Assembly: GCA_009377795.1 (NCBI GenBank)
Contig: WHTJ01000005.1
Coordinates: 1-64,000 of the forward strand
Reading direction: 5' to 3'
From: Propionibacteriales bacterium
GTDB lineage: Bacteria > Actinomycetota > Actinomycetes > Propionibacteriales > Nocardioidaceae
DNA length: 64,000 nt
In this document: positions 1 through 64,000 of the stretch, one piece after another
How positions within the stretch are numbered: position 1 is the first letter of the stretch
How the letters are laid out: every line of letters begins with the position of its first letter
The notes under the pieces: model-generated
Seen by the model: only the letters and a program-made list of their open reading frames with translations
What the model was told of the DNA's origin: nothing
Databases searched by the model: none
Program-made: the position numbers and the translations under genes

Positions 1-77
1 GGCTCGTCGAGAACCGGGTGGGCCGGGTGATCCCCGGCGACGATGCGACAGAACAGGCAGTCCACGGGCCCGACCAT
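1..77 (-). CDS. HIT (histidine triad) family protein, 5' fragment cut by the window edge
   Basis: From the ATG at 77 the minus strand reads MVGPVDCLFCRIVAGD and then HPAHPVLDE before the window ends. The DCLFCRIVAGD stretch is the typical N-terminus of HIT proteins, small nucleotide-binding hydrolases or transferases; its CxxC pair binds zinc in many members. The catalytic HxHxH triad would lie outside the window, so the subfamily (HinT-like or other) cannot be decided. The gene is transcribed away from the 35-bp inverted repeat at 99-427, whose left arm ends 21 nt before this start codon. Confidence 0.8.
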   Translation of the reverse strand, partial: MVGPVDCLFCRIVAGDHPAHPVLDE

Positions 78-98
78 AGCGGGCCCGGGATTGTGACT

Positions 99-133
99 CG
101 AACACATGTTCTGCATCTCTGCTTGAGTGCAGT
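99..133 (-). repeat. Left arm of 35-bp inverted repeat with LexA-like box
   Basis: This arm pairs with 393-427 with three mismatches. It starts with CGAACACATGTTCT at 99-112, matching 13 of 14 positions of the Gram-positive/actinobacterial SOS consensus CGAACRNRYGTTYG. It also contains an internal CTGCA...TGCAG dyad. It lies 21 nt upstream of the HIT start codon in minus orientation. LexA binding is inferred from the consensus, not shown. Confidence 0.7.
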
Positions 134-392
134 TACCGCGGCGGGCCGCCGATCAGCTCGGTGAGCGGGTGTGTGCATCAGTCTCACGGCTCCCGCTGCG
201 ACGGCAGATAGAAGAGCATCCTCATGTCTTGGACTTACCACGGATGACGGTAAGGCGAATTCCTTTACATACCACGGAAGGTAGCTGACACAGGCCCCGT
301 CAGGGCAACCACGACCGGATCTGCTGATCGGTACTTGAGAGGTCCTGACGGCCGACCCGATCCGCCGCCTCGATCATCACCTCACGAGGACT

Positions 393-427
393 ACTGCATT
401 CAAGCAGAGATGCAGAACACATGTTCG
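393..427 (+). repeat. Right arm of 35-bp inverted repeat with LexA-like box
   Basis: This is the mirror copy of 99-133. Its end (414-427, AGAACACATGTTCG) again contains GAAC-N4-GTTC. Immediately after it come a TATCAT hexamer (429-434) and, 7 nt later, the ATG of the downstream gene, so the box would sit just upstream of the -10. Flanks of the two arms show no target-site duplication, favouring a duplicated promoter/operator over a transposon end. Confidence 0.7.
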
Positions 428-441
428 ATATCATGTGTGGC

Positions 442-810
442 ATGACTCGACCGGTGGCACCAGCCGGATGGCCGCAGGCGGTGCTGCCCGCGGGGGCTCC
501 GGGCTGGGAGGAGTCGGCGGTCTCGTGGCTGCTCGACATCTCGCCGCCGGAGCTGCGTGGGTACGCCGTCCTCCGCCGGCATCCGGTGGCCCTCGTGCGG
601 TTCGCCGTCGTACACACCGATGCCTTCCGAGAGGGCGCGTTGCGCGCGCTCCCGCAGGCCCGCACGACCCTCAGCGACTACGTACAGCCGGACGTGATCG
701 AGGAGTTCGTCGCCGCGTGGGAGCACGAGATCGTGCGGCTGGTCGCGCGTCGTCGCGCGGTGGGGCTCGTCGAGGAGGCCCTGCGACGGCGGTACGCTCC
801 GCGGGATTGA
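442..810 (+). CDS. Conserved actinobacterial hypothetical protein
   Basis: A 122-aa soluble, helix-rich protein. It resembles a group of short unnamed actinobacterial proteins with a central block like LRRHPVALVRFA and a C-terminal RRAVGLVEEALRR. No catalytic motif is visible, so no function is proposed. I chose the ATG at 442 because a TATCAT -10-like hexamer (429-434) ends 7 nt before it, as in leaderless transcripts; the in-frame ATG at 421 lies inside the inverted repeat and upstream of that hexamer. A LexA-like box at 414-427 suggests a DNA-damage link. Confidence 0.6.
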   Translation: MTRPVAPAGWPQAVLPAGAPGWEESAVSWLLDISPPELRGYAVLRRHPVALVRFAVVHTDAFREGALRALPQARTTLSDYVQPDVIEEFVAAWEHEIVRLVARRRAVGLVEEALRRRYAPRD

Positions 811-850
811 GAGACGTCGGCCGGCCCGGCGGCTCAATCGACGCAGCAGG

Positions 851-967
851 TCAGTCCGAGCTCGTGTCGCTGCGGGACGCGCGAATGTAGTTCAGGATGG
901 CGACGGCGACTCCACCCCACAGCGCGACCGCACCGATGAGGAACATGACGATGGCTTCGGTGCCCAT
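851..967 (-). CDS. MetS-type small subunit of NSS-family amino-acid importer
   Basis: A 38-aa single-pass membrane peptide beginning MGTEAIVMFLIGAVALWGG, followed by a short cytoplasmic tail. It starts 7 nt after the stop of the neighbouring NSS transporter and has a GAGGG ribosome-binding site at good spacing. In Corynebacterium the MetP-MetS pair imports methionine and alanine, MetS being a tiny essential subunit; length, topology and position match. The gene symbol is left empty because the substrate here is unproven. Confidence 0.75.
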   Translation of the reverse strand: MGTEAIVMFLIGAVALWGGVAVAILNYIRASRSDTSSD

Positions 968-973
968 CTCAGA

Positions 974-2509
974 TCACCCTCTCGTGGCTTGGTCGACGGT
1001 GAGCTCTTCTTGGGGGCGTAGCAGGGAGAGCACGACTCCGAGGACGATGACGAAGACGGCGGCTCCCCAGCCGAGTGCGATCAGTCCGCTGGCCGGGTAG
1101 TCCTCGTAGCGTTCCTGCAACTCGTTCCACAGGTTGTAGATGGTCATGTAGCCGAGCAGCAGCGGAGTCAGCACGGCGAGCGAGATCGTCCACCACGGCC
1201 CGGTGCGCACATAGGAGATCCCGTCGATGTGACTGCGCATCTCGCCCAGCCGGCGCAGGATCCACGCGACCAGGATCACCTCGACCAGCCCGGCGGTGAC
1301 CAGTCCGTACTGGTTGAGGAAGTGGTCGACGGTGTCGAGGTAGAACAGGCCGCCGCGGGTGACGTACAGGAGGCTGATCAGTACCGCGACCCCGCAGATC
1401 CAGTTGACCGCGGCCGTCCGGCTGAGGTTGAACTTCTCGCGGATGGCGGCCACCACGCACTCCAGGATGGAGACCATCGAGGTGACGCCGGCGAAGAACA
1501 GCGCCCCGAAGAACAGGACGCCGAACAGGCTGTTCAGTCCGGGCAGCGTGCTGATGATCTGCGGAAACACGACGAACGCCAGCCCCACGCCGCTCTCGAC
1601 CACCTCGGTCACACCCACACCCTGCGACAAGGCGAGGAAGCCGAGTGCGGCGAAGACGCCGATGGCGGCGAGGAACTCGAAGCCGGCGTTGGACAACCCC
1701 ACCACGAAGCCGGTGTTGGTGAGGTCGGTACGACGCGGCAGGTAGCTGGAGTAGGCGATCATGATGGAGAACGCGATGCTCAACGAGAAGAAGACCTGGC
1801 CGTAGGCGGCGACCCACACCGCGGGCTCGCCGAGCGCACCGAAGTCGGGGGTGAACAGCGTGTTCAGCCCCGTACCGGCGCCGTCGAGCGTGATCGCCCG
1901 GATCACGATGACCAGCAGCATCACGATCAGCAGCGGCATCAGGATCCGGGCCGCGAGCTCGATGCCCTTGTTCACTCCCCGGCGCATCAGGAAATAGACC
2001 AGGGCCCACGCGATCAGCAGCGGGATCAGCACCTTGAGCTGGATGCTGCCGACCGACCAGAAGCTGTCGGCGAGGCCGAGATAGTCGTTGAGGAAGAACG
2101 CGCCGGTGCCCTCCGGGTTGTCCTCCCACTGGGTGCCGAAGGAGTAGACGATGAAGCTCAGGCACCACGCGAGAATGACCACGTAGTACGTGGCGATGAG
2201 GAACGAGACGCTGGCCTGCCACCAGCCGAGCCACTCCCAGCGTTGCGACAGCGCCCGGAACGTGAACGGCGCGCCGCGACGGAAACGGTGACCGAGACCG
2301 TACTCGAGGATGAGGATCGGCAGGCCGGCGGTCGCGAGCGCGACGAAGTACGGGATGAGGAACGCACCGCCGCCGTTCTCGTAGACCACGTACGGATATC
2401 GCCAGATGTTGCCCAGGCCGATGGCCGAGCCCGCCGCGGCGAGGATGAATCCGAGCTTCGTGCCCCACTGGTCTCGAGGGGCGTGTTGTACGACCGCGTC
2501 GTCGCTCAT
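974..2509 (-). CDS. Neurotransmitter:sodium symporter (NSS) family amino-acid transporter, MetP-like
   Basis: A 511-aa integral membrane protein with about 12 hydrophobic segments. The N-terminus DQWGTKLGFILAAAGSAIGL then GNIWRYPY is the NSS/LeuT signature: TM1 is unwound around GSAIGLGN and holds Na+ and substrate. It should import an amino acid with sodium. The small MetS-like gene directly downstream points to the methionine/alanine importer MetPS, but substrate specificity cannot be read from sequence. The ATG at 2509 follows a GGAG ribosome-binding site; the frame stays open far upstream without any family similarity. Confidence 0.85.
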   Translation of the reverse strand: MSDDAVVQHAPRDQWGTKLGFILAAAGSAIGLGNIWRYPYVVYENGGGAFLIPYFVALATAGLPILILEYGLGHRFRRGAPFTFRALSQRWEWLGWWQASVSFLIATYYVVILAWCLSFIVYSFGTQWEDNPEGTGAFFLNDYLGLADSFWSVGSIQLKVLIPLLIAWALVYFLMRRGVNKGIELAARILMPLLIVMLLVIVIRAITLDGAGTGLNTLFTPDFGALGEPAVWVAAYGQVFFSLSIAFSIMIAYSSYLPRRTDLTNTGFVVGLSNAGFEFLAAIGVFAALGFLALSQGVGVTEVVESGVGLAFVVFPQIISTLPGLNSLFGVLFFGALFFAGVTSMVSILECVVAAIREKFNLSRTAAVNWICGVAVLISLLYVTRGGLFYLDTVDHFLNQYGLVTAGLVEVILVAWILRRLGEMRSHIDGISYVRTGPWWTISLAVLTPLLLGYMTIYNLWNELQERYEDYPASGLIALGWGAAVFVIVLGVVLSLLRPQEELTVDQATRG

Positions 2510-2590
2510 CGGTGCTCCACTCCCGACGCCTACGCTGGAACGGACCCACGCTAGCAGTCCCTGACCCTTCCAACGGTAGCCTCGCTCCAC

Positions 2591-3616
2591 ATGAGTCGGA
2601 CACCTCTGCACCCTCGCCGGTGGAAGCCCCCGAAGCGTTCGCGCGACGAGCCGATACCGCCCCACCTGCCACCGGTGAACGTGATCGAGGTCCCCGGTCA
2701 CGGCACGGAGGACGTGCTCGTGGACGGGGCCGGCAAGGTCCTGACCGGAACCGAGGACGGAAAGATCTATCGCATCGGTTACGACGGCGGGGTCATCGAG
2801 CAGGTCGCGGACACCGGCGGCCGGCCGCTCGGGCTCGAGATGGCGCCGGACAGATCCTTGATTGTGTGCGACGCCAGGCGGGGGCTGCTCAGCATCGACA
2901 TCCGAGGTAAGGGAGGGGGCGAGGTAGGGGGAGAGCCGGAGGTGCTCGTCGACCGCATCGACGGTGTGCCGATGAGCTTCTGCAACAACGCGGCGGTCGC
3001 CGCCGACGGCACGATCTATTTCACGGACACGTGTGCGCGTTTCGGCGTGGACGACTGGATGGGCGAACTGCTGGAGCACTCCCGCACGGGCAGGTTGTTC
3101 CGTCGCACGCCGGAGGGGGACGTCGAGCTGCTCCTGGACCACCTGGCGTTCGCCAACGGTGTCGCGCTGGCCGCCGACGAGTCGTTCGTCGCGGTGGCCG
3201 AGACCGCGGCGTACCGCATCCGCCGTTACTGGCTGACCGGGGAGCGCGCCGGTCAGCACGATCTGCTGGTGGACAACCTGCCCGGCTTCCCGGACAACAT
3301 GTCGACCGGTTCGGACGGGCTGCTCTGGGCCGCGATCGCGGCGCCCCGCGACCCGATGCTCGACCTGATGCTGCCCCGGGCACCGGTGCTCCGGAAGGTC
3401 GCCTGGGCCCTGCCGGAGTCGCTGCTGCCGAAGGAGAAGCGCACAGTACGGGTGCAGGCGTACGACGACGCGGGCACCCTGGTCCACGACCTGAACGGCA
3501 CTCACGACAACTTCCACATGGTCACCGGCGTACGCGAGCATCTGGGCACGGTGTGGGTGGGCAGCCTGCGCGAACCCGCGATCGCGGCGATTGGTCCCCT
3601 GGCGGCGACCTCTTAG
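2591..3616 (+). CDS. SMP-30/gluconolactonase or strictosidine-synthase-like beta-propeller protein
   Basis: A 341-aa protein with repeated propeller blades (FANGVALAADESFVAVAET, DGLLWAA, GTVWVGSLREPAI). The NGVALAAD stretch is typical of the SMP-30/strictosidine-synthase superfamily, which includes lactonases and other calcium-dependent hydrolases. A basic proline-rich leader (first 25 residues) precedes the propeller; there is no clear signal peptide. The substrate is unknown. A TAGCCT hexamer (2577-2582) ends 8 nt before the ATG, suggesting a leaderless mRNA divergent from the NSS operon. It ends 9 nt before dxs. Confidence 0.7.
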   Translation: MSRTPLHPRRWKPPKRSRDEPIPPHLPPVNVIEVPGHGTEDVLVDGAGKVLTGTEDGKIYRIGYDGGVIEQVADTGGRPLGLEMAPDRSLIVCDARRGLLSIDIRGKGGGEVGGEPEVLVDRIDGVPMSFCNNAAVAADGTIYFTDTCARFGVDDWMGELLEHSRTGRLFRRTPEGDVELLLDHLAFANGVALAADESFVAVAETAAYRIRRYWLTGERAGQHDLLVDNLPGFPDNMSTGSDGLLWAAIAAPRDPMLDLMLPRAPVLRKVAWALPESLLPKEKRTVRVQAYDDAGTLVHDLNGTHDNFHMVTGVREHLGTVWVGSLREPAIAAIGPLAATS

Positions 3617-3625
3617 ACTCGCAGG

Positions 3626-5548
3626 ATGAGGTTGCTCGAGACGATCGGCGCGCCGCGCGATCTGCGCGATCTCGACGAGCGACAGCTGGCGGATCTCGCC
3701 GGGGAAATCCGGGAGTTCCTGATCGAGAACGTCTCGCGCACCGGTGGGCATCTGGGCCCCAACCTGGGCGTGGTCGAGCTGACGATGGCGATCCACCGGG
3801 TCTTCGACTCGCCGCGTGAGCCGGTGATCTTCGACACCGGCCATCAGAGCTACGTGCACAAGCTGCTCACCGGCCGGGCGACCGGCTTCGAACGCCTCCG
3901 GCGGCGAGGCGGGATCTCCGGGTATCCCAGCCGGGCGGAGTCCGAGCACGACTTCGTCGAGAACTCGCACGCGTCGACTGCTCTGTCGTACGCCGACGGT
4001 CTGGCCAAGGCACATGCGCTGCGCGGCGAGGAGGGTCACGTGGTCGCAGTCGTCGGCGACGGTGCCCTGACCGGCGGCATGGCGTGGGAGGCGCTGAACA
4101 ACATCGCCGCCGGCCAGGACCGTCGACTGGTCATCGTGGTCAACGACAACGGCCGCTCCTACCTCCCGACCGTTGGCGGCCTCGCCGAGCATCTCAACAG
4201 CCTGCGGACCGATCCGCGTTACGAGAAGGTGCTCGAGCTGATCAAGTCGCGGCTCTCGCGTGCTCCGGTGGTGGGCGCGCCGACGTACGAGGTGCTGCAC
4301 GGGCTCAAGAAGGGGCTGAAGGACGTCATGGCGCCGCAGGGCCTGTTCGAGGACCTCGGGCTGAAATACGTCGGGCCGGTTGACGGTCACGACCTCCAGG
4401 CCGTCGAGCATGCGCTGCGGCAGGCGAAGCACTTCGGCGGCCCCGTGATCGTGCACTGCCTGACCCGCAAGGGCTACGGGTACGACGCGGCGGAGTGCGA
4501 GGAGAAGGACCAGATGCACCAGGTCAAGCCGCGGAGTAGCGAGACCGGTACGGGCGCGAGCGGCCCGGCGCCCGGCTGGACCCAGGTCTTCCGGGACGAG
4601 CTGGTGGCGATCGGGGAGGAGCGGCCGGACGTGGTCGCGATCACCGCGGCCATGATCCACCCGACCGGGCTGGACGCGTTCGCCGAGCGGTTTCCCGAGC
4701 GGGCGTTCGACGTCGGCATCGCCGAGCAGCACGCGACGACGAGTGCCGCCGGGCTGGCGATGGGCGGCATGCACCCGGTGGTGGCGATCTACTCGACGTT
4801 CCTCAACCGGGCGTTCGACCAGCTCCTGCTCGACGTCGCGCTGCACGGCTGCGGCGTGACTTTCGTGCTCGACCGGGCAGGGGTGACGGGTGAGGACGGC
4901 CCGAGCCACAACGGGATGTGGGACCTCTCGATCCTGCAGGTGGTGCCCGGGTTGCGGATCGCCGTACCGCGCGACGGCACCCGCCTCCGCGAGCTGCTGC
5001 GTGAGGCGGTGGCCGTCGAGGACGGCCCCACCGCGGTGCGGTTCCCCAAGGGCCCGGTCGCGGCCGACGTGCCGGCCATGGACCAGGTCGACGGCGTCGA
5101 CGTACTGGTCCGGTCCGGCGACCGGGATGTCCTGGTCGTCGCGATCGGGGCGATGGCCCAGCCGTGCCTGGAGGTGGCGGAACGGCTCGTCGCCCAGGGG
5201 ATCGGGGTCACCGTCGTCGACCCGCGCTGGGTCAAGCCGGTCGCGCCGGCCTTGGTCGACCTGGCGCGCGGTCACCGGCTCGTGGTCAGCGTCGAGGACA
5301 GCGGGCGGATCGGCGGCTGCGGCTCGGTGCTCGCCCAGACGCTGCGCGACGCGGACGTGGACACCCCGGTACGTGTGCACGGCATCCCGCAGCGTTTCCT
5401 CGACCACGCGAAACGGGACGAGATCCTCGCCGATATCGGGCTGACCGGGCAGCACCTCGCGCGCAACGTCGTGGAGGACATCGCGCGGCTCGACAACGAG
5501 GACGCCCTGCACGACGTCCCCCTCGAACGCGGCCACGAGACCGCCTGA
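3626..5548 (+). CDS. dxs: 1-deoxy-D-xylulose-5-phosphate synthase
   Basis: Condenses pyruvate and glyceraldehyde 3-phosphate, the first step of the MEP isoprenoid pathway; its product also feeds thiamine and pyridoxal synthesis. The 640-aa protein shows the thiamine-diphosphate motif [16 protein letters not shown] (about 144-159), the transketolase-type pyrimidine domain with GEDGPSHNG (about 423-431) and the C-terminal transketolase domain. Length is normal. A TAGACT hexamer (3614-3619) lies 6 nt before the ATG with no Shine-Dalgarno sequence, so a leaderless transcript is likely. Confidence 0.97.
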
Positions 5549-5642
5549 CCCGTCGGCCGCGCTCGGCACCAGTCGGAACCCCGCCGGGGAAGCGGGCCTC
5601 AGACCGAGATGCCGAATGCGCCGGCCTGACGCGCCCTGGGCG

Positions 5643-6059
5643 ATGATGGCCGACATGCGCAGCGAGACGATCAACCTCACCACCGGGGCGCGGGACACCG
5701 TCGCCGACATCACCGATGCGTGCCGGGCGTTCGTACGCGGGGAGGCGGACGGGCTGCTGCACGTGTTCGTGCCGCACGCGACCGCCGGTGTGGCGATCAT
5801 CGAGACCGGTGCCGGCAGCGAGGAGGACCTGCTCAGGACGCTGGGGGAGCTGCTCCCGGCCGACGACCGGTGGCGGCACCGGCACGGCTCGCGGGGTCAC
5901 GGCCGGTCTCATGTGATGCCGGCCGTCGTCCCGCCGTACGCGACGGTTCCGGTGATCGGCGGGCGGCTCGGCCTGGGCACCTGGCAGAGCATCTGCCTGG
6001 TCGACCTCAACGTGGACAACCCCGACCGGACCGTCCGGCTGTCCTTCCTGCCCGGCTAG
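5643..6059 (+). CDS. YjbQ/UPF0047 family protein
   Basis: A 138-aa single-domain protein of the YjbQ family (COG0432). FVPHATAGVAIIE, the HRHGSRGHGRSHVMPAV histidine cluster and GTWQSICLVDLN are family hallmarks. E. coli YjbQ has weak thiamine-phosphate-synthase activity; the physiological role is unsettled. Possible starts are the ATGs at 5643, 5646 and 5655; none has a strong ribosome-binding site. It ends against a hairpin shared with the convergent DNA glycosylase gene. Confidence 0.85.
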   Translation: MMADMRSETINLTTGARDTVADITDACRAFVRGEADGLLHVFVPHATAGVAIIETGAGSEEDLLRTLGELLPADDRWRHRHGSRGHGRSHVMPAVVPPYATVPVIGGRLGLGTWQSICLVDLNVDNPDRTVRLSFLPG

Positions 6060-6099
6060 GGGGCTGAGTGCCGGTCTGGGCGCTCGCCGGCCATGTCCA

Positions 6100-6154
6100 G
6101 CGTGGCGCGTTCTTGTTGTGATCCAGCGCGAATCGGAGCCGTTTCGCGCCACGC
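6100..6154. terminator. Hairpin between convergent genes
   Basis: A perfect 10-bp stem GCGTGGCGCG (6100-6109) / CGCGCCACGC (6145-6154) with a 35-nt loop, between the stop of yjbQ (+) and the stop of the AlkD-like gene (-). There is no U-tract, so it would act as a structure-dependent bidirectional terminator or mRNA 3' end. Confidence 0.5.
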
Positions 6155-6169
6155 GACGGGCAGCCCCGG

Positions 6170-6871
6170 TCAGAGGTACTTGCTCGCCTCGCGGCGGGAC
6201 AGGCTCGACATCGCGTCCGCATGCTCCTCGACGTACGCCCGCACCCAGTCGGGGTCGGTGCGCGCGTAGTGCCGGAGCGCCCAGCCGATGGACTTGCGGA
6301 TGAAGAACTGCGGGTCGGGGAGGTTGGGCTCGATCACGGCTCGCAGGAGGCGTACGTCGGTCTGCTCGGCGCTCCGCAACTGAGCCAGGATCGCGGTACG
6401 CCGTCGCCACATGTCCTGGTCGCGGGCCCAGGCGATCAGGACCGGGACCATCGACCCGGGGTACGCCCGCACCAAGGGGCCCACCCGCCGGGTCGCGATC
6501 TCGTCGGTGAAGTCCCACCATGCTCCGGTGGTCACCATGTGGTCGTAGAGCGGCACCGTCGACGGATCCTGCAGGTCCCGATAGAACCGGTGCCCGGTCA
6601 GCTTGATCGCACAGTAGCGTTCCTCGCGCCGCTCGGCGCCGTCCCACAACAGCCGGACGGTGGCCTCCCAGGAGTCCCGATCCGGGAGCCGGCGCTCGGT
6701 GAAGACGCGGCGGCAGATCCGCTGCACCGCGGGTCTTTGTACGCCGTAGAAGGGCATTTCGGACTTCATGTACGCCTGCATGACCGGCGCCTTCTCGGGA
6801 TAGGCGGACGAGCGCAACTCACGGCGGACACCCTCGACGAGCCTCGTGTCCGCAGCACCTTCGAACGCCAT
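6170..6871 (-). CDS. AlkD-like DNA alkylation repair glycosylase
   Basis: A 233-aa HEAT-repeat-like protein of the AlkC/AlkD DNA glycosylase superfamily, which removes bulky or cationic alkyl-purines without base flipping. Four residues match the functional set of Bacillus cereus AlkD with identical spacing: W119, D123, R158 and W197 (AlkD W109, D113, R148, W187). An active enzyme is therefore expected. A TAGGGT hexamer (6881-6886, minus) ends 9 nt before the ATG at 6871, so I prefer this start over the ATG two codons upstream (6877). Confidence 0.88.
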   Translation of the reverse strand: MAFEGAADTRLVEGVRRELRSSAYPEKAPVMQAYMKSEMPFYGVQRPAVQRICRRVFTERRLPDRDSWEATVRLLWDGAERREERYCAIKLTGHRFYRDLQDPSTVPLYDHMVTTGAWWDFTDEIATRRVGPLVRAYPGSMVPVLIAWARDQDMWRRRTAILAQLRSAEQTDVRLLRAVIEPNLPDPQFFIRKSIGWALRHYARTDPDWVRAYVEEHADAMSSLSRREASKYL

Positions 6872-6933
6872 GGTCATCCGACCCTATCCCCACTCCACTC
6901 CGGCCTACGGGACGCAATAAGCTTCCGGCACAC

Positions 6934-8355
6934 ATGGACGCCACCTCATCGACCAGCGACTCCGCGGACGTGGTCGTGCTCGGCGCAGGACCGGCCGGCC
7001 TCGCCGCGGCCTGGCGTGCGGCCCGGCGAGGGTTCTCCGTCACGGTGTTCGAGCGGGCGGACTTCGTGGGTGGCGTGGCCGGCTCGCACGAGGTCGCGGG
7101 GCTACGCGTCGACTACGGGATCCACCGGCTCAACCACAACATCTCGCCGCGGGTCCTGAGCGACCTGCAGGAGTTGCTCGGCGACGACCTGCAGTCGAAG
7201 CACCGCAAGGACCGGATACGGGTCGGCGACACCTGGCTGCCGCTGCCCATGGGGCCGCGGGCCGTACTCCGCAGGCTGCCGACCAGGACCACCGCCTCCC
7301 TGGCACGGGACGCCCTGACCCGGCCGCTGCGCCGGGTCTCTGCCGAGAGTTACGAGGCACACGTGCGTCCGACGGTCGGGCAGACGGCGTACGACTCGGT
7401 CTACGCACCGTACGCGGAGAAGCTGTGGGGTCTCCCCGGTAACGAGCTGTCCGCCGCCCAGGCCGGCCGGCTGCTTCCCGGCCAGGGCGCCTGGAAGGCG
7501 GCCGGGCGCGCCCTGCGGCCACGCCGGGATCGCGGGCGCGGGCGGCAGTCCAACCGGTTCCACTATCCACGCCGCGGCTTCGGCCAGATCAGCGAGCGGC
7601 TCGCCGAGGCGGCGACGAAGGCCGGTGTGGAGATCCGGCTGAGCGACGAGGTGTACCGGCTGCGTCCGAGCTTCGACGACGTGCGGGTCAGCACCAGCAC
7701 CGGAGGCCAGGTCGACGCCGGGATCGTGCTGAGCTCGTTGCCGTTGCCGCTGGTGGGGAGCCTGACGTCGCCGGGGCCGTCGTTGCAGGCGATGGAGGAC
7801 GCCGCGCGCCTGCGGTTCCGGGCGATGGTGATCGTGTACCTCGTGCACCGGAAGGCACGCTGGTCGCCGTACGACGTCCACTACCTGACCGACCCGAACA
7901 CGCCGGTCATCCGGATCTCCGAGCCCAGCAACTTCCGCCGGTCGGCCGACGACCCCAAGCGGCGGACCGTGATCTGCCTCGAGATCCCGTGCCTGGTCGA
8001 CGACGACATCTGGAACGCCGAGGACGACGCCCTGGCCGAGCTGGCCCGGGAGGCGATCGGCATGTCCGGCCTGCCCGAGGTCTCGGGAGGCGGCGTCACG
8101 GTGGCCCGGCTGCCCCGCGCGTATCCGATCTACGACCTGCGCTACCAGGAGCGGCTCCGGGAGATCGAGGAGTGGGTCCAGGGCGTACCGCAGCTGGTGA
8201 CGTTCGGGCGGCTGGGTGTCTCGTCGCACGACACCAGCCAGCAGGCGATGCTCGAGGCGTACGAGGCCGTGGACGCCATCGGGCAGGACGGCCGGTTCGA
8301 CCGCACCCGGTGGCGGGCGGCGCGCGCGGAGTTCGCCGAGGCGTTCGAGTACTGA
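6934..8355 (+). CDS. FAD-dependent oxidoreductase (amine oxidase/protoporphyrinogen-oxidase-like)
   Basis: A 473-aa flavoprotein. The N-terminal Rossmann motif VVVLGAGPAGLAAAWRAARR plus FERADFVGGVAGS binds FAD. The remainder resembles amine-oxidase-fold enzymes (protoporphyrinogen oxidase, desaturases, UDP-galactopyranose-mutase-like proteins). The closing GRLGVSSHDTSQQAMLEAYE resembles the C-terminal FAD-contact region of this fold. The substrate cannot be assigned. Its stop overlaps the thioesterase start by one base (TGATG), so the two genes are translationally coupled. Confidence 0.75.
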   Translation: MDATSSTSDSADVVVLGAGPAGLAAAWRAARRGFSVTVFERADFVGGVAGSHEVAGLRVDYGIHRLNHNISPRVLSDLQELLGDDLQSKHRKDRIRVGDTWLPLPMGPRAVLRRLPTRTTASLARDALTRPLRRVSAESYEAHVRPTVGQTAYDSVYAPYAEKLWGLPGNELSAAQAGRLLPGQGAWKAAGRALRPRRDRGRGRQSNRFHYPRRGFGQISERLAEAATKAGVEIRLSDEVYRLRPSFDDVRVSTSTGGQVDAGIVLSSLPLPLVGSLTSPGPSLQAMEDAARLRFRAMVIVYLVHRKARWSPYDVHYLTDPNTPVIRISEPSNFRRSADDPKRRTVICLEIPCLVDDDIWNAEDDALAELAREAIGMSGLPEVSGGGVTVARLPRAYPIYDLRYQERLREIEEWVQGVPQLVTFGRLGVSSHDTSQQAMLEAYEAVDAIGQDGRFDRTRWRAARAEFAEAFEY

Positions 8356-9212
8356 TGCCGGGGTCCATCGCCGAGCTGGTCGACCTGCTCGACCTGGAGC
8401 CGATAGAGGTGGACCTCTACCGTGGCCGGCAGCCGAAGACCCATCTGCAGCGGGTGTTCGGGGGGCAGGTGGCCGCTCAGGCCCTGGCCGCCGCGAGCCG
8501 CACCGCCCCGGACGACCGGTGGGTGCACTCGCTGCACGCCTACTTCCTGCGGCCGGGCGACCCGAATGGCCCGATCATCTACGACGTGGAGCGGATCCGG
8601 GACGGCGGATCGTTCACGACCCGGCGGACGGTGGCGCGCCAGCACGGCCGGCCGATCTTCTACATGACCGCGTCCTTCCATCTCGACGAGGAGGGCTTCG
8701 ACCACCAGGACCGGATGCCCGACGTACCACCTCCGGAGGACTGCCCGACGCTGGGCGACCTGTACGCCGCGTCCACCGGCGAGAGCATGGAGAAATGGCA
8801 GCAGGAGTGGGCCGCTCTGGACGTGCGGTACGTCGGCGACTCCCGGCCCGGCGGGGTGCTGTCCGCCGAGGATCATCCGGCGATCGCCCGGCTGTGGATC
8901 CGCGCGTCCGGCGAGCTCAGCGACGACCGGGAGCTCAACACCTGCGTGCTCGCGTACGCCAGCGACCTGACGCTCCTCGGGGTCGCGTTGGTGCCGCAGG
9001 GGATACCGATCTCGTCCGAGCGCGTCCAGACCGCCTCGCTCGACCACGCGATGTGGTTCCATCGGCCGTTCCGTGCCGACCGGTGGATGCTCTACGACCA
9101 GACGGCGCCGTCGGCGTCCGGTGCGCGTGGCTTCGCGTTCGGCCGCGTGTTCAGCCAGGACGGCCGGCTGGTCGCTTCGGTGGTGCAGGAGGGGCTGATC
9201 CGGCCGCGGTGA
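8355..9212 (+). CDS. tesB: Acyl-CoA thioesterase II
   Basis: A 285-aa double-hotdog protein, nearly the length of E. coli TesB (286 aa). RVFGGQVAAQALAAASRT and SLHAYFLRPGD in the first half, and SLDHAMWFHRPFRADRWMLY then QDGRLVASVVQEGL in the second, are signature TesB blocks. It hydrolyses medium- and long-chain acyl-CoA. The ATG overlaps the stop of the upstream flavoprotein, suggesting a shared operon. No terminator is obvious before the riboflavin riboswitch. Confidence 0.92.
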   Translation: MPGSIAELVDLLDLEPIEVDLYRGRQPKTHLQRVFGGQVAAQALAAASRTAPDDRWVHSLHAYFLRPGDPNGPIIYDVERIRDGGSFTTRRTVARQHGRPIFYMTASFHLDEEGFDHQDRMPDVPPPEDCPTLGDLYAASTGESMEKWQQEWAALDVRYVGDSRPGGVLSAEDHPAIARLWIRASGELSDDRELNTCVLAYASDLTLLGVALVPQGIPISSERVQTASLDHAMWFHRPFRADRWMLYDQTAPSASGARGFAFGRVFSQDGRLVASVVQEGLIRPR

Positions 9213-9309
9213 GGCCCGCCCGCTCGTGGTGAGTGGTGGGGGTCACCCCGGTTGTTCGTGCGCGTTGGCGTCTCAGGTGACACACTGTCCGGTGACGAGA
9301 GAGACCTTC

Positions 9310-9447
9310 TCGCGCGCTCCGGGGTCGGTGCAATTCCGAGCCGGCGGTGACAGTCCGCGACCCGGTTCTCGGCGTACGCCGAGGATCGGTGGACCCGGTG
9401 GAACTCCGGGACCGACGGTGAAAGTCCGGATGGGAGGATGCGCGCGG
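9310..9447 (+). promoter_or_regulatory. FMN riboswitch (RFN element)
   Basis: The conserved RFN blocks occur in order: GGTCGGTGCAATTCCGA, GCCGGCGGTGACAGTCCGC, GGTGGAACTCCGGGACCGAC, GGTGAAAGTCCGGATGGGAG. The P1 stem closes with CGCGCGC (9311-9317) and GCGCGCG (9440-9446). FMN binding should repress the rib operon downstream. A CCTCC (9482-9486) can pair with the ribD ribosome-binding site GGAGG (9517-9521), suggesting translational control in the expression platform; that pairing is inferred. Confidence 0.96.
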
Positions 9448-9526
9448 CGTGGCGTCGTCCGCGGATTCGCGGGACGCCGCGCCTCCTCTGGCCCCGGAGT
9501 TCGCGAGCACGCGGACGGAGGGGCAG

Positions 9527-10555
9527 ATGGCATCCGGAGCCGAGATCGCGGCCATGCGCCGTGCGATCGAGCTCGCCGCCTCCCCGGATGCGCCGCACGG
9601 TCCCAACCCGAGGGTCGGCTGCGTACTGCTGCGCCCCGACGGCTCGCCGCTGACGGAAGGCCGCCATCGGGGCATCGGCACCGACCATGCGGAGGTGGAC
9701 GCGCTGAACCGGGCGGCCGGCGAGGCCCGGGGGGCGACCGCCGTGGTGACCCTGGAACCGTGCAACCACACCGGACGCACCGGCCCGTGCTCACAGGCAC
9801 TTCTCGACGCCGGGATCGCACGGGTGGTCTACGCCGTACCGGACGACAGTCCGATCGCCCGCGGCGGCGGTGAGGTACTGCGGCGGGCCGGTGTGGACGT
9901 CGAGGCCGGCGTCCTGCGGGCCGAGGCGGAGCGGCTGAACCGGGAGTGGACCTTCGCGACCCGGCACGGCCGCCCCTTCGTCACCTGGAAGTTCGCGGCA
10001 ACGCTGGACGGGCGAAGCGCCGCCGCGGACGGCAGCAGCCAGTGGATCACGTCGTTGTCCGCCCGGCAGGACGTCCACCGGCTCCGGGCGGTCTGCGACG
10101 CTCTCGTGGTCGGCACCGGGACGGTGGTCGCCGACGATCCGCAGCTCACCGTGCGCGGCGCGGAGGGCAGCCGGCCAGGGTTCCCGCAACCGCTGCGGGT
10201 GGTCGTCGGTAGGCGGGAGCTGCCCGCGACGGCACGGGTGTTCGACGACGCGGCGCCGACCGTCGTACTCCCGACCCACGATCCCGCCGAGGTGCTCGCC
10301 GAGCTGTTCGGGCGCGGGCTGCACCACGCCTGGCTGGAGGGCGGACCGACCCTCGCCGGCGCGTTCGTGGCGGCGGGCCTGGTCGACGAGGTGGTGGCGT
10401 ACGTCGCGCCGCTGCTACTCGGTGCCGGACGGCACGCGCTGGACGAAGCCGGTGTCTCGACGATGGGCGAGGCGCTGCGTCTGGACATCACCGACGTCAC
10501 GCAGATTGGACCCGACCTGCGCCTCACCGGGGTCCCGATGGAACGGAGCGACTGA
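9527..10555 (+). CDS. ribD: Bifunctional diaminohydroxyphosphoribosylaminopyrimidine deaminase / 5-amino-6-(5-phosphoribosylamino)uracil reductase
   Basis: Catalyses the deaminase and reductase steps of riboflavin synthesis. The 342-aa protein has an N-terminal cytidine-deaminase-type zinc site (H54-A-E56 and C79...C88 in PCNHTGRTGPC) and a C-terminal NADPH reductase domain (WKFAATLDGRSA, LEGGPTLAGAFV). The ATG at 9527 has GGAGGGG 3 nt upstream; an in-frame GTG at 9449 would overlap the riboswitch and is rejected. First gene of the rib operon. Confidence 0.95.
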   Translation: MASGAEIAAMRRAIELAASPDAPHGPNPRVGCVLLRPDGSPLTEGRHRGIGTDHAEVDALNRAAGEARGATAVVTLEPCNHTGRTGPCSQALLDAGIARVVYAVPDDSPIARGGGEVLRRAGVDVEAGVLRAEAERLNREWTFATRHGRPFVTWKFAATLDGRSAAADGSSQWITSLSARQDVHRLRAVCDALVVGTGTVVADDPQLTVRGAEGSRPGFPQPLRVVVGRRELPATARVFDDAAPTVVLPTHDPAEVLAELFGRGLHHAWLEGGPTLAGAFVAAGLVDEVVAYVAPLLLGAGRHALDEAGVSTMGEALRLDITDVTQIGPDLRLTGVPMERSD

Positions 10556-10556
10556 G

Positions 10557-11162
10557 ATGTTCACCGGAATCGTCGAGGAGCTCGGCACCGTGGTCTCCAT
10601 GGAGAACCACGGCGACGCCGCGCGGCTGACCGTGCAGGGGTCGCGGGTCGCCGGCGACCTGAAGTACGGCGACTCCGTGGCGGTCAACGGGTGCTGCCTG
10701 ACGGTGACCGAGTGCGACGGCACGACCTTCACTGCCGACGTGATGCGGGAGACGCTGCAGCGGACCTCGCTGGCGCAGGTGGCCGCCGGTTCACCGGTGA
10801 ACCTCGAGCGGCCGGTCACGACCGACGCGCGGCTCGGCGGCCACATCGTGCAGGGCCATGTCGACGGGGTCGGGTCCATCACCGAGCGGACGCCCGGTGA
10901 GCACTGGGAGATCGTGCGGATCGCGATACCGGACGACCTTTCGCGGTACGTCGCGGTCAAGGGCTCGATCGCGGTCGACGGGATCTCACTGACCGTGGTC
11001 GACGTCCACGACCGGCCACCCGGTTTCACCGTCGGCCTGATCCCGACCACTCTGCGGCTCACCACCTTGGGCCGGAAGGCGGTCGGCGACCCGGTCAACC
11101 TGGAGGTCGACGTGCTCGCGAAGTACGTCGAACGACTGCTGAGCGCGAGGGAGGCCACGTGA
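10557..11162 (+). CDS. ribE: Riboflavin synthase (alpha chain)
   Basis: Dismutates 6,7-dimethyl-8-ribityllumazine to riboflavin. The 201-aa protein contains two homologous lumazine-binding barrels: MFTGIVEELGTV starts the first and GHIVQGHVDGVG opens the second; SVAVNGCCLTV and SIAVDGISLTVV are the paired ligand loops. It starts one base after the ribD stop. Its own stop overlaps a GTG of the small ORF that bridges to ribBA. Confidence 0.95.
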   Translation: MFTGIVEELGTVVSMENHGDAARLTVQGSRVAGDLKYGDSVAVNGCCLTVTECDGTTFTADVMRETLQRTSLAQVAAGSPVNLERPVTTDARLGGHIVQGHVDGVGSITERTPGEHWEIVRIAIPDDLSRYVAVKGSIAVDGISLTVVDVHDRPPGFTVGLIPTTLRLTTLGRKAVGDPVNLEVDVLAKYVERLLSAREAT

Positions 11163-11365
11163 TCGGGCTCCGGCACGAACGAGCCAGCGCCCTGACCCGT
11201 GTGTCAGGCGGTGCGTGCGCTCCTGCGCACGATGTGCATGACCCGAGGTTCTACGCGTTCTACGGTGGATTCTGGATATGGGGGATGCTCACCTGGGTTC
11301 GGGCGCAGCCGAGGCTGCGGCCTCTGGATACCGGTGAGCCGGCTATGGAGCAGGCAATGCTATGA
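11159..11365 (+). CDS. Small ORF coupled to ribE and ribBA; unknown
   Basis: A 68-codon ORF fills the 199-nt spacer between ribE and ribBA. Its GTG overlaps the ribE stop (GTGA) and its TGA overlaps the ribBA start (ATGA), the classic 4-nt coupling on both sides. The predicted peptide has an aromatic hydrophobic stretch ([17 protein letters not shown]) but no recognised family. Many actinobacteria have a RibM/PnuC-like flavin transporter at this position; this ORF is too short to be one. It may be a real small protein, a remnant, or a translation relay. Confidence 0.4.
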
Positions 11366-12645
11366 CCGACATACAGGTGGACTCGATCGAACGGGCGGTC
11401 GCCGAGATCGCCGCCGGCCGGATGGTCGTGGTCGTGGACGACGAGGACCGGGAGAACGAGGGGGACCTGATCTTCGCCGCCGGGAAGACCACCCCCGAGC
11501 TGCTCGCCTTCATGATCCGGCACACCAGCGGGGTGATCTGCGTGCCGATGGAGGGCCCCGCGCTGGACCGGCTCGGCGTCCCGATGATGACCCCGTTGAA
11601 CCGGGAGCAGATGCGCACTGCGTTCACCGTGTCCGTCGACGCGCGCGACGGTGTCACGACGGGGATCTCGGCCGCCGACCGTGCCCGGACGGTTCGCGTG
11701 CTCGTGGACTCGGCGACGGAGCCGTACGAGATCGTCCAGCCGGGTCACATCTTCCCGCTGCGCTACCGGAAGGGCGGCGTGCTCGTACGGCCGGGCCACA
11801 CCGAGGCGGCGGTCGACCTGGCCCGGCTTGCGGGGCTCAATCCGGCCGGGGTGCTCGCGGAGATCGTGAACGACGACGGGACGATGAAGAAGGGCCGGCA
11901 GCTCCGGGAGTTCGCCGACGAGCACGGCCTGGCCCTGATCGCGATCAATGACCTGATCCGGTATCGGCGACGGCACGAGTGGCAGATCGAACGTGTCGCG
12001 GCGACCCGGCTGCCGACCGAGCACGGGAGCCTGCTCGCCTACGGCTTTCGCAACTCCGTCGACGACTCGGAACACCTGGCTCTCGTGCACGGCGAGCTCG
12101 GCGACGGCGAGGACGTCCTCGTACGCCTGCATTCGGAATGCCTCACCGGAGACGTGTTCGGCTCCCAGCGATGCGACTGCGGGCCGCAGCTGCACGCGGC
12201 GCTGGCCGCGATCGAGGCCGCCGGACGCGGCGTCGTCGTCTACCTGCGGGGGCACGAGGGGCGTGGCATCGGGCTCCTGCACAAGCTGCGCGCGTACTCC
12301 CTGCAGGACGACGGGCACGACACCGTCGACGCCAACCTCGAGCTCGGGCTCCCCGCGGATTCTCGGGACTACGGCACGGGCGCGCAGATCCTGGCGGAGC
12401 TGGGGGTGAAGTCCGTGCGCCTGCTCACCAACAACCCGGCCAAGCACACCGGGCTGGAGGGCTACGGAATCGAAGTGGCCGAGCGGGTGCGGCTGCCCGT
12501 GAGCCCCACGGAGCACAATTTGCGTTATCTGCGTACCAAACGCGACCGGATGGGCCACGACCTGCCCGATCTGGAGCCCGAGCCCGGTACCGAGATCCGG
12601 CCGGGGCTGGGCGGCGATGCGGGACAGTCGGGGGAGGCGCGGTGA
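11362..12645 (+). CDS. ribBA: Bifunctional 3,4-dihydroxy-2-butanone-4-phosphate synthase / GTP cyclohydrolase II
   Basis: Supplies both precursors of riboflavin. The 427-aa fusion has an N-terminal DHBP synthase domain ([33 protein letters not shown]) and a C-terminal GTP cyclohydrolase II domain with the zinc motif [17 protein letters not shown] and GHEGRGIGL. Key residues of both domains are present, so both activities are likely. It overlaps the small ORF upstream (ATGA) and ribH downstream (GTGA). Confidence 0.96.
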
Positions 12646-13124
12646 GTCGCGAGGGCGCGCCGCCGACGGAGATGTACGACGGTCGCGACCTACGGGTCGC
12701 GGTCGTGGCGGCCCGTTGGCACGACCGGGTGATGGAAGGCCTGATCGGCGGTGCGGTGCGTGCGCTCGACGATTCGCGGGTCGAGTTCCCGACGACGGTC
12801 CGGGTGCCGGGGTCGTTCGAGCTTCCGGTGGCGGCCCTGCTCCTCAGCCGGCGCGGGTACGACGCGATCGTGGCGCTCGGCGTGGTGATCCGGGGCGGCA
12901 CGCCGCACTTCGAGTACGTCTGCCGGGCGGCCACCGACGGGCTGAGCCGGGTCGCGCTCGACTCCGGCGTACCGATCGGCTTCGGACTGCTGACCTGCGA
13001 CACCGAACAGCAGGCCCTCGATCGGGCTGGGCTGGAGGGCTCGCACGAGGACAAGGGGTACGAGGCGGCGCAGGCGGCGGTCGGCACCGCGCTGGCGATC
13101 CGCGAGCTGCTCAAGCCCAGCTGA
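12642..13124 (+). CDS. ribH: 6,7-dimethyl-8-ribityllumazine synthase
   Basis: Forms the lumazine that RibE converts to riboflavin. The 160-aa protein has the substrate loops [25 protein letters not shown] (catalytic histidine) and [16 protein letters not shown]. It starts at GTG 12642, overlapping the ribBA stop. It is the last gene of the rib operon; a hairpin/repeat follows 17 nt after its stop. Confidence 0.95.
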
Positions 13125-13140
13125 CGGCTGACGGCACGGC

Positions 13141-13187
13141 CTCGGCGCGAAACGTTCGACTCCTCGCGCCGAGATTTGCACATCTGG
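13141..13187. repeat. Hairpin plus variant copy of the TGCAATCTCGGCGCGA repeat
   Basis: CTCGGCGCG (13141-13149) pairs with CGCGCCGAG (13165-13173), forming a 9-bp terminator-like stem after ribH. The right arm continues as a member of the window-wide repeat (13164-13187, with one extra T). Here the two arms point outward, unlike the inward palindrome at 20805. It lies between the rib operon and hisE. Confidence 0.6.
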
Positions 13188-13300
13188 CCGCCCGAGGCGT
13201 CGCGCGGTGCGTGCGGCGACGCCGCATCCGTGGCGGCGCGCGATCTCGACGCGAGGACGAGCGCGCTCCCGGTCCGCGGCTGCACATAGGATCGGGGGAC

Positions 13301-13564
13301 ATGAAGACGTTCGACGGGCTGTTTGCCGAGCTGGACGAGAAGGCCCGAACCCGGCCGGCGGGCTCGGGCACCGTGGCCGCACTCGACGCGGGCGTCCATG
13401 CGATCGGCAAGAAGCTGGTCGAGGAGGCCGCGGAGTCGTGGATGGCCGCCGAGCACGAGAGCAAGGACCGCGCCGCGGAGGAGATCAGCCAACTGCTGTA
13501 CCACGCGCAGGTGCTGATGCTGGCCCGCGGGCTCACCCTGTCCGACATCTACGCCCATCTGTGA
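13301..13564 (+). CDS. hisE: Phosphoribosyl-ATP pyrophosphohydrolase
   Basis: Catalyses step 2 of histidine synthesis (PR-ATP to PR-AMP). The 87-aa all-helical protein has the MazG-like metal motif [13 protein letters not shown] (E-x-x-E/D) and [15 protein letters not shown]. Its length is typical for free-standing HisE. A TAGGAT hexamer (13287-13292) ends 8 nt before the ATG. It is followed 32 nt later by hisG, the first-step enzyme, the usual actinobacterial pair separate from the main his operon. Confidence 0.95.
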
Positions 13565-13596
13565 CGGCGGCGCTGCCGCCGGAGGAGAAACCTTCG

Positions 13597-14442
13597 ATGC
13601 TCAAGATTGCCGTCCCCAACAAGGGGTCACTTGCCGATGCCGCCGCGGGGATGCTGACCGAGGCGGGGTACCGGCAGCGTGGGACGACCCGCGACCTGGT
13701 GCTGACCGATCCGGACAACGAGGTGGAGTTCTTCTACCTGCGGCCGCGCGACATCGCGGTCTACGTAGGCGAGGGCACCATCGACTTCGGTGTGACCGGC
13801 CGGGACCTGCTGCTGGACTCCGGCGCTCCCGCGCACGAGGTTTTGGCGCTCGGGTTCGGTTCCTCGCAGTTCCGGTTCGCGGCACCTCCCGGCACGGTGT
13901 CCGACGTCGCGGACCTGAAGGGCAAGCGGATCGCGACGTCGTATGCCGGTGTTCTGGAGGCCTGGCTCACCGAGCACTCGATCGACGCTCACGTGATCCG
14001 GCTGGACGGTGCGGTGGAGTCGGCCGTACGACTCGGCGTCGCGGACGTGATCGCCGACGTCGTCGACACGGGCACGACGTTGCGCCAGGCCGGTCTGGAG
14101 ATCATCGGCGAGCCCATCCTGGAATCCGAAGCCGTGCTGGTCGGGCGTGCCGACGTCCCTGAGCCCGTCGGCATCGACGTGTTCAAGCGGCGCCTGCAGG
14201 GTGTGATCGTGGCCCGGACGTACGTGCTGATGGACTACGACATCCGGGTCGAGCACGCCGATGCCGCCGTCCGGCTCACGCCGGGGTTCGAGTCGCCGAC
14301 GGTGTCCCCGCTGCACGAGGAGGGCTGGGTCGCCGTCCGCTCGATGGTGCCGAGGGCACGCGCACAGAAGGTGATGGACGACCTTTGGGAGGTGGGCGCG
14401 CGCGCCATCCTGGTCACCGACATCCATGCGTGCCGACTATGA
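13597..14442 (+). CDS. hisG: ATP phosphoribosyltransferase (long form)
   Basis: First, committed and histidine-inhibited step of histidine synthesis. The 281-aa protein has the periplasmic-binding-like catalytic domains ([44 protein letters not shown] with the PRPP-binding loop) and a C-terminal HisG_C regulatory domain (about 205-281). It is therefore the long form that does not need HisZ. A GGAGGAG ribosome-binding site precedes the ATG. The stop overlaps the next start (ATGA). Confidence 0.96.
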
Positions 14443-14912
14443 ACACCCACCCGGCCGTGTCCTTGCCGCCACTTCCGTGGCGTTACCGGCCGCTGGGCGC
14501 GCGCCTGATGGTGCTGCTGATGAGCGTCATGCTGCTGGCGGCGGTGCTCTTCATGTGGTTCGCGATGCCGGGCGAGATTCGCGCGGAGTTCAACTGGGCG
14601 CAGCGGGTCACGCTGCTGGGGATCCTCCTGGTCATGCTGGTGGGCCTGTTCGGCATCGCGCGCAGCTCGGTGTCGGCCGACGACTCCGGGCTGCGGATCG
14701 TGAACGTCTATCGGGTGTGGCGGCTGGAGTGGGCGCAGGTCCTCGGCGTGCACCTGGGGCCCGGTGAGCCGTGGGCGGTGCTGGACGTCGACGACGGCAC
14801 GACGGTGATGGCGATGGCGATTCAGGGCGCGGACGGCCGGCGGGCGCGGCGGGCGACCGAGCAGCTGGTCGGGTTGGTCGACGCGCACTCGCGTACGTCG
14901 CGCAACGACTGA
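14439..14912 (+). CDS. Membrane protein with bacterial PH-like domain
   Basis: A 157-aa protein with two hydrophobic segments (about 22-43 and 57-73), then a compact beta-rich domain ([31 protein letters not shown]). This resembles the small bacterial PH-domain membrane proteins that follow hisG in many actinobacteria. Its role is unknown. The start overlaps hisG by 4 nt, so it should be co-transcribed and co-translated with hisE-hisG. Confidence 0.7.
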
Positions 14913-14917
14913 GTCGG

Positions 14918-14940
14918 CCAGATGTGCAATCTCGGCGCGA
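14918..14940 (-). repeat. Perfect half-copy of the TGCAATCTCGGCGCGA repeat
   Basis: A 23-bp sequence beginning CCAGATGTGCAATC, 5 nt after a stop codon. It is identical to 52241-52263 and, as reverse complement, to 20807-20829. No matching second arm lies close by, so alone it would not form the long hairpin. Confidence 0.8.
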
Positions 14941-15005
14941 AAGGGGGCCGGGGTCCTTCGAGCCCGGTCTCGGCCGTGGCGACGACCCCGCTACGGTTGG
15001 GACAC

Positions 15006-15941
15006 ATGGCCAAGGCGCAGTTCGCAGACGAGACCGGAGAGCATGGCGAGTTCGTCCGGCAGTCCAACCGGTTCATCGAACGCATCACCGCGGACGGCAG
15101 CACGCGATGGCAGGTCGAACCGAACCGCTACCGGCTGATCTGGTGCAAGGCCTGCCCCTGGTCGCATCGGGCCCGCATCGTGCTCGGACTGCTGGGTCTG
15201 GAGGACGTCATCTCGGTGGGCACGGTCGACCCGATCCGCGACGAACGGGGCTGGCGGTTCGGTCTCGACCCGGGCGGACGCGACCCGGTGCTGGACATCG
15301 AGTACCTCTCTGAGGCGTATCTCGCGACCGACCCGACGTTCCACGGTCGGGTCACCGTCCCGGCGATGATCGACGTACCGTCCGGCACGGTCGCCACCAA
15401 CGACTACCCGCAGATCACCCTGGACCTCTCGACACAGTGGCGCGAGTACCACGCCCCGGATGCCCCCGATCTCTATCCCGAGCCGTGGCAGGACCAGATC
15501 GACACGGTGAACGGCCTGCTGTTCCATGACGTGAACAACGGGGTCTACAAGTGCGGGTTCGCGGCAAGTCAGGCCGCGTACGAGGCGGCGTACGGCGCAC
15601 TCTTCGCCCGTCTCGACTGGCTCGAAGACCGGCTGAGCCACCGGCGCTACCTCGTCGGCGAGCAGATCACCGAAGCCGACGTCCGGCTGTTCACCACGCT
15701 GGTGCGCTTCGACGCCGTCTATCACGGGCACTTCAAGTGCAACCGCAACAAGCTCACGGAGATGCCGGCGCTGTGGGCGTACGCGCGAGACCTCTACCAG
15801 ACTCCGGGGTTCGGCGACACGGTGGACTTCGACCAGATCAAGCGGCATTACTACATCACGCACCACAACATCAACCCGAACGGGATCGTGCCGATGGGCC
15901 CCGATCCCGACGTCTGGCTGGAGCCGCCCAGCCGCGGGTGA
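15006..15941 (+). CDS. Glutathionyl-hydroquinone-reductase-like (Xi-class GST) protein
   Basis: A 311-aa protein of the YqjG/EcmB type. The thioredoxin-like N-terminal half carries the catalytic motif C50-PWSHRARI. VPAMIDVPSGTVATNDYPQI is the cis-proline/glutathione-site region; the helical C-terminal half contains RYLVGEQITEADVRLFTTLVRFD. Members reduce glutathionyl-(hydro)quinones. Actinobacteria usually make mycothiol, so the physiological thiol here is uncertain. A TACGGT hexamer (14992-14997) ends 8 nt before the ATG. Confidence 0.88.
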   Translation: MAKAQFADETGEHGEFVRQSNRFIERITADGSTRWQVEPNRYRLIWCKACPWSHRARIVLGLLGLEDVISVGTVDPIRDERGWRFGLDPGGRDPVLDIEYLSEAYLATDPTFHGRVTVPAMIDVPSGTVATNDYPQITLDLSTQWREYHAPDAPDLYPEPWQDQIDTVNGLLFHDVNNGVYKCGFAASQAAYEAAYGALFARLDWLEDRLSHRRYLVGEQITEADVRLFTTLVRFDAVYHGHFKCNRNKLTEMPALWAYARDLYQTPGFGDTVDFDQIKRHYYITHHNINPNGIVPMGPDPDVWLEPPSRG

Positions 15942-16318
15942 CCCGGTGACCCCGGTGACCCTCTGGCCGCGAGCGGCCGCAGGCGCTGGTCGACGGGTGC
16001 GCCGGCGCCGATATCCGGACGTGGCGGGCCGATCTCGTCGCGGGTTGTGCGGCGACTGGGCCGTCCTGGTACGCTCGTCGGTGGCCGATCCCTGGGTGAA
16101 CCACACCCTGGTCCCCGGGGATCCACAAGCGGAGCGCACTCCCACCCGCATCGGCTGGTCTTGGGGCCGTCGGGTCAGGCTGCGAGGCTCGTTCACGCGG
16201 GTGCTCGTGGGGGTCGGCGTCGTCGTACGCCGTGCCGGTTGCTCTTCGCTCGTGCAGATGCGGAAGCCGCCTTTCGTGTCCGGGTCGAACCCAGCACAGC
16301 GACATATATGGAGGACTC
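15942..16318 (+). promoter_or_regulatory. Long leader of the infC-rpmI-rplT operon with candidate promoter
   Basis: This 377-nt stretch has no supported gene. TTGTGC (16045-16050) and TACGCT (16070-16075), 19 nt apart, are a plausible promoter, giving a leader of about 235 nt before infC. Such long leaders on IF3-L35-L20 operons often carry L20- or IF3-dependent control. I could not identify a specific pseudoknot or attenuator by eye. Confidence 0.45.
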
Positions 16319-16990
16319 ATCAGCACAGAGCTGCGCGTCAACGACCGCATCCGCGTGCCGGAGGTACGCCTGGTCGGTCCGAACGGCGAGCAGGTCGGCA
16401 TCGTCCGCATCGAGGATGCCCTGCGGTTGGCCCAGGAGGCCGACCTCGACCTCGTCGAGGTGGCGCCCACGGCCCGCCCGCCGGTCTGCAAGCTCATGGA
16501 CTACGGCAAGTACAAGTACGAAACCGCACAGAAGGCCCGGGAGGCGCGTCGCAACCAGGTCAACACGGTCATCAAGGAGATGAAGCTTCGTCCCAAGATC
16601 GACCAGCATGACTACGAGACCAAGAAGGGCCATGTCGTCCGCTTCCTCAAGCAGGGAGACAAGGTCAAGATCACGATCATGTTCCGTGGCCGGGAGCAGC
16701 ATCGCCCCGAGCTTGGTTTCAGGCTCCTGCAGCGACTCGCCGAAGAGGTCGAAGAGCTCGGCTTCGTCGAGGCCGCACCCAAGCAGGACGGCCGGAACAT
16801 GACGATGGTCCTGAGCCCGACGAAGAAGAAGGCGGAGGCGCGCGCGGAGGTGAAGGCCGAGAAGGCCCGGGTGGCGGCTGAGCGCGAGGCCGATCGTGAG
16901 GCCGAGCGCGAGGAACGCACCGCCGAAGCACCGCACCAGGCGGCGAAGAAACGCCGCGGGCCCTCCGACCTCGACCCCGACATGATCTGA
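16319..16990 (+). CDS. infC: Translation initiation factor IF-3, probable ATC start
   Basis: IF-3 binds the 30S subunit and controls start-codon and initiator-tRNA selection. Homology begins at [20 protein letters not shown], whose first codon is ATC at 16319. GGAGGA (16310-16315) lies just upstream; the in-frame ORF upstream shows no family similarity. AUU/AUC starts permit IF-3 autoregulation in other bacteria. The 223-aa protein has both IF3 domains ([11 protein letters not shown] linker, [12 protein letters not shown]) and a charged Glu/Ala/Lys/Arg-rich C-terminal tail from about residue 165. Confidence 0.93.
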
Positions 16991-17067
16991 GGCCACCGTA
17001 CGGCTCAGACACCCCACGCACCCACCCACGAAGCATCCACGACGGCGATACCAGAGAGGGCCGACAC

Positions 17068-17262
17068 ATGCCCAAGATGAAGACGCACTCCGGTGCCAGT
17101 AAGCGTTTCAAGGTCACCGGATCCGGCCGGCTGCGCCGGCAGAAGGCCCACCGGCGTCATTACCTCGAGCACAAGCCCTCGAAGCTGACCCGCCGGCTCG
17201 CCGGATCCGAGGACGTATCCAAGGCCGACCGCAAGCAGGTCAAGAAGCTGCTCGGCAAGTGA
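17068..17262 (+). CDS. rpmI: 50S ribosomal protein L35
   Basis: A 64-aa basic protein starting [20 protein letters not shown] with the family's [14 protein letters not shown] core. It lies in the conserved infC-rpmI-rplT operon with a GAGAGGG ribosome-binding site 8 nt before the ATG. Length is standard. Confidence 0.97.
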
Positions 17263-17298
17263 TTGCCCTGACCCGACGACCAACAAGGAGAACGACAC

Positions 17299-17700
17299 GT
17301 GGCACGCGTCAAGAGGGCAGTCAACGCCCATAAGAAACGCCGGGCGGTCATGGAACAGGCCTCCGGCTACCGAGGCCAGCGTTCCCGGTTGTACCGCAAG
17401 GCCAAGGAGCAGATCACGCACTCGGCGGTCTACAGCTACCGGGACCGCCGGGCGCGCAAGGGTGACTTCCGCCGGCTGTGGATCACCCGGATCAACGCCG
17501 CCGCCCGCCAGCACGGGATGACGTACAACCGGTTCATCCAGGGGCTGCGCGCCGCCGAGGTCGAGGTGGACCGCAGGCAGCTCGCCGACCTCGCGGTCAA
17601 CGACCCGGCGGCGTTCGAGAAGCTGGTGGAGCTGGCGAAGGCGCACGTCCCCGCGGCGCCGGCCGCGTCCGTCCAGGAAGACGAGGGTACGGCGGCCTGA
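17299..17700 (+). CDS. rplT: 50S ribosomal protein L20
   Basis: Early 50S assembly protein, and in several bacteria the feedback repressor of this operon. The 133-aa sequence shows [32 protein letters not shown] and [20 protein letters not shown]. It starts at GTG 17299 after AAGGAGA. The last residues are an extension rich in Ala and Glu ([13 protein letters not shown]). A strong terminator follows 34 nt after the stop. Confidence 0.97.
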
Positions 17701-17733
17701 CCGGCGTACCGCTTCGCCCCACCGGGGGCCGCG

Positions 17734-17783
17734 ACGTCCCGCACCTCGAGCCCCGAGAGGCCGTAAGGTGCGGGACGTTTCTC
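17734..17783 (+). terminator. Rho-independent terminator after rplT
   Basis: A perfect 13-bp stem, 17734-17746 against 17766-17778 (CGTCCCGCACCT / AGGTGCGGGACG plus an A-T pair), with a 19-nt loop, followed by TTTCTC. It closes the infC-rpmI-rplT operon. Confidence 0.85.
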
Positions 17784-17973
17784 ATGTACGACGCCGGAAT
17801 CGGACGGTCCGCCGCGTCATGACTCCCGAGCCGACCCGTCTCTACGGGTGTGGGTCGAGAGCCCGCGCCGGAACTGTCCACAGGCCGAACGCGGGGTGGT
17901 CGCGGCTGCCTCGGGGTTCGCGTACCCTCTCGGCCCACATCATCTCGTGTCGCAGTGGTTGGGGTGGTCTACC

Positions 17974-18420
17974 GTGAGCGGCGAGCCGCCGGACTTCACG
18001 CTCGAGGATGCGATCGCCATCGCACGCGCGGCCCATGAGGGCCAGGTCGACAAGGGGGGCATGCCGTACATCGGGCATCCGCTCCGCGTCATGCGCCGCG
18101 TCGAGGGCCCGGGCCAGAAGATGGCCGCGGTGCTGCACGACGTACTCGAGGACACCGACGTCACCGCCGAGGCGCTGCGCGCGGCCGGTTGCCCGGAGCG
18201 GGTGATCGACGCCGTGGTCGCGCTCACCAAGCTGCCCGGCGAGCCGCTCCCCGCCAGCATCGCGCGCGCCTTGGCCGACCCGATCGCTCGGGTCGTCAAG
18301 CGGGCCGACATCGCCGACAACGCGGACGCTCTGCGGCTGGCGCGGCTCGACCCTGCGACGGCCGACCGGCTGCGCGCGAAGTACGCCGAGAGCCGGCGCC
18401 TGCTCGACCTCGACGGGTAG
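17974..18420 (+). CDS. HD-domain protein, small alarmone hydrolase (MESH1)-like
   Basis: A 148-aa protein that is essentially the Rel hydrolase domain alone. The Rel/SpoT (p)ppGpp-hydrolase residues are kept: H35 (YIGHP), H55-D56 and E59-D60 (LLHDVLEDT-like VLHDVLEDT), D112 and N116 (KRADIADN). There is no synthetase, TGS or ACT domain. It may remove (p)ppGpp or another nucleotide pyrophosphate, apart from the full-length Rel at 35.7 kb. The GTG at 17974 is the first start consistent with the domain edge. Confidence 0.78.
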   Translation: MSGEPPDFTLEDAIAIARAAHEGQVDKGGMPYIGHPLRVMRRVEGPGQKMAAVLHDVLEDTDVTAEALRAAGCPERVIDAVVALTKLPGEPLPASIARALADPIARVVKRADIADNADALRLARLDPATADRLRAKYAESRRLLDLDG

Positions 18421-18457
18421 TTCGGCGCGTCGTACACCGCATCGCCGTCGGAAAGCC

Positions 18458-18484
18458 TAGGCTCGTGATCCGAACAGATGTTCG
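18458..18484 (+). promoter_or_regulatory. ruvCAB promoter -10 with a perfect LexA/SOS box
   Basis: TAGGCT (18458-18463) is a good actinobacterial -10. CGAACAGATGTTCG (18471-18484) matches every position of CGAACRNRYGTTYG and would overlap the transcription start. LexA should repress ruvCAB and release it after DNA damage, as known for ruvCAB in other actinobacteria. Confidence 0.85.
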
Positions 18485-18510
18485 GCGTGCACCGAGAGGG
18501 AAGGTCCGAA

Positions 18511-19032
18511 GTGCGTGTTCTCGGCATCGACCCCGGCCTGACCCGATGTGGCCTCGGAGTCGTGGACGGCCAGATCGGACGGCCGCTGAGCCTGGTGACC
18601 GTCCACGTCGTCCGCGGACCGGCGGGAACGCCGGTGGCCGAGCGCCTGGCGGGTATCGAGGCCGTCCTCGACCGGTGGATCGAACACCACGAGCCCGATG
18701 CGGTGGCCGTCGAGCGGGTGTTCAGCCAGCACAACGTCAAGACCGTGATGGGCACGGCCCAGGCCAGTGGTGTCGCGCTGGTGTGCGCGGCTCGGCGCGG
18801 CCTTCCGGTGGCCCTGTACACCCCGAGCGAGGTCAAGGCCGCGGTCACCGGGAGCGGCCGGGCAGACAAGGCTCAGGTGGGCACGATGGTGAGCAGGCTG
18901 CTGCGACTCGCCGAGCGGCCCACGCCGGCCGACGCGGCGGACGCGCTCGCCCTCGCGATCTGCCATGTCTGGCGGGGAGGCGCCCAGGCCCGGCTGGATC
19001 AGGCGATGGCCGCCGCGAAGGGCACCGCGTGA
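18511..19032 (+). CDS. ruvC: Crossover junction endodeoxyribonuclease RuvC
   Basis: Resolves Holliday junctions with RuvAB. The 173-aa RNase-H-fold protein starts [17 protein letters not shown] (catalytic D7), then [10 protein letters not shown] (catalytic Glu) and [15 protein letters not shown] (C-terminal aspartates). The GTG at 18511 follows GAGAGGGAAGG; the ATG at 18478 lies inside the SOS box and would be upstream of any mRNA from the predicted -10. First gene of ruvCAB. Confidence 0.96.
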
Positions 19033-19063
19033 CCACTCCGATCCGAGGGAAGGAACCGAGCAC

Positions 19064-19669
19064 ATGATCGCGTCCGTGCGCGGGCGAGTGTCGGCGGTCA
19101 ATCTCACGGTCGCCGTGGTCGATGTGGGCGGCGTCGGGATCCAGGTCTGGTGCAGCCCGAACACGCTGTCGGCACTCCGGGTCGGCGACGAGGCCACCCT
19201 GGCCACCTCGATGGTGGTACGGGAGGACTCCCTGACGCTCTACGGGTTCGCCGACGACGACGAACGCACGCTCTTCGAGCTGCTGCAGACCGCCAGCGGC
19301 GTCGGGCCCAAGCTCGCGCAGGCCATGCTGGCCGTGCACGGTCCCGACGAGTTGCGTCGCGCGGTCGCGACCGAGGACCTCACGTCGCTGACGAAGGTGC
19401 CGGGCGTCGGCCGCAAGGGCGCGCAGCGCATCGTGCTGGAGCTGAAGGACCGCATCGGCGCTCCGGACCACGGCGGCGCACCGGTGGCTGCCCGGCCGAA
19501 CGCGCCCGCCCAGCCGTGGCGCGACCAGGTTCACGGCGCGCTGCTGGGTCTGGGCTGGTCGGCGCGCGACGCCGAGTCCGCGGTCGATGCCGTGGCCGGG
19601 CAGGCCGGCGACGAGCCCGACGTGCCGGCGCTGCTGCGTGCCGCGTTGCGCACGCTTTCGAAGGCATGA
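19064..19669 (+). CDS. ruvA: Holliday junction branch migration subunit RuvA
   Basis: Tetrameric junction-binding protein that recruits RuvB. The 201-aa sequence has the OB-fold start [13 protein letters not shown], the helix-hairpin-helix pair [13 protein letters not shown] and [19 protein letters not shown], and the C-terminal RuvB-binding domain [15 protein letters not shown]. The spacer after ruvC is 31 nt. The stop overlaps ruvB (ATGA). Confidence 0.96.
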
Positions 19670-20781
19670 TGCCGGTCATGGGAGAGACACCGTCGTACGA
19701 CGACCTCGCCGGCGACCTCACCGGTGGCCGCACCCTGGTCGAGGCGGAGGCGCAGGGCGACGAGCGCGCGGTCGAGGCGGCGCTTCGCCCGCGGACCCTC
19801 GACGAGCTGATCGGCCAGGACCGCGTGCGTGAGCAGCTCTCGCTCGTGCTCGAGGCCGCGCGGGGCCGGGGCAAGAGCCCGGACCACGTGCTCTTGGCCG
19901 GCCCGCCGGGGCTGGGCAAGACCACGCTCGCCATGATCATCGCCGCCGAGATGGGCGCCCCGCTGCGGGTGACCAGTGGCCCGGCGATCCAGCACGCCGG
20001 TGATCTCGCCGCCATCCTCTCCGGTCTCAACGAGGGCGACGTGCTGTTCATGGACGAGATCCACCGGATGTCCCGCCCGGCAGAGGAGATGCTGTACATG
20101 GCGATGGAGGACTTCCGGGTCGACGTCGTGGTGGGGAAGGGGCCGGGCGCGACCGCGATTCCGCTCGAGATCCCGCCGTTCACGCTGGTCGGCGCGACGA
20201 CGCGTGCCGGGCTGTTGCCCAGTCCGCTGCGCGACCGGTTCGGATTCACCGCACGCCTGGAGTTCTACGACTCGGCCGAGCTGGAGCTGATCGTGCACCG
20301 GTCGGCCCGGCTGCTCCAGGTCGAGATCAGCGCGGACGGCGCGGCCGAGATCGCCTCCCGATCGCGCGGCACGCCGCGGATCTCCAACCGGCTGCTGCGG
20401 CGTGTGCGCGACTACGCGCAGGTGCGCTCCGGTGGCGACATCCAGCGTCGGGAGGCCAAGGCGGCGCTGAAGCTGTACGAGGTCGACGATCTGGGCTTGG
20501 ACCGCCTCGACCGCGCGGTGCTGGACGCCCTGTGCGCGCGGTTCGGCGGCGGCCCGGTCGGGCTGGGCACCCTGGCGGTTGCGGTCGGCGAGGAGCGGGA
20601 GACGGTCGAGGAGGTCGCCGAACCGTTCTTGGTCCGGTCCGGATTCCTGGCGCGCACTCCCCGTGGGCGGGTGGCGACCGCGACGGCGTGGCGGCATCTC
20701 GGGCTCCGCCCGCCCGCGGGTGCGGCCTTTCCCGGCGGTTCCGGTGGGCCCGCCACGCTGTTCGAGGAGGATCCGGACTAG
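19666..20781 (+). CDS. ruvB: Holliday junction DNA helicase RuvB
   Basis: AAA+ motor for branch migration. The 371-aa protein has Walker [10 protein letters not shown] (about 80), Walker B MDEIH (about 129), sensor [18 protein letters not shown] with the arginine finger region, and a C-terminal winged helix ([19 protein letters not shown]). Starts at 19666, 19669 or 19678 are possible; the first overlaps ruvA. Unlike most actinobacteria, yajC does not follow; a 9-kb cluster intervenes. Confidence 0.96.
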
Positions 20782-20804
20782 CCCTCGTCACCCTGACCAG
20801 CCCC

Positions 20805-20858
20805 CCTCGCGCCGAGATTGCACATCTGGTCGACCACATGTGCAATCTCGGCGCGAGG
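20805..20858. repeat. Complete palindromic copy of the TGCAATCTCGGCGCGA repeat
   Basis: A near-perfect 54-bp inverted repeat, 24 nt after the ruvB stop. Arms of 21 bp (CCTCGCGCCGAGATTGCACAT and its complement) flank CTGGTCGACCAC. It would form a very stable hairpin in RNA or a cruciform in DNA. It contains the 23-bp unit shared with 14918 and 52241. Confidence 0.9.
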
Positions 20859-21324
20859 AGTGGGGCCACAGGGGCGGGGTGGCTCGGTCCGTCCTCACTC
20901 GCCGATCCGCTGTTTGCTCGCTGAACCGCGCCGCATAAGGAACATCTCGGGCAGACGGCGGTAGCCCGGTGAGGGAACAGCGGTACGACGAGGGAAGAGC
21001 GCCGGACCGGCGGACATGTGCGCAATCTCGGCGGGAGGGTTGGCCCGCGCAAACCCGGACAAAGATGACCATTGGGTGGTGGCGGCCCGCTGCCCTGAAC
21101 TCCTACCGAGGCGATGGGCGGGCGCCGGCGACTGTGGGCGGCGTGCGGGGCATCGGTCGCCGCGTCGTGCGCTCGCGCAGGACAAATCTCGGCCCGAGGC
21201 TGCCTCCGACCGGATCTTGCCCCTCGGTACCGATCGACGCTGAGCAGATGAATAGCTACGTTAGGTGCCAGTGCAGTCACGGATTACACTGCGAATAGTT
21301 GCGATACGGATATAAGGGACGAAC
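20859..21324 (+). promoter_or_regulatory. Spacer before the T4SS-like cluster with degenerate repeat and candidate promoter
   Basis: This 466-nt region has no supported gene. A diverged repeat copy lies at 21014-21036 (CATGTGCGCAATCTCGGCGG), with a possible further remnant near 21183. The last 80 nt are visibly richer in A+T; TTAGGT (21261-21266), 18 nt, TACACT (21285-21290) is a candidate promoter for the cluster, with AAGGGA as ribosome-binding site. No tRNA or att-like duplication was seen. Confidence 0.45.
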
Positions 21325-21612
21325 ATGTTGGCTCAAGTGATCAGCCCCGTGCTCGCTGCCGGCGGCGGTGGTGACACGTTCTTCGATCTGAACGCCATCC
21401 AAGTGCTTCTGGTGTCACTGGCCGGCCTGGCACTCGTGTGGGTCGGCATCGTCGTGATCGGGAGGTCGAAGAAGGCCGACTACAGCGACACCGTACGGAT
21501 CGGGTTCAACGCCGTGGTCGGCATCGTATTGGTGGCGGCAGGCGCCGGAGCAGTGACCTTCGCGGTCCTGGGCAGGAGGATCCTGGACTTCCTCGGCATC
21601 ACCGGCGGGTGA
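21325..21612 (+). CDS. Small two-helix membrane protein, pilin (VirB2)-like by position
   Basis: A 95-aa protein with an N-terminal hydrophobic/alanine stretch, then two membrane helices (about 25-45 IQVLLVSLAGLALVWVGIVV and 61-86) joined by a short polar loop (GRSKKADYSDTV). This size and topology fit VirB2/TrbC-like pilins or other small T4SS subunits. It is the first gene of the cluster. Assignment rests on topology and context, not on a sequence motif. Its TGA overlaps the next GTG. Confidence 0.55.
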   Translation: MLAQVISPVLAAGGGGDTFFDLNAIQVLLVSLAGLALVWVGIVVIGRSKKADYSDTVRIGFNAVVGIVLVAAGAGAVTFAVLGRRILDFLGITGG

Positions 21613-22082
21613 GCCGGGTGCCGTCGATCCGCACTGACGATGCGCCGCGACGTCTGCGCGCGGTCTGGCTCGGACCGCGCGGGCACACCCTCAGCTGGGC
21701 GTGGGAGTACCGGCGGTGGGCGACGTTCGGGGCGATCTGGCTCGGGTTCTCCGCCGTCCTGGGCCTGATTCTGTGGCAGGCCGAACCCCTGCTCGGCCTG
21801 ATCGCCGGACCGATGTGGGCGATGCCGTTCGCGCACCTCGTGACCGCCCGGTTGATGCCGTACGTCGACTACGACCGTCCGATCAGGTACTGGCGGCGGG
21901 TGATCCCGGGGGAGTGGAAGCGGTCCCAGCAAACGCCTACCGGGGAGAGGCAGGTACGGGTGAACACCCGCGAGATCGTCGTCGTACACGACTGGAGCAT
22001 GGAAGTCCTGCGGACGTTGTACCTGCGCAGCACGGATCGCTGTGCGCCGCTGGCTCAGCCTCGATGGGGGTGGCGGCAGTGA
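21609..22082 (+). CDS. VirB3/PrgI-like membrane protein of the T4SS-like cluster
   Basis: A 157-aa protein with two adjacent membrane helices (about 35-73: FGAIWLGFSAVLGLILW, then LLGLIAGPMWAMPFAHLV) and a basic cytoplasmic C-terminus. PrgI/VirB3-type subunits are short two-helix proteins usually encoded just before the VirB4 ATPase, as here. It starts at GTG 21609, overlapping the previous stop. Confidence in the exact family is moderate. Confidence 0.55.
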   Translation: MSRVPSIRTDDAPRRLRAVWLGPRGHTLSWAWEYRRWATFGAIWLGFSAVLGLILWQAEPLLGLIAGPMWAMPFAHLVTARLMPYVDYDRPIRYWRRVIPGEWKRSQQTPTGERQVRVNTREIVVVHDWSMEVLRTLYLRSTDRCAPLAQPRWGWRQ

Positions 22083-22119
22083 GATCGCGAGTCGGGGTCG
22101 ACGGCGAGGGTGATCCCGC

Positions 22120-24750
22120 ATGAACATCGGCAAAGGACTGAAGAACCGGGTGTTCGGCCGCGAACGAGTGGTCGAGCTGGACCTGGAGGCCCGCGAGATC
22201 GTCGGCCATCTCCTGGTCACCCGGACGAGCCTGTGGGGCTGGTACGGCCTCGCACCGCAGGAATGGACCTTCACCAGCGAGGACACCCGTACCAGACTGT
22301 GGGACCAGAACGTCCACCGCTACGCGCAGCTGGCCGGGCATGCGATCCGGGTGCGGACCAGCTCGCGGCCGTTCCCGGCCTACGACTTCGCCCGCAAGCT
22401 CGACCAGGACACCCCGAACCCGCTGCCGGACGTGCCCGGCGTGGAGACGTTCGACACCTACCTGGAGGCTCAGCAGCGCCGGCTGCACACCTCCCTGCTG
22501 GATGACAAGATCGTCACCCTCGGCGTGCGGCTCGGAGACGCGCCGCCGGTGAAGATCCTGCGGTCCATGGTGCGGGGCGAGGCGCCGTCGACCGGGGCAG
22601 GGGCGAAGCTCCTGGAGGAGATCAAGCAGCTGAACCAGCACCTGGCCGGCACGGGATTCGACGCGCGGCCGCTCTCGCCGACCCAGATGGCGTGGCTGAT
22701 GCACCGTTCCTGCTCGCTAGGCATGCCGGTGCCGCCGCACGCGGGGGTCGCGGGCGGGGAGTGGACCGGGGAGGACCTCTACGCGTTCACCGATCCGGTG
22801 GACTGGTTCTACAAGCCGATGGGGCGGACCGTCCGGCTGGTCGGTCTCACGCCTGGCGAGAAGCCCGTCGAGCGCCACGTCGCGGTGCTGACGCTCGGCC
22901 GGATGCCGACCCGGGAGTTCCCCCAGGACGGGATCGACCCGTGGATGCTCGCCACCGATCGCCTCGCGGTCCCGGTCGAATGGTCGGCTTCGGGCTATCT
23001 GGTGCCGCCGACCGCTTTGCGGTCGGCGGTCGAGTTCGAGCGCAACCGTGCCGAGAACATCGACAAGCACTACCGGGAGCACGAGGAGACGCCGCCGCCC
23101 GCGGTGACCCGCGGGATCAAGGAGGCGATCGCCACCTACGACGAGGTGACCGAGGGGGACGCGCGCACAGCGGTGCGGTTCGCCGGCCCGATTAGGGCCG
23201 CGGTCTGGGGCACGACCGAGGACGAGTGCCTGAGCCACGCCCGCACGTTGATGGACCGGTACGGCGAGTCGTACCGGATCGAGGTGGCCCATCCGCCCGG
23301 ACAGGTGGAGCTGCTGCGGGAGTTCATCCCCGGCGAGCTGTGGGCGCTGTCCGGATACCAGCGGCGGATGTCGGTGGGCTACTTCGCGGCCGGAATGCCG
23401 CATGTGTCGTCGTCGGTGGGTACGCCGACCGGTCCCTACCTGGGGTACACGACGGCCACCGCGCGTCGCGCCGTACTCCACGACGGGCACTTCCCGATGG
23501 AGCGGCTGAACGCACCGGGCGTCGTACCGATCGTCGCCGAGCCCGGGGGCGGCAAGTCCACGCTGGTCGGTGTCTTGGCCTATCACTCGGTGACCCGGGG
23601 GCAGCCGACCATCATCCTGGACCCGTCGGGCCCGCTGGCGCGGCTCTGCCAGATGCCGAGCTTCGCCCCGCACGCCCGGCATCTGAATCTCACCGACGCG
23701 GAGCCTGGAACCCTCGCGCCGTGGCAGCTGATTCCCGAGCCGCAGCCGCAGGAGTTCCGCAGCGAACGGGAGTACGGGCGGGCCAAGGCCCGCGCCCACG
23801 CCGAACGCAAACAGCTCGGGTTCGACACCTTCCGGATGATGCTGCCGAACACCACACTGCGGAACCCCGCCACCGACAAGCGGCTGCGGGACGCGATCCG
23901 CTACGTCGGCGGGTCGGTGTCGGTCAACCCGCACCAGGTGATCAAGATGCTGCGCGCCGGCGACGAGTACGCCCGCGAGATCGCGGACCTGCTCGAGGAG
24001 TCGTCGGAGTTCCCGTTGGGGGAGCTGATCTTCCCGACCGACAGATCCTCGGAGTTCACCGCGGAGGCGGCCACCGACAAGCAGCTGGTCGTGATCACCA
24101 TGCCCGGTCTCGTGCTGCCGTCGCCGGACACCGACCGGGACCATTGGAGCATCGAGGAGTTGTTCGCGCAGCCGCTGCTGCATCTGGCCGCGTTCTACAC
24201 CTCCCGGTTCATCTACCGCCGGTCGATGGGGGAACGGAAGAACATCTTCCTCGACGAGTCGCACTTCATGGGCAACTGGGGCTCGGGCCGGGCGTTGTTC
24301 GTCCGGCTGGGGCGCGACTCCCGCAAGTGGAACACCGCCGTCTACACGTCGTCCCAGCATCCCGAGGACGTACTGTCCGTCGGCCGGGTGGAGGCCCTGA
24401 TCGGGGGAGCGCTTGTCGGCCGGCTGGAGGACCTCGACATCGCGGAGAAGGCGATGACCGGCCTGCTGCGTGCGCCCAAGGAGTACGCCACGGCGGTCAC
24501 CAAGCTGTCTCCGCGGCCGGCGCCGGGTTCGACCTTCGACGTGTCGAGGACCGGGGAGTTCATCTACCGCGACTGCTATGGCCGGGTGGACAAGATCCGC
24601 GTCGACCGGGACTGGGCTCCCGAGCTCGCCACTGTCCTGGAGACCACACCCGGCCTGCCACGTCTGGCATCGAAGGAGGCACCGCCGCAGCTCTTCATCG
24701 ACGAGGTGGCCGATCTATTCGGCCTCGGGCGCGATGGTGCGGCGGCATGA
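22120..24750 (+). CDS. VirB4/TraE-like type IV secretion ATPase
   Basis: An 876-aa cytoplasmic motor. The C-terminal half has Walker A EPGGGKSTLVGVL (about 474-486), Walker B NIFLDESHFMGNWGSGRALF (about 708-727) and the RLGRDSRKWNTAVYTSSQHP segment typical of VirB4/HerA-FtsK ATPases. The N-terminal 450 residues match the size of the CagE/TrbE/VirB domain. VirB4 proteins power assembly of conjugation or secretion channels. No VirD4/TraG-type coupling ATPase is nearby. Its stop overlaps the next gene (ATGA). Confidence 0.85.
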   Translation: MNIGKGLKNRVFGRERVVELDLEAREIVGHLLVTRTSLWGWYGLAPQEWTFTSEDTRTRLWDQNVHRYAQLAGHAIRVRTSSRPFPAYDFARKLDQDTPNPLPDVPGVETFDTYLEAQQRRLHTSLLDDKIVTLGVRLGDAPPVKILRSMVRGEAPSTGAGAKLLEEIKQLNQHLAGTGFDARPLSPTQMAWLMHRSCSLGMPVPPHAGVAGGEWTGEDLYAFTDPVDWFYKPMGRTVRLVGLTPGEKPVERHVAVLTLGRMPTREFPQDGIDPWMLATDRLAVPVEWSASGYLVPPTALRSAVEFERNRAENIDKHYREHEETPPPAVTRGIKEAIATYDEVTEGDARTAVRFAGPIRAAVWGTTEDECLSHARTLMDRYGESYRIEVAHPPGQVELLREFIPGELWALSGYQRRMSVGYFAAGMPHVSSSVGTPTGPYLGYTTATARRAVLHDGHFPMERLNAPGVVPIVAEPGGGKSTLVGVLAYHSVTRGQPTIILDPSGPLARLCQMPSFAPHARHLNLTDAEPGTLAPWQLIPEPQPQEFRSEREYGRAKARAHAERKQLGFDTFRMMLPNTTLRNPATDKRLRDAIRYVGGSVSVNPHQVIKMLRAGDEYAREIADLLEESSEFPLGELIFPTDRSSEFTAEAATDKQLVVITMPGLVLPSPDTDRDHWSIEELFAQPLLHLAAFYTSRFIYRRSMGERKNIFLDESHFMGNWGSGRALFVRLGRDSRKWNTAVYTSSQHPEDVLSVGRVEALIGGALVGRLEDLDIAEKAMTGLLRAPKEYATAVTKLSPRPAPGSTFDVSRTGEFIYRDCYGRVDKIRVDRDWAPELATVLETTPGLPRLASKEAPPQLFIDEVADLFGLGRDGAAA

Positions 24751-26777
24751 ACGGACCGCGCTGGTCGTGGGCGACCCGGATCGGGAACGTTCTCGTCCTG
24801 CTGGTGCTCCTGCTGCTCGTCCCGGTCCCCGCGGCGCAGGCCGCCTGCGAGGGCGATCCGGTGTCCGCCGCCCGGCCGGACGGCGGCCTGGTCGGCTGGT
24901 TCGTCACCAAGCCGGACGACGTACCGCCGGCGGAGGCGCGTCCGTTCGCGGACAACTCGAAGTACTCCGTGTCGGACGTCTACGGCTGGGGCACCCATTG
25001 GGGAACGTACGACCTCGGCTGCGGTCCCGACGCCGCGAAGGCTCCGACCGCCGGCCCGTTCACCGCATTCGGCAATCTTGCGCTCGAGGTGTCGAAGTTC
25101 GGCGGAGTGTTCCTGTCGTGGATCGGCGGCTTCGTCGAGAACCTCCCGCTCGGCTGGCTGGACGCGGTGATCACGGACATCAACCGGGCCGTGATGGACA
25201 ACATCTGGAAGTTCTGGTTCCCCCTCACCATCCTCGCCATCGGGATCTTCCTTCTGTGGCGGGCACGACAGGCGGCGTTCGCCGAGACCGGCTCGGCCTT
25301 CGCCTGGATGGTCGTCGTACTCGTCGTCTCGGTGTTCTTCCTCAACTACCCGGCCAAGGCCGGTGAGCTCTTCGACGACGGCCTGGGTCAGCTCTCCTCG
25401 GTCGCCCGCAAGCCGTTCGGCAACTCCACGGTGGAGTCGCTGGTGATGGAGGAGATCATCTATCCGACCTGGTCGGCCGGTCAGTTCGGATCCGCCGACT
25501 CGCCGACCGCGCGGAGGTACGGTCCGGAGCTGTACTGGTCGACCCATTACACGTGGGCCGAGGTCGAGGAGATGCGGGGCGATCCGGACGCGGCGGAGGA
25601 GATCGCCGAGGAGAAGGGCGAGACGTACGAGCGGATCGCTCAGGAGGTCCAGGATTCCGACCCGGCGGCGTACGCGCACTTCACCGGCAACGAGGCGCAG
25701 TACCGGCTCGGGCAGGCGGTGATGTCGTGGCCGTTCGTGCTGTTCACCGCGCTGTTCATCGCGTTCGGGCTCGCCCTGGTGGCCATCGGGTTCCTGATGG
25801 TGCGCCTGTTCGTGGTTGCGTTTCCGGTGATCGGGCTGATCGGCGCCCATCCGAAGGGGCATGTGCACATTCAGGGGCTGTGGGACCTGTTCGCCGCCGC
25901 TCTGTGGAACGTGGTGAAGTTCAACTTCATCGTGGGGGTCTACACGTTGGCCGTCGGTGCCCTGCTCGTGGTGAACATGAACCCGCTCGGGAAGTTGTTC
26001 TTCCTCGTTGTCCTCACCGTGGTCTGCCTGATGATCGCCAAGCCGTTCCGGGCGCTGAAGTCGATGGTCCCCGGCGTCAACCCCAACCAGAGCTATCTCG
26101 CCGGTACCATGCGGCGGGCCGTGGACTATGCCATGCACCGGCACGCCGTCGAGGAGGGCGTCGCGGCCGCCGATCGCAGGGCGCGGCCCGACTCGCCGAC
26201 GACGACCACACAGCCTCCCGGGCGGAAGCTCCCCGAGGAGGAGACCCTCCCGCCGATTCCGGTCGCCTCGCCCGGCCGGCACGCCGGTCGGCCGACCGTC
26301 CCCGAGCCGTACAAGGTGGACATCGAGTGGGGTACTCCGACGGCCCCGGCGACCACGCCGTACGGTGCGCCGGGACTGGCGCCAGGCGACGTACCCGCCG
26401 GCCGGCCGGCTCCGGCGATCGGCAAGCACCGGGGAGCGTCCGAGCCCGTACGGGAGCTGCCCGCCGTACCCGCCGCCGCGACCGATCGACCCTTCGACCC
26501 GACCGCTTCGCCGGCCATGGTCCCGGCCGCGGCCACGGCGGACGGGCGCCTCGAGCCGTCGTACGACTTCGGTGTGCCGAAGCCGCCGGACGCCGCGTCC
26601 GGTCCGCCGCTTCGGCGGTTCGCGATCGGCGAGGACGAGGCCGTCGAACCCGTCTACCAGCGGAACCCCGCCAGCCCGCAGGACGCGGACGTCGAGATCC
26701 CGCTGGCCGATACCCAGCTCGACCGGGAGGGCAACGAGGTCTTCATGGTCTACTCCCGTGCCGATCGCCGCCTCTAG
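24747..26777 (+). CDS. VirB6/TrbL-like polytopic membrane protein with long cytoplasmic tail
   Basis: A 676-aa protein. It has a signal-peptide-like N-terminus (residues about 12-33 ending AAQAAC), an extracytoplasmic segment, then hydrophobic helices near 112-130, 151-171, 181-199, 330-375 and 395-435. The last 210 residues are proline-rich and polar (TTTTQPPGRKLPEEETLPP). Multi-helix channel proteins with soluble tails are VirB6/TrbL-like in Gram-positive T4SS. Translationally coupled to the ATPase gene upstream. No cargo motif is recognisable. Confidence 0.7.
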   Translation: MNGPRWSWATRIGNVLVLLVLLLLVPVPAAQAACEGDPVSAARPDGGLVGWFVTKPDDVPPAEARPFADNSKYSVSDVYGWGTHWGTYDLGCGPDAAKAPTAGPFTAFGNLALEVSKFGGVFLSWIGGFVENLPLGWLDAVITDINRAVMDNIWKFWFPLTILAIGIFLLWRARQAAFAETGSAFAWMVVVLVVSVFFLNYPAKAGELFDDGLGQLSSVARKPFGNSTVESLVMEEIIYPTWSAGQFGSADSPTARRYGPELYWSTHYTWAEVEEMRGDPDAAEEIAEEKGETYERIAQEVQDSDPAAYAHFTGNEAQYRLGQAVMSWPFVLFTALFIAFGLALVAIGFLMVRLFVVAFPVIGLIGAHPKGHVHIQGLWDLFAAALWNVVKFNFIVGVYTLAVGALLVVNMNPLGKLFFLVVLTVVCLMIAKPFRALKSMVPGVNPNQSYLAGTMRRAVDYAMHRHAVEEGVAAADRRARPDSPTTTTQPPGRKLPEEETLPPIPVASPGRHAGRPTVPEPYKVDIEWGTPTAPATTPYGAPGLAPGDVPAGRPAPAIGKHRGASEPVRELPAVPAAATDRPFDPTASPAMVPAAATADGRLEPSYDFGVPKPPDAASGPPLRRFAIGEDEAVEPVYQRNPASPQDADVEIPLADTQLDREGNEVFMVYSRADRRL

Positions 26778-26789
26778 CGAGGAGGAGTC

Positions 26790-27470
26790 ATGAGAGGACG
26801 ACCGGATCGGTATACCGACGGCTCGGACCCGTTGTCCGATCCGAAGAAGGTACGCCGGTTCATCGCCATGTCGCGTCCCGGAGCGGCGATACTGGCCGTG
26901 GTGGTGATCGTCGTCGGCCTCGTGGTCGCGCTCAGCCAGTTCACCGGCAACGACGAGGCATCGCCGCAGACCGTCACCGAGGAGCGGACTCCGCGTCCGC
27001 GGGCGAGCGCCACGGCCCAGGACGCCGACACGCCGAAGAGTCCCGCGACCGGAAAGGACGCCACCCGGCCCGAAGAGGTACCCGAGGACGCCGTACGCGC
27101 CGCGATCGACTTCACCAACGCCTGGAAGCTCCGGGACAACCGGTCGCAACGCCGCGCGGCCCTCGAGCGGGTCGCGACGCCGCACCTGACCGAGGCCCTG
27201 CTGCTCGTACCCGCCTCCGAGCTGTCGAAGGGCGACATCGTCGGTGAGCCGGAGCCCGACGCGTACTCCAACGTGTACGCCAACCTCCACGTCACCCTCA
27301 GCACCGGCGAGGTCATCGCCGTCAGCGTGGCGCAGCAACCGGACGGGAGCTGGGTCGCCGTGGACGTGCAGCAGGTACGCAAGCCCCGCACCGACGACAC
27401 CGAAGCGGAGGAGCGCGAAACCGAGAGCAACGACAGGGACGAGTCCAATCAGAGGAACCAGAAGCGCTGA
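26790..27470 (+). CDS. VirB8/TcpC-like bitopic conjugation protein
   Basis: A 226-aa protein with a cytoplasmic N-terminus, one membrane helix (about 32-51, AAILAVVVIVVGLVVALSQF), a threonine/proline/alanine-rich linker, and a C-terminal domain (about 96-200) with the look of an NTF2-like fold (VRAAIDFTNAWKLRDNRSQR, YANLHVTLSTGEVIAVSV). VirB8/TcpC proteins have exactly this layout and scaffold the channel outside the membrane. The tail is highly charged. A GAGGAG ribosome-binding site precedes the ATG. Confidence 0.65.
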   Translation: MRGRPDRYTDGSDPLSDPKKVRRFIAMSRPGAAILAVVVIVVGLVVALSQFTGNDEASPQTVTEERTPRPRASATAQDADTPKSPATGKDATRPEEVPEDAVRAAIDFTNAWKLRDNRSQRRAALERVATPHLTEALLLVPASELSKGDIVGEPEPDAYSNVYANLHVTLSTGEVIAVSVAQQPDGSWVAVDVQQVRKPRTDDTEAEERETESNDRDESNQRNQKR

Positions 27471-27472
27471 GC

Positions 27473-28966
27473 ATGAACCCGGCGACCGCAAGGGCAATCG
27501 CCCAGCTCGCACAGTCCCGCACCTCACGCCGGGTGGCGGGCCTCCTCGTCGCGGGCAACGCGTTCCTCGTGCTGCTCCTGATGGCGATTCCGGTGGTGCT
27601 GATCGTGGTGATCCTGGCCGCGGTCGACGCGTCGGTGCAGGCCACGCAGCCCGTGGAGGGCTGTGACCTGGTGCGGGTCGGCGAGACACCCGTCGTGGGG
27701 GATCTCGACGACGAGCAGGTCAGCAACGCCGCCGCCATCGTGAACGTCGCCCGGAAGAACGGCATCAACGAGTACGGGCAGGTCATCGCGATCGCCGCCG
27801 CACTGCAGGAGTCGACGCTGCGCAACTACCGGGGCGGGCACGCGGACTCCCTCGGGTTGTTCCAACAGCGCCCGTCGCAGGGTTGGGGCACCGCCCGGCA
27901 GATCGGCGACCCGGTCAAGTCGGCCGAGGCGTTCTTCGGGGTCGCCAGGCATACCGACAACACCGGGTTGATGGACATCCGGGGATGGCGGAAGTTGTCA
28001 TTGACCGCGGTCGCCCAGCAGGTGCAGCGCAGTGCGTTCCCGTACGCGTACGCCGACGAGGAGCCACTCGCTCGCCAGGTGGTCGCGACTCTGCGCAGCG
28101 ACGACACCTCGTCGGCACTGTGCGGCAATCCCGGTGCCATGTCGTGTCCGTCCACCGGATTCTCGGTCGAGGCCGGCCTGACCCCGGACGGACTGCGGGT
28201 GCTGCGCTGCCTCGGTGACAAGTTCTCCCAGATCGCCGGATTCAGCGGTACCGGTGAGCGAGCCGCGAACCCGGACAGCGACCACGAGACCGGGCGTGCG
28301 GTCGACGCCGTGATCCCGAACTGGGACACCAGAGCCGGCAACGCCGAGGGGTGGAGAATCGCGGGCTGGGTCAAGCGGCACGCCTCGAGACTCGGGGTGA
28401 CGTACGTGATCTTCGACGGCAAGATCTGGAGCCGGCAGCGCGCCGACGAGGGCTGGCGGGAGTACGAGCACCCGTCCGGCTCGACCGACCCGACGTCGCG
28501 GCACCTCGACCACGTGCACGTGTCCGTGGCCGGGAATGCCGCCGGAACCGGCGCCGGCGGACCCGGAAGGGTGCGGCTGCCGCTGTCCGGCGGCTATGCC
28601 CTGACCGCGGCCTTCGGGGAGTGCTCCGGGCTCTGGTCGGAATGCCACACCGGCCTGGACTTCGCCGCGCCGTCCGGCGCGCCGGTTACCGCGGTGGCCG
28701 ACGGTACGGTCGTCTCGACCACCTGGAACAGCGCGTACGGGAACCTCACGCAGGTCCGCGGTGACGCGGCCGACGCCGAGTACTGGTACGCGCACCAGGA
28801 GTCCCAGTACGTCGAGGTGGGAGACCGGGTCAGAGCCGGCCAGACGATCGGCACCGTCGGCAGTACGGGCAACAGCACCGGCCCACACCTGCACCTGGAG
28901 GTGCGCGTGCGCGGGAGGCCGGTGGATCCCGAGACCTGGTTGGCCGATCATGGTGTGGACCCGTGA
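27473..28966 (+). CDS. Three-domain cell-wall hydrolase (VirB1-like): transglycosylase-like + M15-like + M23
   Basis: A 497-aa membrane-anchored protein (helix about 22-50). Domain 1 (about 80-205) resembles lytic transglycosylases or lysozymes (AALQESTLRNY, candidate catalytic E113). Domain 2 (about 228-352) has an M15/VanY-like zinc pattern, SDHETGRAVD (H271, D278) and HLDHVHV. Domain 3 (about 370-490) is an M23/LytM endopeptidase with H392-TGL-D396 and H472-L-H474. All three catalytic signatures look intact. It should open peptidoglycan for the channel. Starts 2 nt after the VirB8-like gene. Confidence 0.82.
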   Translation: MNPATARAIAQLAQSRTSRRVAGLLVAGNAFLVLLLMAIPVVLIVVILAAVDASVQATQPVEGCDLVRVGETPVVGDLDDEQVSNAAAIVNVARKNGINEYGQVIAIAAALQESTLRNYRGGHADSLGLFQQRPSQGWGTARQIGDPVKSAEAFFGVARHTDNTGLMDIRGWRKLSLTAVAQQVQRSAFPYAYADEEPLARQVVATLRSDDTSSALCGNPGAMSCPSTGFSVEAGLTPDGLRVLRCLGDKFSQIAGFSGTGERAANPDSDHETGRAVDAVIPNWDTRAGNAEGWRIAGWVKRHASRLGVTYVIFDGKIWSRQRADEGWREYEHPSGSTDPTSRHLDHVHVSVAGNAAGTGAGGPGRVRLPLSGGYALTAAFGECSGLWSECHTGLDFAAPSGAPVTAVADGTVVSTTWNSAYGNLTQVRGDAADAEYWYAHQESQYVEVGDRVRAGQTIGTVGSTGNSTGPHLHLEVRVRGRPVDPETWLADHGVDP

Positions 28967-28980
28967 GGAGGTGAGCCCCG

Positions 28981-29412
28981 ATGGGCAGGGATCCCCATGA
29001 CGCCGGCCCGGACGGCGATCCGCTCACCGAGGCATGGCCGGAGGACGAGCGGACCGGCGACGAGGCTTGGGAGTTCGATGCGGACGGCTACCTCCGGGAC
29101 GTCTCCGCGACACACCGGGCGGCGTACGGCCCGCCACCCCGGCCGGGCGTGCCGCTGCCCGTGATGGACGTGCCCACGGTCAAGGGCCGCCGGGTCGTGC
29201 TGATGACCGCGGCCGGGCCGATCTACGACCACCGGGCGGCCAGCGAGGTCTACACCGACGAGTCCGGGAGCTGGATCACCGTGGCCACCGAGCGGGCGTG
29301 GTACGTCTGGCAGGCGTCCGACCAGCGTGAACGGCCCGAGCTCGGCCCGCCCGGCTCCCGGGCCTGGGCGGCGGTCAACGTCTACGTCGAGGTGTACGCC
29401 GACGGTCCCTAG
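28981..29412 (+). CDS. Hypothetical soluble protein of the T4SS-like cluster
   Basis: A 143-aa acidic protein without membrane segments. The first 60 residues are low-complexity (Asp/Glu/Pro/Gly); the rest looks beta-rich (VKGRRVVLMTAAGPIYDHRA, GSWITVATERAWYVWQ). I recognise no family. It follows the wall hydrolase by 14 nt with a strong GAGGAGG ribosome-binding site and so belongs to the same operon; a regulatory or substrate role is possible but unsupported. Confidence 0.55.
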   Translation: MGRDPHDAGPDGDPLTEAWPEDERTGDEAWEFDADGYLRDVSATHRAAYGPPPRPGVPLPVMDVPTVKGRRVVLMTAAGPIYDHRAASEVYTDESGSWITVATERAWYVWQASDQRERPELGPPGSRAWAAVNVYVEVYADGP

Positions 29413-29459
29413 GTCCGGAGGGAGGCGCCCATGCCGGACGAACGCAACCAGGAGGAGCG

Positions 29460-29660
29460 ATGGCCGTGACCAAGAAGGGCGGAGCCGGTGCGAAGCTGGC
29501 CTTCGTCAAGTGGGCGGCGATCACGCTCGCCGTGGTCTTCCTCGCCTTCTACCTGTTCTCGGAGTCGCACCGCGTGACCGACGCCCTGCAGGCGGTGTTC
29601 CTGGCGGTTTGTGTCGCGGTGGCCGCGGTACTCGTCTATCGTGCCATGCGGTCCCGATGA
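29460..29660 (+). CDS. Small two-helix membrane protein
   Basis: A 66-aa protein: short basic N-terminus (MAVTKKGGAGAK), then two hydrophobic helices (about 17-32 and 41-60) and a basic end. AGGAGGAG ribosome-binding site 5 nt before the ATG. It is the last clearly linked gene of the cluster. No family recognised; could be a minor channel subunit. Confidence 0.6.
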   Translation: MAVTKKGGAGAKLAFVKWAAITLAVVFLAFYLFSESHRVTDALQAVFLAVCVAVAAVLVYRAMRSR

Positions 29661-29752
29661 GCTGTTTCACTCTCCGCCACTGATCCGCTACGCTAAATGA
29701 TGCACGTGTCGGGAGCCACGCGTGGGTGGCGCAGCCCTCACAAGGAGGAGTC

Positions 29753-29923
29753 ATGCCGGTTGCATTGTTGAAGAGGAGCCTGATCTTCCTGGTCGCTGCC
29801 TTCGCGATCTTCTATATGCTCACCCAGCCGGAGGGCGCGGCAAGCGCGATCGAGGCCGTGGCCGGTGGGATAGGCGACGCGTTCGATTCGCTGATGAGCT
29901 TCTTCGCCGCATTGGCCGAGTGA
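29753..29923 (+). CDS. Small single-pass membrane protein
   Basis: A 56-aa protein starting MPVALLKRSLIFLVAAFAIF with one strong membrane helix and an amphipathic C-terminal part (AIEAVAGGIGDAFDSLMSFF). The ATG at 29753 has AAGGAGGAG upstream and is preferred over the in-frame start at 29726. It has its own candidate promoter, TTTCAC (29665-29670), 18 nt, TACGCT (29689-29694). It lies between the T4SS-like cluster and yajC; which it belongs to is unclear. Confidence 0.6.
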   Translation: MPVALLKRSLIFLVAAFAIFYMLTQPEGAASAIEAVAGGIGDAFDSLMSFFAALAE

Positions 29924-30055
29924 CAGGACGGGGTCCGCTACCTCGGGTTGTGCGTATCTCCGGATAGACTCCGCATCTGGCTGGCATGACGCTGGCCACA
30001 CCACCGACATCGGTCCGGTGGTCGACCATGCACAAACGATTTCAAGGAGTTTCCG

Positions 30056-30385
30056 GTGGAGGCGTTGGCCAACCTTGTGCCGCTGCTGTTGATCGTCGGC
30101 GTGTTCTGGATGCTGATTTGGCGACCACAGCGTCGCAAGCAGGCCGCCGTCGCCCGTCTGCGGTCGAGTCTCGACGTCGGAGATCGGGTCATGCTCGGCA
30201 GCGGCATCTATGCACAGATCAGGGCGATCCGAGACGACGGGATCCAGGTCGAGGTCGCGCCGGACGTCCTCCTCCGGGTGCACCGGGACGCCGTCGTCTC
30301 CAAGGAAAACCCTGAGCCGGCTCCGCACGACGAGACCGAGCCGTCCGACGACAGCATCACCAGGCCCAAGGACGAGGACGTCTAA
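30056..30385 (+). CDS. yajC: Preprotein translocase subunit YajC
   Basis: A 109-aa protein with one N-terminal helix (LVPLLLIVGVFWMLIWRPQR) and the family block RPQRRKQAAVARLRSSLDVGDRVML, followed by an acidic tail. It associates with SecDF at the Sec translocon. Starts at GTG 30056 after AAGGAG. A TAGACT -10 lies at 29965-29970. It is followed 2 nt later by secD. Confidence 0.93.
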   Translation: MEALANLVPLLLIVGVFWMLIWRPQRRKQAAVARLRSSLDVGDRVMLGSGIYAQIRAIRDDGIQVEVAPDVLLRVHRDAVVSKENPEPAPHDETEPSDDSITRPKDEDV

Positions 30386-30387
30386 CA

Positions 30388-32199
30388 GTGGCCAGTCCCT
30401 CGCGCGGCCGCCCGGGACGCATGATGGTGGTGTTCCTTCTCGTCCTGGCCGGGCTGTACGGGCTCGTCGTCCTCGGTGGCGACTGGGCTCCGCGACTCGG
30501 CCTCGATCTCCAAGGCGGCACTCGCATCACGCTGGAGGCGAGCACGCTCTCGGGCTCGGAAGAGGTCACCGAGGAGAGCATGAACGAGGCCGTCGGCATC
30601 ATCCGGCAGCGGGTGAACGGCACGGGCGTCGCCGAGGCCGAGGTGACTACGCAGGCCAGCAACCAGATCGTGGTGGAGATCCCCGGAGAGCAGCGCGGTG
30701 GAATCGCCGAGACCATCGGGCGAACCGCGCAGCTGCGGTTCCGGCTCGTGGTCGGGCAGCCCGTACCGGCGCCCCCGCAGCAGGCGCAGCAACCGGGCGG
30801 GCAGCAAGGCGGCCAGCAGGGCGAAGGACCCGGCCAGGGCGGCCAACAGGACGGGCAGCAGAACGGGGGAGCCGGCCAGGACGGATCGCCGGGCAACGAC
30901 GGCCGGTCCGACAGGTCCCAGGACGGCGGCGACGCCGAGGGCCCGAACAACCGGCCGGCCCCCGCGTGGGGCGCGCAACAGCCCGATCCGACGGAGGCAC
31001 CCGGCCAGCCCGAGGAGACGAGGAACCCCGGGACGCCGGAGGAGACGGAGACCCCGCGGCCCGAGCAGCAGAACCAGGCGGACCTCGAAGGTGCCGAGCT
31101 GCTCGACTGGCGGCCCGGCGCCCAGCTGCAGCAGGAGTTCAACGCCTACACCTGCCCGCCCCCCGGTCAGCGGCAGCCGGATCTCGTCGATAATCCCGAC
31201 AAGCCGCTGATCACCTGCGACGACGCCTTCCAGAAGTACCTGCTGACGCCGGCCATCATCGAGGGCACCGAGCTCAACGACGCCAGTGCGCAGCTGCCGA
31301 CGCAAGGCGTGCAGTACGTCGTGAACCTCTCCTTCGACTCCGAGGGGAGCGACGTCTTCGGCGACGTCACCGCGGGGATCAACCAGACCGGGCGCCAGTT
31401 CGCGATCGTCCTGGACGGCGAGGTGCTGAGCGCGCCCACGGTGGACCAGGGCCCGATTCGTACCGGCGAGGCGATCATCGAGGGCAACTTCACCCAGCGG
31501 ACCGCGACCAACCTGGCGAACGCCCTGAGGTACGGCGCGCTCCCGCTGTCCTTCGAGCACCTCGCGACCGACGAGGAGGGGCCGCAGCTCGCCGACGACC
31601 ATCTGAGGGCCGGCATAATCGCGGGCATCGTCGGGCTGATCCTGATCCTGGTGTACTGCCTCGTCTACTACCGGGCGCTCGGGTTCGTCGTCGTGACGTC
31701 GTTGGGGATCGCGGGCGCGGGCACGTACGCCGTGGTTATGCTGCTCAGCGAGACCCTGGACTTCACCCTGACTCTCCCGGGCATCGCCGGACTCATCGTC
31801 GCTATCGGCATCACCGCCGACTCGTTCATCGTGTTCTTCGAGCGGCTCCGTGACGAGGTACGGGACGGCCGCAGCCTGCGGGCGGCCGTGGAACACGGCT
31901 GGACCCGCGCCCGAACCACCATCCTGGCCGCGGACGCCGTGACCTTCCTGGCCGCGCTGATCCTGTACATCTTCGCGATCGGAGTGGTGAAGGGCTTCGC
32001 GTTCGCGCTGGGGCTGACCACCCTGATCGACGTGTTCGTGGTGTTCTTCTTCACCTATCCGCTGGTCTCGCTGCTGGCCCGCCGGAGGTTCTTCAGCGGT
32101 GGGAACCGGCTGTCGGGTCTCGACCCGAAGCATCTCGGGGTCAAGCGGCTGGTGGGAGCCGGCATGCGCGGGAGCCGTACGACGGGTGAGGTCGTCTGA
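30388..32199 (+). CDS. secD: Protein translocase subunit SecD, with long low-complexity insertion
   Basis: Proton-driven Sec accessory subunit. The 603-aa protein has TM1 (about 12-31), GLDLQGGTRITLEA and the P1 domain. A Gln/Gly/Pro/Asn-rich extracytoplasmic insertion follows at about 124-232. After it come RQFAIVLDGEVLSAP and the C-terminal RND-type helices (about 410-580) with ITADSFIVFFERLRDE. Without the insertion the length is normal. GTG start 2 nt after yajC; the stop overlaps secF by one base (TGATG). Confidence 0.96.
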   Translation: MASPSRGRPGRMMVVFLLVLAGLYGLVVLGGDWAPRLGLDLQGGTRITLEASTLSGSEEVTEESMNEAVGIIRQRVNGTGVAEAEVTTQASNQIVVEIPGEQRGGIAETIGRTAQLRFRLVVGQPVPAPPQQAQQPGGQQGGQQGEGPGQGGQQDGQQNGGAGQDGSPGNDGRSDRSQDGGDAEGPNNRPAPAWGAQQPDPTEAPGQPEETRNPGTPEETETPRPEQQNQADLEGAELLDWRPGAQLQQEFNAYTCPPPGQRQPDLVDNPDKPLITCDDAFQKYLLTPAIIEGTELNDASAQLPTQGVQYVVNLSFDSEGSDVFGDVTAGINQTGRQFAIVLDGEVLSAPTVDQGPIRTGEAIIEGNFTQRTATNLANALRYGALPLSFEHLATDEEGPQLADDHLRAGIIAGIVGLILILVYCLVYYRALGFVVVTSLGIAGAGTYAVVMLLSETLDFTLTLPGIAGLIVAIGITADSFIVFFERLRDEVRDGRSLRAAVEHGWTRARTTILAADAVTFLAALILYIFAIGVVKGFAFALGLTTLIDVFVVFFFTYPLVSLLARRRFFSGGNRLSGLDPKHLGVKRLVGAGMRGSRTTGEVV

Positions 32200-33341
32200 T
32201 GTCGCGCATCGGGTCGTTCGGGAACCGCCTGTACTCCGGCGAGATCTCCGTCGACTTCGTCAGCAAGCGAAGGCGCCGCCGCTGGTACACCATGTCCGCG
32301 GTTTTCCTCGTCGTGGCGATCCTCGGGCTGGGGTTCCGCGGCCTGGACTTCGGGGTGGAGTTCACCGGCGGCGTGGAGTTCCGCGCCAAGGTCGCGGACA
32401 ACGAGGCCGCCGTCGAGGTGATGCGGGACGCGGTGGTCGGCAGCGGCCTCGAGAACGAGCCGATCGTCACCAGCTCCGGAAACGACGAGGTCCGGATTCA
32501 GACCGAGGAGCTGACCGCCGCCCAGTCCCAGCAGCTGGAGCGCGTCCTGCGTGACGCCGGGGCCGCCGATGTGACCTCGAATCTCGTCGGCCCGTCCTGG
32601 GGCGAGCAGATCGCCAACCGGGCGCTCACCGGGCTCGCGGTGTTCCTCGGGCTGGTCATGCTGTTCATCGCGGCGTACTTCCGGGAATGGAAGATGTCGC
32701 TCGCCGCGGCGGCCGCGCTCGGGCACGACGTCCTGATCACCGTGGGCGTCTACGCCCTCAGCGGGTTCGAGGTGACCCCGGCGACCGTCACCGGCGTGCT
32801 CACCATCCTGGGTTACTCGCTCTATGACACGGTCGTGGTGTTCGACAAGGTACGCGAGAACACCCGCGGGATCGCGGCCAGCAGCCGGCGTACCTTCTCC
32901 GAGGGCGCCAACCTCGCGGTGAACCAGACGCTGGTGCGGTCGATCAACACCACGGCGGCGGCGTTGCTGCCCGTGGGTGCGCTGCTGTACGTCGGGGCCT
33001 TCCAGCTCGGGTCGGGACCGCTGAAGGACCTCGCGCTCGCATTGTTCGTCGGTATGGCCGCCGGCGCGTACTCGTCGATCTTCCTCGCGACCCCGCTGCT
33101 GGTGCAGCTCAAGGAGCGCGAGCCGCGGATACAGGAGCAGATCCGCCGGGTCGAGGCCCGCCGCGGCGACGCGCCGATGCCGGCCACCCTGCATGACGCG
33201 GACGCCGCCGCCGGCGTGGTCTCGACCCGCCGCCAGCAGCGCCCGATGACGGTCGGCACCGCGAAACGCAGCCAGCCGCAACGACAGGCCCGGAGCAAAC
33301 GGGGCAGCCGTTCCAGACCCGGGAAGGGAAAGAACCGATGA
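32199..33341 (+). CDS. secF: Protein translocase subunit SecF
   Basis: Partner of SecD. The 380-aa protein has TM1 (about 34-50), GLDFGVEFTGG-like GLDFGVEFTGGVEFRAKV, and five C-terminal helices with VTGVLTILGYSLYDTVVVFD and TTAAALLPVGALLYVG. The last 50 residues are basic and disordered. Coupled to secD and apt at both ends (TGATG and ATGA overlaps). Confidence 0.96.
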   Translation: MSRIGSFGNRLYSGEISVDFVSKRRRRRWYTMSAVFLVVAILGLGFRGLDFGVEFTGGVEFRAKVADNEAAVEVMRDAVVGSGLENEPIVTSSGNDEVRIQTEELTAAQSQQLERVLRDAGAADVTSNLVGPSWGEQIANRALTGLAVFLGLVMLFIAAYFREWKMSLAAAAALGHDVLITVGVYALSGFEVTPATVTGVLTILGYSLYDTVVVFDKVRENTRGIAASSRRTFSEGANLAVNQTLVRSINTTAAALLPVGALLYVGAFQLGSGPLKDLALALFVGMAAGAYSSIFLATPLLVQLKEREPRIQEQIRRVEARRGDAPMPATLHDADAAAGVVSTRRQQRPMTVGTAKRSQPQRQARSKRGSRSRPGKGKNR

Positions 33342-33898
33342 CCCGGTCCACGCAGGACGAGAACACCGCCGAGTCACTCTGGCAGGAGCTGATTCGCGAC
33401 ATCCCCGACTTCCCCAAGCCCGGGATCGTCTTCAAGGACATCACCCCGCTGCTGGCCAACCACTCCGCGTTCCACGCGGTCGTCGAGGCGCTGGCGAGCC
33501 GTGGCCGGGATGCCGAGGGCCGGCCGGCCGTCGACAAAGTGGTCGGCATCGAGGCTCGCGGCTTCATCCTGGCCGCGCCGGTCGCACTCGCGCTCGACGC
33601 GGGGTTCGTGCCGGTGCGCAAGCTCGGCAAGCTGCCGTCCTCCACCCATCAGGTCTCGTACGCGCTGGAGTACGGCGAGGAGACCCTGGAGGTGCATCAG
33701 GACGCCCTGGCCGAGGGCGACCGGGTGCTCATCGTGGACGACGTACTCGCGACCGGCGGAACGGTGGCCGCGACCGCGGACCTCGTGCGCAACTGCGGCG
33801 CGTCGGTGGCCCATGTCGCGGTGCTGCTGGAGTTGTCCTTCCTCAACGGACGTACGCAGGCGGGCGGCCTCGACCTCACCGCCCTGATCACCGTTTAA
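33338..33898 (+). CDS. apt: Adenine phosphoribosyltransferase
   Basis: Salvages adenine to AMP using PRPP. The 186-aa protein shows IPDFPKPGIVFKDITPLL, GIEARGFILAAPVAL and the PRPP loop RVLIVDDVLATGGTVAAT. Overlaps the secF stop by 4 nt, in the conserved secD-secF-apt-rel order. Between it and rel a sulfatase gene runs on the opposite strand. Confidence 0.96.
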   Translation: MTRSTQDENTAESLWQELIRDIPDFPKPGIVFKDITPLLANHSAFHAVVEALASRGRDAEGRPAVDKVVGIEARGFILAAPVALALDAGFVPVRKLGKLPSSTHQVSYALEYGEETLEVHQDALAEGDRVLIVDDVLATGGTVAATADLVRNCGASVAHVAVLLELSFLNGRTQAGGLDLTALITV

Positions 33899-33962
33899 CG
33901 CACCCCTTCGGGGAACGGTCACAAGCGCGGGCGCACCACGGTCGGGCCACCGGCGCTGACGT

Positions 33963-35663
33963 TCAGCGCCCCAATCCGACCGGAGGCCCGCTCGGTGTGG
34001 GTTCGGTTCCGAAGTCACGCCGGCAGCTCGTGCCCGCGCAGTGCTCGAGGGCACCCAGCCGGCGCCTCATCTCCCGCTCGACCACGTCGTACGCCGGGTT
34101 TTCGGCCACGTTGCGCAGCTGGCGCGGATCGCGTCTCCGGTCGTACAGCTCGACCTCGCCGGTTTGCCTCAGCTCGAGGTAGGTGTACCGGGTGGAGCGC
34201 ACTCCGACGAAGCGCCACGCGCCGGTGTCGTCGTCCGCGTTCGGTCCGCCCTGTAGCAGCACGGTGCTCCACCCCGGCCTGCGTCCCTTGGCCACCGGGA
34301 GGAGGTGGCGGCCGTCCATCCGCAACCCGGGCTCGACTCCGGTCGCCGCGAGGATGGTCGGCGCGAGGTCGACCAAGGTCGCCACCTCGTTCGTCCTCGT
34401 TCCGGACGGAAGACCCGGACCCCGCATCATCAACGGCACCCGCAGCGCGGGCTCGTACCCGATGTTCTTGCCGAACGTGCGGTGCTCGCCCAGGAGGAAC
34501 CCGTTGTCGGACGCGAAGACGATCAGCGTCTCGTCGAGCACGCCGGCCTTGTCGAGCGCGGCGGCAGTGCGGATCACGGCGTCGTCCACCGCCTCCAGGG
34601 ACTGCAGCCGGCGTTGCATCAGCCGAGTGGTCCGTTCCCTCCGGTCGGCGTCCAATGCTGGTTCGTTCCGCACCGAGGCCGGCTTGTCGCTGACGTCGGC
34701 CTCGTCGTACGGCGGGTCGAACCGCCCGGGGAACCGCGCTTCCGCGAAGTCATCCATGTGCCGATACGCCGGTTCCGGCGGATGCCAGCAGGTGGAGGCG
34801 TCCCAGCCGAAGCGGGAGCGGCAGCCGCCATGCGGGGCCACGTGTGACTGCCAGAGGAAGAACGGCCGCCTGGACTCGGCGAACCGCCGGATCAGTCGCA
34901 CCGACTTGTCGGCGTACAGGTCGGTCAGATAGCTGCGGGGATAACGCCGCAGCTGGCCGTTCTCGCTCAGGACGGTGTCGTAGTAGTCGTGGATGTGCCG
35001 GGTCCCGAGCGCGGCACCCCGCCAGATGTCCCATCCGGGCGGGATCTCGTCCGGCCGGGACCTGCCGTATCCGTTGAGGTACTTGCCGAGGAACGCGGTG
35101 CGGTAACCGGCGTCGCGCAACCACACCGGCAGGGTGTCGGCGGAGTCGAGGGCCCGGTAACCGCCGTGCGGCGCGAAGTTCGTACGTACGCCGTGGTTGT
35201 GCGAGAACTGTCCGGTCAGGATCGACGCCCGCGCCGGGCAACACAGGGGGTTGGGGGAGATGCCCTGGTCGAAGATGACGCCCGACGTGCCGAACAGTTC
35301 GCGGGTCTTCGGCATCGCCCGCATCTCTTCCAGGGTCTGGTCGTCGGTCGTGATCAGTACGACGTTGGGCCGGGCGACAGCCGGCCCGGTGGGCTGTCGC
35401 AGCCGCTCGTACACCCTCGGGCTGCGGAACGCCTTCGGGGTGTCCCACGGGACCGGGAGCCTGTGCCCGGTCACCTGGGGAGGCACCACGGAGACCGAGA
35501 AGCCGCGCTCCCGCTCCGGCCTCGGCGAATACGACGAGGCGGCGCTCTCGCAGGCGGTGGCCAACCCGAACACACCCACCACCAGGAGTGCGATCGCCCT
35601 CAATGTCCCTCCCATCGCGTGCCAGGGTACAAGGGCCAGGTGACCCCGGGTTCGCACCGACAT
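33963..35663 (-). CDS. Sulfatase (type I, formylglycine-dependent), probable lipoprotein
   Basis: A 566-aa alkaline-phosphatase-superfamily hydrolase. The motif C141-C-P143-A-R145-ASILTG is the C-x-P-x-R site where Cys141 is oxidised to formylglycine; [10 protein letters not shown] holds the metal aspartates, and [15 protein letters not shown] is a second conserved block. The N-terminus has a hydrophobic segment ending LATAC (Cys38), so export and lipid anchoring are likely. The substrate is unknown. An alternative start is the ATG at 35615. No formylglycine-generating enzyme gene is nearby. Confidence 0.85.
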
Positions 35664-35730
35664 CCCCGCCGGGATGTCACGGTTGGTCCGAATGCGTAGA
35701 CTGGGTTACCTCGGCTACAGGAGATCGCGT

Positions 35731-38130
35731 TTGGCTGACGAGGTAACTCCCACCTCGACCACGGACCGGCCGGCCGGCCGTGGTTCTCGTACCGCTGCGC
35801 GGACGACACCCTCGGAGCCCCGGCCGGCACCTCCTCCGCCTCCACCGGCGCCGCCCGCGCCGGACTCGACGCCCACGCGGCTGCGTACCCGCACCCGGCT
35901 GGCCCGTCTCGGTCGGCAGGGAACGGTCAACCCCGTCCTCGAACCGCTGTGCCGGATCGTGCGCTCGACCCATCCCAAGGCCGACCTGGGCGTGCTGGAG
36001 CAGGCGTACACGACCGCCGAGAGCTACCACCGCCACCAGTCCCGCAAGAGCGGTGACCCGTACATCACCCATCCGCTCGCCGTGGCCTCCATCCTCGCCG
36101 AGCTGGGCATGACGCCGCCGACGCTGTGCGCGGCACTGCTGCACGACACCGTGGAGGACACGCCGTACACCATCGAACAGCTCCGCACGGACTTCGGGGA
36201 CGAGATCGCGCTGCTCGTCGACGGCGTCACCAAGCTGGACAAGGTGAAGTACGGCGACACCGCCCAGGCGGAGACGATCCGCAAGATGGTCGTGGCGATG
36301 GCGAAGGACATCCGGGTCCTCGTCATCAAGCTCGCCGACCGCCTGCACAACATGCGCACCCTGCGGTACCTCCGGCAGGACACGCAGGAGCGCAAGGCGC
36401 GCGAGACGCTGGAGATCTACGCCCCGCTGGCCCACCGGCTCGGCATGAACACCCTGAAGTGGGAGCTGGAGGACCTCGCGTTCGCGACGCTGCACCCCAA
36501 GGTGTACGACGAGATCGTCCGCCTGGTCGCCGTGCGCGCCCCGTCGCGTGACGACTTCCTCGACAAGGTCACCGACCGGGTTCAGGACGATCTGGGCAAG
36601 GCCAAGATCAAGGCCACGGTTTCCGGCCGGCCGAAGCACTACTACTCGATCTACCAGAAGATGATCGTGCGCGGCCGCGACTTCAGCGACATCTACGACC
36701 TGGTCGGGCTGCGCATCCTGGTCGACTCCGTGCGGGACTGCTACGCGACCCTCGGCGTGATCCACGCCCGGTGGAACCCGGTGCCCGGTCGGTTCAAGGA
36801 CTTCGTGGCGATGCCGAAGTTCAACATGTACCAGTCGCTGCACACCACGGTGATCGGGCCGGAGGGCAAGCCGGTCGAGATGCAGATCCGCACGTACGCC
36901 ATGCACCGGCGGGCGGAGTACGGCATCGCCGCGCATTGGAAGTACAAGGAGGACTCCAACGCCGGGATCGACACCGATCGGCAGCTCGTGCGCGGCGAAG
37001 CCGCGTCCAGCGACATGGCATGGCTGCGCCAGCTCCTGGACTGGCAGCGCGAGACCGAGGACCCGGGTGACTTCCTGGAGTCGTTGCGGTTCGAGATCAA
37101 CGTCGACGAGGTCTACGTCTTCACTCCGGCCGGCGACGTGATCGCGCTGCCGACCGGCTCCACCCCGGTCGACTTCGCCTATTCGGTGCACACCGAGGTC
37201 GGGCACCGATGTGTGGGCGCACGCGTCAACGGGCGACTCGTACCTCTGGAGAGCCCACTCGACAACGGCGACGTCTGCGAGATCTTCACGTCGAAGGCGG
37301 CCAACGCAGGACCGTCGCGGGACTGGCTGAACTTCGTCAAGAGCGCCCGCGCCCGCAACAAGATCAAGCACTGGTTCAGCAGGGAACGCCGGGAAGAGGC
37401 GATCGAGAAGGGCAAGGGGGCGATCTCCCGGCTGCTCCGCAAGGAGGGCAAGCCCCTGCAGCGGCTGCTGACCCATGAGACGCTCACTGCCGTGGCCAGC
37501 GACCTACGGCTGGCCGACGTCTCCGCCTTGTACGCCGCCGTCGGCGAGGGGCATGTCGGCGCTCAGAACGTCGTACGCCGAATCGTCGACCTGTACGGCG
37601 GCGAGGAGGGCGCCACCGAGGACCTCGCCGAGGCCGTACGCCTGCCGAGCGAGCGCGAACGCCGTGCCCGCCCGCCGCGCGGCGACTCCGGAGTGATGGT
37701 CAAGGGTGAGCCCGGGGTCTGGGTCAAGCTGGCAAAGTGCTGCACACCGGTACCCCGCGACAAGATCATGGGGTTCGTCACTCGCGGCTCCGGGGTGTCC
37801 GTGCACCGCGAGGACTGCACCAACGCCGCGTCATTGATGTCGCAGAAGGAGCGGATGGTCGAGGTCGAGTGGGCCCCGACGGCCGAGAGCATGTTCCTCG
37901 TAGCGGTCCAGGTCGAGGCGCTGGACCGTGAGCGCCTGCTGTCCGACATCACTCGGGCATTGTCGGATATGCACGTGAACATCCTGTCCGCGTCCGTGGT
38001 GACGTCGCGCGACCGGGTGGCCCAGAGCCGGTTCACCTTCGAGATGGGTGATCCCGCGCATCTCGGCCATGTGCTCAAGCAGGTACGCAACGTCCCGGGC
38101 GTGTTCGACATTTACCGCATCACCCAATAG
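35731..38130 (+). CDS. rel: Bifunctional (p)ppGpp synthetase/hydrolase Rel
   Basis: Stringent-response enzyme, 799 aa from TTG 35731. Order of domains: disordered Pro-rich start, HD hydrolase ([18 protein letters not shown] near 137), synthetase ([45 protein letters not shown]), TGS ([22 protein letters not shown]), a Cys-containing zinc-finger-like region ([18 protein letters not shown]) and ACT. A TAGACT -10 at 35697-35702 lies downstream of the ATGs at 35674 and 35692, and CAGGAGA precedes the TTG, which decides the start. Confidence 0.95.
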
Positions 38131-38143
38131 CCCGCCTCCCCTT

Positions 38144-38241
38144 TCGCGCCGAGATTGCACTTCTGGCTGTTTGCAATCTCGGCACGACCAGAGGAGCCCT
38201 GCTTGCAGATCTCGTCGACCACTTCTGCAATCTCGGCGCGA
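38144..38241. repeat. Compound copy of the TGCAATCTCGGCGCGA repeat
   Basis: Three half-units lie between the rel stop and the convergent enolase-superfamily gene: forward 38144-38166, a reverse partner ending near 38187 with one change (GGCACGA), and reverse 38219-38241. The first two form a stem around CTTCTGGCTGT; the third follows CTCGTCGACC, the same central GTCGACC seen at 20805 and 52173. It could serve as a bidirectional terminator. Confidence 0.8.
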
Positions 38242-38249
38242 AAGATCAG

Positions 38250-39428
38250 CTACAGCTTGGGGAGCAGGGGAGTGGCGGACAATGCGGCCGGCTCCTGGAA
38301 CGCGAACTCGTCGCCGGCCTTCTCGTACGCCTCGGCGTACGCCGCCATCCGGTCCGGGTCGAGCTGGACGCCGATTCCCGGACCGCCGGGAATCTCCAGT
38401 CGGCCGCCGGAGTACGGCAGCGGACTCGCGCCGAGCACGATGTCGTCGGCCAGGAGGCTCGCGTACGACTGACTCGCGGGCAGGAACACGGGGATCGAGG
38501 CCAGGACGTGCGCCGCGGCGTACATCGCGACGCCGAGCTCGCCCAGGCTGTGCTTGAGTATAGGCAGCCCGGCCGCCTCCGCGAGCCCCGCGGACCGCTT
38601 GAGGTTCAGCAGTCCGCCGTCCATCTGGTTGTCCACCGACAGCACGTCCGCCGCGGAGTGCCGGATGACCTCCAACTGGTCGTAGCGGGTCCACGAGGCC
38701 TCGTTGGCCAGGAGCGGCATCGGCACCCGGCTGCGCACGTACGCCATCTCGGCCAGGTTGCGCCCCGACACCGGCTGCTCGGCCAGCTCGATGCCGAACC
38801 GGTGCATGTCGTTCAGGATCCGGATCGCGGCGGCCGAAGACCACGCCTCGTTGGGATCGATCCGGATCAGCGCGTCCGGTCCGCCGCCGTCGCGTACCGC
38901 CTCGACCCGGGCGAAGTCGTCGGACGGATCGTCCGAGCCGACCTTCAGGTAGAGCGTGCGGAACCCCGCCGCGACCCCGGCCGCGGCGTCGGTCGCCATC
39001 TCCTCCGGCGACTTGCGGCCGAGGTAGTAGAAGTACTCGACGGAGTCGCGGACCCGGCCGCCGAACAGCGTGACCAGCGGCTGGCCACAGAGCTTGCCGA
39101 CGATGTCCCAGCAGGCCATCTCGACCGCCGCGATCGCGGGGCTGGTCGCCTTCACGTGATGCCATGTGCCGGCGATGTTGATCCGCTTCATGATCCGTTC
39201 GATGGCGGTCGGGTCCTCGCCCAGGACGAACGACTCCACCGATCGCAGGACGGCGAGCACGATGTCGGCCGAGGGGTACGCCGCCGCCTCGCCGATCCCG
39301 GTGAGGCCCTCGTCGGTCTCCAGCTCGAGCATGATGCTGATCGTGCCCTTGCGGCCGCCGTACGCCCACAGCTCGTCCTCCCGGAACGGTACGGCGATCG
39401 GTGTGGCTCGTATCGCGGTGATCCGCAT
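38250..39428 (-). CDS. Enolase-superfamily dehydratase/racemase, mandelate-racemase subgroup
   Basis: A 392-aa TIM-barrel protein. The ligands and bases align with mandelate racemase at identical spacing: K162, D191, E217, E243, D266 and H293 (MR K166, D195, E221, E247, D270, H297). The first Lys of the K-x-K pair is Tyr160 here. An active MR-type His-Asp dyad is therefore expected, abstracting a proton alpha to a carboxylate. The substrate is unknown. It is the last gene of the operon aminotransferase, M24 hydrolase, enolase. Confidence 0.85.
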   Translation of the reverse strand: MRITAIRATPIAVPFREDELWAYGGRKGTISIMLELETDEGLTGIGEAAAYPSADIVLAVLRSVESFVLGEDPTAIERIMKRINIAGTWHHVKATSPAIAAVEMACWDIVGKLCGQPLVTLFGGRVRDSVEYFYYLGRKSPEEMATDAAAGVAAGFRTLYLKVGSDDPSDDFARVEAVRDGGGPDALIRIDPNEAWSSAAAIRILNDMHRFGIELAEQPVSGRNLAEMAYVRSRVPMPLLANEASWTRYDQLEVIRHSAADVLSVDNQMDGGLLNLKRSAGLAEAAGLPILKHSLGELGVAMYAAAHVLASIPVFLPASQSYASLLADDIVLGASPLPYSGGRLEIPGGPGIGVQLDPDRMAAYAEAYEKAGDEFAFQEPAALSATPLLPKL

Positions 39429-39453
39429 CTGTGACTCCTCGAAGGTGGTGTGG

Positions 39454-40623
39454 TCAGGTCGTGATGATCGGGTCCCACGGCGCGTTGGTGAGGATCTCCC
39501 CGCCGTACGGCGTGACGAGGATCGAGTCCGACAGCATGTAGTCGGGGATGTGCTGCCCCATCAACCACGACAGCACGTGGAACACCATGCCGGCCTTGAT
39601 CTCGAGATCTCCGCCGCGGCGGAGACCCACGACCGAGCCGCCGCCGACCCAGCTCGGCGGGAAGCCGATCCCGATCAGGTAGCCGCAGTGGTGTCGCCGG
39701 TAGCGCTTGTGGCCGAGGCCGGTGTCCACGACGTCCTGCCAGGCCTCGTAGACGTCGCCGCTGACCGCGCCCGGCACCAGCGCGGCGCGTACCGCCTCCA
39801 TCCCGGCCGCGGCGAGGACGGCGGAGTCGACGGTGCCCTTCGGCGTCGATCCCACATGGACGATCCGGGACAGCGGAGCGTGGTAGCGCGCCACCGACCC
39901 GGACAGCTCGAGGAAGACCGCGTCGCCGTAGGCGAGCGTGCGGTTCGTCCACGTGCAGTGTTCGAGGGACAGCCGGTCCCGGGTACGGATCAGCGGCACG
40001 AACCCCGGGTGCTCGCTGCCGGCGGACAGCAGCGCGTCGTACACCCTCCGGGCGACGTCCCGCTCGGTGACACCGGACGTGATGGCCGCGATGCCGGCGT
40101 TCATGGCCTGCGAGGACGTCTCGGCGGCCTGCCGGACGTACTCGATCTCCAGGTCCGACTTGACCTGGCGCAGGCCCTCCACCAGGCCGGACCCGTCGAC
40201 GTATTCCACACCGGGGCAGGCGACCTGCAACTCGTCCCAGACCGCGAGCGGCATCCACATGCCGGAACGGTCGATCCCGACGATCCCGGTGTCCGGGACC
40301 GCATGCCGGACCGCCCGGGCGGCCGCCCACGACGAGTGCTCGTCGTCGCCGTACGGGACGTGCTCGACCCCCGGTGCCATGGCCGCGATCGTCCAGGCCT
40401 CCATGGCGCGGGCCACCACCAGAGGGCAGCGGGTCAAGGGCACGACCAGCAGCGTGAAGGCGAAGTAGCCCTGATGGTCCAGGCCGGTCAGGTAGTAGAT
40501 GTCCTCCGGTCCGGTGAGCGCAAGAGCGGACAGGCCGCGTTCTCGCATCAGCTGCCGGGTGTGATCGATCCGCTTCTCGATCTCAGCCGATGCCGGCGTG
40601 GGCGGGGCGCGCAGGCCGTCCAC
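39454..40623 (-). CDS. M24 (pita-bread) family hydrolase, ectoine-hydrolase (DoeA/EutD)-like
   Basis: A 389-aa protein with a creatinase N-terminal domain (about 15-155) and an M24 fold. The usual five metal ligands are not kept: FLELSGSVARYHAPLSR replaces the two Asp, and GYLIGIGFPPSW and MVFHVLSWLM replace His and Glu motifs. Creatinase- and DoeA-type non-metal hydrolases show this pattern, and RYHAPLSR / GIGFPPSW resemble DoeA as I recall it. With an ectoine-type importer next door, ring-opening of ectoine or a similar compound is the best guess, not proven. Confidence 0.65.
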   Translation of the reverse strand: MDGLRAPPTPASAEIEKRIDHTRQLMRERGLSALALTGPEDIYYLTGLDHQGYFAFTLLVVPLTRCPLVVARAMEAWTIAAMAPGVEHVPYGDDEHSSWAAARAVRHAVPDTGIVGIDRSGMWMPLAVWDELQVACPGVEYVDGSGLVEGLRQVKSDLEIEYVRQAAETSSQAMNAGIAAITSGVTERDVARRVYDALLSAGSEHPGFVPLIRTRDRLSLEHCTWTNRTLAYGDAVFLELSGSVARYHAPLSRIVHVGSTPKGTVDSAVLAAAGMEAVRAALVPGAVSGDVYEAWQDVVDTGLGHKRYRRHHCGYLIGIGFPPSWVGGGSVVGLRRGGDLEIKAGMVFHVLSWLMGQHIPDYMLSDSILVTPYGGEILTNAPWDPIITT

Positions 40624-40632
40624 TCAGGCCTG

Positions 40633-41889
40633 TCAAGAATCCGTGGCGGCGCGCACGGCGTCCGACCAGATCGACAGGGCCTCGTGTACCTGCTCGGAGT
40701 TCACCACCAGCGGCGGGATCATCCGCACCACATGGCCGCGAGACCCACAGGTCAGGAGCAGCAGACCGCGCTCGGCGGCCGCCTGCTGAGCTCGCAGGGC
40801 GGGCGCCGGATCCGGCCGCCCGTCGGCGTCGGTGAACTCACTGGCCTGCATCAGACCGAGCCCACGCACGTCTCCGATGGCGGGTACGTCGGCCGCGGTC
40901 TTGACCAGGCCGTCGGCCAGCTCCGCGCCGCGGGCGGCGGCGTTCTCGACGAGGCTCTCGTCCCGGATGACGTCCAGCGTGGCCAACGCGGCCGCGCAGG
41001 CGACCGCGTTTCCGCCGTACGTGCCGCCCTGTGACCCCGGCCAGGCCCGCGACATCAGCTCCCGGGGCGCAGCCATCATGGACAGCGGGAACCCGCTGGC
41101 CAGGCCCTTCGCGGTGACCAGGACGTCGGGTACGACGCCGAAGTGGTCGTGTCCCCAGAACCGTCCGGTACGGCCGGACCCGGTCTGTACCTCGTCGACG
41201 ACCAGCAGGATGCCGTGCCGGTCGGCCCGCTCCCGGAGTCCGGCCAGGAACGCCGCGTTCGCCGGTACGTAGCCGCCCTCTCCGAGCACCGGCTCGACGA
41301 CGAACGCCGCGGTCTCGTCGGGCGCCGTCTGGGTGGCGAGGATGTAGTCGAGCTCGCGGAGCGCGAACTCGGTGGCGGTATGCTCGTCCCATCCGTAGTG
41401 GAAGGCGTACGGGAACGGCGACACCACGACGCCGGACATCAGCGGGGCGAAGCCGGCCCGGAACTTGGTGCCGGACGTGGTCATCGACGCCGCGCCGATC
41501 GTACGGCCGTGGAACGAGCCCTGGAACACCACGACGTTCGCCCGCCCGGTGGCGTGCCGCACCAGCCGGAGGGCGGACTCGACGGCCTCGCTGCCGGAGT
41601 TCAGGAAGAACACCGAGTCGAGGTTGGCCGGCAGCACGTCGGAGAGCCGGTCGACCAGATCGAGCATCGGCCGGTGCATAACGGTCGTGTACTGGCCGTG
41701 GATCAGGGTGCCCACCTGCCGCTGCGCGGCCTCGACGACCCGGGGATGGCAGTGGCCGGTGCTCGTGACTCCGATGCCGGCGGTGAAGTCCAGATAGCGC
41801 CGGTCCTCCTCGTCGTACAGATAGACGCCCTCGCCGCGCGCGGCAAGCACCGGCGTCGCCTGCTTGAGTACGGGAGAAAGCTGTGTCAT
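40633..41889 (-). CDS. Class III (GabT-like) aminotransferase
   Basis: A 418-aa PLP enzyme. Visible are the substrate/PLP region NSGSEAVESALRLVRHATGR, FQGSFHGRTIGA, VVDEVQTGSGRTG, the Schiff-base lysine in VTAKGLASGFPLS and GGTYGGNAVACAA. Class III enzymes act on omega-amines such as GABA, ornithine or 2,4-diaminobutyrate; the last is an ectoine breakdown product (DoeD step), which would fit the neighbours. First gene of the minus-strand operon, with its own promoter and operator at 41908-41951. Confidence 0.85.
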   Translation of the reverse strand: MTQLSPVLKQATPVLAARGEGVYLYDEEDRRYLDFTAGIGVTSTGHCHPRVVEAAQRQVGTLIHGQYTTVMHRPMLDLVDRLSDVLPANLDSVFFLNSGSEAVESALRLVRHATGRANVVVFQGSFHGRTIGAASMTTSGTKFRAGFAPLMSGVVVSPFPYAFHYGWDEHTATEFALRELDYILATQTAPDETAAFVVEPVLGEGGYVPANAAFLAGLRERADRHGILLVVDEVQTGSGRTGRFWGHDHFGVVPDVLVTAKGLASGFPLSMMAAPRELMSRAWPGSQGGTYGGNAVACAAALATLDVIRDESLVENAAARGAELADGLVKTAADVPAIGDVRGLGLMQASEFTDADGRPDPAPALRAQQAAAERGLLLLTCGSRGHVVRMIPPLVVNSEQVHEALSIWSDAVRAATDS

Positions 41890-42239
41890 GGGCGATCCTT
41901 CTGTAGGATTGTCTACAATCTGAACTGTACTGCCTGCCCGCCGCTGGACAATAGTTCCGGCCGTTTCTTCCCTTCTCAGATCGGGTAGCTGGCCGTCTCT
42001 TCGGCGCGACTGGGGCCCGCTAACGACGTGGTGTGACGTGGACGCCGAGCACCGGCGCCGCTCGTACCTGCGCCAGCCTGGCGGCATGCTGCGGAGGGTC
42101 ACCGTGGGGTCACGCGACCGGCATCCGGGTGCTCCGACGCGTGACCGGATCTCGGAGCGAGTACGGAGTTTTCCGGATGCCGCGAGGGTCGTGTGTCGGC
42201 ATACCGTCACACCCAACGACGGCCCTACGAGGAGACGCG
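41890..42239. other. Divergent intergenic region of the catabolic block
   Basis: This 350-bp region lies between the aminotransferase (-) and a small ABM-like gene (+). It holds the minus-strand promoter and operator (41908-41951). The rest is GC-rich with no convincing gene; an ORF reading through from 42033 into the small gene lacks support. A GAGGAGA ribosome-binding site precedes 42240. Confidence 0.5.
41908..41951 (-). promoter_or_regulatory. Promoter with ATTGTnnACAAT operator for the aminotransferase operon
   Basis: On the minus strand TTGTCC (41951-41946), a 16-nt spacer and TACAGT (41929-41924) form a promoter. Directly after it lies the perfect dyad ATTGT-AG-ACAAT (41919-41908), which would cover the transcription start. 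GntR-type regulators commonly bind dyads like TTGTnnACAA. The same site recurs in the ehuB promoter. Confidence 0.65.
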
Positions 42240-42548
42240 ATGTCCTTCATCCAGATCATCGAGCACCGAGCCGACGACTTCGACAAACTCCGCGCCCTCG
42301 AGGAGGAGTGGGAGAAGGCGACCGAGGGGAAGAGCACCGCACGTCGTGCGATCGTCACCGAGGATCGCAACGAGCCAGGGCACTACTTCAGCATCGTGTT
42401 CTTCGACTCCTACGAGTCGGCGATGGTGAACTCCAACCTTCCCGAGACCCAGGAGATGGCCGCGAAGCTGGCCGCGGCCTCGAAGGAGCCGGCGACCTTC
42501 TACGACCTCGACGTCGTGGACGACCGTTCGCCGAGCGGCGGCGCCTGA
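42240..42548 (+). CDS. Small ABM-like (dimeric alpha-beta barrel) hypothetical protein
   Basis: A 102-aa soluble protein (start MSFIQIIEHRADDFDKLRAL) with the beta-alpha-beta pattern of antibiotic-biosynthesis-monooxygenase-like domains; HYFSIVFFDSYESAMVNSNL then PETQEMAAKL is typical of a widespread unnamed actinobacterial group. No catalytic residues can be assigned. It stands between the two catabolic operons; whether it is linked to them is uncertain. Confidence 0.6.
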   Translation: MSFIQIIEHRADDFDKLRALEEEWEKATEGKSTARRAIVTEDRNEPGHYFSIVFFDSYESAMVNSNLPETQEMAAKLAAASKEPATFYDLDVVDDRSPSGGA

Positions 42549-42635
42549 CCCGCGACCGATCCCTGCCGCCCTTTCGTGTGCTGCAATCTATAAACTCCCA
42601 CCTCGCCGCCCGTGACCGACGCGCGAGTCCACGCG

Positions 42636-42671
42636 GATTGTTGACAATGTGACTGACGCTCAATAGCGTCA
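42636..42671 (+). promoter_or_regulatory. ehuB promoter with overlapping ATTGTnnACAAT operator and a second dyad
   Basis: TTGACA (42641-42646), 17 nt, TAGCGT (42664-42669) is a strong promoter. The dyad ATTGTTGACAAT (42637-42648) overlaps the -35 and matches the aminotransferase-operon operator. A second perfect dyad, TGACGCT-CAAT-AGCGTCA (42654-42671), overlaps the -10. Two regulators, or one regulator and a leader hairpin, are possible. Confidence 0.75.
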
Positions 42672-42771
42672 CAATGCGTACGACGACCGCGGCCACCGGC
42701 GTCTAAGGGGCGACTCATGGGGGCCATGTCTTGCCAGGGCCCGGTCACGGACTCGGACGAAGGGCGGACCC

Positions 42772-43683
42772 TTGAATCACGTAACCGAGTGGTCACGAAG
42801 AGACTTCCTGAGGCGCTCGATGTTGGCCGGCGGGATCGTCGTGGCTCCGGGACTGCTCGCCGCATGCGAGCGGACAGGCACCAACGGCGCCACTGAGGGC
42901 GGTCGGTTGGAGGAACTGAGGTCGCAGGGCACGATCCAGGTCGGCATCGCCGGTGAAGAGCCCTACGGCTATCTCGACGGCGGCGATCTGACCGGCATGG
43001 ACCCGACAGTTCAGCAGGAGATCTGGGGGAACCTCGGCATCGACGAGGTTCAAGCGACCCAGGTGGACTTCGACGGCCTCATCCCGGGTCTCAATGCCGG
43101 TCGCTTCGATGTCGTGGCGGCGGGGATGTTCATCACCCCAGAGCGATGTGCAGAGGCGGCATTCTCCGACCCGATGTACTGCGCGCCAAACGCGTTCCTG
43201 GTCGCGCCCGGTAACCCGCTGAACATCACCGATTTCCAGTCGATCGCGGATGCCGACGCCAAGCTGGTGGTGCTCGGCGGTGCGGTCGAGGGGCAGTACG
43301 CCCAGGAGGCAGGGGTCTCAGGCGGAAACATCACCCGGGTCGGCGGCGCGCGCGACGGCCTGCTGCAGCTGGAGCAGGGGAGGGTCGATGCGTTCGGCCT
43401 CACGACGATCACCCTCAAGGACATACTCAACAAGAATCCGGATTCTGATGTGGAGCTGACCGAGGCCTTCACTCCTGTGGTTGACGGCGAGGAACAGCTC
43501 GGCTGCGGCGGCGCCGTATTCGCGCAGGAGGACACCGCGCTGGTCGACGCGTTCAACGAGGAGCTGGCTAACCTCCGAGAATCGGGGCGGCTGCTCGAGC
43601 TGATTGAACCCTTCGGCTTCGGTCCGGAAACCCAAGAAGACGCCGAGCGCGTCACGACCGAGCAACTCTGCGGCGCCGGCTGA
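42772..43683 (+). CDS. ehuB: Ectoine/hydroxyectoine-type ABC transporter substrate-binding protein
   Basis: A 303-aa exported lipoprotein. The Tat motif WSRRDFLRRS is followed by a hydrophobic stretch and lipobox LLAAC. The polar-amino-acid-type binding fold contains VGIAGEEPYGYLDGG, QVDFDGLIPGLNAGRFD and VVAAGMFITPERC, closely resembling actinobacterial EhuB proteins as I know them. The start is TTG 42772. It should capture ectoine-like solutes for EhuCDA. Codon usage is visibly less GC-rich than that of ehuA. Confidence 0.82.
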   Translation: MNHVTEWSRRDFLRRSMLAGGIVVAPGLLAACERTGTNGATEGGRLEELRSQGTIQVGIAGEEPYGYLDGGDLTGMDPTVQQEIWGNLGIDEVQATQVDFDGLIPGLNAGRFDVVAAGMFITPERCAEAAFSDPMYCAPNAFLVAPGNPLNITDFQSIADADAKLVVLGGAVEGQYAQEAGVSGGNITRVGGARDGLLQLEQGRVDAFGLTTITLKDILNKNPDSDVELTEAFTPVVDGEEQLGCGGAVFAQEDTALVDAFNEELANLRESGRLLELIEPFGFGPETQEDAERVTTEQLCGAG

Positions 43684-43704
43684 CCAGGCGACGGAAGGCC
43701 TGCC

Positions 43705-44424
43705 ATGCAAGACCTTCAGTTCGGAGCATGGGTCGACGACTTCCTTGCCGGTCTCTGGGTGACGGTCTATGTCACCGTCCTCGCGGCCGTCGCCGCAGTG
43801 GTGGTGGCGTTCGTACTCGGGATCGCTGTACGAACGCGGCACATCGTCCCGCGCACGATCGCGCGCATTATCATCGAGCTGTTCCGCGGCACATCGCTTC
43901 TTGTGCAGCTGTTCTGGTTCTTCTATGTCCTCCCGGAGTTCGGATTCAGGTTCGATCCGCTCGCGGTGGCGGTCTTCGCGTTCGGACTGAACTTCGGGGC
44001 CTACGGTGCGGAAGTCGTGCGTGGGGCGATCAACGCCGTACCAACGGCGCAGTGGGAGGGCTCCATCGCGCTCAACCTGACGCCGGCACAGCGCATGCGA
44101 CGGGTGATCCTCCCGCAGTCCATACCACTGATGATTCCGCCGTTCAATAACCTGCTCATCCAGCTTCTGAAGAGCACCCCGCTTATCTTTCTCATCTTCC
44201 TGAATGACCTCACGTTCTACAGCGACCAGTACCGCAACTCCGTAGGAAACGAGAACTTCATCTTCCCGCTCCTACTGGTGATCTACTTCGTACTCAGCTA
44301 CACGTTCACCCTGTTCATGCACGTGCTTGAGGCTCGCGCGAATACAAGGCTCGGCCGGCCCGTGGAGCGCCGCAGGATCTTCAAGTATCGCGGCCCCCAG
44401 GAAGAGGAGGCGGTGAAGGTATGA
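43705..44424 (+). CDS. ehuC: Ectoine-type ABC transporter permease
   Basis: A 239-aa polar-amino-acid-type permease with about five membrane helices and the EAA-like loop AVPTAQWEGSIALNLTPAQR then MRRVILPQSI that docks on the ATPase. FRGTSLLVQLFWFFYVLPEF is typical of this family. It lies 21 nt after ehuB and overlaps ehuD (ATGA). Confidence 0.82.
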   Translation: MQDLQFGAWVDDFLAGLWVTVYVTVLAAVAAVVVAFVLGIAVRTRHIVPRTIARIIIELFRGTSLLVQLFWFFYVLPEFGFRFDPLAVAVFAFGLNFGAYGAEVVRGAINAVPTAQWEGSIALNLTPAQRMRRVILPQSIPLMIPPFNNLLIQLLKSTPLIFLIFLNDLTFYSDQYRNSVGNENFIFPLLLVIYFVLSYTFTLFMHVLEARANTRLGRPVERRRIFKYRGPQEEEAVKV

Positions 44425-45101
44425 CCGTCTTCCAGACCTGGGACATGGACTTCGCCCTTGAGCACTTGCCCGAGCTTCTTGATGCCTTCGTCCAGTTCAC
44501 CCTCGTCGCAACGGTCCTGGGCTCGATACTTGCGGCCGTGCTGGGCCTGCTGTTTGCGATCATTCGACGTGTTCGGGTGCCGGTGCTGGCACCAGTTGTG
44601 ACCGTGATTGTGGAGTTCGTGCGGTCGACGCCCATTCCGATCCAGCTGTTCTTCGTTTTCTACGGGTTCCCGACCATCCCCGGCATCGGGTTCAACATCT
44701 CGGCCATGACCGCGGGTGTGCTCGTGCTCGGCGTCCACTACGCCTGTTACTACGCCGAGGTGTACCGGGCCGGTATCGAGAGCGTGCCCAAGGGGCAATG
44801 GGAGGCGTGCACAGCCCTGTCGATCGCCCCCCGCTACCAGTGGCAGCGAGTGGTGCTTCCACAGGCGATTCGCAACGTGCTGCCTTCATTGGGAAACTAC
44901 GTCATCTCGATGTTCAAGGAGACTCCGTTCCTCTACGTCATCGGCGTCACAGAGATGGTGACCGTGGCGGTGACGCAGATCGGCGGAGACGCGTTCCGTT
45001 ACACCGAGGTGGTCACGCTGGCTGGACTGATCTTCCTGGCCGCGAGCTACCCTGCTGCAGTAGCGATGAGGAAATTGGAGATGCGCCTTGGCCACGCCTG
45101 A
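44421..45101 (+). CDS. ehuD: Ectoine-type ABC transporter permease, second subunit
   Basis: A 226-aa permease homologous to its neighbour, with EFVRSTPIPIQLFFVFYGFP and the EAA-like loop SVPKGQWEACTALSIAPRYQ then WQRVVLPQAI. It forms a heterodimer with EhuC in this family. Its end overlaps the TTG start of ehuA by 14 nt. Confidence 0.82.
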   Translation: MTVFQTWDMDFALEHLPELLDAFVQFTLVATVLGSILAAVLGLLFAIIRRVRVPVLAPVVTVIVEFVRSTPIPIQLFFVFYGFPTIPGIGFNISAMTAGVLVLGVHYACYYAEVYRAGIESVPKGQWEACTALSIAPRYQWQRVVLPQAIRNVLPSLGNYVISMFKETPFLYVIGVTEMVTVAVTQIGGDAFRYTEVVTLAGLIFLAASYPAAVAMRKLEMRLGHA

Positions 45102-45915
45102 GACGACCACCGCATACGAGACGACCGGCGCTCGCGCGAGCGGCGAGCCGATGATCCGGTTCGAGGAGGTGCTGAAGAAGTTCGGCGACCTCACCGTTCT
45201 AGAGAACCTCGACTTCGACGTCGCACCGGGGGAGCGGGTCACCCTGATCGGGCCCAGCGGTTCCGGCAAGACGACCATCCTGCGGCTGCTGATGACGCTC
45301 GAGACGCTCACCGGTGGGCACATCTGGGTGGACGGCGAGCCGCTGTGGCACATGCCCAAGGGCGACAAGCTGGTCCCGGCCAACGAGAAGTACCTCCGCC
45401 AGGTCCGCAAGAAGATCGGCATGGTCTTCCAGCAGTTCAACCTGTTCCCCAACATGACCGTGCTGGAGAACGTCACCGAAGCGCCGATCCGCGTCCTCGG
45501 CAAGAGCCGGGACGAGGCCAACGAGAAGGGCAAGGAGCTTCTGGAGCGAGTCGGGCTGGAGGCGAAGTACGAGGCACATCCCAGCCAGCTGTCCGGCGGT
45601 CAGCAGCAACGGGTCGCGATCGCCCGTGCGCTGGCGATGGAGCCGAGAGTGCTATTACTTGATGAGGTCACGGCGGCCCTGGACCCGGAGCTGGTGGCCG
45701 GCGTGCTCAACCTGCTGCGGGAGATCGCCGAGACCACCGACATCACCATGCTGATCGTCACCCACGAGATGCACTTCGCGCGCGACGTGTCGCACAAGGT
45801 GATGATGTTCGACCACGGCCAGGTGGTCGAACACGGACCGCCGGACAAGATCTTCACCGATCCCGACCACGACCGCACCAAGGCCTTCCTGCACGCCGTC
45901 ATCGAAGAGCGCTGA
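45088..45915 (+). CDS. ehuA: Ectoine-type ABC transporter ATPase
   Basis: A 275-aa importer ATPase with Walker A GPSGSGKTT, Q-loop VFQQFNLFPNMTVLENV, signature LSGGQQQR, Walker B VLLLDEVTAALDPE (Val replaces the usual Pro) and H-loop VTHEM. The TTG at 45088 is coupled to ehuD; an internal ATG at 45151 is an alternative. In an otherwise GC-rich gene the Walker B codons are CTA TTA CTT GAT, with a rare TTA at 45655. Confidence 0.85.
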   Translation: MATPETTTAYETTGARASGEPMIRFEEVLKKFGDLTVLENLDFDVAPGERVTLIGPSGSGKTTILRLLMTLETLTGGHIWVDGEPLWHMPKGDKLVPANEKYLRQVRKKIGMVFQQFNLFPNMTVLENVTEAPIRVLGKSRDEANEKGKELLERVGLEAKYEAHPSQLSGGQQQRVAIARALAMEPRVLLLDEVTAALDPELVAGVLNLLREIAETTDITMLIVTHEMHFARDVSHKVMMFDHGQVVEHGPPDKIFTDPDHDRTKAFLHAVIEER

Positions 45916-45978
45916 TCCGCGCTGTTCGCCAGAGAGGGCTAGACTGGCTGCTCAGACGGGCGGAAGGGGTGCGTGGTC

Positions 45979-46125
45979 ATGGTGTCCTTAGTGATAATCC
46001 TCGGGCTGGCCGTTCTGGTCGGCGTGGCTCTCGTGTTGTGGCGGATGCTGCGCTGGGGACCCGCGTCGGAATCGAAACCGCTGGAGGACTGGAAGCACGT
46101 GCGCCCGCCCGCAGGTGGAATGTGA
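45979..46125 (+). CDS. 48-aa single-pass membrane protein
   Basis: Too short for usual gene calling. From ATG 45979 it encodes MVSLVIILGLAVLVGVALVL, then WRMLRWGPASESKPLEDWKH and VRPPAGGM. That is one membrane helix and a polar tail. A GAAGGGG ribosome-binding site and a TAGACT -10 (45940-45945) lie upstream. The fourth codon is TTA. The function is unknown; coordinates exclude overlap with any other gene. Confidence 0.55.
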   Translation: MVSLVIILGLAVLVGVALVLWRMLRWGPASESKPLEDWKHVRPPAGGM

Positions 46126-46159
46126 CCGTCGGGATCATGACGGCCTGCCCTCGATCGGG

Positions 46160-46558
46160 CTAGGGAACCGGGCTTGGGTACAGCTCGATGTCGGCTCGAT
46201 GCGGGCCTTGCAGTTTCGCATCGCCGGTGAGCAACGGACAGTCGAGCAACTCCGCCAGCGCGATATAGGCGGCGTCGTACGCGGTGAAGGTATCCCGGAG
46301 CTGCCAGACCCGTTCGGATACAACCGCACCGGAGTAACGCTCGATCTGAAGATCTGCGAAGTCTGCCCGTACGCTCTCGGCTCGGTCAGCCGTCAGCTTG
46401 CCACCCAACGCTAGGCCCCGTAACGCGTTGGCGAACTCGAAGTCGATGAGATGCGGCGCGTGTAGCACCCGCGGCGCCGACAGCCGCAACACCTCGTCGG
46501 CTTCGGCCTCACCCAATGCACGGAGAACAAGTGAGCTGTCGACGACGAGATCGGTCAC
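46160..46558 (-). CDS. vapC: VapC-type PIN-domain ribonuclease toxin
   Basis: A 132-aa PIN domain with all four acidic catalytic residues: D7 (VVDSS), E41 (FEFANALRG), D95 (TAYDAAYIALAE) and D113 (LLTGDAKL). Such toxins cleave tRNA or rRNA when their antitoxin is lost. The GTG start overlaps the vapB stop by 4 nt. Confidence 0.9.
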   Translation of the reverse strand: MTDLVVDSSLVLRALGEAEADEVLRLSAPRVLHAPHLIDFEFANALRGLALGGKLTADRAESVRADFADLQIERYSGAVVSERVWQLRDTFTAYDAAYIALAELLDCPLLTGDAKLQGPHRADIELYPSPVP

Positions 46559-46788
46559 TCACCTCTCCCAGCGCGCGTAGCAGCCACGTAATCCTCCATG
46601 GTCAAGCCCGCGGCGGGCCTCTGGGCCGCCCTCTCGAGCACCTCGGCGACGGTCGGTCGGGACGCCGCCTCGATGATCATCCTCCGGAGGTACGCGGTGA
46701 GGCTCATTCCCTCCGCGGCCGCCCGCATCCGCATGACGTTGAGTGCATCCACGGGAACGTCCCGAATCTGGATCGGTTTCGTCTCCAT
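46555..46788 (-). CDS. vapB: VapB-type antitoxin
   Basis: A 77-aa protein starting METKPIQIRDVPVDALNVMR. The N-terminal half looks like a ribbon-helix-helix DNA-binding domain (EGMSLTAYLRRMIIEAA), and the C-terminal half would wrap the toxin. It precedes and overlaps vapC. It should repress its own promoter together with VapC through the repeats at 46787-46816. Confidence 0.88.
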   Translation of the reverse strand: METKPIQIRDVPVDALNVMRMRAAAEGMSLTAYLRRMIIEAASRPTVAEVLERAAQRPAAGLTMEDYVAATRAGRGE

Positions 46789-46816
46789 GCATGCAAAGAT
46801 AGCAGAATGCATGCAA
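46787..46816. promoter_or_regulatory. Tandem ATGCATGCAA operator of vapBC
   Basis: ATGCATGCAA occurs at 46787-46796 and 46807-46816, exactly 20 bp apart (two helical turns), each containing the palindrome TGCATGCA. The first copy overlaps the vapB start codon. Two phased sites are what a dimeric RHH repressor with cooperative binding would use. Confidence 0.7.
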
Positions 46817-46823
46817 GGTCGGC

Positions 46824-48068
46824 TTAAGATCCGGGAGTGAACTCGTCCACGGCCTTGCGTGCTTGCTCCAGCCATGAGCGGCGGGCCTCGATGGCCTGCT
46901 CGGCCTCCTTGACCTTGCGCTCGTTCCCCTTGGCCACGGCGTCCTCGCGCTTCTTCTCCAGGTCGGCGATCACCGACTCCAGCTGAGCGACGGTGTCGGT
47001 CGCCCGAGCTCGCGCCTCCGGGTTGGACCGGCGCCAGCGGTCGTCCTCGGCCGCCCTGATCGCCTGCTCGACCTTCCGCAGCCGCCCCTCCATCGGCTTC
47101 ACCGCGTTGCGCGTCACCTTGCCGACGGCATCCCAGCGCGCGTCGATGTCCCGGAACGCCGCCCGGGCGGCGACTGGATCGGTCACCGGAAGCAGCCTCT
47201 CGGCCTCCTCCAGCAGCCGCTCCTTGACCTGCTGGTTGGCGAGGTACTCCTTGTCCAGCTCGGCGTTCGCCGCATCCCGAGCGGAGAAGAAGGTGTCCTG
47301 TACCCCACGGAACCTCGCCCACAGCTTGTCGTCGACGTCGCGATGCGTGGGACCCGCGGCCTTCCACTGACGCATCAGCTCGCGGAACTCCCCAGCGGTC
47401 CGGCCCCAGTCCTTCGAGTCGGCCATCGCCTCGGCCTGCTCGACCAGCTTCTGCTTCACCACTTTGGCCGCATCCCGCTTCTCGTGCAGGGTGGCGAAGT
47501 GCTGCTTGCGGTGGCGGGTGTACGTCGTACGCGCCGTCGAGAACCGCCGCCACAAGGCATCGTCGGATGTCTTGTCCAGGCGGGGTAGCGACTTCCACTG
47601 GTCGAGCAGCTCCCGCAAGCGGTTCGCCCCGCTGCGCCAGTCCTGGCCGGCCGCGATGCCCTCCGCCTCGTCCGCGATCTGCTGCTTGAGCGCCAGCGCC
47701 TCCTCCATCTTGCGGGCACGCGCCGCCTTCTTCTCCTCGCGCCTGCTCGCGACCACGGACTCGAGGGCGTCGACCCGGGCGATCAGGCCCGCGAGATCGC
47801 CGACCGCTTGGGCGTCGCGCAGCACCCCGTGTACCTTCCGCATCGCCGCGGCCGCCTCGTCCGGCCCAAGGTTGCCGCCCTGGACCCGCTTCTCCAGCAG
47901 GTCGACTTCGAGCGCGAGGCCCTCATAGCGGCGTACGAAGAAGGCCATCGCCTCGGCGGGATCGCCGTCCGGCCACTGGCCCACGGCGCGTTCGCCCGAA
48001 GACGTCTTGACGTAGACCGTCCCGTCCTCGGCTACGCGCCCCCATGGGTTCTGGACCTGTTCGGCCAC
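46824..48068 (-). CDS. DUF349 domain-containing coiled-coil protein
   Basis: A 414-aa, strongly charged helical protein with repeated DUF349 units (WRSGANRLRELLDQWKSLPR, WGRTAGEFRELMRQWKAAGP, AARAAFRDIDARWDAVGKV). The repeats each hold a W-(K/D)-x-(A/S/V)-G/L-like core. The role is unknown; DUF349 proteins are common near rel and hisS in actinobacteria. The GTG at 48068 has AAGGAGC at ideal spacing and is preferred over the ATG at 48092. The C-terminus is mostly coiled coil. Confidence 0.85.
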   Translation of the reverse strand: MAEQVQNPWGRVAEDGTVYVKTSSGERAVGQWPDGDPAEAMAFFVRRYEGLALEVDLLEKRVQGGNLGPDEAAAAMRKVHGVLRDAQAVGDLAGLIARVDALESVVASRREEKKAARARKMEEALALKQQIADEAEGIAAGQDWRSGANRLRELLDQWKSLPRLDKTSDDALWRRFSTARTTYTRHRKQHFATLHEKRDAAKVVKQKLVEQAEAMADSKDWGRTAGEFRELMRQWKAAGPTHRDVDDKLWARFRGVQDTFFSARDAANAELDKEYLANQQVKERLLEEAERLLPVTDPVAARAAFRDIDARWDAVGKVTRNAVKPMEGRLRKVEQAIRAAEDDRWRRSNPEARARATDTVAQLESVIADLEKKREDAVAKGNERKVKEAEQAIEARRSWLEQARKAVDEFTPGS

Positions 48069-48261
48069 GGCGTGCTCCTTGCCCACCCGCATGGACTATG
48101 CCTGCTGATCCGTGCAGTCTATTTGCCTCAGTGCAGTTCATCACATGCCGACCCGCCCAGGACACACAAACCGGAATCGGTTCGCCGCCGCCCGGCCCGG
48201 CTCGATACCCTGCGCAGACAAAGACTTTGTCCAGATCCGTCGCCATTGGAAGAGGTTCTCG

Positions 48262-48966
48262 GTGCTCATCGCTGGATTCCCCGCGGGGCCGTGGGGGACG
48301 AACTGCTACATACTCGCCACCGGTCCGGGTGCCGAGTGTGTCGTGATCGATCCGGGTAAAGACTCCGCGGACGGCGTGGCCGACAAGGTACGAGAGCACA
48401 ACCTCAAGCCGGTCTCCGTACTCCTCACCCACGGACACATCGACCACGTGTGGTGTGTGGTCCCGGTCGCCGGGACGTACGAGTCGCCGGCGTACATCCA
48501 CCCCGAGGACCGCCACATGCTCGTGGACCCGATGGCGGGTCTCTCGGAGGAGTCCGCCGCGCTCATGCTCGGGGGGGATTACGCGTTCGCGGAGCCCGAC
48601 GACGTGTGCGAGCTCGCCGACGGCAGCACGCTGCGGTTGGCCGGACTGGAGCTCCGGGTCGACCACACGCCGGGGCATACCAGGGGTTCGGTGACGTTCC
48701 GTACGCCGTACGACGGGCCGGAGGACGTGCCCGAGGTGATGTTCGGCGGGGACCTGCTGTTCGCCGGATCGATCGGGCGCACCGACCTGCCCGGCGGCGA
48801 CCACCCGACGATGCTGCGCAGCCTCGCCTCCAAGGTGCTGCCGCTCGACGACCGGATCGCCGTACTCCCCGGCCACGGGCCCCAGACCACGGTCGGCCGC
48901 GAGCGTGCGACCAACCCGTTCCTCGCCGAGCTGGCTCCCGCCTCCGGCCCGACCAAAGGCTTGTGA
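48262..48966 (+). CDS. Metallo-beta-lactamase-fold hydrolase (glyoxalase II-like)
   Basis: A 234-aa protein with THGHIDH (H57, H59, D61, H62), the later ligands in HTPGHTRGSV and GGDLLFAGSIGRTDLPGGD, and LPGHGPQTTVGRE. This is the glyoxalase-II-like group usually found next to hisS in actinobacteria; a thioester substrate is likely but unidentified. The start is GTG 48262 after AGAGG; upstream in-frame codons show no similarity. It ends 2 nt before hisS. Confidence 0.88.
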   Translation: MLIAGFPAGPWGTNCYILATGPGAECVVIDPGKDSADGVADKVREHNLKPVSVLLTHGHIDHVWCVVPVAGTYESPAYIHPEDRHMLVDPMAGLSEESAALMLGGDYAFAEPDDVCELADGSTLRLAGLELRVDHTPGHTRGSVTFRTPYDGPEDVPEVMFGGDLLFAGSIGRTDLPGGDHPTMLRSLASKVLPLDDRIAVLPGHGPQTTVGRERATNPFLAELAPASGPTKGL

Positions 48967-48968
48967 GC

Positions 48969-50330
48969 ATGGCGAAACCGACACCCCTCAGCGGGTATCC
49001 CGAGCTGCTCCCTGCCCAGCGCATCGTCGAGCAGCAGGTGATCGACCGGCTCCGGCGCACGTTCGAGCTGCACGGCTTCGCGCCGGTCGAGACCCGATCC
49101 GTCGAGCCGCTCGACCAGCTTCTGCGCAAGGGCGAGATCGACAAGGAGGTCTACGTCCTGCGTCGCCTGCATGCCGACGAGGCCGAGGGTGACGCGCGCG
49201 TCGGCCTGCACTACGACCTCACGGTGCCGTTCGCCCGCTATGTTCTCGAGCACGCCGGCAAGCTGGAATTTCCGTTCAGGCGTTACCAAATCCAGAAGGC
49301 ATGGCGCGGCGAGCGCCCGCAGGAGGGCCGGTTCCGGGAGTTCACCCAGGCCGACATCGACGTGGTCGCGCGCGACGTGCTTCCGTTTCATTACGACGTC
49401 GAGATCGCCCGGGTGATCGCCGAGGCGCTCTCGGCGCTGCCCGTACCCACGCTTCGGCTGCAGCTGAACAACCGCAAGCTGATCGAGGGCTTCTACCGCG
49501 GGCTCGGCATCGAGGACGTCGACGCGGCGATGCGGACCATCGACAAGCTGGACAAGGTCCCCGCGGACACCGTCGCCGCCATGCTGGCCGACGACACCGG
49601 CCTGTCCGACGACCAGATCAAGCAGTGCCTCGCCCTGGCCGAGATCACGGCGGCCGACACCTCGTTCGTCGACCAGGTCCGCGCGCTTGGCGTGACACAT
49701 GAGCTGCTCGACGAGGGTCTGCGCGAGCTGGCCGAGGTGATGGACGGGTGCACCGGCCTCGTGTCGGAGCGGCTCGAGGTGCACGCCGTCCTGCGGATCG
49801 CCCGCGGACTCGACTACTACACGGGCACCGTTTACGAGACCCTGCTGACCGGGTTCGAGGCGATCGGCTCGGTGTGCTCCGGCGGCCGCTACGACGCGCT
49901 CGCGTCGGACGGCCGTACGACGTACCCCGGCGTCGGGATCTCGATCGGCATCACCCGACTGCTCATGCCGCTGTTCCAGCGCGACCTGCTGACCGCGTCG
50001 CGGAGTGTCCCCTCGGCGGTGCTGGTGGCCCTGCCGGACGAGGAGTCGCGGCCGGTCTGCGATCGGGTCGCGCAGTCGTTGCGGGCACGCGGCATATCGT
50101 CCGAGGTGGCGGCGTCGCCGCTGAAGTACGGCAGGCAGATCCGGTACGCCGAGCGGCGCGGCATCCCGTACGTGTGGTTCCCGGCGGCCGGCGCCGTGGC
50201 CGAGTCCCCGATCGGGCACGAGGTGAAGGACATCCGAAGCGGCGACCAGAGACCCGCCGACCCGGACTCGTGGACACCTCCGCAGGAGGACCTTCACCCG
50301 CGGATCGTCGGCGAGGGCGAGCCGTCCTGA
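48969..50330 (+). CDS. hisS: Histidyl-tRNA synthetase
   Basis: Class II synthetase, 453 aa. Motif 2 region [21 protein letters not shown], the histidine-specific [16 protein letters not shown] and motif 3 [11 protein letters not shown] are all present, followed by the anticodon-binding domain. SGGRYDAL is also seen. There is no T-box-like leader; it follows the MBL gene by 2 nt and lies 40 nt before aspS. Confidence 0.96.
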
Positions 50331-50370
50331 TGTCCCGTCATCGCTTTCCAGTGGAGTCGAGGAGATTGTC

Positions 50371-52128
50371 GTGATCCGCACGAATGCCGCCGGCAGCCTG
50401 CGCGCCGAGCACGCCGGCCAGACCGTCACGCTCGCGGGCTGGATCGCGCGACGGCGAGATCACGGAGGCGTCGCATTCCTGGACCTCCGGGAGGCCAGTG
50501 GCGTCGTACAGGTCGTGGTCCGTGACGAGGAGACCGCACACCGGCTGCGTCCAGAGTTCTGCATCCGGGTGACCGGGGAGGTGGGCGCGCGCCCCGAGGG
50601 CAACGAGAACCCCCAGCTGCCCACCGGCGAGATCGAGGTGGTCGCCTCGGACGTCGAGGTCCTGAGCGAGTCGGCGGCGTTGCCGTTCCAGCTGGACGAG
50701 CACACCGGCGTGGGCGAGGAGGTACGCCTGAAGTACCGCTACCTCGACCTGCGGCGCACCGGTCCGGCGAACGGGATGCGTCTGCGCAGCGAGGTTAACC
50801 GGGTCGCCCGGGAGGTCTTGCACGACAACGGCTTCGTCGAGGTCGAGACCCCGACGATGACCCGCTCGACACCCGAGGGAGCGCGCGACTTCCTCGTCCC
50901 GGCCCGCCTGCAACCCGGTTCGTGGTACGCCCTGCCGCAGAGCCCGCAGCTGTTCAAGCAGCTGCTGATGGTGGCCGGACTGGAGCGCTACTTCCAGATC
51001 GCGCGGTGTTATCGCGACGAGGATTTCCGGGCCGACCGGCAGCCGGAGTTCACCCAGCTCGACATCGAGCAGTCGTTCGTCGACGAGGACGACGTGATCG
51101 CGCTGTCCGAGGAGATCCTCGCCGGGTTGTGGCGTCTGGTCGGGCACGAGATCCGGCGGCCGATCCCGCGGATCACGTACGCCGAGTCCATGGCCCGGTT
51201 CGGCACCGACAAGCCGGACCTGCGGATGGGCCAGGAGCTGGTCGAGTGCACTGAATTCTTCGCCGACACGCCGTTCCGGGTTTTCCAGGCGCCGTACGTC
51301 GGCGCCGTCGTGATGCCGGGCGGCGCCGACCAGGCGCGCAAGGAGCTGGACGCCTGGCAGGACTGGGCGCGCCAGCGGGGCGCGAAGGGGCTCGCGTACG
51401 TGCTCGTCGGCGAGGGCGGCGAGCTGGGCGGGCCGGTGGCCAAGAACCTCTCGGACGCCGAGCGGGCCGGGTTGGCCGACCATGTGGGCGCGAAGGCCGG
51501 CGACTGCGTGTTCTTCGCCGCCGGGTGGCCGAAGCCGTCGCGTGCGCTGCTGGGCGCGGCGCGGCTGGAGATCGGGCGGCGCTGCGGGCTGATCGACGAG
51601 TCGGCATGGGCGTTCGCGTGGGTCGTGGACGCGCCGCTGTTCGAGGAGGTCGCCGAGACCGAGGACGTCGCGGTGGGCGGCGGCGCGTGGACCGCCGTAC
51701 ACCACGCGTTCACCGCTCCGAAGCCGGAGTTCCTGGACACGTTCGACACCGCTCCCGGTTCCGCGCTCGCGTACGCGTACGACATCGTCTGCAACGGCAA
51801 CGAGATCGGCGGCGGGTCGATCCGTATCCACCGGGAGGACGTCCAGCGCCGGGTGTTCCGGGTGATGGGGTTGCCGGAGGACGAGGCGAACGAGCGGTTC
51901 GGGTTCCTGCTGGAGGCGTTCAAGTACGGCGCTCCGCCGCACGGTGGCATCGCGTTCGGCTGGGACCGGATCGTGGCGCTGCTGGCTGGCTCGGACTCGA
52001 TCCGGGACGTGATCGCCTTCCCGAAGAGCGGCGGGGGATACGACCCGCTGACCGGTGCTCCGTCCCCGATCTCGCAGGCACAGCGCAAGGAGGCCGGGGT
52101 CGACGCCCGGCCCGAGCCACCGGCCTGA
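50371..52128 (+). CDS. aspS: Aspartyl-tRNA synthetase
   Basis: Class II synthetase, 585 aa, bacterial type with the GAD insertion. The N-terminal OB anticodon domain ([20 protein letters not shown]), motif 2 ([20 protein letters not shown]), the GAD domain (about 300-420) and motif 3 ([10 protein letters not shown]) are seen. GTG start after GAGGAGA. Whether it also charges tRNA-Asn (nondiscriminating) cannot be decided by eye. A repeat follows 44 nt after the stop. Confidence 0.96.
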
Positions 52129-52172
52129 GGCCCGCTGCTTCTCGCGCCGGCGCCGTCCGCCTGAGGCACTCC

Positions 52173-52263
52173 TTGTGTCGAGATTGCAGGAGTGGTCGAC
52201 CACACCTGCAATCTCGGCGCGAGGGGTGGGCGCGGATCGGCCAGATGTGCAATCTCGGCGCGA
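52173..52263. repeat. Palindromic plus single copy of the TGCAATCTCGGCGCGA repeat
   Basis: A palindrome 52173-52222 has inner arms GCAGG-A-GTGGTCGACCAC-A-CCTGC, followed by a separate perfect half-unit at 52241-52263. Relative to 20805 the inner arm bases differ on both sides so that pairing is kept at several positions, evidence for selected secondary structure. It lies between aspS and rarA. Confidence 0.85.
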
Positions 52264-52324
52264 GGGGCTGGAGATGGGCGATGCGAGGGGCTGGAGACGG
52301 GGTGCGGCGGGATAGTGTCGCTCT

Positions 52325-53701
52325 GTGGATTCGGAGGGCCTGTTCGACGAGGGCCAGGTCGCGCCTCGGGCGCCGATGCCTGGGCGCGAGGGGAGCGGAA
52401 GCCTCGCCGACGCGTCGCACGCGTCCGCCCCGCTCGCCGTACGGATGCGTCCCCGCACCCTGGATGAGCTGACCGGGCAGGACCACTTGCTGGCCGCCGG
52501 GTCGCCGCTGCGGCGGCTGGTCGAGGGCGACCAGCCGATGTCGTTGCTGCTCTGGGGCCCGCCGGGCACGGGCAAGACCACCATCGCCGCCATCGTGTCC
52601 GGGCAGACCGAGCGGGACTTCGTGGAGATTTCCGCGGTGTCCGCTGGTGTGAAGGAGGTCCGTGCCGCGATCAACACGGCGCGCGCGGAGCTGGCTCGCG
52701 GCGGGCGCGAGACCGTGCTCTTCATCGACGAGGTGCACCGGTTCAGCAAGGCGCAACAGGACGCCCTGCTCCCCGGGGTCGAGAACCGCTGGGTCACCCT
52801 GATCGGCGCGACGACCGAGAACCCGTTCTTCTCGGTGATCTCGCCGCTCCTGTCCCGCTCGCTGCTGCTGACCCTCGAGCCGTTGACCGACGACGACGTC
52901 CGGGCCGTCGTACGCCAGGCGATCGAGGACGAGCGCGGACTCGCCGGCGGGGTCACCGTCGACGACGACGCGCTCGACCACCTGGTGCGGCTCGCGGGCG
53001 GAGACGCCCGGCGGGCCCTGACCTATCTCGAGGCGTCGTCCGGTGCCGCGCTCACCCAGGGCGTCGATCGGGTCGACCTGGCGGTCGCGGAGACCGCCGT
53101 CGACCGGGCCGCGGTGCGGTACGACCGGCAGGGCGACCAGCACTACGACGTGATCAGCGCGTTCATCAAGTCGATCCGCGGGTCCGATGTCGACGCCGCC
53201 CTGCACTACCTGGCCCGGATGGTCGAGGCCGGGGAGGACCCGCGGTTCATCGCGCGCCGGCTGATGATCCTGGCCAGCGAGGATATCGGGCTGGCCGATC
53301 CGACCGCGCTGACGACCGCGGTCGCGTGCGCCCAGGCCGTCCAGCTGGTCGGCCTGCCGGAGGCGCAGATCAACCTCGCGCATGCGGTGATCGCGCTCTC
53401 GGTCGCGCCGAAGTCGAACGCCGTGGTGAAGGCGATCGGCGCGGCCGCGTCCGACGTACGCGCGGGCATGATCGGGCCGGTGCCCGCCCACCTGCGGGAC
53501 GCGCACTACGGCGGTGCGGCCAAGATCGGGCACGGCGAGGGCTATCACTACGCCCACGACGAGCCGTACGCCGTCGCACAGCAGCAGCACGCCCCCGACG
53601 TGGTCGCGGACGCGGTGTACTACCAGCCCACCGAGATGGGCGCCGAGGCCGCCGTGCGCGAGCGCCTCGCCAGGATCCGTCGCCTGCTGCGCGGCGAGTG
53701 A
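52325..53701 (+). CDS. rarA: Replication-associated recombination protein A (RarA/MgsA family AAA+ ATPase)
   Basis: Acts at stalled replication forks. The 458-aa protein has Walker [10 protein letters not shown] (about 79), Walker [19 protein letters not shown] (about 133), sensor [18 protein letters not shown] and the C-terminal tetramerisation region ([33 protein letters not shown]). TAGTGT (52313-52318) lies 6 nt before the GTG, so the mRNA is probably leaderless. The aspS-rarA order is conserved in actinobacteria. Confidence 0.94.
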
Positions 53702-53715
53702 GGTTCCGCACTTCT

Positions 53716-53776
53716 GCCGAGTGGCCTCGTACGCACGCGACGCGCCGGTGTCACCGGGCATCTGGGTCCACTCGGC
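53716..53776. terminator. 61-nt hairpin between convergent genes
   Basis: GCCGAGTGG (53716-53724) pairs perfectly with CCACTCGGC (53768-53776) around a GC-rich loop containing CGCCGGTGTC. It separates the 3' end of rarA from the convergent gene at 53790. Same overall size as the structure at 54835-54895 and a shared GAGTGG stem core. Confidence 0.5.
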
Positions 53777-53789
53777 GGGTCTCGGGCGG

Positions 53790-54791
53790 TCAGGCGGCTC
53801 GCTCCAGCCACCACGGAGGCGGCGTGAGTGTCCATCGATCCTTCGACCGATCGCGTGTCATTCCGCGCTCATAGGCGCTCCGCATCCGGCGCCGCAGAGA
53901 GGCACGTCGTCGGAGATCGAGGATGGTGCCGCGGAACATCGTCAGGTTGTGCCGCTCAAGGGCTTCGTGCCGGACGATGTCGGAGGAGTACTGCCCGAGC
54001 TCCCGATGCTGAGCACCGTCGAACTCACCCACGACCCCGGCATCCTCGTCGACCAGGTCCCCGTAGCCCAGCAGATCACCGTCGAGACTGAAGATGGGGC
54101 AGTTCACCAGGGGCGGAGGCAACCCCGCCTCGAGCACCCAGACCAGGCGGAATCGTGTCTCCGGTGGACTCGCCGAGCGATCGCTGGCCAGCCGAAGCGC
54201 GGCCCGCGCCCTACGGATCCCGCGAGCACCCCGCATCTCCGCAACCATGACTGAAAGGTCGGTCAGTGACGTGGTCCGTTGACCGGTGCGCGTGCTGGTG
54301 GCCATGTCTGCGATGACGACGGCATCCTCCAGCGCATATGCGAGACACATCTCGTCAGCCGAGGCACGCGCGAGGGTGACGCACGGGAAGTCGAGTCCCG
54401 CGGTCGTGATCTCCGGACACTCCTTCACCCGACGAGGGGTGATTCCCGGACGCTTGTGCAGGCGATGCCCCGGCGTGAGCAGCAGGAGTACGTCGCGTAG
54501 ACGCGATCCCGCACGACCGTCGAGGTAGGTGATGCCGTGGGCGTACGCCGCTGCCCACCCGCTGATCGCACACCCGGAAGGCAGCAGGGCGGCCGCTGCG
54601 CCGATCCGGACCATCGGGTCGTCCGGATCGAGAGCCGCCCACTGCCGCACTCCGTGGTGGGGAGCAGACCACAGGGGTCCGTCGAGCTCACGGCGGTTCA
54701 GGCCGGCCGTGCGCAGCACATGCACCGCGCAGGGTGACTGGATGAGTCGGTCTGGAAGACCATTCCCCGGGTCGAACATGATGGCCACCAT
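53790..54791 (-). CDS. Hypothetical protein with Vsr/DUF559-like endonuclease-fold C-terminus
   Basis: A 333-aa protein. The C-terminal part (about 220-320) resembles the DUF559/very-short-patch-repair-like fold of many actinobacterial proteins: ETRFRLVWVLEAGLPPPLVN, then GDLVDEDAGVVGEFDGAQHR and a closing arginine-rich helix. The N-terminal part holds the start-proximal LPSGCAISGWAAAYAHGITY typical of the same unnamed family, sometimes likened to AbiEi-type antitoxins. Nuclease activity is unproven. The start is one of the ATGs at 54791 or 54779. Confidence 0.6.
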   Translation of the reverse strand: MVAIMFDPGNGLPDRLIQSPCAVHVLRTAGLNRRELDGPLWSAPHHGVRQWAALDPDDPMVRIGAAAALLPSGCAISGWAAAYAHGITYLDGRAGSRLRDVLLLLTPGHRLHKRPGITPRRVKECPEITTAGLDFPCVTLARASADEMCLAYALEDAVVIADMATSTRTGQRTTSLTDLSVMVAEMRGARGIRRARAALRLASDRSASPPETRFRLVWVLEAGLPPPLVNCPIFSLDGDLLGYGDLVDEDAGVVGEFDGAQHRELGQYSSDIVRHEALERHNLTMFRGTILDLRRRASLRRRMRSAYERGMTRDRSKDRWTLTPPPWWLERAA

Positions 54792-54834
54792 GCCGGATGG
54801 GGACTGCACCTCGGGCCCTACTGTCCACAGCCCC

Positions 54835-54895
54835 GTCGAGTGGCCCGACTCGACCGCTGACACCGGCGTGTCACGTACAGACAGGGCCACTCGAC
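54835..54895. repeat. 61-nt nested hairpin in a divergent promoter region
   Basis: Outer 12-bp stem GTCGAGTGGCCC (54835-54846) / GGGCCACTCGAC (54884-54895), with an inner perfect TGACAC-CGGC-GTGTCA hairpin. It lies between two divergent genes, so it is not a simple terminator. Compare 53716 and 63393. Confidence 0.6.
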
Positions 54896-54926
54896 GGAGT
54901 CGGTGATCGCGGTAGGGTCGGGGAGC

Positions 54927-55343
54927 GTGAACGGAGGAGGCATGCTGCTTCTGCTGGCGGCGGTCGCGACGCTCGCGGTCGCCGGTTATCTCCTGGCGAC
55001 CGTGCGCCGCCTCGGCCGGGAGCTCAAGGACTCCAGAGCCGAGGTACGGATCCTCCACGACGAGATGGCCTCGCTGAACGAACGCCGGGCCGAGATCGCC
55101 CCCGCGCCCGAGGCCGCCGAGTACGTCATCACCACCGACGACCCCGGTGAGTCGACCCCGGTCCCGAACCGCGCGGTGGTCTCGGCAACGGTGGGCGAGC
55201 CGCTGATCAAGGTGGCGGCGTTCGCGTACGGCGTACGCCGGGCCCTCAGGGAGGAGAAGCGTGCCTACATCGCGTACCAGATGCGCCGCGAGTTCAAGCG
55301 CCGTCGGCGGCGGGGCCGGATCGCGGCCAGACGAGCGGGATGA
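54927..55343 (+). CDS. Small membrane-anchored protein of the alaS leader region
   Basis: A 138-aa protein with one N-terminal helix (MLLLLAAVATLAVAGYLLAT), a charged helical middle and a very basic end (MRREFKRRRRRGRIAARR). It resembles the unnamed actinobacterial protein found two genes before alaS, with the block PLIKVAAFAYGVRRALREE. TAGGGT (54913-54918) lies 8 nt before the GTG at 54927. An internal ATG at 54942 is an alternative start. Function unknown. Confidence 0.65.
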   Translation: MNGGGMLLLLAAVATLAVAGYLLATVRRLGRELKDSRAEVRILHDEMASLNERRAEIAPAPEAAEYVITTDDPGESTPVPNRAVVSATVGEPLIKVAAFAYGVRRALREEKRAYIAYQMRREFKRRRRRGRIAARRAG

Positions 55344-55373
55344 GCGAGACCGAGACAGCGAGAGGCTGGTGAG

Positions 55374-55700
55374 ATGAGCAGGGCACTGTGGTTCGCCGTC
55401 GGAATGGGCAGCGGCGTGTACGTCGTGGTCAAGACCCGACGGGTCGTCGAGCGGTTCACCCCGGCGGGGATCAGCTACCAGGTCGGCGCCCTGCGGCTCG
55501 GGGCGCGCGAGTTCAGCCGCGAGGTTCGCGAGGGCATGGCCGAACGAGAAAACCAGCTGCGGGACCAGCTGTGGGAACACCACAATGCTGTACAGGACGG
55601 GCACACTGGACGCTCGGCGATCGGGCCCGCCGAACACCCGCCCGAGATCGAGTCCGGGAGCCGGCCGGTCCCCGCGGCCGTCGAGTACGCCGCCGGCTGA
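55374..55700 (+). CDS. DUF6167-like small membrane protein
   Basis: A 108-aa protein beginning MSRALWFAVGMGSGVYVVVK with a short N-terminal helix, then an amphipathic segment (FSREVREGMAERENQLRDQL) and a polar tail. It matches in layout the small protein directly before alaS in streptomycetes and relatives. Function unknown; probably co-transcribed with alaS 72 nt downstream. Confidence 0.65.
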   Translation: MSRALWFAVGMGSGVYVVVKTRRVVERFTPAGISYQVGALRLGAREFSREVREGMAERENQLRDQLWEHHNAVQDGHTGRSAIGPAEHPPEIESGSRPVPAAVEYAAG

Positions 55701-55772
55701 CCCGCCGGCCGGCAGGCCGCACGCGCACGAACAAGGTCGGCACACAATCGCGATGAAGGAGAAAGGCCGCTG

Positions 55773-58451
55773 ATGGACACCGCGGAGATCCGCCGGAGGT
55801 TCCTCGCCCACTTCGAGGGGCGCGACCACACGGTGGTGCCGTCGGCATCGTTGCTGTTCGACGACCCGAACCTGCTGTTCGTCAACGCCGGCATGGTGCA
55901 GTTCGTACCGTACTTCCTCGGCCAGCAGGCGCCGCCGTACGAACGCGCGACGAGCGTGCAGAAGTGCGTGCGCACTCTCGACATCGAGGAGGTCGGCAAG
56001 ACCACCCGGCACGGCACGTTCTTCCAGATGTGCGGCAACTTCTCGTTCGGCGACTACTTCAAGGAAGGCGCGATCCAGCACGCCTGGGACCTGGTGACCA
56101 CGTCGCAGAGCGACGGGGGTTACGGCTTCGACCCGGACCGCATCTGGGTGACCGTGTTCCAGGACGACGACGAGTCCATCGAGCTGTGGAAGAAGGTCGC
56201 CGGCCTTCCATCCGAGCGCATCCAGCGACGCGGAATCGTGGACAACTACTGGTCCATGGGCATTGCCGGGCCGTGCGGGCCGTGCAGCGAGATCTACGTC
56301 GACCGCGGCCCGGAGTTCGGGCCGGACGGCGGCCCGATCGTGGACGAGGACCGGTTCCTGGAGATCTGGAACCTCGTCTTCATGCAGTACCAAGGCGACC
56401 GTGGCCACAAGGAGCCCGGCTTCCAGACGACGGGCGAGCTCCCGGCCAAGAACATCGACACCGGCCTCGGCCTGGAGCGTCTCGCGTCTTTGCTTCAAAA
56501 CAAGAGGAATATGTACGAGATCGATGAGGTCTACCCGGTCATCGAGAAGGCGTCCGAGATGTCCGGGCGGGCGTACGGCGTCAAGCACGAGGACGACGTC
56601 CGGTTCCGGGTGATCGGCGACCACGTGCGCAGCGCGATGATGCTCATCGGCGACGGGGTGACTCCCGGCAACGAGAGCCGCGGATACGTCGTACGCCGCC
56701 TGCTCCGCCGGGTCGTCCGGTCGATGCGCCTGCTCGGTGTGGACGAGCCGGCGCTTCCCGAGCTGCTTCCGGTGAGCCGGGACCGCATGCAGCTCTCGTA
56801 CCCCGAGCTGCAGCAGCAGTGGGAGCGGATCAGCCAGGTGGCGTACGCCGAGGAGGACGCCTTCCGGCAGACCCTCAGGACCGGCACCCAGATCTTCGAC
56901 ACCGCGGTCACCACCCTCAAGCAGTCCGGCCGGACAGCGCTCTCCGGGAGCCAGGCGTTCCAGTTGCACGACACGTACGGCTTCCCGATCGACCTGACCC
57001 TCGAGATGGCGGCCGAGCAGGGCCTGACCGTCGACGAGGACGGCTTCCGCCGGCTGATGGGCGAGCAGCGCAAGCGGGCCAAGGCCGACGCCGCCGCCAA
57101 GCGGGGCCGGCACGCCGACGTCACCGCGTATCGCGAGGTCGCTGACTCGATCGGCTCGCTGGTGGAGTTCACCGGGTACGACGAGGTGGTCTCCGAGGCC
57201 ACGGTGCGCGGGATCGTCGCCGGGGACGGCACGACCCAGGCGGCGCACGAGGGCGACGAGGTCGAGCTGGTGCTCGACCGTACGCCGTTCTACGCCGAGT
57301 CCGGCGGCCAGCTCGCCGACCAGGGGGTCATCGAGCTGGACAACGGTGCCCGGCTGGAGGTCCTCGACACCCAGTCGCCGATCACCGGCCTGGTCGTGCA
57401 CCAGGCCCGTGTGCTCTCCGGCGAGGTGACCGTCGGCTCGGCCGCACACGCGGAGGTCGACGTCGAGCGGAGGCGCTCGATCAGCCGGGCGCACACCGCG
57501 ACCCACATGGTGCACAAGGCGTTCCGGGAGGCGCTCGGCGAGACCGCGACCCAGTCCGGCTCGGAGAACGCGCCCGGCCGGTTCCGGTTCGACTTCTCCG
57601 CCTCCGGTGCCATACCGCAGTCGGTGCTGGTCGATGTCGAGACCAGGGTGAACGACCTGGTGATGGCCGACCTCGGCGTACACGCCGAGGTCATGAGCCG
57701 CGACGAGGCGCTCGAGTCCGGCGCGATGGCGTTGTTCGGGGAGAAGTACGGTGACGAGGTCCGGGTGATCACTGTCGGCGACTGGGCGCGCGAGTTGTGT
57801 GGGGGCACGCACGCGCATCGCTCGGGTCAGCTCGGGGTCGTCAAGCTCCTAGGCGAGTCGTCCATCGGCGCGGGCCTGCGGCGGGTGGAGGCTCTGGTCG
57901 GCGCCGATGCCTACCGGTTCCTGGCTCGCGAGCACGTCCTCGTCGCCCAGCTCACCGAGGCGCTCAAGGTCCGGCCGGAGGAGCTGCCCGAACGGGTGTA
58001 CGTCCTGGTCGAACGGCTGCGCACCGCGGAGAAGGAGATCGAGCGGGTTCGCCTGGCGCAGCTGCTCGGTTCGGGCGCCCGGCTGGCCGAGGAGGCCCGC
58101 GACGTCTTCGGCGTCCGCTTCGTGGGCCATCGCGCCGACGGCGCCGGCGCGGCCGACGTCCGCAAGCTCGCGCTCGACGTCCGCAACCGGCTGCCCGGCG
58201 GGATGCCCGGCGTGGTCGCCGTCATCGGGTCGGCGAACGACAAGCCGGCCGTCGTGGTGACGGCCAACGAGCAGGCCCGGGAGTGGGGCGTCTCCGCGAA
58301 CGCGCTGGTGAAGGCCGGTGCCACGGTGCTGGGGGGCAGCGGCGGCGGCAAGGACGACATCGCTCAGGGCGGAGGCACGGACGTCGGCCAGATCGACGCC
58401 GCCCTCACCCGCATCGAGCACGCGTTGGGAGAGCAGGTCACCGCGTCCTAG
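55773..58451 (+). CDS. alaS: Alanyl-tRNA synthetase
   Basis: Class II synthetase, 892 aa with full domain set: catalytic core ([48 protein letters not shown]), tRNA-recognition domain, editing domain with zinc motifs HTATH and CGGTHAH, and the C-terminal C-Ala/DHH-type domain ending [12 protein letters not shown]. Strong GAAGGAGAAAGG ribosome-binding site. The length is normal. Confidence 0.97.
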
Positions 58452-58546
58452 AGTGACGCCCTACGATCTGCCGAGTGGCGCCGATCGTCCAGCGAGATCT
58501 CCGGCCGGACATCATGACCGTGCCGTTCGGAGGGAAGGGCCGTGCG

Positions 58547-59008
58547 ATGCGAACCGGAGTCCGGGTGGCCGTGGATCTCGGCGACGTACGCATCGGGATC
58601 GCGGTCTGTGACTCCTCGGGACTGCTCGCCGTACCTCTCGAGACGATCAGGCGCGGTCCAGGTGATTTCGACCGACTTGCCGAGATTGTGCGTAGCTATG
58701 CTCCTCTCGAGGTGGTGATCGGGTTGCCGCGATCCCTGTCGGGACGCGAGGGACCCGCAGCGACTAAGGTGCGAGAGATCGCGCACGAGATCGGCGAGCG
58801 GCTGACTCCGGTCCCGGTGCGGTTGGTCGACGAGCGGCTGACCACGGTCACCGCCGAGCGGGTGCTGTCCAGTCGGGGGAGGAAGGGAGCGCGGCGCCGT
58901 GCGGTGGTCGACCAGGCGGCCGCCGTCGTGCTGCTGCAGCATGTGCTGGACAGCGAGCGGGGCACTGGATCCGCGCCCGGCGAGATCCTGGACCTTGGAG
59001 GACGGTGA
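58547..59008 (+). CDS. ruvX: YqgF/RuvX family RNase-H-fold protein (putative pre-16S rRNA nuclease)
   Basis: A 153-aa protein with VAVDLGDVRIGIAVCDSSG (first acidic site), VIGLPRSLSGREGPAA, and VDERLTTVTAERVLSSRG then RAVVDQAAAVVLLQHVLD. YqgF matures 16S rRNA in E. coli. GGAGGGAAGGG precedes the ATG at 58547. A GTG at 58475 lies 7 nt after TACGAT (58462-58467) and could be a leaderless start adding 24 residues; the family's usual length favours 58547. Confidence 0.9.
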   Translation: MRTGVRVAVDLGDVRIGIAVCDSSGLLAVPLETIRRGPGDFDRLAEIVRSYAPLEVVIGLPRSLSGREGPAATKVREIAHEIGERLTPVPVRLVDERLTTVTAERVLSSRGRKGARRRAVVDQAAAVVLLQHVLDSERGTGSAPGEILDLGGR

Positions 59009-59081
59009 GGGAGCCATCGAGGGAGCTGGCAACGTCGCGCGCCCACTTCCGTGAGCGAGAACAGCGAGGAGGGAATGTCCC

Positions 59082-60197
59082 GTGACCGACGATGACGGGA
59101 GCCTGGCCCGCCATCGGGGGCGTAGACGGGGCAGACGACGAAACACCGGCTGCATCGCGGTGTTCTTGTCGTTGGCGATCCTTGTCGGGGTTGGCGTGTT
59201 CGCGGTGGTGCAGGGCCGGGTCTGGCTTGAGAACCTCCTGGCGCCGCCGGCCGATTTCCAAGGCGGCGGGCACGGCAAGGTGGAGATCGAGGTCAAGGAC
59301 GGGGACACTGCGGTCGACATCGGCGAGACCCTGGTCCGCGACGGCGTGGTGGCCAGTGTCGAGGCGTTCACCGACGAGGCTCGGGACGAGCCGGAGGCGC
59401 GGCTGATCCAGGCCGGGTTCTACGACATGAAGCTGGAGATGAGCGGGAAATCGGCCCTCAAGCGGATGCTCAACCCGGACTCGAGGGTCAGTACCACGGT
59501 CACGATCCCGGAGGGGCTCACCGTCGACCAGACGCTGCGGACCGTCGTCGACGGCACCGCGCTGACCATGGAGGATCTCCGGGCGGTCATCCGGAAACCG
59601 CCTCAGCTGGGCCTTCCGGGGTACGCCAAGGGCAGACACGAGGGCTACCTGTTCCCGGCGACGTACGAGGTCACTCCCGGAACCGACGCCAAGGCGATGC
59701 TGACCACCATGGTCGACCGGTTCAAACAGGCCGCGAAATCGGTCCGGCTGGAGAGGCAAGCCGCGAGGGGCGGCATATCACCGGCGCAGGCGGTCATCGT
59801 CGCCAGCATCCTGGAGCGGGAGGTGAACCGCGCTCGGGATCTGCCCAAGGCCGCTCGGGTGATCTACAACCGGCTGAACTCCGGCCAGCGCCTGCAGATG
59901 GATTCCACGGTGCACTACGCGATCGGCGAGTACGACTCGGTGGCCACCACCGCAGAGCAGCGACGGGTCGACTCGCGGTACAACACCTATCGGTACGCGG
60001 GGCTACCTCCGGGCCCGATCTCGGCACCCGGGGAGAAGGCGCTCGACGCCGCCCTGAATCCCGCCGACGGGGAGTGGCGCTACTTCGTCACGGTCAACCT
60101 GGAGACCGGCGAGACGAGGTTCGCGTCGACCGATCGGCAGCACCAGCGGAACGTGCGCGTGTACCAGCGGTACTGTCAGCGCAGCGACCTTTGCTGA
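59082..60197 (+). CDS. mltG: Endolytic transglycosylase MltG (YceG-like)
   Basis: Cuts nascent peptidoglycan strands. The 371-aa protein has a basic cytoplasmic start, one helix (about 25-44), a LysM-like region and the YceG catalytic domain: ASILEREVNRARDLPKAARV (catalytic Glu), LQMDSTVHYAIGEYDS and YNTYRYAGLPPGPISAPG. The GTG start follows GAGGAGGGAA. The alaS-ruvX-mltG-aroE order is conserved. Confidence 0.95.
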   Translation: MTDDDGSLARHRGRRRGRRRNTGCIAVFLSLAILVGVGVFAVVQGRVWLENLLAPPADFQGGGHGKVEIEVKDGDTAVDIGETLVRDGVVASVEAFTDEARDEPEARLIQAGFYDMKLEMSGKSALKRMLNPDSRVSTTVTIPEGLTVDQTLRTVVDGTALTMEDLRAVIRKPPQLGLPGYAKGRHEGYLFPATYEVTPGTDAKAMLTTMVDRFKQAAKSVRLERQAARGGISPAQAVIVASILEREVNRARDLPKAARVIYNRLNSGQRLQMDSTVHYAIGEYDSVATTAEQRRVDSRYNTYRYAGLPPGPISAPGEKALDAALNPADGEWRYFVTVNLETGETRFASTDRQHQRNVRVYQRYCQRSDLC

Positions 60198-60222
60198 GCG
60201 CGCTGGAGAAAGAGGCCGTCGT

Positions 60223-61059
60223 ATGCGTTGCGCCGTTCTAGGCAGCCCGATTGCGCACTCGTTGTCGCCGTCCCTGCACCGTGCCGCCTACCGCGCGCTC
60301 GGCCTCGATTGGGAGTACGACGCGGTCGAGGTGACCGAGGAGGGACTCCCGGAGTTCCTGGCCGGCCTCGGTCCCGAATGGCGCGGGCTGTCGTTGACGA
60401 TGCCGCTGAAGCGGGTCGTGATGCCGCTGCTGGACGAGGCCTCCGAGACCGCGACCCTGGCGGGAGCCGCGAACACCGTGGTGCTGGGGGATCGGCGGAC
60501 CGGCGACAACACCGACGTACCCGGGATGCGGCGCGCCCTCCGCGAGCGGGCGTCCGCCGCCGAGTTCGGGCGGGCGGTCGTCCTGGGCGGCGGCGCGACG
60601 GCCACCTCGGCGGTGCTGGCGCTGGCGGGACTCGGCTGCCGGGAGGTCACCCTCTATGCGCGGGAGCCCGCTCGGACGGCGGAGACCGTCGCCGCGGCCG
60701 GACGTCTCCAGTCGCCCCCGCGGACGACCGTACGCCGGCTGGACGAGCTCTCCCGCGAGTCGGCCGGCGCGTCGCGGGCCGACGTCGTCGTGTCGACCAT
60801 TCCGGCGGCCGCCCAGCCCCCGTATGCGGCCGAGCTGGCGGGCGTGCCGGTCGTGTTCGACGTGATCTACGACCCGTGGCCGACCCCGCTGTCGGAGGCC
60901 GCAGCCGCGGCCGGGCGGACCGTGGTGAGCGGCCTGGACCTCCTGGTGCACCAGGCGACCCTCCAGGTCGAGCTGATGACCGGCTGCGACGAGGCCCCCC
61001 TCGAGGAGATGCGCCGCGCCGGACTCGAGGCGCTCTCCGGGAGGTCGTACCAGACATGA
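60223..61059 (+). CDS. aroE: Shikimate dehydrogenase
   Basis: Reduces 3-dehydroshikimate with NADPH. The 278-aa protein starts RCAVLGSPIAHSLSPSLHRA, with the catalytic lysine in SLTMPLKRVV and aspartate in GDNTDVPGM, and the dinucleotide loop VLGGGATATSAVLAL. VSGLDLLVHQATLQVELMTG is the conserved end. The stop overlaps the next gene (ATGA). Confidence 0.95.
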   Translation: MRCAVLGSPIAHSLSPSLHRAAYRALGLDWEYDAVEVTEEGLPEFLAGLGPEWRGLSLTMPLKRVVMPLLDEASETATLAGAANTVVLGDRRTGDNTDVPGMRRALRERASAAEFGRAVVLGGGATATSAVLALAGLGCREVTLYAREPARTAETVAAAGRLQSPPRTTVRRLDELSRESAGASRADVVVSTIPAAAQPPYAAELAGVPVVFDVIYDPWPTPLSEAAAAAGRTVVSGLDLLVHQATLQVELMTGCDEAPLEEMRRAGLEALSGRSYQT

Positions 61060-62633
61060 CCGACCTGACGCGGCGCACCCTCCTCCGCGGCGCCGCGGCG
61101 GGTATCGCGTCGGCGCTCGGCCCGGCGGCCCTGCTCGGCTGCACGGGGTCGGACGGCCCGGCCGCCTCCGGTGCCCGGACGCCCCGGCCGTCGGGCGCGG
61201 CGACACCCACGGGGCCCACGACCCGGGCCCGTCCCACGGTCGCGGACTGGCGCGCCCTCGGGAGCGGACTCGAGGGAGACGTGGTGTTGCTGGACGACGC
61301 CGGCTACGACGCCGCGAGGCGGCTCTACCAGCCGCGGTTCGACGTCCGTCGCCCGGCGGCGGTCGTCCGTGCGCGCAGCACCGCGGACGTGCGGGAGGCG
61401 GTCATGTTCGGCCGGCGGCACGGCGTCGCGGTGCGGCCGATGGCCGGCGGGCATTCGTACGTCGGGGCGTCGACCGCCGACGGCGCGATGGTGATCAGCG
61501 TCCGGCCGATGAGCCGAGTGGAGTACGACCCGGCGTCCCAGACCGTCCTGCTGGGCGCCGGGGGTCTCCTGTTCGACGTACACCGGACGCTGGAGGCCCA
61601 CGGGCGCACCGTGCCGACCGGCAGCTGCCCGAGCGTTGGCGCGGCCGGCCTCACGTTCGGCGGCGGGCTGGGTGCAGAGATGCGCGCGTACGGGCTCACC
61701 TGCGACAACCTGCGGGCGGCCACCGTGGTGACCGCCGACGGCGAGGTTCGCGAGGTGTCGGCCGAGCGGGACGCCGACCTGTGGTGGGCGTTGCGCGGCG
61801 GGGGAGGCGGAAACCTCGGGGTCGTGACGTCGATGCGCATGCGCACGCATCCCGCGGGCGAGGTCGGGTTCTCCTTCCTCACCTGGCGGGACGCGGACGC
61901 CGAGGCCATGGTGCTCGGCTGGCAGGGGCGGGTCCCGGCGCAGCCGCGCAGCGCGTGGGCCAACCTGCATCTCGACGCGAGCCCGGACGGCTCGATCCGG
62001 CCGATCGTGGTCGGGCTCGCGCTGGACGGGGACGCGGAGCGTGAGGCCGATCGGCTGGTCGCGACCGTTGGGCGTGAACCGGCCAGCCGGGACGTCTTCA
62101 CCCGGTCCCACCACGAGGCCACGAAGCTATTGGCCGGATGCTCGGAACTGACCGACGACCAATGCCGACTCCAACCGGATGGTGCGCTGAACCGGGCGGA
62201 CACCGCCTCGGGCAGCGACGTGCTCGGTGGTCCGATGAGCGGCCGAACCGTGCGGTCGCTGCTGCGGGTGATCCGGGCCCGGGCGGAGTCCGGCGGGACG
62301 GCGGCGGCGATCCTCGACCCGCTGGGTGGTGCGGTGGCCGACGTCGGGGTGGGCGGGACGGCGTTCGCCTGGCGGCGGGCGCTGGCGACCGTGCAGTGGT
62401 ACGTCGCGCTGAGCCCGAGCGCGCCGACGTCCGAGGTCCGCGACACGTACCGCTGGATCGCCGAGGGTCATCGCGCGTTGCGCGCCGCCTCGGTGGGTGC
62501 CTATGTGAACTACCTGGAGCCTGGGCGGGCGGTCGGCTCGTACTACGGCCCGAACTACGCCCGGCTGCGCCGGGTGAAGCGACGCTACGACCCGGACGGC
62601 ATGTTCCGGTCCGGCGCCCCGATCGCGGCCTGA
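61056..62633 (+). CDS. Tat-exported FAD-linked (BBE/GlcD-type) oxidase, probable lipoprotein
   Basis: A 525-aa protein. TRRTLLRGAAAG is a Tat motif and LLGC a lipobox. The FAD_binding_4 domain has RPMAGGHSYVGAS, where the histidine is the usual covalent FAD site, and SVGAAGLTFGGGLGAEMRAY then GLTCDNLRAATVVTADG. The C-terminal BBE motif YYGPNYARLRRVKRRYDPDG is present. It probably oxidises an alcohol or sugar outside the membrane; substrate unknown. Coupled to aroE, an unusual partner. Confidence 0.85.
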   Translation: MTDLTRRTLLRGAAAGIASALGPAALLGCTGSDGPAASGARTPRPSGAATPTGPTTRARPTVADWRALGSGLEGDVVLLDDAGYDAARRLYQPRFDVRRPAAVVRARSTADVREAVMFGRRHGVAVRPMAGGHSYVGASTADGAMVISVRPMSRVEYDPASQTVLLGAGGLLFDVHRTLEAHGRTVPTGSCPSVGAAGLTFGGGLGAEMRAYGLTCDNLRAATVVTADGEVREVSAERDADLWWALRGGGGGNLGVVTSMRMRTHPAGEVGFSFLTWRDADAEAMVLGWQGRVPAQPRSAWANLHLDASPDGSIRPIVVGLALDGDAEREADRLVATVGREPASRDVFTRSHHEATKLLAGCSELTDDQCRLQPDGALNRADTASGSDVLGGPMSGRTVRSLLRVIRARAESGGTAAAILDPLGGAVADVGVGGTAFAWRRALATVQWYVALSPSAPTSEVRDTYRWIAEGHRALRAASVGAYVNYLEPGRAVGSYYGPNYARLRRVKRRYDPDGMFRSGAPIAA

Positions 62634-62674
62634 CGGGCGCGCCGCGGACCAGCGCGTGGATAGGCTCACGTTCC

Positions 62675-63379
62675 GTGACTCCTGGGCTGGCCGTCGTCGT
62701 CGCGTGCACCGCCGCCGTTGGCGCGGTCGGCGGTAGGTTCGCGCCGCGGGTGGTCGGCTGGCTGCCGGAGTCGGACGATCCCGAGGACGCCGAGGGCCGG
62801 ATGAGCTACGCGGATCTGTCGCGGGTACCGGGTCTGGGGCGCTGGTCGGCGGTCGCGTCGGCCGCGGTGTGCGGTGTCCTCGGCTGGCGGCTCGGGTGGT
62901 CTCCGGCGCTGCCGATGTGGGTCTACCTGGGGATGGTCGGCGTGGTCCTGGCCTACGTCGACTGGCGCACCCGGCTGTTGCCGACCCGGCTGGTGGCGCC
63001 GTCGTACCTCATCGTCGGCGTGCTGGCCGCGCTCGCGACGCTGCTCGACGGCGACTGGCAGACGCTGGTGCGCGGGGGCCTGGGGTTCTTGATCACCGGC
63101 GGGCTGTTCTTCCTCCTGTGGTTCATCTATCCGCCCGGCATGGGGTACGGCGACGTGCGCCTGTCCGGGGTGCTCGGGATCGGCCTCGGCTGGCTGGGCT
63201 GGGCGGAGCTCATCGTGGGGATCTACGCCGGGTTTCTGCTTGGTGCGCTCGTCGGGGGGTTGCTGGTGCTGCTCAAGGTGGTCGACCGCAGGCGGTATCC
63301 GTACGGCCCGTTCATGCTGATCGGCGCGTTGGTGGGCGTGCTGACCGGCCCGTTCTTCGCCGGTTGGTACGCCGGCTGA
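62675..63379 (+). CDS. Prepilin peptidase (A24 family)
   Basis: A 234-aa polytopic protein with the two catalytic aspartates of type IV prepilin peptidases: DWRTRLLPTRL (D-x5-LP type) and MGYGDVRL (GxGD). There are about seven helices. It lacks the N-terminal methylase-type zinc domain of long PilD. TAGGCT (62661-62666) lies 8 nt before the GTG at 62675, deciding this start. Pilin genes are not in the window. Confidence 0.88.
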   Translation: MTPGLAVVVACTAAVGAVGGRFAPRVVGWLPESDDPEDAEGRMSYADLSRVPGLGRWSAVASAAVCGVLGWRLGWSPALPMWVYLGMVGVVLAYVDWRTRLLPTRLVAPSYLIVGVLAALATLLDGDWQTLVRGGLGFLITGGLFFLLWFIYPPGMGYGDVRLSGVLGIGLGWLGWAELIVGIYAGFLLGALVGGLLVLLKVVDRRRYPYGPFMLIGALVGVLTGPFFAGWYAG

Positions 63380-63392
63380 CCTCCGCCCCGGT

Positions 63393-63447
63393 GAGTGTGA
63401 CGTGATCGACGCAACACGCCGGTGTGTCGGTCGAAAGCGTCACACTC
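63393..63447. repeat. 55-nt nested hairpin before aroC
   Basis: GAGTGTGACG (63393-63402) pairs perfectly with CGTCACACTC (63438-63447); the loop contains an inner imperfect stem centred on ACACGCCGGTGT. It lies 13 nt after the prepilin peptidase stop and 36 nt before aroC, so may terminate or attenuate transcription. Confidence 0.6.
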
Positions 63448-63483
63448 AGCGGGTGTGCTCGCCGGGTCTGAAACACTGTGCGC

Positions 63484-64000
63484 ATGCTGCGTTGGCTGAC
63501 CGCCGGGGAGTCGCACGGCCCTGCCCTGGTCGCGATCCTGGAGGGCCTGCCCGCCGGTGTCGAGGTGGTCTCCGATGACGTCGCCCGGGTCCTGGCCCGC
63601 CGCCGTCTCGGTTACGGGCGCGGGGCCCGGATGAGCTTCGAGCAGGACCAGATCGACATCGAGGGCGGCATCCGGCACGGCCGCACGCTCGGCAGCCCGG
63701 TCGCGATCCGGGTGGCCAACACCGAGTGGCCGAAATGGGAGAAGGTGATGGCGGCCGACCCGGTCGACGAGGCCGAGCTGGCCGAGCTCGCGCGCAACGC
63801 GCCGCTCACCCGGCCGCGGCCGGGGCACGCGGACCTGGTCGGGATGCAGAAGTACGCCTTCGACGAGGCCCGGCCGGTGCTCGAGCGCGCATCGGCGCGG
63901 GAGACCGCCGCGCGGGTGGCGCTCGGTGCGGTGGCGGGGAGATTCCTCCAGCAGGCGTGCGGGGTCCGGCTGGTGAGCCATGTGGTCGAGCTGGGCACGG
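63484..64000 (+). CDS. aroC: Chorismate synthase, 5' part (cut by window end)
   Basis: The first 172 codons encode [55 protein letters not shown] and [21 protein letters not shown], the N-terminal signatures of chorismate synthase (FMN-dependent last step of the shikimate pathway). With aroE upstream it forms the usual actinobacterial aro locus. The C-terminal half lies outside the window. Confidence 0.96.

Follow-up and report, generated by a model that had tools for sequence, protein, structure and literature searches.

In the chromosome of a Propionibacteriales bacterium of the family Nocardioidaceae an intact cassette centred on a VirB4 gene separates ruvCAB from yajC-secDF, and the question arises what a conjugation-type apparatus is doing at this site and whether it still belongs to a mobile element. 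The window analysed here is a 64-kb stretch of this genome (64,000 nucleotides), which was described preliminarily as carrying an orphan, domesticated secretion-like machine encoded by nine genes. The statement that the block breaks a conserved gene order was borne out when the ruvB-yajC site was profiled in relatives of the same family or order: in 27 of the 29 ruvB loci examined only about 80–660 nt separate ruvB from the yajC gene behind it, with no block between them, and the block is therefore an insertion in the lineage of the window. Among the other cassette loci checked none had the cassette at ruvB/yajC. In one genome (G026, C1:83122-84133) ruvB lies in two frames split at codon 224/225, which could be an assembly error.

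The left edge of the block is located within the stretch past the ruvB stop, beside a REP-like palindrome (Table 1), and on the right the block ends upstream of the TAGACTCCG box in the yajC leader, a box that also precedes yajC in L069 (genome G009), L070, L094, and L097. The palindrome was considered as an att site and ruled out because its core, TGTGCAATCTCGGCG, has about 360 copies genome-wide (189 forward and 171 reverse with at most 1 mismatch, against 0 for the reversed control); further copies of the REP-like palindrome in the window lie at 14923 and 52246. The two ends of the block have no repeat of more than 10 nt in common, and no tRNA gene and no match to integrase, Rep, or FtsK was found in the 64 kb. 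The GC3 of the cassette is 0.83–0.92 and that of its neighbours 0.86–0.93, and the GC content matches the neighbours likewise, so that both the absence of integrase, tRNA target, and att repeat and the neighbour-like base composition, which had been noticed initially, were confirmed. Promoter and terminator scans gave no signal above chance. Elsewhere in the window (46160-46788) two small minus-strand genes of low coding score and VapBC-type toxin-antitoxin appearance adjoin a stretch of lower GC.

Table 1. Coordinates of the block, its genes, and its junctions in the window.
Feature	Coordinates	Strand	Description
REP-like palindrome	20805..20858	.	Directly 3' of ruvB; 27-nt arms, 96% complementary
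p1	21325..21612	+	95 aa, two TM segments; pilin-like, VirB2-type by topology
p2	21609..22082	+	157 aa membrane protein before VirB4; VirB3-like by position only
p3	22120..24750	+	VirB4/TcpF-type ATPase, 876 aa
p4	24747..26777	+	676 aa, N-terminal hydrophobic segment and six TM segments; VirB6/TrbL-like
p5	26790..27470	+	VirB8/TcpC-like; one TM and NTF2-like extracytoplasmic domain
p6	27473..28966	+	Membrane-anchored cell-wall hydrolase; C-terminal M23 peptidase
p7	28981..29412	+	143 aa soluble protein, small beta-barrel core, cassette-specific
p8	29460..29660	+	66 aa, two TMs; outside the conserved cassette
p9	29753..29923	+	56 aa membrane protein, widespread actinobacterial family; outside the cassette
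yajC leader	29924..30055	+	Carries the TAGACTCCG box; block ends upstream of the box

The block contains nine ORFs, p1–p9 (21325-29923), all open, in the same direction, and coding by score; the system itself, however, comprises seven genes, p1–p7 (21325-29412), because p8 is restricted to the window and the p9 family occurs mostly in genomes free of the cassette. In iterated profile searches of homologous loci the p1–p7 order was recovered from about 100 actinomycete loci, with a match to VirB4 (p3) in 105 loci, p4 in 105, p1 in 100, p2 in 97, p6 in 97, p5 in 87, and p7 in 81, the figures for p1 and p4 being too high because these two profiles cross-match in some loci. The same searches of the ~100 loci revealed no p8 homologue in any other cassette locus, while the p9 family (~55 aa) was matched in 18 of 24 genomes searched, the majority of them cassette-free, and has a second copy in the genome of the window (C165:5976-6134). 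Both proteins were thus excluded as channel subunits, and of the nine-gene block proposed earlier the conserved p1–p7 cassette is what stands.

Among the seven products the labels of VirB4 (p3), VirB8 (p5), and M23 hydrolase (p6) are well supported. The p3 protein matches PF12846 (E 2.3e-23) and the NCBIfam TcpF model (4e-19), which is the best named NCBIfam match for 16 of 16 aligned VirB4 homologues, and it retains the Walker motifs, namely, the P-loop GGGKST (with A rather than G at the first position) and IFLDE. An AlphaFold model of p5, built from 46 sequences and having pLDDT 93–98 over residues 101–190, gave TcpC as the top PDB match (3ub1; Z 11.2, rmsd 2.7 over 100 residues), followed by TraM of pIP501 (Z 10.2) and several VirB8 proteins (Z ~10). 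The peptidase of p6 belongs to PF01551 (E 1.2e-31) and is accompanied by a weak lysozyme-like part and a middle domain with HVHV, the motifs being kept in relatives. The assignment of p4 to VirB6 is weak: PF04610 (TrbL/VirB6) matches 3 of 18 p4 homologues, at best with 8.5e-5, and gives no match to p4 of the window itself. By topology and position p1 may be the pilin and p2 the VirB3 counterpart; a TrbC/VirB2 match was obtained for 1 of 12 p1 homologues, at 0.04, and p2, which has a conserved RTDD...LGP at the N-terminus, matched no Pfam family. The model of p7 has a core with pLDDT ~97, and the fold search with it returned no convincing match (best Z 5.9). The near-complete Gram-positive channel core that had been suggested can consequently be upheld for the ATPase, the VirB8 protein, and the hydrolase, is weaker for VirB6, and for the pilin and VirB3 depends on topology and position. 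A defence-system reading was rejected after PADLOC produced no convincing match to the cassette proteins, the only one being mads_8 at 8e-4 for VirB4.

The usual partners of such a channel were searched for among unlinked genes of the genome, a 182-contig assembly of ~97% completeness, so that the gene for a motor or a relaxase may have escaped assembly. No match was found to the MOBF/TrwC relaxases (the one relaxase family searched) or to PF02534 and PF12696 of the VirD4/TraG coupling proteins, in agreement with their absence from the locus as first described. The FtsK-like set of the genome consists of the housekeeping FtsK, a probable EccC (1540 aa, with a pair of FtsK domains), the AICE TraB proteins on contigs C90, C19, and C134, a 651-aa protein on contig C72, where a Toprim-primase locus is also found, and a fragment on contig C5. 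The fragment, which lies beside DnaK/DnaJ-like genes and is weak against TraB, was dropped as a candidate motor. The plasmid-type FtsK has no close relative in this set, since the best non-housekeeping protein scored 62 bits against its profile and the cassette-linked FtsKs, some of which had gone into the profile, scored 130–1028. A neighbouring motor is also missing elsewhere: among 66 loci that extend 9 kb or more past VirB4, in which FtsK and TraB were both searched, an FtsK is near the cassette in 42 and none lies within ~10 kb in 24, the motor-less loci including Microlunatus, Nocardioides, Kineosporia, Planosporangium, and Dactylosporangium. As the channel has no coupling motor of its own, it is likely to export a protein or to build a surface structure and not to pass plasmid DNA.

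The main rival to this reading is that the channel still moves DNA, driven in trans by an AICE TraB of this genome or by an FtsK-like protein encoded away from the cassette, so that one channel would be shared by the mobile elements of the genome. The cassettes on plasmids and in Micromonosporaceae do stand beside an FtsK of ~700–900 aa, the genome holds, besides the C72 protein, at least three AICE-type TraB-Rep-integrase sets (C90, C19, and C134; loci L132, L134, L135, and L136, including C72), and in one relative, G444, an AICE with TraB, Rep, and integrase follows directly past the cassette. TraB, however, has been described as a T4CP-like motor working without other T4SS subunits (PMC12857230), the pSAM2-type protein reportedly moving dsDNA with no T4SS involved (PMC12857230, PMC3158045), and the scores of the resident FtsK-like proteins stay well below those of the cassette-linked family. 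A review has raised dsDNA transport by the Tcp apparatus (PMC12857230), which together with the TraB motor bears on the way in which an FtsK motor and the channel could cooperate. On balance a DNA-moving channel with a motor in trans is considered unlikely, and a role other than self-transfer is preferred.

The cassette is not confined to this lineage. At least 579 relatives were found in a GTDB genome scan, and the same cassette is present on linear plasmids from Streptomyces, Nonomuraea, and Rhodococcus. In the family of the window only 10 of 198 genomes carry it. In a quick VirB4 tree (SH-aLRT 97 and 100) the window groups with G138, a member of another family of the class, and with three Propionibacteriaceae, outside the main Nocardioidaceae clade and apart from most cassettes of its own family; the identity of its VirB4 to that of G138 is 59–60%. 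This placement supports horizontal acquisition of the copy, its kin being Microlunatus and another order, and amelioration after the acquisition is suggested by the G138 locus, which has 60.6% GC, while the window copy is host-like. Flanks are common to three Kineosporia species, to G131 and G233, and to G401 and G284, which indicates vertical inheritance in these groups. Besides G444, where an AICE is close to the cassette as mentioned, G461, G496, and G138 have an integrase-bearing AICE ~10–20 kb from it, the cassette contig of G138 holding two AICEs. Thus the cassette occurs both in mobile surroundings and as a stable chromosomal locus. The preliminary description had treated integrase or att ends and a relaxase near the block in relatives as the sign of a decayed ICE, and this sign was found in part, as an integrase-bearing AICE within ~20 kb in these four genomes, which makes a mobile origin likely, though the window copy looks fixed.

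Two further observations concern the relatives. In the closest of them long foreign-scoring genes lie just 3' of p7 (L046 17948-19999, L146 17636-21009, and L148 16961-22373), one with an HSP90-type ATPase domain and the others giving no Pfam or PADLOC match. In G009 VirB4 is divided between the ends of contigs C4 and C337 with overlapping query coverage, which is probably an assembly break and possibly an insertion.

Evidence that the cassette is maintained comes from pairwise dN/dS (NG86, approximate ORF starts), measured on pairs of relatives, the genus of the window being represented by a single genome. In motor-less pairs of Kineosporia, Nocardioides, and Microlunatus the ratio was 0.05–0.16 for VirB4, in motor-less pairs it was 0.08–0.15 for p1, and every gene measured stayed below 0.61, so the cassette of these relatives is under purifying selection. 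Together with the host-like composition this argues that the block is not obviously an active element and not obviously debris either. It may still be proposed that the block is the undecayed and now functionless remnant of a linear plasmid or ICE that had integrated here, as relatives are mobile on plasmids, partner genes are absent nearby, and the distribution in the family is patchy; yet all seven ORFs are intact at ~40% divergence from the nearest relative, GC3 agrees with the host, and purifying selection and conserved flanks are seen in motor-less relatives, which makes this explanation improbable. A still active mobile element with overlooked ends is a very improbable reading of the block, for although its closest relatives adjoin genes with foreign-looking codon use and the G138 cassette shares a contig with two AICEs, neither an integrase or Rep gene nor a tRNA gene or a repeat at the junctions was found, the yajC promoter region is intact, and the composition is host-like.

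We therefore favour, with moderate confidence, a chromosomally fixed channel retained for a purpose different from the transfer of its own element. How such a channel would be assembled, in which direction it would work, and what its substrate and role may be can be proposed as follows. The p1–p7 genes encode a relaxase-independent actinobacterial T4SS-like channel of the Tcp/linear-plasmid kind, which was acquired horizontally and has since, it seems, become a fixture between ruvB and the promoter of yajC. In the membrane p2 and p4 would form a base powered by the VirB4-like p3, p5 would serve as the extracytoplasmic scaffold, p6 would open the peptidoglycan, p1 would form a pilin-like conduit or surface fibre, and p7 may be a cytoplasmic accessory. 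The initial view of an orphan, domesticated machine and not an active conjugative element is accordingly reasonable in the light of the missing partners, the host-like composition, and the selection acting on relatives, with the correction that machines of this kind are already known.

A 2011 survey reported surprisingly few T4SSs in actinobacteria (PMC3158045); despite this the cassette is widespread, and some copies have no neighbouring FtsK yet are under purifying selection. This raises a testable question, namely, which task is performed by a conjugation-type channel that has neither relaxase nor dedicated coupling motor, and a natural comparison is offered within one family by Actinoplanes with an adjacent FtsK and Dactylosporangium without it. 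Only tentatively can the motor-less cassette, which selection maintains in several families, be regarded as a domesticated chromosomal machine for the export of a substrate other than DNA or for the building of a surface structure, which would be a new function for the T4SS of these bacteria. In the literature we found no description of the cluster at ruvB-yajC or in Nocardioides, nor of a motor-less architecture kept in several families.

The cassette as such, on the other hand, is not the undescribed system for which it was initially taken, given its many relatives, its presence on linear plasmids beside FtsK, and its resemblance to the published cmd and SLP2 genes (PMC2782261). The window contains the VirB4-family ATPase, the VirB8/TcpC NTF2-like protein, and the cell-wall hydrolase by which a Tcp/MPF-FA channel is recognized, and it lacks the relaxase (MOBF searched), VirD4/TraG, integrase, and attachment sites of a T4SS-type ICE. 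The TcpF and TcpC matches described above point to the Tcp system of Clostridium perfringens pCW3, which is a conjugative plasmid with the FtsK-like coupling protein TcpA (PMC12857230), a motor of which the window has no counterpart. The relaxase-free transfer modules of the linear plasmids pSM17C and pNSL1 and of the Nonomuraea sp. NBC_00507 plasmid have the p1–p6 order of the window, with VirB4 ~30–35% identical to p3 and p7 not convincingly found; they differ in having an FtsK/SpoIIIE-domain neighbour and usually ParA nearby, both absent from the window, and no relaxase is annotated in the stretches read. The VirB4 clusters of Micromonosporaceae (Actinoplanes, Micromonospora, and Salinispora) are, like the window, chromosomal and of p1–p7 order, with VirB4 ~40% identical and with the flanks conserved between G131 and G233; unlike the window they mostly have an ~870-aa FtsK just downstream. 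Chromosomal clusters of another family (f20) are more distant, with VirB4 only ~28% identical.

The remaining comparison is with cmdABCDEF (SCO4126-4131) of S. coelicolor, a chromosomal operon for five membrane proteins and a VirB4-like ATPase, reported to be similar to the SLP2 transfer genes, the deletion of which impaired sporulation and chromosome segregation and left plasmid transfer unaffected (PMC2782261). The likeness of the window cassette to cmdABCDEF is drawn from the published description and distant homology, and its likeness to SLP2 tra from the same report (PMC2782261); by analogy, the operon may serve as a precedent for a non-self-transfer role. Judged from its predicted proteins, the cassette between ruvB and yajC is a Tcp/MPF-FA-like channel, kin of the linear-plasmid cassettes and distantly of SLP2 tra and cmdABCDEF.
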